Below the pieces are notes generated by a model. That model had not been told where the DNA came from, ran no database searches, and saw only the letters and a list, made by a program, of their open reading frames with translations. 20,397 nt of DNA, taken from positions 1 through 20,397 of IMG/VR virus record IMGVR_UViG_3300031707_000235. One strand, 5' to 3'. The translations under genes and the position numbers were made by a program. Of the stretch, positions 1-20,397 are shown piece by piece (position 1 is the first letter of the stretch; each line of letters opens with the position of its first letter). The stretch comes from a virus.

Positions 1-351
1 ACAGAAGTTATTACTATAAAAGATAAAATCTTAGAAATTAAGCCAGCTCATATGAGTGATGACGATGTTATTGTCTTTTCTCCGACCGCCGTATCTATCC
101 CAATTACTTTTTCAAGTTTAAGCCCTAACACAACGGCAATGAAAACAGCTATCACAAACTCTTTAACTGACTTTTTTAAGCTATCAAACAACATTGGTGA
201 GAATGTTAAATTAGCTGATATAAACGCTGTTATACAACAAACAATAGATTCAAGTGGAAGCGTGCCAATTTATACTTTATCTGCGCCAAGTGCGGATACA
301 ACAATTGGTTTAAACCAAATTGGAACATTGGGGGTGATTACTTTTGTCTAA
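1..351 (+). CDS. Baseplate J-like protein, C-terminal fragment
   Basis: The reading frame is open from the first base, so this is the 3' end of a longer gene. The visible 116 residues start with TEVITIKDKILEIKPAHM and run through a segment typical of the C-terminus of baseplate J/gp47 proteins: a KPAHM motif, an AP/PTAV strand, an alpha-helical AMKTAITNSLTDFF stretch, then a short domain ending in LGVITF. In that family the protein forms the wedge of a contractile-tail baseplate. The next gene overlaps it by 8 bases and is a DUF2313/gp48-like protein, the usual partner, which supports the call. An internal ATG at 52 exists but is not the real start, because family-like sequence continues upstream of it. 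Confidence 0.75.
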   Translation, partial: TEVITIKDKILEIKPAHMSDDDVIVFSPTAVSIPITFSSLSPNTTAMKTAITNSLTDFFKLSNNIGENVKLADINAVIQQTIDSSGSVPIYTLSAPSADTTIGLNQIGTLGVITFV

Positions 352-967
352 TTTCCAAGCTCATACATTAGAACAGCACCAACAGGCGATTAGCCAGTAT
401 ATGCCTAATGATCGGCTATTTCAAGCTAAGAATGTTAAAGGCACTAATCTTTACAAGTTATTCTTAGGATTAGGCGGTGAGTTTACAAGAGTTGATGAGA
501 TATTTCAAAATGTTTGGGATAATACCAATATTTTGACCACAAACGATTTAGAATATATTGCTAGATGGGAAGGTGCGGTTGGAATACCAGATGATTGCTT
601 TACACAAACAACTTCACTTTCTTTAGAAGAAAGAAGAGAACAGGTTTTAGTTAAACTGACTTCTTTAGGAGTTTTAACAGAACAAGATTTTATTGATTTG
701 GCGGCTATCTTTGGATATACGATTGAAATAAGCAATGGGATAGAATATGGAACTTTTCCACTAACTTTTCCATTTACATTTTTTGCGAATCCTAAACAAG
801 CAAGATTTACAATGATTGTAAATATGCCAACAAGTTTAGCTCCAACATCAGTTTTCCCCCTAACCTTTCCTTTCACTTTTAGTAGTGGCGGTGGGTCGGT
901 TATTGAGTGTTTATTTAACAATCTAAAACCAGCTAATACATCAATTGTTTTTAATTATATTTTATAG
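344..967 (+). CDS. Mu gp48/YmfQ-like (DUF2313) tail protein
   Basis: A 207-residue protein. The central segment around residues 94-130 (EERREQVLVKLTSLG, then a helix and GYTIEI) is characteristic of the DUF2313/YmfQ family, whose Mu member gp48 sits in the baseplate beside the J-like gp47. The start is TTG at 344, inside the previous gene, preceded by GGGGG at 330-334; the overlap suggests translational coupling. The motif FPLTFPFTF occurs twice (about residues 140-148 and 170-178) flanking a short strand region, so two beta strands look duplicated. The C-terminal half is more variable than the N-terminal half in this family. The assignment comes from recalled family pattern and gene order, not from a search. 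Confidence 0.75.
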   Translation: MSNFQAHTLEQHQQAISQYMPNDRLFQAKNVKGTNLYKLFLGLGGEFTRVDEIFQNVWDNTNILTTNDLEYIARWEGAVGIPDDCFTQTTSLSLEERREQVLVKLTSLGVLTEQDFIDLAAIFGYTIEISNGIEYGTFPLTFPFTFFANPKQARFTMIVNMPTSLAPTSVFPLTFPFTFSSGGGSVIECLFNNLKPANTSIVFNYIL

Positions 968-970
968 AAA

Positions 971-1831
971 ATGGACATAGTATCAAAGATAAATGGAAAT
1001 ACATGCTCTGCAACAGAGTTTAACCAGATTCCAACAGAGTTAGAAGCGTTACAAACTTCGTCTGGTCAAACTTCGTCTGATGCAATCTTAAACCAAGTTT
1101 CAATTGCAACATCAAGATATGCCGCAAATAATTTCTACATAGATAGCGGAGCGGCTGATGCTTATGTTCTAACGCTTGCAGCCTCATTTACTAACCCAGT
1201 TAGTGCAACTGCTGGTTATTTTACTGGAATGACAATTCGCTTTAGAGCTGGAAATGCAGGAACTGGTGGAGCGGCAACAGTGAATGTAAACGGAGCTGGA
1301 GTAAAAAGCCTTAAAGAAGCAGATGGAACTACTAATCCTTCATTTATTCCTACTACTCAAGATACAGAATGGAGATATGATGGAACGGTTTTTCGCTTAG
1401 TAAGCGATTCCCCGCTTGTGGCGTTTAGAGCCTTTAGGAATACTTCAGTCCAAACTATCGCAGCTTCAACGGCAACAAAAGTTCAATTAAATGCAGAAAC
1501 TTTTGACACAAATGGATATTTTGATTCTGCAACTAATTATCGCTTTACACCACTAATAGCTGGATATTATCAATTTTCTGGAACTTGTAATATTACTGGA
1601 ATTACAGGCAACAGATTGGAATCAATGATATATAAAAATGGCTCAAAAGTCTCTAGCGGTTCTTCGTTTATTGGCACGGGAGATATGATTTCAGTTGTAT
1701 CTGACATGATTTATCTGAATGGCTCAACCGATTACATTGAGCTTTATGTTATACAATACTCTTCTGATGGAAATGAAAATTTACAATTCGGATCAGCGAA
1801 CACTTTTCTTTATGGTTACTTAATTTCTTAA
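971..1831 (+). CDS. Tail fibre protein with C1q/TNF-like C-terminal head
   Basis: A 286-residue protein. Residues 45-120 (NNFYIDSGAADAYVLTL, then a Gly/Ala/Thr-rich stretch with VNVNGAG) follow a pattern common in phage fibre and spike shafts. From about residue 150 the sequence (AFRAFRN, then TKVQLNAETFDTNGYFD, then the GYYQFSG strand and a closing LYGYLIS) has the layout of a C1q/TNF-like jelly-roll, a trimeric binding head found in animal C1q and many phage receptor-binding proteins. It probably sits at the tail tip and contacts the host surface. The ATG at 971 lies 3 bases after the previous stop, with no recognisable Shine-Dalgarno sequence. It is followed by a chaperone-like gene, the usual order for fibres. 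Confidence 0.7.
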   Translation: MDIVSKINGNTCSATEFNQIPTELEALQTSSGQTSSDAILNQVSIATSRYAANNFYIDSGAADAYVLTLAASFTNPVSATAGYFTGMTIRFRAGNAGTGGAATVNVNGAGVKSLKEADGTTNPSFIPTTQDTEWRYDGTVFRLVSDSPLVAFRAFRNTSVQTIAASTATKVQLNAETFDTNGYFDSATNYRFTPLIAGYYQFSGTCNITGITGNRLESMIYKNGSKVSSGSSFIGTGDMISVVSDMIYLNGSTDYIELYVIQYSSDGNENLQFGSANTFLYGYLIS

Positions 1832-1835
1832 AACT

Positions 1836-2201
1836 ATGCCAAAACAAACTATTATCACATATTTGAAGCAAAATAATGTAACCGATTTTTCTAAATTTTT
1901 GCTTCAAGACGATGGAAACGGAATTTATATAAAAAATTGGGAATATAGCCTTGTAAAACCAGAGCTTCCATTTTGCGAAGATATTGCATTATCCACCTTA
2001 AAAAATGAAAAAATCAACCAATGTCTAGCTTATTTATCATCAACAGATTGGCAAATAATTAGACTTTCAGACCCAACATCAGGCGAATCTTTGAAAGAAG
2101 GCGTTGCTGATAATAGAGCTTTAGCAAGAAGTTTGCAAGATCAGATAAAAGCTTGCACAACTTTAGAAGAAGTAAACGCAATTAACATTAATTTTCAATA
2201 A
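1836..2201 (+). CDS. Tail fibre assembly (chaperone)-like protein
   Basis: A 121-residue protein between two fibre genes. The C-terminal half (INQCLAYLSSTDWQIIR, then a KEGVADNRALARSLQ helix) has the YLxSTDWxxIR signature seen in caudoviral tail fibre assembly proteins and related DUF4376-like modules. Members help trimerise fibres and may stay on the particle. The N-terminal 60 residues look like a small mixed domain I do not recognise. The gene starts 4 bases after the previous stop and has no Shine-Dalgarno sequence, so its translation probably depends on ribosomes finishing the upstream fibre gene. Which of the flanking fibres it serves cannot be told from sequence. Confidence 0.6.
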   Translation: MPKQTIITYLKQNNVTDFSKFLLQDDGNGIYIKNWEYSLVKPELPFCEDIALSTLKNEKINQCLAYLSSTDWQIIRLSDPTSGESLKEGVADNRALARSLQDQIKACTTLEEVNAININFQ

Positions 2202-2203
2202 AT

Positions 2204-3532
2204 ATGCTAGGATTATTAGGAAGCTTACTGGAAGATAATAGCTTAAAACAACAAGGATTTTGGAATGCTTCAACGAATACTCCCACTTTAGCCAATAGTG
2301 TTGGAGTTCAAGGTTATTACTATGTTGTTTCTGTTGGCGGCACTGTCAACTTTGGAGCTGGAAACATTACTTTTACTGTTGGCGATTGGGTTTATTACAA
2401 CACAGCTAATCAATGGGTTAAGTTTGAAACTGGTGTTGCTTATACACCAGAAGATGTAGCAAATAAAGCAACTACTTTTGGAACTATAAACGATACTCTT
2501 TACCCTTCCGTTAAAGCAGTTAATGATCAATTAACAACGAAAGTAAATAAAGCTGGCGACACAATGACTGGCAGTCTTAACTTTAGCGGAAACGGCTTAG
2601 ATATTACTGGCGATTTTTCAAACGCAACTCGTGCAAACCGCCTTGCCCTTCAAACATCAACTGTAAACGGAAATACCAGAGTTCCTATACTTCCAAATGG
2701 CACTGCAAGACTTGCTGGCATAGATTGCCACGATGGCGCTGATGCTGACAATTCTTCATTTTTACAAGTCCATTCCGACGGCACAAATAATCATTGCGGC
2801 TTAAATTCTGGAAAAGTTGGTACTGGCGTGGGAAAAGATTTAGTGCTTCAAGTTGAAGGCATAAATAGAGCTAAAAGTAGTTTCGTAGATGGCGGCTTCC
2901 AATATTTACAAGCTGTAAATGCACAAACTGGTACAACCTATACTTTAGTTGCTGATGATTTTGCAAAATTAATTACTATTAATAATGCATCACCAATTAC
3001 AATAACCCTTCCTCAGCAATCAACAACTCCAACAACTACGGGCTTTTTCGGTAAAGTTAGAAATTTGGGAGTTGGTGTTATTACTTTTGTTAAAGAAGGC
3101 GCAGAAACTCTGGACGGCAATACAACTTTAAACCAATTTGGCGAAGTACTTATTGAAAGACCTACTACAACGAAGTGGTCAATAGCTTACGGCACAGCAT
3201 TAAAACCTTGGCAAATTGAAGCTACAAGAGTTCCTTCAGTTCCAGTTGCCGGCACAACTTATGTTTTAGTAACTAAACCTAAAAATCCTTTTACAATCAC
3301 TGGCTTTGTTCAACAAGCTACTTCGCTCGGAACTGCTGGTACTTATACTGTGTTTATTAACGGCGTAGCAATAACTGGTTTAACTGCGGTTGCAAATACA
3401 ACTACAATCAATGAAACCGCAGCAACTGCTTTAAATAGCGTTAGTGCGGGAGATCAAGTAACAATAGTTCTTACTGGGATTGTTGCACCTGTTGGCTGGA
3501 TTGGCTCTATATCAATTTTAGAATCATTATAA
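2204..3532 (+). CDS. Long tail fibre / receptor-binding protein
   Basis: A 442-residue protein. The N-terminal 75 residues (QGFWNASTNTPTL, then YYYVVSVGGT and FTVGDWVYYN) form a module widespread at the start of phage fibre and tail-tip proteins. Around residues 115-130 it has VNKAGDTMTGSLNFSG, the classic MTGSL fibre-shaft repeat. A later domain (YTLVADDFAKLITINN, then ITITLPQ) resembles another fibre shaft/collar unit. The C-terminal 100 residues are Thr/Val-rich and strand-like, with no recognisable peptidase tag. It very likely forms a trimeric host-binding fibre. It starts 2 bases after the previous stop without a Shine-Dalgarno sequence. The composition is Asn/Thr/Gly-rich, as expected for fibres. 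Confidence 0.75.
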   Translation: MLGLLGSLLEDNSLKQQGFWNASTNTPTLANSVGVQGYYYVVSVGGTVNFGAGNITFTVGDWVYYNTANQWVKFETGVAYTPEDVANKATTFGTINDTLYPSVKAVNDQLTTKVNKAGDTMTGSLNFSGNGLDITGDFSNATRANRLALQTSTVNGNTRVPILPNGTARLAGIDCHDGADADNSSFLQVHSDGTNNHCGLNSGKVGTGVGKDLVLQVEGINRAKSSFVDGGFQYLQAVNAQTGTTYTLVADDFAKLITINNASPITITLPQQSTTPTTTGFFGKVRNLGVGVITFVKEGAETLDGNTTLNQFGEVLIERPTTTKWSIAYGTALKPWQIEATRVPSVPVAGTTYVLVTKPKNPFTITGFVQQATSLGTAGTYTVFINGVAITGLTAVANTTTINETAATALNSVSAGDQVTIVLTGIVAPVGWIGSISILESL

Positions 3533-3533
3533 T

Positions 3534-4250
3534 ATGGCAACCCTAACTCAAAAAACTCCATTAGTTATACAACCTAATTGTTCAAATTGTTTATTGTGGA
3601 TGCGACCGCAAGATGTTAATGCGGAAAACATGACATTTAGTGGTGGCAGACTTGCTGCAATAAAAAATTTGGCAAATAACCGCATTTTAATTAATAACAC
3701 AGTTACTGCCAACCAACCTAGCACTGGTGTTGAAACGATTAACGGATTAAACGCTATTGGCTTTGACAATGACAACAACCGTTGGCTGCTAACTGGTCTT
3801 CCAGCTTCAATAACCAATTTTACTGTCTTTTTAGTTGTTCAGCAATTGGTTAGTGCGACTCAAGGCATAGTCTTGGGCGGAAGCACTTCCGTTCAAGTAG
3901 TGAGAATGTCTACCACTAATTTGGGTTACAACTCCACAGACGGCACAACTGGAATTACTTTAGCGGCTGGAGCATCAGTTCTTACAGCACCAGCAATTTT
4001 TGCAATTACTGGAAATGTTGCAACATCGACTCGAAATCTTTATAAAAATAGCGCAACAATTGGAGCTACTGGTGCTTATGATGGTGCCATTGCACCTGGT
4101 GGCTTTGGTACTGCAACTGCAAGTTCGGGTAGCGCTCGTGGTGGTTTTAAGCTGGGCGAAACTATTGTGTATAAAAGTGTGCTTTCAGCGGATGAAATAA
4201 CTACAATTATGCGATATTTAGCCAATCAATGGGGGGTGATTCTTACTTAG
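3534..4250 (+). CDS. LamG/concanavalin-like tail-associated protein
   Basis: A 238-residue protein. It begins with a CLLWMRPQDVNAENMTFSGG segment, matching the common LWLRADAG...SGG-V opening of phage LamG/concanavalin-A-like domains, and ends with the equally typical closing element ITTIMRYLANQWGVIL. Between them are alternating beta strands (FTVFLVVQQL, GGFKLGETIVY). This beta-sandwich fold binds carbohydrates and is often used by phages as an adhesin or decoration domain. Its place directly after two fibre genes suggests a third surface-binding component of the tail tip. It starts 1 base after the preceding stop and has no Shine-Dalgarno sequence. Confidence 0.65.
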   Translation: MATLTQKTPLVIQPNCSNCLLWMRPQDVNAENMTFSGGRLAAIKNLANNRILINNTVTANQPSTGVETINGLNAIGFDNDNNRWLLTGLPASITNFTVFLVVQQLVSATQGIVLGGSTSVQVVRMSTTNLGYNSTDGTTGITLAAGASVLTAPAIFAITGNVATSTRNLYKNSATIGATGAYDGAIAPGGFGTATASSGSARGGFKLGETIVYKSVLSADEITTIMRYLANQWGVILT

Positions 4251-4251
4251 T

Positions 4252-4641
4252 ATGGAAATAAAAATAAAAATAAATATTTTTGACACTTTTCAAGAAGCTA
4301 AACAAGCGCAAGAATACGATCATCTTTATCAAAAAGCGGTTGAATTAGCGACTATTTGTGAAGTTAGCTTAGAAACTATACGCCAGAATAATTTACATAT
4401 TTTACAAGATGGCGTTTTTGCTTTAGAGGCGTATGTTATTGAAAATAATATTGTAATTCATGATTTAGATTTATATAAGCGTGTCATTAAGCATTGGAAA
4501 ATTACAACTGGCTGGTCTGATCATTTTAAATACAAAGATAAATTTGCTTATTTGAAAGATCACTCGGATATTTGCTGGGAATGGATAGAAATAGATTCTT
4601 CCGAAATAATGCCATTAGACATTGAAGGGGAGTTAAGTTAA
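4252..4641 (+). CDS. Hypothetical protein between tail and lysis genes
   Basis: A 129-residue protein I do not recognise. It is acidic, has no signal peptide or membrane segment, and contains a Trp-rich C-terminal third (HWKITTGWSDHF, ICWEWIEID). A run of six Gs (about 4230-4235) lies 15-20 bases upstream of the ATG and may serve as the ribosome binding site. Its stop codon overlaps the start of the next gene (TAATG, 4639-4643), so the two are translationally coupled. Its position at the tail-to-lysis boundary leaves either role open. Confidence 0.6.
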   Translation: MEIKIKINIFDTFQEAKQAQEYDHLYQKAVELATICEVSLETIRQNNLHILQDGVFALEAYVIENNIVIHDLDLYKRVIKHWKITTGWSDHFKYKDKFAYLKDHSDICWEWIEIDSSEIMPLDIEGELS

Positions 4642-5039
4642 TGGACGAAATACTTGATACTGTCAATTCTTTAATCTTAAAAACCGCTGGAGGCTTAATA
4701 GCTCTTTGGGGTCTAATAGGTTACGGATTAGTAAAAATTTTTGGATTTCTTGGAGGTTGTGCATTCGAGGGCGCAATTAGTAAAGGTTTAGAAAAAATGA
4801 TACCTGCGGTAAAATCTGAATTTAAGAAAGAATTTGAATTTATTAAAGGAGATGTTAGTGAATTAAAAGAAGAAATTGGAGAATTAAAATCTTCAATTGG
4901 AAGTTATAGAAAAGTTAAGCATGATATAGAAACTGAAAATAAATATTTTGTAGATGCTTTGATTTCTAAAGATGAAGAGATGTTGGATGAATTTAGGGAA
5001 ATTCTTATTAAAAGAGGAAAAAGAAAAAACTATGAATAA
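4641..5039 (+). CDS. Small membrane protein with coiled coil, holin-like candidate
   Basis: A 132-residue protein. Residues 12-42 are strongly hydrophobic and glycine-rich (AGGLIALWGLIGYGLVKIFGF), giving one long or two short membrane helices. The rest is a highly charged helical/coiled-coil region (residues 55-95, with EFIKGDVSELKEEIGELK) and a basic tail. GGGGAG at 4627-4632 is a good ribosome binding site for the ATG at 4641. It opens the run of membrane and lysis genes, so a holin or holin regulator is possible, but no specific family was recognised. Confidence 0.55.
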   Translation: MDEILDTVNSLILKTAGGLIALWGLIGYGLVKIFGFLGGCAFEGAISKGLEKMIPAVKSEFKKEFEFIKGDVSELKEEIGELKSSIGSYRKVKHDIETENKYFVDALISKDEEMLDEFREILIKRGKRKNYE

Positions 5040-5235
5040 CCAATGCGATAGACCTTTAACAAATGCAGAAGTTGCTTTGAGAATAGTTAAAGAGTTTTTT
5101 AAATTCTTTTCTAAACCTCCGTTAAGAGCCACATTTTTTTCTATAAGTTTTTGTAGCGGCATGTTTTTTTTTATTTCTAAAATTTCTGTATTTGATTGTA
5201 TTGAGGGGGCTAAATGGTTAATTTCTTTACTGTAA
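5032..5235 (+). CDS. Small one-helix membrane protein, holin candidate
   Basis: A 67-residue protein starting at ATG 5032, overlapping the end of the previous gene by 8 bases. A longer reading frame in the same phase starts at 4972, but that part lies wholly inside the upstream gene, and AGAGGAAA at 5013-5020 suits 5032. One membrane segment spans about residues 33-53 (ATFFSISFCSGMFFFISKI), with a basic amphipathic region before it and a short soluble tail. It lies immediately upstream of the spanin pair and overlaps the i-spanin gene by 22 bases. Size, topology and context fit a small holin or antiholin; this is inference from context. Confidence 0.5.
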   Translation: MNNQCDRPLTNAEVALRIVKEFFKFFSKPPLRATFFSISFCSGMFFFISKISVFDCIEGAKWLISLL

Positions 5236-5459
5236 AAATGATTGAATATTTAAAAACTGTTGCTATCTTTGTAGGCGTTATTGGAATTTTCTTTTGCGGT
5301 AAAATAAAAGCTGAAAAGAAAAGACTGGAAGAAGAATTGGAAGAAAAAGAATCTGAAATTAAAAATATAAATGAAACTCAAGAACGCATTGCGAAATACG
5401 ATAATACTCCTATTGCTGATAAGCGTAACTGGTTGCGGTCACACAACAAAACAAAGTAA
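5214..5459 (+). CDS. Inner-membrane spanin (Rz-like)
   Basis: An 81-residue protein. Residues 8-27 form an N-terminal membrane anchor (MIEYLKTVAIFVGVIGIFFC), followed by a charged coiled coil (residues 31-58, KRLEEELEEKESEI) and a C-terminal tail with a Trp-Leu-Arg element. This is the layout of an i-spanin, which is anchored in the inner membrane and reaches across the periplasm. A lipoprotein gene in another frame starts inside it at 5371, the overlapping arrangement typical of Rz/Rz1. The GAGGGGG at 5203-5209 sets the start at 5214. At 81 residues it is shorter than lambda Rz. The pair would fuse inner and outer membranes as the last step of lysis. Confidence 0.75.
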   Translation: MVNFFTVKMIEYLKTVAIFVGVIGIFFCGKIKAEKKRLEEELEEKESEIKNINETQERIAKYDNTPIADKRNWLRSHNKTK

Positions 5460-5607
5460 CTTCTGCCAATGGGCAAAGCCTCTTCCTACTGGCGAAAAAG
5501 AAGGTGTTTATGAAGAAATATTATCTAATGAGATGATAAGAGTGTTATACATTTATCAAAGAGAATATAACTGCTCTTGCTTAAAACAATGCCCTGCCAA
5601 TGATTAA
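5371..5607 (+). CDS. Outer-membrane spanin lipoprotein (Rz1-like)
   Basis: A 78-residue protein overlapping the i-spanin gene by 89 bases in a different frame. It starts with a basic N-terminus, a hydrophobic stretch (IILLLLISVTGC) and a lipobox V-T-G-C with Cys22 as the predicted lipidated residue. The mature part is about 57 residues, includes a PLP element and has four more cysteines (Cys32, then CSC-LKQC near the end), more than usual for Rz1, so disulphide-linked dimers are possible. It would sit in the inner leaflet of the outer membrane and contact the i-spanin tail. The end overlaps the nuclease start by 8 bases. Confidence 0.75.
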   Translation: MKLKNALRNTIILLLLISVTGCGHTTKQSNFCQWAKPLPTGEKEGVYEEILSNEMIRVLYIYQREYNCSCLKQCPAND

Positions 5608-6010
5608 AATATTATTTACTATAATTTTATTATTAGCATCATCAAACGCTTACGCCTACGAGTGGGAAATTCTGCGTGTAGTTGACGGCGATACATTGGA
5701 AATCAAAAACGAGTGCTTCCCAAAAGAATTAAAACTATCAGTTAGAGTTTTGGGAATAGACACGCCAGAAAAAGAATCAAGAGCTAAGTGCGAAAAAGAA
5801 GCTAAGCTAGCAGAAAAGGCCTCAAAGTTTACTAAGCAATTTATTGGAAAAAATAAAACAGCTACTTTTAGAAACATCAAATGGGACAAGTACGGCGGCA
5901 GGTTACTTGCAGATGTTGAAATAAACGGCAAAAGCTTATCAGACGAGCTAATAAAAAATGGATTAGCCCGATCGTACGATGGAAAAAAAAAGGGGTCTTG
6001 GTGTAAATAA
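5600..6010 (+). CDS. Exported staphylococcal nuclease-like (SNase) enzyme
   Basis: A 136-residue protein. Residues 1-19 form a signal peptide ending in AYA. The mature part has the SNase/thermonuclease signatures in order: VVDGDTLEI (residues 27-35), RVLGIDTPE (49-57, containing the expected Arg49, Asp54 and Glu57), and WDKYGGRLLADVEING (95-110, with the second catalytic Arg at 101), then the LSDELIKNGLA helix. All expected catalytic positions are present. The enzyme cleaves DNA and RNA with calcium and would act in the periplasm or outside the cell. It overlaps the o-spanin gene and is last in the plus-strand operon. Possible jobs are degrading host DNA at lysis or destroying incoming DNA; neither is shown by sequence. 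Confidence 0.85.
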   Translation: MIKILFTIILLLASSNAYAYEWEILRVVDGDTLEIKNECFPKELKLSVRVLGIDTPEKESRAKCEKEAKLAEKASKFTKQFIGKNKTATFRNIKWDKYGGRLLADVEINGKSLSDELIKNGLARSYDGKKKGSWCK

Positions 6011-6086
6011 AATAGCTTTTAAAGTTGTTTCAAATTCTAGCAATGGAGTACAATTTAACACTTCATTTAACTTAACTTTAACTTTT

Positions 6087-6527
6087 TTATTTTAACGGAT
6101 CATTAATAGCATCAGTATAAACCCCAATATACTTTGACGAATCAAAAGGCTCATCAAAGTTAAAACAAAAAGCCCAAGCTACAATCATAACAATAGCAAA
6201 GAACCCTGCATATATCCACGGATCATTTTTCATTTTTTTTTCTTCAATTAATTTAAGTTCTTCATTAATCTTGGCAACAATTCCATTAGCAAGTTGATAG
6301 TGAGCTTGCTCATCAGTTAAGCCACCCCGACGCATTATATAATATAATTCAAAATCCCAATCAAGAATTGAGTCAAATTTCCTATTCATTTCTGTACTCT
6401 GCCCACAAATAACATGATCCACATATTTAAATACTACATATTTCACATCTGGACGGTCAGAAAAATCAACTCCTAAAATTCTTTTAATAATTTCTAAACC
6501 TCTTTCTAGCTCCTTTTCTGATAACAT
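6087..6527 (-). CDS. Hypothetical protein with C-terminal membrane helix
   Basis: A 146-residue protein I do not recognise. Residues 1-95 are soluble and charged, with a helical N-terminus (EKELERGLEIIKRIL). A single membrane helix follows at about residues 103-122 (PWIYAGFFAIVMIVAWAFCF), then a short acidic tail. It is the last gene of the minus-strand run and converges on the plus-strand nuclease gene, leaving 76 bases between them with no clear terminator hairpin. Its start overlaps the stop of the upstream gene (TAATG), and the GAGGGG used as its ribosome binding site is encoded within the last codons of that gene. Confidence 0.6.
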   Translation of the reverse strand: MLSEKELERGLEIIKRILGVDFSDRPDVKYVVFKYVDHVICGQSTEMNRKFDSILDWDFELYYIMRRGGLTDEQAHYQLANGIVAKINEELKLIEEKKMKNDPWIYAGFFAIVMIVAWAFCFNFDEPFDSSKYIGVYTDAINDPLK

Positions 6528-6796
6528 TATTTCCCCTCCAATTTAGTTAATTTATCTTTATATTTTGGTTTTGTTACTCCGTATCTAGGCGGAGTTCTCT
6601 TTAAATTTTCTCCGCCATGAGCAGGGCAAAATGAACAAGATAAAAGATTTTTTCTTAGCTTCTTGATGACTGATGAATTTGTTTCTTTTAATTTTTCTAT
6701 CCTTTTGTTTGCCATTTTCATTTTTTTAAAATTCTTAACCGATATAGAAAATCGACCGTCATCACTAGCTTTATTTTTAATGTTATGCAATTCCAT
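6527..6796 (-). CDS. Small basic Cys-containing phage protein
   Basis: An 89-residue, strongly basic protein. The second half has LLSCSFCPAHGGEN followed by KRTPPRYGVTKPKYKDK. I recall similar short sequences (Cys-x-x-Cys-Pro-x-His-x-x-Glu-Asn, then a Lys/Arg-rich tail) in small uncharacterised phage proteins; a single metal site or nucleic-acid binding is plausible. The ATG at 6796 lies inside a perfect 13-bp inverted repeat that would sequester it in the mRNA. Alternative in-frame ATGs at 6721 and 6715 also lack a Shine-Dalgarno sequence, so the true start is uncertain. It ends in KLEGK, whose codons supply the next gene's ribosome binding site. Confidence 0.55.
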   Translation of the reverse strand: MELHNIKNKASDDGRFSISVKNFKKMKMANKRIEKLKETNSSVIKKLRKNLLSCSFCPAHGGENLKRTPPRYGVTKPKYKDKLTKLEGK

Positions 6797-6824
6797 AACA
6801 TTAAAACTTTTATTATTTAATTGC
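6774..6824. repeat. 51-bp palindromic direct repeat, copy 1
   Basis: Copy 1 of a 51-bp imperfect direct repeat whose second copy is at 6860-6910 (44 of 51 positions identical by eye). It contains a perfect 13-bp inverted repeat, 6775-6787 with 6794-6806, with a 6-base loop. The start codon of the 6527-6796 gene (6794-6796) lies in the stem. The last 27 bases (6798-6824) are identical between the copies. Confidence 0.8.
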
Positions 6825-6859
6825 TCCCATAGATCGAAAAACTATTAGTTCCCGCCTAA

Positions 6860-6910
6860 TTTTTAATGTTACCGAATTCGGATACATTAAAACTTTTATT
6901 ATTTAATTGC
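6860..6910. repeat. 51-bp palindromic direct repeat, copy 2
   Basis: Second copy of the 51-bp repeat, located between the stop of the 6916-7425 gene and the start of the 6527-6796 gene. Its inverted repeat, 6861-6876 with 6877-6892, pairs at 14 of 16 positions and centres on CCGAATTCGG. The differences from copy 1 fall in the inner stem, yet both copies can still fold. On the plus strand each hairpin is followed by a T-rich run, so weak terminators against plus-strand read-through are one option; operators for a dimeric regulator are another. Confidence 0.75.
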
Positions 6911-6915
6911 CATTT

Positions 6916-7425
6916 TCATTTTTTTAAAATATCCTTAACAAATCCTGTAAATTTATCATACTCTTTAACGCTTGACATTGCTACCTCAATCCCATTATTT
7001 TCAACATGAAGAAAAAATTGGTTGTTAAACAACGCCATAATCATTAAATCAATAAAACTGTTTATATCGTGCATTTCATAATAAGTAGTACTAATTCTTC
7101 TTACAGCTACTTTATTGTTAGTTTCAAACATCTCATAAACAAAACGCAAATCATGATTGAAATAAGAAGTTGCTAATTCTATTAATTGTGAATCTTTAAA
7201 AAATAATTTACCGCTTACTTTGCCAATATTTGTATAATTATCATTGCCATCATTTGAAAACCCTTCTGTTAAAGTTATGACATCTCCTTCTTTTAAATTG
7301 TAATAGCTCAAAAAAGCAGATTTAGCCTTTGAAACAACTTCGTCTATAAAGAATTTTTCAAATTCTTGGTTGGCTTTTGAATATTGAAGATTTTGCTTAT
7401 TGTATAATTTTTTTAGCTCTTTCAT
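6916..7425 (-). CDS. Hypothetical protein
   Basis: A 169-residue protein without a recognised family. It starts with a Lys/Gln-rich helix (KELKKLYNKQNLQYSKANQEFEKF), and a middle segment (GDVITLTEG, then KLFFKDSQL) looks like a small beta barrel. A hydrophobic patch near residues 120-140 (INSFIDLMIMALFNNQFFL) is more likely core than membrane. It starts immediately after the upstream stop, using GGAGGGG encoded at the end of that gene. The last 10 codons resemble, at the DNA level, a stretch inside the downstream gene (22 identical bases, 6909-6930 and 6711-6732), which marks a local duplication. Confidence 0.6.
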   Translation of the reverse strand: MKELKKLYNKQNLQYSKANQEFEKFFIDEVVSKAKSAFLSYYNLKEGDVITLTEGFSNDGNDNYTNIGKVSGKLFFKDSQLIELATSYFNHDLRFVYEMFETNNKVAVRRISTTYYEMHDINSFIDLMIMALFNNQFFLHVENNGIEVAMSSVKEYDKFTGFVKDILKK

Positions 7426-7857
7426 TTACTTCCCCTCCAATTTTCTTAATCTTGCTTCCATGTCTTCTACTTGATTTATGAAGTCGGTTAATAGACAAAA
7501 TTTTTTAATAACACTATTATCAATCTCGAAACTAAAATCTTTATTATCTGGAGTAAATATTCCATTGCAGTAATAATAAGGGATTATTTGAATATGATGT
7601 TTATGTTTTACTAAAATTCGACATCCATAATATGGCAACTCACTAACATCTTTCCAAATACTCACTGGCTCGACACATTCTTCTTTCATGTCGATTTTAG
7701 GTTCTGGTTTCGACTCAAGGGCGTTGATTAGATTTTGCGCCCTGCTCAATACCTTCTCCACAATTCCAGTTTCTCCAGTCATTGCTCGCGCTTCTACTGA
7801 ATCAATTGCTAGTTTAAATCTCTCTAAAGCCCTCTCAACTTCGCTGACTTCACTCAT
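7426..7857 (-). CDS. DUF551-like small phage protein
   Basis: A 143-residue protein. The N-terminal 50 residues are helical. From about residue 64 comes EPVSIWKDVSELPYYGCRILVKHK, which has the W-x-x-V-S-E-x-P...ILV pattern of DUF551-type modules common in phage accessory genes, followed by CLLTDFINQVEDMEARL, a helix often ending such proteins. The function of these modules is unknown. It overlaps the upstream gene by four bases (ATGA, 7854-7857), indicating coupled translation. It ends in RKLEGK, and those codons carry GGAGGGG, the ribosome binding site for the following gene. Confidence 0.55.
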   Translation of the reverse strand: MSEVSEVERALERFKLAIDSVEARAMTGETGIVEKVLSRAQNLINALESKPEPKIDMKEECVEPVSIWKDVSELPYYGCRILVKHKHHIQIIPYYYCNGIFTPDNKDFSFEIDNSVIKKFCLLTDFINQVEDMEARLRKLEGK

Positions 7858-8285
7858 ATTCCAAGCAGCTTAAGCATTCTACACTCTTGCCATAATACCT
7901 TATGCTGCAATCCATTGCACTTTTCTTCAAGCTCCTTCGCTTTCTTTGCCCAAGCCTCACATTTCATTGCGTTAATTTTACCTCCGCATTGAGCGCAAGG
8001 ATTAGCAACTATATAAGCTTTGCGCTCTTGCAACTCTTCTTCAAGCTCTTTGTTCTTAGCTAGTAGTGCTTCGTTTTCTTTCTTTAATCTTGCATTAGCA
8101 TCATAAATTATGGCGTTATCCTGCACGACAGTAAGTAGAGCAGAAGTAATCGCTTCTAACTCTTCTTGGAGTTCTTCGATCACTTTCATCGCTTTAAAGA
8201 ATTCATTATTGGTCGGCTCAAACTCATATGATTTTTTAATATTATTAAGTTCCTCTATTCTCTCGCTTAGTGTTTTAGTTTGCAT
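7854..8285 (-). CDS. Coiled-coil protein with Cys-x-x-Cys knuckle
   Basis: A 143-residue protein dominated by a coiled coil: residues 30-90 are rich in Glu, Lys and Leu with heptad-like spacing (IEELQEELEAITSALL, then ENEALLAKNKELEEELQ). Residues 97-102 form a Cys-Ala-Gln-Cys-Gly-Gly knuckle with a further Cys at about 110, resembling half of a zinc ribbon, then a second helix. This layout is frequent in small phage early proteins of unknown role. The ATG at 8285 follows AAAGG by about 15 bases, so initiation may be weak or coupled to the preceding gene. Confidence 0.55.
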   Translation of the reverse strand: MQTKTLSERIEELNNIKKSYEFEPTNNEFFKAMKVIEELQEELEAITSALLTVVQDNAIIYDANARLKKENEALLAKNKELEEELQERKAYIVANPCAQCGGKINAMKCEAWAKKAKELEEKCNGLQHKVLWQECRMLKLLGI

Positions 8286-8309
8286 ATATTGTTATTTTAC
8301 CTTTCATAG

Positions 8310-8480
8310 TTAGTTATTATTTATTATTTTAAATTCACTATATCTCTTAGCCATCATTCTCTGTATTTTATACACCGCCCTCAAATATATCTGTTGAATA
8401 TTTTGGTAACTAGTATTCTCAATTTTAGCTATTTGGTTAAAAGTCATGTAGTAATCATAACTTCCTCTTTTGCATCTCAT
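8310..8480 (-). CDS. Small sigma-70 region 4-like HTH protein
   Basis: A 56-residue reading frame. Residues 12-42 read MTFNQIAKIENTSYQNIQQI followed by YLRAVYKIQRM. This closely follows the sigma-70 region 4.2 pattern (T-L/F-x-x-I-A...S-x-x-x-I/V-x-Q-I...R-A-x-x-K-I), the helix-turn-helix that reads -35 boxes. No other sigma regions are present, so it could be a detached region-4 module, an anti-sigma-like adaptor, or simply a small HTH regulator. The ATG at 8480 has no Shine-Dalgarno sequence; an internal ATG at about residue 12 has AGAGGAAG roughly 15 bases upstream and would keep the whole HTH. It lies directly downstream of the structured non-coding region. Confidence 0.6.
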   Translation of the reverse strand: MRCKRGSYDYYMTFNQIAKIENTSYQNIQQIYLRAVYKIQRMMAKRYSEFKIINNN

Positions 8481-8559
8481 ATTGTTTCAATGATTAATTA
8501 AATATTTACAAAGCAACGCTGTAAACTAAGATAGGCGTGCAATAACGCCTTGTTTTATT

Positions 8560-8630
8560 TGTGCGACTGGATTTGAACCAGCGATATATTAACTTTCATT
8601 AACTGCCTTATACCAACTATGCTATCGACA
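8560..8630 (-). ncRNA. tRNA-like fold (degenerate, GAA anticodon position)
   Basis: Read on the minus strand it has a canonical T-arm (CTGG-TTCAAAT-CCAG), a D-loop-like GCATAGTTGGTATAAGGC with the conserved GG, and a 5-bp anticodon stem (GTTAA/TTAAT). The loop TGAAAG would present GAA (Phe). Two features fail for a working tRNA: the anticodon loop has 6 bases instead of 7, and the acceptor strands TGTCGA/TCGCACA pair only if one C is bulged. The D-stem also has an A-G mismatch and no CCA is encoded. It may be a decayed tRNA or a tRNA-like domain of the larger RNA. Confidence 0.45.
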
Positions 8631-8740
8631 CTCTCTTAATTCGTGATTAGTCTTTCGACACAGCGTTGCCATAAAAATATTTATAAAGTCGCAATCAATA
8701 GAAGTTGTACTTGCTTCTATTAGTCTTTACCCTCCTACCC

Positions 8741-8796
8741 CTACAAAAGAATCAGATTTAGATACCTATGGCAAGTCTTTGTAGAACCCCAGTATC
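8741..8796 (-). ncRNA. Possible H-type pseudoknot inside the structured region
   Basis: On the minus strand, GATACTGG (8796-8789) can pair with CCA-tag-GTATC (8771-8761). CTACAAAGA (8784-8776), which lies between these two strands, can pair with TCTTTTGTAG (8750-8741) with one bulge. The two helices interleave, which is the definition of an H-type pseudoknot. They could instead be mutually exclusive alternatives. Confidence 0.35.
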
Positions 8797-8850
8797 GTAG
8801 CAACATGACCTGTTGTTGCCCGTGTAGATTGCGACCATAAAAATATTCTA

Positions 8851-8927
8851 GCGCAGGGTTAAGAATCGAATCTCAATCTCTTTAAGCCTTCTTGAACCTA
8901 ACCAATAACTTCTTAAAAGATCCCAGC
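8851..8927 (-). ncRNA. Second tRNA-like fold without D-arm
   Basis: An acceptor-like stem GCTGGG (8927-8922) pairs with CCCTGC (8858-8853) at five of six positions. Directly stacked on it is a T-arm-like hairpin TTGAG-ATTCGATT-CTTAA (8876-8859), one base longer in the loop than a normal T-loop. A long arm, TCTTTTAAG (8920-8912) with CTTAAAGA (8886-8879), replaces the anticodon arm, and there is no D-stem. This resembles the tRNA-like half of tmRNA in outline, but no tag reading frame or CCA is present. Confidence 0.35.
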
Positions 8928-8932
8928 TTGTA

Positions 8933-8992
8933 TTATAAAAACACCCACAGCCAAGTAAGCTTTTCCTTCTCTTTTTTAAAAGGCTGTGGATG
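8933..8992 (-). terminator. Rho-independent terminator-like hairpin
   Basis: On the minus strand CATCCACAGCC (8992-8982) pairs with GGCTGTGGGTG (8952-8942) over 11 bp with one G-U pair, followed at once by TTTTTATAAT. The 29-base loop contains a further CTTTT/AAAAG pairing. It could end the rusA operon, or end a short RNA of about 100 bases begun at about 9035, or act as an attenuator inside the longer RNA. Confidence 0.6.
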
Positions 8993-9041
8993 CTATCCCT
9001 AGAATAAATAATACCACTTCTTTAACCTAGGGATAAAAATT

Positions 9042-9069
9042 ATTATCAAAGTTAATTCTTATTATGCAA
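9042..9069 (-). promoter_or_regulatory. Minus-strand promoter-like element, copy A
   Basis: The minus strand reads TTGCATAATAAGAATT beginning at 9069. Sixteen bases after the TTGCAT comes GATAAT (9047-9042), matching the -10 consensus at five of six positions. The same 16-base box recurs exactly at 16551-16566, again with a good -10 at 16-base spacing. The expected start, near 9035, coincides with the first hairpin of the non-coding region. The -35 box is not the standard TTGACA. Confidence 0.5.
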
Positions 9070-9132
9070 TAGACAAAATGCAAATAAATAAAAATAAATT
9101 ACTTGACATGATTTAGCTTAGGGATTCAAGGT

Positions 9133-9495
9133 TTAAAGATTTTGTATTACTATTTTACCTTCATCACCCCACCATTTTGAAGCTTCAATATTATAAATAA
9201 TTTTATCTTGTTCTAAGAGTGCGTCATTAACCGCCTTAAGTAAATTATCAAGGTCGGGAGTGTTTCTATGAGCTTGTCCACGCATTAAGTCTTTTTTCTT
9301 TTGCGACCAAGCTTTAGGCATAGACAAGTAAAAAACTATTTTATAAGAATCTGATATTTTAAAGCTTCCTGTCTTTAAGCGTAACTCATCACAAAAAGCT
9401 CTGTACTGCAAAACGCAAGGTCTTTTTTTCCACTTATCTGCACGAGTCATGCGTGGTTTAGTATTTGGCTCTATGTAGATTATTATGTTACTCAT
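9133..9495 (-). CDS. rusA: RusA-family Holliday junction resolvase
   Basis: A 120-residue protein, the usual size of RusA. The N-terminus KPRMTRADKWKKRP matches the RusA opening. The active-site region TPDLDNLLKAVNDALL contains Asp81, Asp83 and Asp91, corresponding to the catalytic aspartates that bind magnesium, followed by the KIIYNIEASKWWGDEGKIVI strand pair. The enzyme acts as a dimer to cut four-way DNA junctions during phage recombination and before packaging. It is the last coding gene before the non-coding region, and starts 1 base after the upstream stop with AAGGA as ribosome binding site. Confidence 0.85.
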   Translation of the reverse strand: MSNIIIYIEPNTKPRMTRADKWKKRPCVLQYRAFCDELRLKTGSFKISDSYKIVFYLSMPKAWSQKKKDLMRGQAHRNTPDLDNLLKAVNDALLEQDKIIYNIEASKWWGDEGKIVIQNL

Positions 9496-9783
9496 TTACA
9501 AATCCTTATTTTTAAATCTCCGATGTTGTCCAGTTGACCTATTATCTCTGGAAGCTCTAAGCATAACCACATATTTTGGATTTTTTACTTCCGCATAAGA
9601 ATACTCATGATTTCCATCTGCGTACTCTTTCACTATATTTTTTTGCTTTATCACTTCAAAATCAAGCTTATGCACTAATCCACAGTCGCAGCAAGCCATT
9701 TTATAGCCTTTCATCTGGGGCTTAATCCAATCTGACCAACCATCCTCATTTTCCACGATTACTGGAAATTTTTTTCCGCTCAT
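9496..9783 (-). CDS. Conserved phage hypothetical protein with CCxC motif
   Basis: A 95-residue protein. It has MACCDCGLVHKLDFEV near residue 30, and a C-terminal VVMLRASRDNRSTGQHRRF. I recall this CCDCGLVH...R-A-x-R-x-N-R-x-T/S pattern from short uncharacterised phage proteins, often near replication genes. The clustered cysteines and His suggest a metal site and the basic end suggests nucleic-acid contact, but no function is established. It directly precedes rusA in the operon, one base apart, and its own start follows AAAAGGAAA, a good ribosome binding site. Confidence 0.6.
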   Translation of the reverse strand: MSGKKFPVIVENEDGWSDWIKPQMKGYKMACCDCGLVHKLDFEVIKQKNIVKEYADGNHEYSYAEVKNPKYVVMLRASRDNRSTGQHRRFKNKDL

Positions 9784-10062
9784 TTATTTCCTTTTTAGTT
9801 TTTCTTTAAGCATTGCTTCTGCGGTACCATAAGCAACTTCCGCTATATCAGCCGCTACATCTCCATAATTAATCATGGTCTTGTAATTTTTTAAATAAAA
9901 AGATTGCTCAAACATAACAGCCGCAAACTTCATAGCACAGTCATCAACATACTTCTCACAAAGCATATCAAAACCAAACTCGTTCTCATGAAGCTTTTTG
10001 TCTTCAAGAGCTTCTAATCTTGCGTCTACTTCTGCGTTAATATCGTATTGTGTTTTTATCAT
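9784..10062 (-). CDS. Hypothetical helical protein
   Basis: A 92-residue, mostly helical protein of unknown family, with an acidic N-terminal half (INAEVDARLEALEDKKLHE) and a lysine-rich end (AMLKEKLKRK). No membrane segment or cysteine motif stands out. Its start overlaps the stop of the upstream zinc-ribbon-like gene by four bases (ATGA, 10059-10062), with AAGGAG as ribosome binding site, so the pair is coupled. Confidence 0.55.
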   Translation of the reverse strand: MIKTQYDINAEVDARLEALEDKKLHENEFGFDMLCEKYVDDCAMKFAAVMFEQSFYLKNYKTMINYGDVAADIAEVAYGTAEAMLKEKLKRK

Positions 10063-10277
10063 TCGTCAAACTCCTTATAATATTGACCAGTTCTAATTAT
10101 TTGCCCCTTAACCTCACACTTACAAATCAAGTCCTTAAGATAAGTCTTTTGCGCCCAAACCCCAACCCATCTATCTTTACAAGAAAGACAGATTAATTCA
10201 GCTACATGATGAGGCTGGTTATTCTCTTTGTATTCCTGCAAGTCTATAACATTATCTTGGGGGGAATTTTCCGTCAT
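10059..10277 (-). CDS. Small zinc-ribbon-like phage protein
   Basis: A 72-residue protein. The centre reads VAELICLSCKDRWVGVWAQKTYLKDLICKCEVKGQIIRTG, with a C-x-x-C pair (LSC context) and a second C-x-C pair about 22 residues later. That is the spacing of a small zinc ribbon, in the style of the widespread phage sequence Ala-Glu-x-x-C-x-x-C-x-x-x-W. The function is unknown; such ribbons usually bind nucleic acid or protein. The start at 10277 overlaps the end of the upstream 57-residue gene by 26 bases. Confidence 0.6.
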   Translation of the reverse strand: MTENSPQDNVIDLQEYKENNQPHHVAELICLSCKDRWVGVWAQKTYLKDLICKCEVKGQIIRTGQYYKEFDE

Positions 10278-10425
10278 AATCTACAGTTATTTCTTTAATA
10301 TTATCAAGCTTAACCGCTGATTCCTCTATTATAGATTTATCAACTCTCCCCTCAAAGATTGCTTTAATATAAGCCTTTTCTTTTTCCCCCACTGGTTTAT
10401 CTGTTTTTATATGCTTTAGAATCAT
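10252..10425 (-). CDS. Small hypothetical protein (57 residues)
   Basis: A short open frame filling an otherwise empty gap between the GNAT gene and the zinc-ribbon-like gene. The product begins MILKHIKTDKPVGEKEKAY and ends with EITVDYDGKFPPR; it is charged and probably soluble, with no recognised family. Codon use resembles the neighbours, and its end overlaps the next gene by 26 bases as in a compact operon. The ribosome binding site is weak (TGAGAAT). Confidence 0.5.
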   Translation of the reverse strand: MILKHIKTDKPVGEKEKAYIKAIFEGRVDKSIIEESAVKLDNIKEITVDYDGKFPPR

Positions 10426-10449
10426 TTTTAATTCTCAATATATTATCTT

Positions 10450-10818
10450 TCATAAAACCATACTCCTAACTGCTTTTTTATTAAACTGTTTAATCTCGTC
10501 CATTAAATCATTTGCTAACGCATAACCAAAAACATCATCGAAAGTAGCAATCTTGATAAAGCAACTCTTTTCAAGTAACTTGATCGAAGCCTCGTTATCT
10601 TTCTTAACTAATGCAACCAGTCTTGGAATATCTAACCTTTTACATTTTTTTAAATACTTTGGCAACTCAATTGACATTACGCCTTGATTCCAATATTCCT
10701 CAATTAGAGAGTATTCTAGGTGGGGTAAGCCATTCCTTTGTTGCTTTATAAGTCTAATATAACCAATTACTTTACTGCCTATTCTTAACTCGTTTACATT
10801 AAAGATCCTTGGAATCAT
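10450..10818 (-). CDS. GNAT-like acetyltransferase
   Basis: A 122-residue protein with the outline of a GNAT fold. Strands at residues 11-22 (RIGSKVIGYIRL) and 34-39 (LEYSLI) lead to motif A around EEYWNQGVMSIELPKYLKK, where acetyl-CoA would bind, then LVALVKKDNEASIKLLEKSC, the typical N-x-x-S-x-x-L-x-E-K-x-G/C-F motif B. The canonical Q/R-x-x-G-x-G/A loop is only partly kept (NQGVMS), so activity is uncertain. It begins inside the ImmA/IrrE gene, overlapping it by 20 bases, so the two proteins are made together. A substrate cannot be read from sequence. Confidence 0.6.
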   Translation of the reverse strand: MIPRIFNVNELRIGSKVIGYIRLIKQQRNGLPHLEYSLIEEYWNQGVMSIELPKYLKKCKRLDIPRLVALVKKDNEASIKLLEKSCFIKIATFDDVFGYALANDLMDEIKQFNKKAVRSMVL

Positions 10819-11335
10819 TTTGGTTAGTTAATTTTGAAGTTATTTCTTCTTTTAAGGTTTTAATTCTGAATTCCATTGCTTGATAAGATACTTGAAAAAT
10901 CTTAGCAATCTCCTTTAGACCATCTTCGTTAATTTTATTGTCGATAATTACTTTTTTTTCTAAAGCATGTTTTATTATTAAGTCTTCTGGCATTAGAATG
11001 CTTGCTCCAAATTTATTTGCCTCTATTTCTTCTTGGTCTCCAATGTTAAAATTATCTAGGCTTCTATATTTTACCGAATCCATGGTTCCAAGATCCCCCA
11101 TTTCCATAGTATGATACATAAAATGCCCCAACTCATGAGCCATTGTAAAACGCTGTCTGTAGTAATGGTCTTTTTTATTAACAGAAATTTTATAGCCACC
11201 ATCTTGCTTTTTTCTAATTTGCCCAGCAATTCCTTCTGGTAACTCTGCGTTTTTATCAAGCTCAATTCCCCAGCAATGAATTATTGCCTCAACATTAACT
11301 GGAGCGTTGCTTAAATATTGTTTAATTTCTGACAT
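10799..11335 (-). CDS. ImmA/IrrE-family metallopeptidase
   Basis: A 178-residue protein. The zinc-protease motif HELGH is at residues 67-71 (FTMAHELGHFMYH), followed by EIEANKFGASILMPEDLI, where Glu105 would be the third zinc ligand. This pair of motifs is diagnostic of ImmA/IrrE (COG2856) proteins. The C-terminal 50 residues (LKEIAKIFQVSYQAMEFRIK) are helical and HTH-like, as often found after the protease core. Known members cleave repressors (ICEBs1 ImmA cuts ImmR; IrrE cuts DdrO). Here no Xre repressor gene sits next to it; instead it is fused by overlap to a GNAT gene. Its target might be the HTH-like protein at 15615-15944 or a repressor outside the window. Confidence 0.85.
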   Translation of the reverse strand: MSEIKQYLSNAPVNVEAIIHCWGIELDKNAELPEGIAGQIRKKQDGGYKISVNKKDHYYRQRFTMAHELGHFMYHTMEMGDLGTMDSVKYRSLDNFNIGDQEEIEANKFGASILMPEDLIIKHALEKKVIIDNKINEDGLKEIAKIFQVSYQAMEFRIKTLKEEITSKLTNQNDSKDL

Positions 11336-11362
11336 ATAACCTTTTTAATATTCTTGGTTGCA

Positions 11363-11539
11363 TTAAGCTATTTGTTTCCATTGATTTTTTTCTACTTTAG
11401 CAAAGAAACTCTCTTTAGTAACAAGCTCCTCCACTTTCTTATCTTCAATCTTGATTCTTACAATTGAAGTATCAAAGCTGGCAGTAATTACTCTGCCATG
11501 CTTATCTTTCCACTTTTGAATTATGTTTTTACGGGTCAT
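11363..11539 (-). CDS. Small hypothetical protein (58 residues)
   Basis: A short frame between ssb and the ImmA-like gene. The product begins MTRKNIIQKWKDKHGRVITA and continues with SFDTSIVRIKIEDKKVEELV; it is basic at the N-terminus and alternates strand-like and helical segments. No family was recognised. The ATG at 11539 has no clear Shine-Dalgarno sequence. Upstream, between it and ssb, is a small AGCC/GGCT hairpin (about 11562-11573). Good codon continuity and lack of any other feature in the gap support it. Confidence 0.5.
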   Translation of the reverse strand: MTRKNIIQKWKDKHGRVITASFDTSIVRIKIEDKKVEELVTKESFFAKVEKNQWKQIA

Positions 11540-11583
11540 GTTTATTTAATTAGGGTTATGAAGCCTTGTGGCTCTAGGTTAGA

Positions 11584-11997
11584 TCAAAAAGTGATTGAAT
11601 CTGAATCTTCCGCTTCACTCACAAACCCATTACCCTTATCAACTGAATGTTGAGAGATTCCCTCTTCTTTCTCTTTGCCTTTGATAATATCAATCACGCT
11701 GGCAATGATTTTAGTGCTAGGAACCTCAACACCTTCTTTGTTCTTATAAGTGCCATATTCAAGCTCACCTTCTAAATAGACCTTACTTCCTTTGTCTAGG
11801 TATTGACAGACTTTAGCTAAAGAACCCCAGCAAGAAATATTATGCCAAGATGTTTTTTCTTGCCTCTCTCCAGCTTCATTTTTCCACTTTTTGCTAGTTG
11901 CAAGTGAAAAGTTAGCATAGTCTTTTCCGTTTTGCGTTTGACCAATAGCGGGTGTTTTTCCCAAAACGCCCACTAGAATTGTTTTTGATACTGACAT
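11584..11997 (-). CDS. ssb: Single-stranded DNA-binding protein
   Basis: A 137-residue OB-fold SSB. The order of elements is typical: an N-terminal strand (KTILVGVLGKTPAIG), NFSLATSKKW, then TSWHNISCWGSLAKVCQYLDKG and KVYLEGELEYGTYKNKEG. The tail is short, ending EAEDSDSITF, a slightly altered form of the acidic DDDIPF-type tip that recruits repair and replication proteins. It coats single-stranded DNA during phage replication and fits the YqaJ/RecT pair upstream. A strong AAGGAG at 12003-12008, which also provides the end of the upstream small membrane-protein gene, sets the start. Confidence 0.9.
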   Translation of the reverse strand: MSVSKTILVGVLGKTPAIGQTQNGKDYANFSLATSKKWKNEAGERQEKTSWHNISCWGSLAKVCQYLDKGSKVYLEGELEYGTYKNKEGVEVPSTKIIASVIDIIKGKEKEEGISQHSVDKGNGFVSEAEDSDSITF

Positions 11998-12000
11998 TTT

Positions 12001-12168
12001 TTACTCCTTTTTGTTATTAAAAATTTTATCACAAGTTTCTTTACCTAGATTGAGTTCTAGGCAAGATATTTTGTAATATTCTTGCTTTGTATGATTAGCA
12101 CAGGATTCAATATAAGCTCCTACAATGATTACTGCAATAAAACCAAATAAATAAATCACTTCATCCAT
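12001..12168 (-). CDS. Small single-pass membrane protein (55 residues)
   Basis: A short gene between ssb and the 12170-12694 gene. The product starts MDEVIYLFGFIAVIIVGAYI, a membrane helix, and continues with a 35-residue tail containing four cysteines in all (Cys23, Cys36, Cys46 and others nearby). A perfect AAGGAG lies 6 bases before the ATG, formed by the last codons of the upstream gene; the start is 1 base after that stop. Function unknown. Confidence 0.6.
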   Translation of the reverse strand: MDEVIYLFGFIAVIIVGAYIESCANHTKQEYYKISCLELNLGKETCDKIFNNKKE

Positions 12169-12169
12169 T

Positions 12170-12694
12170 TTACTCCTTAAAATAATTATTTAATTCACTC
12201 GGCTCAAGAAATACATCTGACCAAGTTGGTTTGTCTCCTTGCGCTGTTTGCGCCCAAACCTCATACTCTTTTGTAAAGTTATAAAGCTGATCTTTGGTGA
12301 AGTCGGCAAAGCTTAAATTCTGCTTTATCTTTTTACACCATTTTAGAGCGTCTGGCTTTTCTTCCTCCTTTATATCAAAGCCTATTAATTTAAGCATTAA
12401 GCCTATTTCAAAGGGTTTTGAATCTCTTGTATATCCTAGTTCTGCCTTAGAGAACTCTTTCACTTGCTCTAAATCCCAATTTAGTTTTGGCTTCCATTTC
12501 TGAAAGTGAGGTAGCGAGAATTGGTAGAGCTTGTAAATCCCCTTTAATTGCTCTGGAGTCTTCTTGGGTTTCTCTTCCTTAAACTCCACAGAAAAATCTT
12601 TTTTTGCCGCAAGATACTCACGCATTAATCTACTTACCTGCGTTTGTTTATCTCCTAAATCGTCTGTGGTTTGGAAGTTGAATAGTAGTTTCAT
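12170..12694 (-). CDS. Hypothetical phage DNA-metabolism-region protein
   Basis: A 174-residue soluble, Lys/Glu-rich protein. Its layout (FNFQTTDDL at the start, a helical KKTPEQLKGIYKLYQFSLPHF segment in the middle, and a Trp-rich YEVWAQTAQGDKPTW end) vaguely recalls NinB-like recombination proteins and other phage proteins with an R/K-T/S-x-x-Q opening, but the likeness is too weak to assign. It sits between ssb and a membrane-protein gene in the recombination operon. The last codons encode the AAGGAG that serves the next gene. Confidence 0.5.
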   Translation of the reverse strand: MKLLFNFQTTDDLGDKQTQVSRLMREYLAAKKDFSVEFKEEKPKKTPEQLKGIYKLYQFSLPHFQKWKPKLNWDLEQVKEFSKAELGYTRDSKPFEIGLMLKLIGFDIKEEEKPDALKWCKKIKQNLSFADFTKDQLYNFTKEYEVWAQTAQGDKPTWSDVFLEPSELNNYFKE

Positions 12695-12973
12695 TTATTC
12701 TGATTCTAAAATATGTTTAATTTTATCAAGCTTATCTTTAGAAACATTGAAATACCAATCAGAATCCTTCAAGTCGCTGCGTTTAATTTTGCAAATATAA
12801 AGAAAAATCATGCATAAAATTAAAAAATTTACTAAGTAACTGCCCCCGATAAAGTTATAATTAAACCAAAAAAGAAAACCTAAGCTTCCCAAAGAGGTTA
12901 AATCTTTTGCTAAAGAGGTAAGATAACTTTCTTGATTAATTGTTATTGATATATTTTGTTCTTTTACTTTCAT
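12695..12973 (-). CDS. Small two-helix membrane protein
   Basis: A 92-residue protein. Two hydrophobic segments, about residues 27-40 (SLGSLGFLFWFNYNF) and 45-62 (YLVNFLILCMIFLYICK), are followed by a charged C-terminal helix (KDKLDKIKHILESE). No family was recognised. It lies in the early operon, which makes a lysis role less likely than membrane interference or exclusion, though nothing in the sequence decides this. The bases just upstream of its ATG (about 12974-12988) nearly repeat those before the next upstream gene. Confidence 0.5.
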   Translation of the reverse strand: MKVKEQNISITINQESYLTSLAKDLTSLGSLGFLFWFNYNFIGGSYLVNFLILCMIFLYICKIKRSDLKDSDWYFNVSKDKLDKIKHILESE

Positions 12974-12993
12974 AATCTGTTATTGTTTGTTGG

Positions 12994-13212
12994 TTAACTA
13001 ATCAAAATTGAGTCAAAATTTTCTGGCTCACAACCTCCGCCAAGAGTCTCAAAAGTTTCACTATCAACATATCTACCCAATTCTGGTAAACATTCTAGTT
13101 TTTCATATGTTGTTATTATTCTATCAACTGAATGATAAACCTCCATCTCCAAAGCATCTGGTCTTTCCTTAGCTAATTGGTTTAGTTCTTCTAGTAGTTG
13201 TTTAAGTTTCAT
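12994..13212 (-). CDS. Hypothetical acidic protein
   Basis: A 72-residue acidic protein. The opening MKLKQLLEELNQLAKERPDA followed by LEMEVYHSVD is the pattern of many short phage proteins in which a helix precedes a beta strand (a L-x-x-L...P-D-A...V motif). No function is known. There is no Shine-Dalgarno sequence; instead it shares the AAACAATAACAGA-type leader with the downstream gene. Confidence 0.5.
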   Translation of the reverse strand: MKLKQLLEELNQLAKERPDALEMEVYHSVDRIITTYEKLECLPELGRYVDSETFETLGGGCEPENFDSILIS

Positions 13213-13229
13213 AGTCTGTTATTGTTTAT

Positions 13230-13427
13230 TTAGTATTCATTGCAAATTTGCGTCACCGTTTTGCATAAAGTGCAAATCAGTTCAAGCATAGCTCTTTTCT
13301 CTTGCTCATAAGCAAGTCTTGGTCCAGAGCCATCTGCGTATCTAGAGTTTGTTTTTCGTAAAGTATTTGAGGTTGCTTGTATTTCTTCTAAAATCGTTAA
13401 TATTGCTTTATCTTTAGTTTCTTTCAT
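13230..13427 (-). CDS. Hypothetical helical protein
   Basis: A 65-residue, predominantly helical protein (DKAILTILEEIQATSNTLRK, then EKRAMLELICTLCKTVTQIC), with three cysteines near the C-terminus and no recognised family. It starts directly at the end of the upstream gene (13427 against 13428), with GGAG contributed by that gene's last codons. It belongs to the compact early operon. Confidence 0.5.
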   Translation of the reverse strand: MKETKDKAILTILEEIQATSNTLRKTNSRYADGSGPRLAYEQEKRAMLELICTLCKTVTQICNEY

Positions 13428-13751
13428 CTACTCCTCCGTTAATTTATCCATTGCACTTCCTAATCCGTAAAGAAAGAGCCAGCTACTACCATTAACATAG
13501 CATCTTCTTGATTTAAAAGGTTCGCTTTGAAGAAATATTTCAGACTTTTCACCCGGAATATCAATTTCAACTTCTTTATCATTTAACTTCAATTTAAAAC
13601 CAAAAAACCCATTATCATTATCATTTTTACTATTTCTGATTAGTTTCAAGCCAGTTAAATCTAAAGCTCTTGCAAATTCCTTCGCTGATTTTATAGCTTC
13701 TTCCAATGAAGCATCATTAACTGATTCTGTACCGGGATTTATTATAATCAT
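13428..13751 (-). CDS. Conserved phage hypothetical (YVNGSSWL motif)
   Basis: A 107-residue protein. The C-terminal part reads SRRCYVNGSSWLFLYGLG. A very similar element (Arg-x-x-Y/L-Y-V-D/N-G-S-S-W-L-W) is one I recall at the end of small proteins in many phage early regions, where its function is unknown. The N-terminal two thirds look like an alpha/beta domain (SLEEAIKSAKEFARAL, then KLKLNDKEVEIDI). It lies just downstream of the YqaJ-type exonuclease, 4 bases apart, which suggests a link to recombination or DNA protection, but only by position. Confidence 0.55.
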   Translation of the reverse strand: MIIINPGTESVNDASLEEAIKSAKEFARALDLTGLKLIRNSKNDNDNGFFGFKLKLNDKEVEIDIPGEKSEIFLQSEPFKSRRCYVNGSSWLFLYGLGSAMDKLTEE

Positions 13752-13755
13752 TTCT

Positions 13756-14412
13756 TTAGCCTCTAATTTGTTTTAATATCTCATCACGCAAAACAATTGT
13801 TTTCTGCGCTAATCTTGCAAGCTCTGCAATAAAAACCTCATCTCTTTCAACTCTAATAATAACCAATTGCTTTTCTGGTATCTTGCAGAAGCGATTAAAA
13901 GCGATAAAGTCTAACCACTTTCTTCCACTAATCCAAAGTCCACCTTGAACTTGGCACTTATGATCTGATGGCAAGACTGGATTTAGTAGAATATTAGAGT
14001 GAGCTTCTGCCTCCAAATTCTTAATCTCAATCAATCCATCATCATCAATTAGCCCATCGGGAGAATACCCAAAATTACCACAATCACTCTTAAACATCCC
14101 AATTGGCTTTTCCTCGCCAGCTTCATCTGGTAAAGTAGTTTTAACGATATTCCAAGCTTTCTCTTGGTACATTTGCCTAGCCAACCCCTCGAAATCATTT
14201 CCTGCCTGCATGGCTGCACTTTTAAAAGAGCTTTCAGTTGTTTTCTCATAAAGCAACTCTAAAGCTAATTTCTTAGCATACTTTGGAAGTGTCGCGCTTT
14301 CCTTGCTGGTTGCTGGTGTAATGATACTGCTAAAATTAGAAGCGGTTGCAACTCCTTTTCTATGCTCTAGCCATTCATCTGAACCCTGTTCGCATAGAAT
14401 TATTTTAGGCAT
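13756..14412 (-). CDS. YqaJ / lambda Exo-type 5'-3' exonuclease
   Basis: A 218-residue protein close in size to lambda Exo (226). The family motifs are in order: QGSDEWLEHRKGVATASNF at residues 9-27, GNDFE at 71-75, and the catalytic core SPDGLIDDDGLIEIK with Asp119, Glu129 and Lys131. These are followed by KCQVQGGLWISGRKWLDF, whose glutamine helps position the DNA end. The enzyme resects one strand of double-stranded DNA ends and hands the other to RecT. It overlaps recT by 8 bases and follows it, the classic two-gene recombination cassette. Confidence 0.9.
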   Translation of the reverse strand: MPKIILCEQGSDEWLEHRKGVATASNFSSIITPATSKESATLPKYAKKLALELLYEKTTESSFKSAAMQAGNDFEGLARQMYQEKAWNIVKTTLPDEAGEEKPIGMFKSDCGNFGYSPDGLIDDDGLIEIKNLEAEAHSNILLNPVLPSDHKCQVQGGLWISGRKWLDFIAFNRFCKIPEKQLVIIRVERDEVFIAELARLAQKTIVLRDEILKQIRG

Positions 14413-15328
14413 CTTTTACCTCAGCTTTAGTATCAACTACTACATCTGGTTTCTTTTTTAATTGATTAATAACCTGCTCAAATTTACTAGCTGGCAAATC
14501 AATAATAAGGTCAATTCCATAAAATTTACAGATATTAGCTACATCCACCCCTTTAACCTTAGCTAAGTTTCCAATTTCAATTCCCTGTTCTGAATCAATA
14601 GTCTCAATTTCAAGTTCAACTACCTTTTCTAAATCATAATCTTGATTATCAAATTCTGTAATTTGCTCAATTTTTTGAATACCGCTAAAGTGAATTTTAC
14701 AAGCTCTTCTAATGATAGCTACTTTCGCTTTTTCTTCAAACCATTCTTGCCAAATTGAATCTTGTTTAGCTTTACCTTTGATTTTATTAATTTCAGCCAA
14801 AGACATAGTTTCACAAAAAGAAACTAAGCGACCGCCAAGAGTGTATGAAATATGGCAATAACCACCAATTATTTTTTCTTTTTTAGCAAAAGGGTCTTTA
14901 ATTTCTAAAGAATAGGTTGTTGTGTCGCCTTCGCTCTTTACTACAAACGAATCGCCTTCATAAACTAATTTACAATCAATATTTGCGTCTGGATAAGCTC
15001 TTTTAATTGAATAGATAAAACCTCTATATCCTACTTGAAGTTGAGCCTCACTGATCCATTTCGGGCTTTCTTTAGTTCCAGTATTTTTATTATATTTAAC
15101 TAAATGGCAATGTTGTCTTCCATCAATCTCTAATTGTAAATCACAAGCTTGTTTGATTGCGCTAATGATACTATCTGGCGTACAATTTACCAAACTTTTC
15201 TTATCATCATTGGCTGTTTTTTTAATCTCATTTAGAACGCTAATCACATATTTATTGTGATTACTTCCCAATTGAGTTTTTAAAAGCTCTGAATTGTTTA
15301 AGCCGTTTTCTATTAATTGTAATGACAT
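14405..15328 (-). CDS. recT: RecT-family single-strand annealing protein
   Basis: A 307-residue protein with the RecT core. The segment TPDSIISAIKQACDLQLEID at about residues 50-70, HCHLVKYN, then the diagnostic LQVGYRGFIYSIKRA and later IIGGYCHISYTLGG and IIRRACKIHFSG are standard for the family. It coats the single strand produced by the neighbouring exonuclease and anneals it to a complementary strand, independent of RecA. The C-terminus after residue 260 is lysine-rich and variable. A good AAAGGA lies 7 bases before the ATG. The coiled-coil gene immediately upstream ends 8 bases before it. Confidence 0.9.
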   Translation of the reverse strand: MSLQLIENGLNNSELLKTQLGSNHNKYVISVLNEIKKTANDDKKSLVNCTPDSIISAIKQACDLQLEIDGRQHCHLVKYNKNTGTKESPKWISEAQLQVGYRGFIYSIKRAYPDANIDCKLVYEGDSFVVKSEGDTTTYSLEIKDPFAKKEKIIGGYCHISYTLGGRLVSFCETMSLAEINKIKGKAKQDSIWQEWFEEKAKVAIIRRACKIHFSGIQKIEQITEFDNQDYDLEKVVELEIETIDSEQGIEIGNLAKVKGVDVANICKFYGIDLIIDLPASKFEQVINQLKKKPDVVVDTKAEVKDA

Positions 15329-15336
15329 ATTTTCCT

Positions 15337-15615
15337 TTAAGATTTAGAATCGAATTTGTTTAAATTGCCAGATGCTGCTGCTATGGCTTGCAAAGTAAAA
15401 TCTTTTGTTACGCTATCTTTTATTACATCTCTAAGTTCCTCAATTTTGCGGCAAGCGTCTCTATTTTGTTGATTTAACTTTGCGTTTCTTTCGTTCAATT
15501 CAGTTATTTGTAATTCTAGGGTATTTAGAAGCTCTCCTTTCTTTTCGAGCTGATGATATACATATTTATTCTCTTCTCTTAATTGTTTAAGTTCTTTTTT
15601 AATTTTCTCTGACAT
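15337..15615 (-). CDS. Small coiled-coil protein
   Basis: A 92-residue protein that is almost entirely a coiled coil from residues 3-70 (KKELKQLREENKYVYHQLEK, then LELQITELNERNAKLNQQN), ending with a short Ala/Ser-rich tail. Such proteins are common before recombination genes in phages and have no assigned role. The start overlaps the last base of the upstream gene's stop (TAATG), with AGGAGAG as ribosome binding site. Confidence 0.55.
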   Translation of the reverse strand: MSEKIKKELKQLREENKYVYHQLEKKGELLNTLELQITELNERNAKLNQQNRDACRKIEELRDVIKDSVTKDFTLQAIAAASGNLNKFDSKS

Positions 15616-15944
15616 TACTTCTCTCCTTTTATTTTTAATATTCTTCTAACCTTCCTAGCATTAATCTTAGGATCTTTTAAAATCCCAATCTTAATATCAG
15701 TAGCGATTAGACCATAAGCCCCTAAGAACTCATCAAGATTAGCCTTAGCCCCTTGAGACTTTAAGTAGCTTACTATCTTTACAACATCTTCAAGTGTAAT
15801 CTGGTTAAACTCAAAGCAAGCGCAAGATACGCTGGCTAGTTTAATGTTAGTAGCTCTTGCAACATTGGTTTTACTTCTTTTAATTGTTAGCAAAGTTTCT
15901 GTTAGCAATTCGCCAAACTTATTGTAAGGTCTTTTTTTACGCAT
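15615..15944 (-). CDS. HTH-like early protein
   Basis: A 109-residue basic protein. Residues 10-55 (FGELLTETLLTIKRSKTNVA, then IKLASVSCACFEFNQITLEDVVKIVSYL) have the helix pattern of an Xre/Cro-type helix-turn-helix: a first long helix, a short helix, a recognition helix starting at LASVSCA, and a following helix. The C-terminus is lysine-rich. It could be a regulator of the early operon and, in principle, a substrate of the ImmA/IrrE-like peptidase encoded downstream. No Shine-Dalgarno sequence precedes the ATG. Confidence 0.55.
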   Translation of the reverse strand: MRKKRPYNKFGELLTETLLTIKRSKTNVARATNIKLASVSCACFEFNQITLEDVVKIVSYLKSQGAKANLDEFLGAYGLIATDIKIGILKDPKINARKVRRILKIKGEK

Positions 15945-15965
15945 TTGATTTTAAAATTAAATAAT

Positions 15966-16169
15966 TTACCAGCCGTAGCCGTAGCCGTTGCCGTCGCCCC
16001 GTAGTTGCCGTAGCCATCGGCCGTTGCCGTCGCCGTTGCCGTAGCCATCGCCGTAGCCGTTGCCGTCGCCGTTGCCGTCGCCGTTGCCGTTGCCGTAGCC
16101 GTAGCCATCGCCGTAGCCGTTGCCGTTCAAAACGCTATGGTTTTTTTCCTTATTAAATTGATTATACAT
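15966..16169 (-). CDS. [N/Y/D]-Gly dipeptide-repeat protein
   Basis: A 67-residue reading frame placed one base after the stop of the upstream gene, so it fits the operon. After a normal 15-residue start (MYNQFNKEKNHSVL) it consists of Asn-Gly, Tyr-Gly and Asp-Gly dipeptides encoded by NAYGGC hexamers, broken once by a frame-shifted stretch RWLRQLR, and ends YGYGW. Two other frames over the same DNA give Ala-Thr and Arg-rich products. This frame is preferred because its variable positions are limited to the first base and wobble base of the N/Y/D codons, because it has a non-repetitive start, and because a stop follows directly. Expression is unproven. If made, the protein would be disordered and glycine-rich. 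Confidence 0.5.
   Translation of the reverse strand: MYNQFNKEKNHSVLNGNGYGDGYGYGNGNGDGNGDGNGYGDGYGNGDGNGRWLRQLRGDGNGYGYGW
15972..16127. repeat. GC-rich hexanucleotide tandem repeat (GCCGTN / NAYGGC)
   Basis: A 156-base block of 6-base units. From 16020 to 16127 there are 18 uninterrupted units drawn from GCCGTT, GCCGTA, GCCGTC and GCCATC; 15972-16019 is an imperfect continuation. It is strikingly GC-rich in an AT-rich genome. On the minus strand the units are AACGGC, TACGGC, GACGGC and GATGGC, and GATGGCTACGGC occurs three times, showing higher-order duplication. Confidence 0.95.
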
Positions 16170-16170
16170 A

Positions 16171-16506
16171 CTAAGCCCATTTAGATTGTTCGCAATTCAT
16201 AACTAAAACAACATTAGCAGTATCAACTGTAATATCTGGACAAGCATCTAAAATAGTATCTGGTAATTTACCTTTTATTGCTAACTCTCCCAATCCTTTA
16301 GTTGTTCCCCATTTGCGGATTACAGCAGCGTTTTGAATAATAGTTTTATTAACTGATTCACTAACATTACCGACTACAATCCAGCCACGATTTAGTACTA
16401 AAATTTGAACTGGAAAAGCTTTGTATTTAGATTGTTTTTTTAATTCCGATTCTTTAATATAAGTCTCGCCATTTATTTCTATTTTAGATGCAATTTCTTT
16501 TGTCAT
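16171..16506 (-). CDS. Conserved phage hypothetical (DUF6948-like)
   Basis: A 111-residue protein. The segment NRGWIVVGNVSESVNKTIIQ followed by NAAVIRKWGTTKGLGELAIKG and later TILDACPDITVDTANVVLVM matches a pattern I recall from small phage and plasmid proteins (G-W-V-x-V-G...VIRxWGTTxGLGELA...T-x-L-D), which I believe is DUF6948; the function is unknown. It is the first gene of the minus-strand early operon, behind two candidate promoters in the divergent region 16507-16647. It lacks a clear Shine-Dalgarno sequence, with an A/T-rich leader before the ATG. Confidence 0.6.
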   Translation of the reverse strand: MTKEIASKIEINGETYIKESELKKQSKYKAFPVQILVLNRGWIVVGNVSESVNKTIIQNAAVIRKWGTTKGLGELAIKGKLPDTILDACPDITVDTANVVLVMNCEQSKWA

Positions 16507-16538
16507 TTTTTTATTTATTTAAGTTAATAACAACACTC

Positions 16539-16566
16539 AATATAAAGATCAATTCTTATTATGCAA
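16539..16566 (-). promoter_or_regulatory. Minus-strand promoter-like element, copy B
   Basis: The 16-base box TTGCATAATAAGAATT (minus strand, 16566-16551) is identical to the one at 9054-9069. TATATT follows at 16-base spacing (16544-16539), five of six matches to the -10 consensus. The predicted start at about 16532 lies 25-30 bases before the ATG of the first early gene. Confidence 0.5.
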
Positions 16567-16591
16567 CAACTATTTTAAAAAATATTTGCAT

Positions 16592-16619
16592 TTTATAAAG
16601 CCTTGTGTTTACTTGCCAA
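16592..16619 (-). promoter_or_regulatory. Candidate sigma-70-type early promoter
   Basis: On the minus strand TTGGCA (16619-16614), a 16-base spacer and TATAAA (16597-16592) each match the consensus at five of six positions. It would feed the early operon from 16506 downward. The direct repeats ACTTGCCAA (16611-16619) and ACTTGTCAA (16623-16631), 12 bases apart, overlap it and could be operators. Confidence 0.45.
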
Positions 16620-16642
16620 AATACTTGTCAACCATTATTTTA
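16614..16642 (+). promoter_or_regulatory. Candidate divergent promoter for the lysozyme gene
   Basis: TTGCCA (16614-16619), 17 bases, then TATTTT (16637-16642). Transcription would begin close to the ATG at 16648, making the mRNA leaderless or nearly so, in keeping with the absence of a Shine-Dalgarno sequence. Its -35 box is the reverse complement of the minus-strand one, so the two promoters overlap. The match is modest. Confidence 0.3.
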
Positions 16643-16647
16643 TCAAA

Positions 16648-17142
16648 ATGGATTTAGAAAAATTAAAGAAACAATTGATTATTGATGAAGGTTGCAAATT
16701 GGAAGTTTATCTCGATCATCTTGGCTATCCAACTGTTGGCATAGGGCATTTATTAACAAAGAAAGATCCTGAACTTTTGCAATGGGAATTGGGAAGAAAA
16801 AACACGCCTAATTTTTCTATGAAGATAACTGAAAGTAGATGTCAAGAATTATTCTTAGCTGATATTGCTAATGTTGTTAAAGATTGTAGAAAGTTATTTC
16901 CAAGCTTTGATTATTATGCCGAAGAAGTTAAACAAATTATTGCAAATATGATGTTTAATCTTGGCTTGACAAGATTTTCTAAATTTTTAAAATTTATTGC
17001 AGCTATCCAATCTTTGAATTACAAGCAAGCTGCAAAACAAATGGCACATAGTGCTTGGGCTAAACAAGTTCCTAATCGAGCAAAACGCTTGATAGATAGA
17101 ATGAATAAATACGCTGATGACTTATTGTGCAAGTTTAACTAA
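16648..17142 (+). CDS. T4-type lysozyme endolysin (GH24 muramidase)
   Basis: A 164-residue protein when started at ATG 16648, exactly the length of T4 lysozyme; an upstream in-frame ATG at 16603 would add a non-homologous stretch and overlap the promoter region. IDEGCKLEVYLDHLGYPTVGIGHLLT carries the catalytic triad Glu14, Asp23 and Thr29 with T4-like spacing, and the C-terminal NRAKRLIDRM matches the T4 NRAKRVI segment. It cuts the glycan backbone of peptidoglycan. There is no signal peptide or SAR anchor, so it needs a holin to reach the wall. It lies in a plus-strand island inside minus-strand early genes, far from the spanins. Confidence 0.9.
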   Translation: MDLEKLKKQLIIDEGCKLEVYLDHLGYPTVGIGHLLTKKDPELLQWELGRKNTPNFSMKITESRCQELFLADIANVVKDCRKLFPSFDYYAEEVKQIIANMMFNLGLTRFSKFLKFIAAIQSLNYKQAAKQMAHSAWAKQVPNRAKRLIDRMNKYADDLLCKFN

Positions 17143-17151
17143 TTTAAAAGA

Positions 17152-17172
17152 CTTGTCGGGATTTCCGACAAG
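17152..17172. terminator. Hairpin after the lysozyme gene
   Basis: A perfect 8-bp stem, CTTGTCGG (17152-17159) with CCGACAAG (17165-17172), and a 5-base loop. On the plus strand no T-run follows, while on the minus strand TCTTTT follows, so it could stop minus-strand read-through, or stabilise the lysozyme mRNA 3' end. Confidence 0.45.
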
Positions 17173-17198
17173 CCATCTACATTAAAACAATTATAAAA

Positions 17199-17435
17199 AT
17201 GGGAAAAGTATTTAATACATTAAAAGCAATCTGCATATCGTGCAAAAAACCTGAGAGCATCCAAGGAGAATACTATTGCCCTTGTTGCATGGCCAAAGAA
17301 AAGATAAGGGAAGATTGGGCTAAAATGAAGAAAGCTGAAAGAATAGAAGCTTCAAGTTACAGGATGGAAAAGAAGCTCCCTTTTGTTGGGCAGGTTAGAG
17401 TTTTCTTTAATGGGGAGAGGAGCCGCAAGGTTTAA
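17199..17435 (+). CDS. Small zinc-ribbon protein
   Basis: A 78-residue basic protein. It has a C-I-S-C-K-K pair near residue 13 and a Y-C-P-C-C pair near residue 28, the usual spacing of a small zinc ribbon, followed by a charged helix (AKEKIREDWAKMKKAERIEA) and a basic end. It follows the lysozyme gene on the same strand after a hairpin, without a Shine-Dalgarno sequence. Its function is unknown; DNA- or protein-binding regulation is plausible. Confidence 0.55.
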   Translation: MGKVFNTLKAICISCKKPESIQGEYYCPCCMAKEKIREDWAKMKKAERIEASSYRMEKKLPFVGQVRVFFNGERSRKV

Positions 17436-17448
17436 TCCTCTTCTACCC
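17412..17448. terminator. Bidirectional terminator-like inverted repeat between convergent genes
   Basis: GGGGAGAGGA (17412-17421) can pair with TCCTCTTCTACCCC (17435-17448) with bulged bases, covering the ends of the convergent genes at 17435 and 17443. T-rich sequence follows on the plus strand. It is an imperfect stem, so strength is doubtful. Confidence 0.4.
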
Positions 17449-17679
17449 CTTTAATAATTGATAAACACTTTTGTCAAACTTTACGCCTTTATTTTCCAGC
17501 TCTTTCAACCTAACAATAACTGCATTAATTGATTCACCAAATGTTTCGCCCTCGATCCATTCGTTAATATCTCCCGCTTGAATTGAAGTATAAAGAGCGA
17601 ATCCTTCTTTTTTAGTTTTATGATGTGTAGATGCGTATAAATAAACATCGCAATCATTAGAGAATCTCAAATATGCCAT
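17443..17679 (-). CDS. Small phage protein (MAYLRF... family)
   Basis: A 78-residue protein. The opening MAYLRFSNDCDVYLYAST resembles short phage proteins that start M-A-Y-x-R-x...S-D-V-Y-x-Y, a recurrent accessory family without known function, followed by a helical C-terminal half (ESINAVIVRLKELENKG). It ends in YQLLKG, and the last 18 bases before the stop (17448-17465) repeat those of the upstream gene (17688-17705). Its start uses AAAGGAG supplied by the end of that gene. Confidence 0.6.
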   Translation of the reverse strand: MAYLRFSNDCDVYLYASTHHKTKKEGFALYTSIQAGDINEWIEGETFGESINAVIVRLKELENKGVKFDKSVYQLLKG

Positions 17680-17682
17680 AAT

Positions 17683-17970
17683 TTACTCCTTTAATAATTG
17701 ATAAATACCCCTTTGCACACTTTCCTCTTGGTCTTCAAGGGTTTCTTTCTCTAAATTATTGATTATTTCTAATAACGACAAAATTAAAGGAGTTATAACT
17801 TGATCGTGATAACTATTTAAATATTTTTGAGATATTATTGATCCAGCATATGTTAGACTCTCCAATCCTTCTGTGCTTTTCGCTTTATCTATTAATTCTT
17901 TCATGCTGTTTTGATGCCATTCTGCACGACAATCATTTAACATTTCCATCAGTTTTAGTGTTTTAGTCAT
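17683..17970 (-). CDS. Hypothetical helical protein
   Basis: A 95-residue protein, mostly helical (KLMEMLNDCRAEWHQNSMKE, then PLILSLLEIINNLEKETLED), ending in YQLLKE. No family was recognised. The codons of its last residues form AAAGGAG, the ribosome binding site for the next gene 3 bases downstream. It belongs to a run of small early genes after the helicase. Confidence 0.5.
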   Translation of the reverse strand: MTKTLKLMEMLNDCRAEWHQNSMKELIDKAKSTEGLESLTYAGSIISQKYLNSYHDQVITPLILSLLEIINNLEKETLEDQEESVQRGIYQLLKE

Positions 17971-17979
17971 AATTATTCC

Positions 17980-18102
17980 TTAATTATTATTATTTTCATG
18001 CTCGTCAAAACATTCCTCACAGCATTCCTTACCGTCTAATTCAGCGCAGTTGAAATCGCCGTCTTTTTGGTTATTGCAGATTGTGCAGATGTATATGCTC
18101 AT
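17980..18102 (-). CDS. Very small zinc-knuckle protein (40 residues)
   Basis: A 40-residue frame in the gap between the 17683-17970 and 18113-18301 genes. It reads MSIYICTICNNQKDGDFNCA, then CCEECFDEHE and an Asn tail, with two C-x-x-C pairs about 18 residues apart (Cys6/Cys9 and Cys28/Cys31, plus Cys19 and Cys27), a likely zinc site. A GAGGAA ribosome binding site precedes the ATG at 18102. I recall tiny phage proteins with the same Y-I-C-x-x-C opening; the function is unknown. Confidence 0.65.
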   Translation of the reverse strand: MSIYICTICNNQKDGDFNCAELDGKECCEECFDEHENNNN

Positions 18103-18112
18103 TTTGATTCCT

Positions 18113-18301
18113 CTATTTAATTGAATTGATACTTGTTCTAGCTAAATCAAAAGCATCTGGGCATATAATTTTAATAATATTCATAGGAATTATCCAAGCT
18201 AAAGTTATCACAAAAGCTATTAAAGACCAAAATATAAGCCATAAAATCTGTATAATCTGGTATATTATCTCGATGAAGCTTTTTACTCTTTTAAAATCCA
18301 T
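18113..18301 (-). CDS. Small membrane protein
   Basis: A 62-residue protein. Residues 9-48 are nearly all hydrophobic (IEIIYQIIQILWLIFWSLIA, then FVITLAWIIPMNIIKII), enough for two membrane helices in a hairpin, with a short soluble tail ending DLARTSINSIK. An AGGAGT ribosome binding site lies 5 bases before the ATG, so this strand is the coding one. The function is not recognisable; small membrane proteins in phage early regions often act in exclusion or host takeover. Confidence 0.55.
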   Translation of the reverse strand: MDFKRVKSFIEIIYQIIQILWLIFWSLIAFVITLAWIIPMNIIKIICPDAFDLARTSINSIK

Positions 18302-18361
18302 TTTACTCCTATAATTATTTATTTTTATTACTAATTGTTAAAATATCAGACTCTCTCTCAA

Positions 18362-18574
18362 TTAAAATCCGTTCGATAGAAAGGTTTTTAAGTCAAAAGT
18401 GGTATTAGCCTTAATTATCTCCTCAATTTTCCCAAACTTCCCCGTCCATATCAAAGCATCATATTGCTCTGAACTGTCGAAGTATCTTAAGAATTTCTCC
18501 TTGTTGTGATAGTAAAATTTAGCTTTACTTGCGTTTGTGGTGATTTTTGCTAGTATGTCTTTAATGTGTATCAT
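18362..18574 (-). CDS. Hypothetical protein
   Basis: A 70-residue protein with a basic, aromatic-rich middle (KAKFYYHNKEKFLRYFDSSE) and a short acidic helix; no family was recognised. It overlaps the upstream gene by 14 bases and has GAGGGAAA just before the ATG, so it is translated as part of the helicase operon. About 60 A/T-rich bases without features separate it from the membrane-protein gene downstream. Confidence 0.5.
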   Translation of the reverse strand: MIHIKDILAKITTNASKAKFYYHNKEKFLRYFDSSEQYDALIWTGKFGKIEEIIKANTTFDLKTFLSNGF

Positions 18575-18806
18575 TTTCCCTCATTTTTTTGATAAACTGA
18601 TTCGCTACATTCATGCACATTTCATATAATGGATTTAAAGTTTCTGAATATTTTTTTGTAAATTCTTCAAGAGATCCAAATAACTCTCTGTTACCATCCT
18701 CTTCTATCAAATTCCAGTCATATCCTTTTTCTTTTAATATTTTTGGGCTTTCCTTAAAAGTCCCAATAACAATCTCCCCAGTTCTTCTATTTTTAAATTC
18801 TTTCAT
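18561..18806 (-). CDS. Hypothetical protein
   Basis: An 81-residue charged protein. It begins MKEFKNRRTGEIVIGTFKES, a strand-turn-strand pattern, and continues with a helical C-terminal half (LEEFTKKYSETLNPLYEMCM). No family was recognised. AAGGAG 6 bases before the ATG gives a strong start. It is the first gene after the helicase in the same transcript. Confidence 0.5.
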   Translation of the reverse strand: MKEFKNRRTGEIVIGTFKESPKILKEKGYDWNLIEEDGNRELFGSLEEFTKKYSETLNPLYEMCMNVANQFIKKMRENDTH

Positions 18807-18814
18807 TTTTCTCC

Positions 18815-20116
18815 TTAAAAATTATTAGTTTCAGTAAATCTTGAGAATTTACCATCAAAAAGCATTTCCACCTCTCCCGTTTCCCCGTCTCTATTTTTGG
18901 CAACTATAATTTGAGATTTCCCCCTTACCTCTGCCATATCTCTTTCCCATTCTTCTATTTCTTCCCTTTTAAAAGGCTTAGCTTTTGATAAATAATACTC
19001 TTCTCTGTGAATAAACATAACAATATCTGCCGTTTGCTCAATTGCACCAGAATCTCTTAAATCTGATAGAACTGGCTTGTGGTTTGCCCTGCCCTCTAAA
19101 CTTCGGTTAAGTTGACATAAAAGAATTATAGCAATATTAAATTCAAGAGCCATTGCCTTCAATTCATTAACTACAATTTCAACCTCGTTAGCTTTAGACC
19201 ATGTTTTTTTGTCGCAAGGTATCATTCCAAGATAATCTATAAAAACCATCTTTAAACCCTTCTTAACCGCTTTAACTATTTTTGATCTAATTTTAGCAGT
19301 AGTTTGTCTTGGTTTATCACTTAGCAATAATTTTGTATCTCTAAAAAAAGTATCACCAAAAACATTATCAATTTCACTCTGGCTTAATTTCTGTTGTTTT
19401 AAATGTGCTGCTGTGTAAGACCTTAAATTTCCAACTACCTTTCTTGCAATCGCCTTGTCCTTAACTTCAAAAGTAAAGAAGATTGTCAAATATTTCAATG
19501 AAGCCGCCATTGCCAGATTGACGCTGTAAGTTGTTTTTCCCATCGACGGACGACCAGCTAAGATTATTAAATTGCCAGCATCAATTCCACCGAGGAAGCT
19601 ATCAAGAGAAGGAATCCCAAAAGTTAAAACTTCCTCCTCTTCATTTAGCATTTGCATAGAAACATCGTGAATAGTTCTTAAATCTGATTCATTGTTAGCT
19701 TCATGCTCATCAAGTCTTTTTTTAATTTCTGCACTAATCTCTTGATAAGACATTCCTCTTGTTGTCTCTATTGCATCTTTTAAATCTCTTTGCTTCCAGT
19801 AGTCTATAATCAAATTAGCGTATTCTCTAATGTCAACAATCGAAGAGGCACAATTTAAAAGCGTTGATAAATAAAGCGCGCCGCCAATTGCTTTGATTGA
19901 TTGATTTGATTCACAAAATACTTTTAAACTAATCTGATTACTGCAAATACCATCTTTTTTGAAAGAAATTATTTGGTCATAAATTTCTTGATGCGCTAAT
20001 TCGTAGAAGTGTTTGGAGTCAAGCATATCTTCAACTCTTCTCAAATATTCATTATTCATGATTATTGTGCCAAGAATAGCCTGCTCTGCCTCAATGTTGT
20101 ATAAATTATTTTCCAT
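18815..20116 (-). CDS. DnaB-like replicative DNA helicase
   Basis: A 433-residue protein, slightly shorter than E. coli DnaB (471). The start chosen is ATG 20116, with GGAGG at 20120-20124; a longer frame to 20197 would overlap the upstream gene deeply. The N-terminal domain (residues 8-110; NIEAEQAILGTIIM, then IYDQIISF and LYLSTLL) matches DnaB N. The RecA-like domain has FGIPSLDSFLGG, Walker A GRPSMGKT at 188-195, Walker B VFIDYLGMI at 291-299, the QLNRSLEGR element at 335-343, SDLRDSGAIEQTADIVMFIH, and KNRDGETG near the end. It forms a hexamer that unwinds the phage replication fork, loaded by the product of the upstream gene. Confidence 0.92.
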   Translation of the reverse strand: MENNLYNIEAEQAILGTIIMNNEYLRRVEDMLDSKHFYELAHQEIYDQIISFKKDGICSNQISLKVFCESNQSIKAIGGALYLSTLLNCASSIVDIREYANLIIDYWKQRDLKDAIETTRGMSYQEISAEIKKRLDEHEANNESDLRTIHDVSMQMLNEEEEVLTFGIPSLDSFLGGIDAGNLIILAGRPSMGKTTYSVNLAMAASLKYLTIFFTFEVKDKAIARKVVGNLRSYTAAHLKQQKLSQSEIDNVFGDTFFRDTKLLLSDKPRQTTAKIRSKIVKAVKKGLKMVFIDYLGMIPCDKKTWSKANEVEIVVNELKAMALEFNIAIILLCQLNRSLEGRANHKPVLSDLRDSGAIEQTADIVMFIHREEYYLSKAKPFKREEIEEWERDMAEVRGKSQIIVAKNRDGETGEVEMLFDGKFSRFTETNNF

Positions 20117-20397
20117 TAGCCTCCTTCCATTTTTCGTAATCAGATTTTTGATTTTGAGCGTTATATCCATTGTTTTGAGATTGCGGCTTTGGTTCAACTA
20201 AACTTTTCCACCCTCCTTTGATTGCATTTTTTACAGCAAGGTTAGCGTTTCCTTTGTTTTTGTTTTCCCATTTTTCCAAATCTTCGATTGTTAATTTTAA
20301 TGCCATTCCTTCAATTGGATTTTTATCTTTTTTTCTTTGTTGCAAAAATTCATCGAATAGAATTTGGTCGATAAAATCTGGTATTTTTATTTTCTTA
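20106..20397 (-). CDS. Phage replication initiator/organizer-like protein, C-terminal fragment
   Basis: The frame continues past the window edge at 20397, so only the last 96 residues are seen. They contain IPDFIDQILFDEFLQQRKKD followed by MALKLTIEDLEKWENKNKGNANLAVKNAI and GGWKSLVEPK. This matches the C-terminal module common to phage replication proteins placed before DnaB-type helicases (F-I-D-x-x-L-W/F-x-x-F...N-x-x-V-x-x-A-I-x-x-G-W-x-S-L), which likely contacts the helicase. The DNA-binding N-terminus lies outside the window. It overlaps the helicase gene by 11 bases and its last codons provide GGAGG. Confidence 0.6.
   Translation of the reverse strand, partial: KKIKIPDFIDQILFDEFLQQRKKDKNPIEGMALKLTIEDLEKWENKNKGNANLAVKNAIKGGWKSLVEPKPQSQNNGYNAQNQKSDYEKWKEANGK

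Follow-up and report, generated by a model that had tools for sequence, protein, structure and literature searches.

A hexamer repeat gene in a tailed-phage fragment recurs directly behind a gene for a predicted Sm-like protein

The window analysed here, the whole 20,397-base stretch of a virus record (GC 0.34), is a fragment of a tailed phage that carries genes for DnaB, SSB, RecT, a YqaJ exonuclease and a lysozyme. A gene for an IrrE-like M78 peptidase lies at 10799-11335 on the minus strand. When the window DNA was compared with phage DNA, the only neighbour was one short lysozyme match (Pelagibacter phages), and a plasmid search matched nothing. The locus of interest contains the following features.

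15966-16169, minus strand: Gly-dipeptide repeat ORF of 67 aa plus stop; an equivalent ORF lies behind the partner gene in relatives.
15972-16127, minus strand: NAYGGC hexamer array, 18 perfect units (16020-16127) followed by two (16007-16018) and four (15972-15995).
15996-16019, minus strand: irregular stretch with small indels and a net frame change of zero, which includes the two-unit run at 16007-16018 and is absent from relatives L143 and L144.
16128-16169, minus strand: leader MYNQFNKEKNHSVL of the repeat ORF; the short leaders of relatives are alike.
16170, minus strand: single base between the partner stop codon (16171-16173) and the repeat-ORF start codon (16167-16169); relatives overlap here.
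16171-16506, minus strand: partner gene, 111 aa, of predicted Sm-like fold (DUF6948 superfamily; family A2, 69 sequences; AF2 pLDDT 89.1; Foldseek and VIA matches to 3by7 and LSm/SmAP chains).

An earlier sequence-only reading of this DNA had described a GC-rich array of 18 perfect units with an imperfect tail reaching 15972, set in AT-rich DNA, and this description proved accurate: TRF placed the array at 15971/15972-16127, and the 18 units, read in the ORF frame, use AAC, TAC, GAC and GAT only, with His absent, as had been claimed. The array is beyond chance expectation: ACGGCN x4 occurs eight times, all within the array, and not once in 100 dinucleotide shuffles. The runs of 18, two and four units are separated by irregular bases, and the irregular tail region codes for RWLRQLRG. 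These tail indels, which are absent from the near-identical relatives L129/L143 and L130/L144, are in the window either real or an assembly error. The array forms the body of the 67-aa ORF, which has its own leader. AF2 gave no structure for the repeat protein (mean pLDDT 34 with five sequences), a low confidence that is compatible with disorder and is no proof of it; the protein is thus predicted to be disordered, in agreement with the earlier reading. A Pfam match of the repeat to TrAA12 is below the cut-off in every protein but one (32.7 versus 30.9 bits) and is taken to be a composition artefact.

What is the protein encoded immediately upstream? An AF2 model built with 69 sequences reached a pLDDT of 89.1 and a pTM of 0.72. 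Its top match in the PDB by Foldseek was 3by7 (E 1.1e-4), a protein from an uncultured source whose title notes structural similarity to Sm/LSm-like RNA-binding proteins, and the other PDB matches were mostly LSm, spliceosomal Sm and archaeal SmAP chains. VIA gave Z 8.7 and 8.3 for the first two matches, and a Z of about 8 is only moderate by the tool's own note. In a viral structure library, the first matches were a Barba phage protein and a DUF6948 phage protein. The partner is therefore predicted to adopt an Sm/LSm fold. The Sm1 motif contains a glycine pair, G-x4-G, and this pair is present in the partner family as G41 and G46, both invariant in the 69 sequences of A2. Also conserved in the Sm-like proteins is a segment RxWGTTKGLGELA. 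Classical Sm proteins contact uridine through the Sm1 D/N and Sm2 R-G residues. These residues are not evident in the A2 consensus or its invariant columns, and the Pfam hits of the 69 members include no LSM family. For these two reasons, we file the partner as Sm-like by fold only; the likeness to Sm/LSm proteins lies in the predicted fold and the difference in the RNA-contact residues. A PDB sequence search with the partner profile gave no significant match (best E 0.039).

The partner may also be related to DUF6948 (Pfam PF22253), a domain of unknown function that is named in no paper we found. In the window's branch, 33 of the 69 members match PF22253 weakly (best E 2.7e-5), and the window's own protein gives no match at E <= 0.1. 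All ten tested ORFs upstream of arrays found by DNA pattern exceed its curated cut-off of 27 bits (71-108 bits). A profile comparison between the window's branch and the canonical DUF6948 branch is suggestive only (probability 57, E 1e-4). The 111-aa protein appears to be a distant relative of DUF6948. Detection of partner genes was performed with our own Sm-like profile; PF22253 matched nothing in three records, nor in any control genome.

Does the gene pair recur? With the 111-aa protein alone as query, six viral loci were found, all six with a Gly-dipeptide ORF directly behind (GGA replacing GGC in two). A profile made from those loci recovered 133 relatives, and among the best 80 of the 133, found by the partner family alone, 78 viral loci hold a Gly-dipeptide array. 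The two that do not are L164 and L171, and the downstream DNA of the latter is 48 bases only. The arrays of L187, L203 and L209 were confirmed in another frame than that first assigned, and ten of the partner-found loci have their array on the upstream side of the partner instead, at a distance of about 460-1090 bases. A search of related phages, which the sequence-only reading had proposed, thus finds a similar repeat at the equivalent operon position. Its suggestion of a foreign insert is not borne out, because the repeat ORF accompanies the upstream gene in these 78 of 80 loci. Among cultured phages, the pair is found in Barba (115 of 115 records), RcapNL, ctOK67 and cthkR962; the genes deposited as hypothetical proteins gp017/gp018 of Barba phage and gp46/gp47 of RcapNL are the same pair as that in the window, gp017 being the Barba repeat protein and gp018 its Sm-like partner. 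Among genome contigs, Pectobacterium fontis carries the pair and one further partial match is without an array; in a profile search of 369 genomes of the class of P. fontis, the sole match was the centre of that search itself. Within what was searched, the module is mainly phage-borne.

We also examined the association in reverse, locating arrays by DNA pattern and then seeking a same-strand upstream Sm-like gene. The three pattern scans are samples with at least 120 matches each. They supplied 120, 119 and 106 loci after removal of 1 and 14 stretches that earlier sets contained; before counting, arrays were dropped if they had under 10 Y/N/D/S units or less than 700 bases of upstream DNA. Some contigs are shared between these sets and with the partner-found set. 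The Sm-like profile was iterated on L009-L224 and then frozen, so that of the three sets only the latter two were unseen by it. Among the matches listed, an Sm-like gene lies upstream of 136 of the 155 mixed, Tyr-containing arrays (66 of 77 for the GGC pattern, 29 of 33 for GGA and 41 of 45 for the Asn-run pattern) and was not detected for the remaining 19; for Gly-dipeptide arrays of other types in these scans, including homopolymer-like ones, the count was 0 of 25. Therefore, the association is specific to the Tyr-containing alphabet and not general to Gly repeats. In an earlier form of this test, the count was 67 of 78 after 25 arrays with too little upstream DNA had been set aside, and a cruder tally of the GGA set, in which homopolymers were not separated, gave 27 of 52. 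The GGA scan also returned pure or near-pure Asp-Gly arrays without an Sm-like neighbour (L250, L253, L256, L283 and others), which were used as a control. The arrays of L044 and L352 are framed differently, as MKYP-(XG)n-AYPY, and a search upstream of L044 detected no Sm-like gene.

The two frames are also closely joined, overlapping at the start codon in 51 of 68 pairs and lying within 20 bases of each other in 13 more. In a number of pairs (seen by eye, uncounted) a GAGG-like sequence is present inside the last codons of the partner. Because of this sequence and the start-codon overlap, we infer that the two genes are translationally coupled. Fusion of the two genes was not seen: none of 157 Sm-like ORFs carries the repeat. 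These observations bear on the possibility that the repeat protein works independently of any Sm-like complex, as a Gly/Tyr protein that sticks or forms fibres in the manner of silk or lamprin, and that the genes merely share an operon slot. The composition would suit such a role, one deposited relative is named lamprin, and some arrays are joined to other domains such as DUF7666. The overlapping frames and the strong association in both directions, specific to Tyr-containing mixed arrays, speak against it, and we consider this explanation unlikely.

Several array ORFs have a distinct architecture or annotation. In L045 and L077, a DUF7666 domain precedes the array in a fused ORF. In L019, L030, L041, L048, L056 and L081, an N-terminal segment with a GACxDGV-like motif precedes the array in the same ORF, and no Pfam family was found for it in the three that were scanned. 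The array ORFs of L014, L059 and L104 continue past the repeat into a common C-terminal region (..CYIxxxxxxFAHG..WHHRLTGSC..), for which a Pfam scan of L014 and L104 gave no family. Several array ORFs stand in tandem at each of L011, L069 and L217-L219. A repeat ORF of the window's class is deposited as lamprin in L225 (MW202613.1, 2728-3042). In L227 (MW202566.1), the deposited gene at 2803-3093 is in another frame (MVMVMV...), and the repeat ORF, MSYSRNANTADD...GYGW, occupies 2730-2969 directly behind the Sm-like gene.

The surroundings of the pair are varied. Among 81 loci, the neighbour genes, some of them named by eye, include YqaJ (8), RecT-like (5), ERF-like (6) and DnaB-like (5) genes. 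A minority of loci thus lie near recombination or replication genes, which fits expression alongside that module. Clustering of the neighbours in the 81 loci revealed no third gene common to most; the two large clusters besides the partner were antisense frames, and the largest real cluster (nuclease-like, by eye) covered 12 of 81. This absence, together with an Sm-like partner, makes it very unlikely that the repeat is a precursor of a modified peptide (RiPP), with a leader and a repetitive core altered by an enzyme, although a short recurring leader does precede a repetitive core.

The sequence-only reading had also proposed a slippage-prone locus of variable length, and two comparisons uphold this. 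First, the Barba1A segment was matched in all 115 Barba records; among the 60 matches listed, it measures 792 bases in 41, 798 in 17, 822 in one and 834 in one, so that lengths always differ by multiples of six (+6, +30 and +42 bases). In eight Barba isolates, the repeat ORF has 69, 71, 79 or 83 aa, changing in whole-hexamer steps with N/Y/D exchanges, while the flanks show 0-1 differences in 582 bases (318 upstream and 264 downstream). According to the accessible part of the source paper, the Barba isolates (n=54) were sequenced at 193x to 4,789x coverage (PMC6715854), and assembly error is therefore an unlikely cause of this variation. Second, between the window and its two closest relatives, the partner gene is identical at 335/336 and 334/336 positions and the downstream sequence at 350/351 and 349/351 (flank identity 99.4-99.7%), and the arrays differ throughout. 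A change in unit number between conserved flanks, which marks a variable-number tandem repeat, is thus found in the Barba isolates and in the window compared with L143 and L144.

Such divergence between almost identical flanks might indicate a hypervariable chain that serves as a decoy or counter-defence factor, carried by the Sm-like protein and driven to change by host recognition. Unit slippage suffices for the variation, however; the alphabet is fixed at Y/N/D(S), and 24 of 67 arrays contain an excess of repeated six-unit blocks (p <= 0.05), as expected from duplication. We regard the decoy explanation as rather improbable. A diversity-generating retroelement is not supported, given the absence of both a reverse transcriptase (RVT_1 in 0 of 5 phage records; the control was detected in 3 of 14 genomes) and a separate template repeat (in four phage records, three-unit pattern matches are confined to the one array).

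The composition of the arrays provides further information. In 75 distinct arrays (2152 dipeptides; median 29 units, range 9-48), the variable residue is Tyr in 815, Asp in 555, Asn in 521, Ser in 91, Phe in 40 and His in 12, with others making up the rest. The first base of the NAY codons is accordingly T in 815, G in 555, A in 521 and C in 12, and His is nearly absent (12/2152) though reachable by C at that base. The pattern His-only gave 23 stretches in a complete scan, and Asn-only gave at least 120. The sequence-only reading had pointed out that Asn, Tyr and Asp are read by queuosine-type GUN tRNAs; in relatives, the variable position also holds Ser, Phe, Cys and Glu, which such a rule would not lead one to expect, although the scarcity of His is real. 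Of the 75 arrays, 63 use mainly GGC for Gly, and GGA, GGT and GGG predominate in four each; inside each array the Gly codon is nearly uniform (median share 0.97). This pattern, uniform within arrays and different between phages, suggests that arrays are homogenised in each lineage, with the protein alphabet preserved between lineages. Intact arrays encode hardly any Lys or Arg. The predicted charge of the repeat protein is negative in 75 of 75, and recurring leaders of the repeat ORFs include MGKQTINFEEQHSVIG, MAIKTVNEDAHSLIG and MYNQFNKEKNHSVLNG. In a survey of low-complexity regions, as far as its accessible text goes, aromatic residues and Asn were under-represented (PMC6821194).

Could the array be a neutral microsatellite in a dispensable ORF? 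Rapid change in unit number and a low-complexity product would both be expected of one. Convergence of different Gly codons on a single amino-acid alphabet would not, nor would the avoidance of His, the retained frame and the recurring leaders, and we find this account very doubtful. A related idea is that the DNA or RNA repeat itself is functional, as a binding array or an RNA structure. GGC and NAC codons are dominant even in phages of 0.29-0.35 GC, a feature for which a pure protein-level account gives no explanation. A nucleic-acid element of this kind is nevertheless disfavoured because the Gly codons switch between arrays, whole arrays being written in GGA, GGT or GGG, and the ORFs retain their leaders and starts; we judge it highly improbable.

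At the level of sequence, these phages carry a recurrent two-gene module with overlapping or near-touching frames, in which the repeat protein is conserved across different Gly codons and changes by whole units. We propose, as an evenly balanced possibility, that the acidic and presumably disordered repeat protein serves a phage Sm-like ring as a low-complexity tail encoded apart from it. The repeat gene would yield a disordered acidic (Tyr/Asn/Asp[/Ser])-Gly chain after a short leader, made together with the Sm-fold protein from the gene immediately upstream. In an infected cell, the Sm-like protein may assemble into a ring with affinity for RNA (or ssDNA), to which the leader may tie the repeat protein. 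The chain would then act as a low-complexity tail, with Tyr as stickers and Gly as spacers, which tunes the ring or gathers ring complexes into a ribonucleoprotein-like assembly. As Y/N/D units would function in many orders and array lengths, unit number could drift fast. Simple pairing of charges with the acidic repeat is unsupported as a general rule, because only 32 of 69 Sm-like proteins carry a positive charge. This mixed charge, the 19 of 155 arrays without a detected partner, the domain fusions and the GGC/NAC dominance sit badly with a simple form of the tail model. The proposal is also weakened by the missing uridine-contact residues, by the lack of any fusion among 157 Sm-like ORFs and by the only moderate VIA scores.

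The separate-tail proposal has parallels in known systems. Eukaryotic Sm proteins bear Arg-Gly dipeptide tails, and Lsm4 has a low-complexity tail. In both cases an Sm fold works with a Gly-dipeptide or low-complexity chain; the phage chain differs in being encoded by a separate gene and in being acidic and Tyr-rich rather than Arg-rich. Hfq is likewise an Sm protein, and in the accessible part of the source its disordered acidic C-terminal domain tunes it (PMC5606850), whereas the phage chain is a separate, much longer Gly-dipeptide repeat. The parts are therefore of known kinds, namely an Sm fold, a low-complexity repeat and a variable tandem repeat. The pairing itself was not described in the literature searched: the Gly-repeat strings of the arrays appear in no paper found, a search of the accessible text of the Barba paper (PMC6715854) for repeat, glycine, indel and Sm-like gave nothing, and the titles and opening lines of abstracts on Gly-rich phage repeats, hexanucleotide repeats in phages, phage Sm/Hfq-like proteins and phage condensates contain nothing recognisable as the module.

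What would these findings mean for the biology of these phages? A domain of unknown function gains a partner and a predicted fold, and proteins annotated as 'hypothetical' or 'lamprin', or in the wrong frame, gain a partner. The arrays also show, in nature, protein-level selection acting convergently on a tandem repeat: one amino-acid alphabet is kept with four different Gly codons. If the separate-tail proposal is true, the Sm-family proteins with Gly-repeat tails would gain a variant in which the tail has its own gene; the low-complexity chain used with phage Sm-like proteins would be detachable, and isolates from nature would constitute a ready series in length and composition. We further speculate, more tentatively and with some doubt, that many tailed phages carry a two-gene ribonucleoprotein scaffold, in which a fast-evolving Tyr/Asn/Asp-Gly chain condenses Sm-like rings to handle phage RNA or recombination intermediates, as an independent counterpart of Sm proteins with Gly-dipeptide tails. 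If that were so, the module would represent a new kind of phage system.
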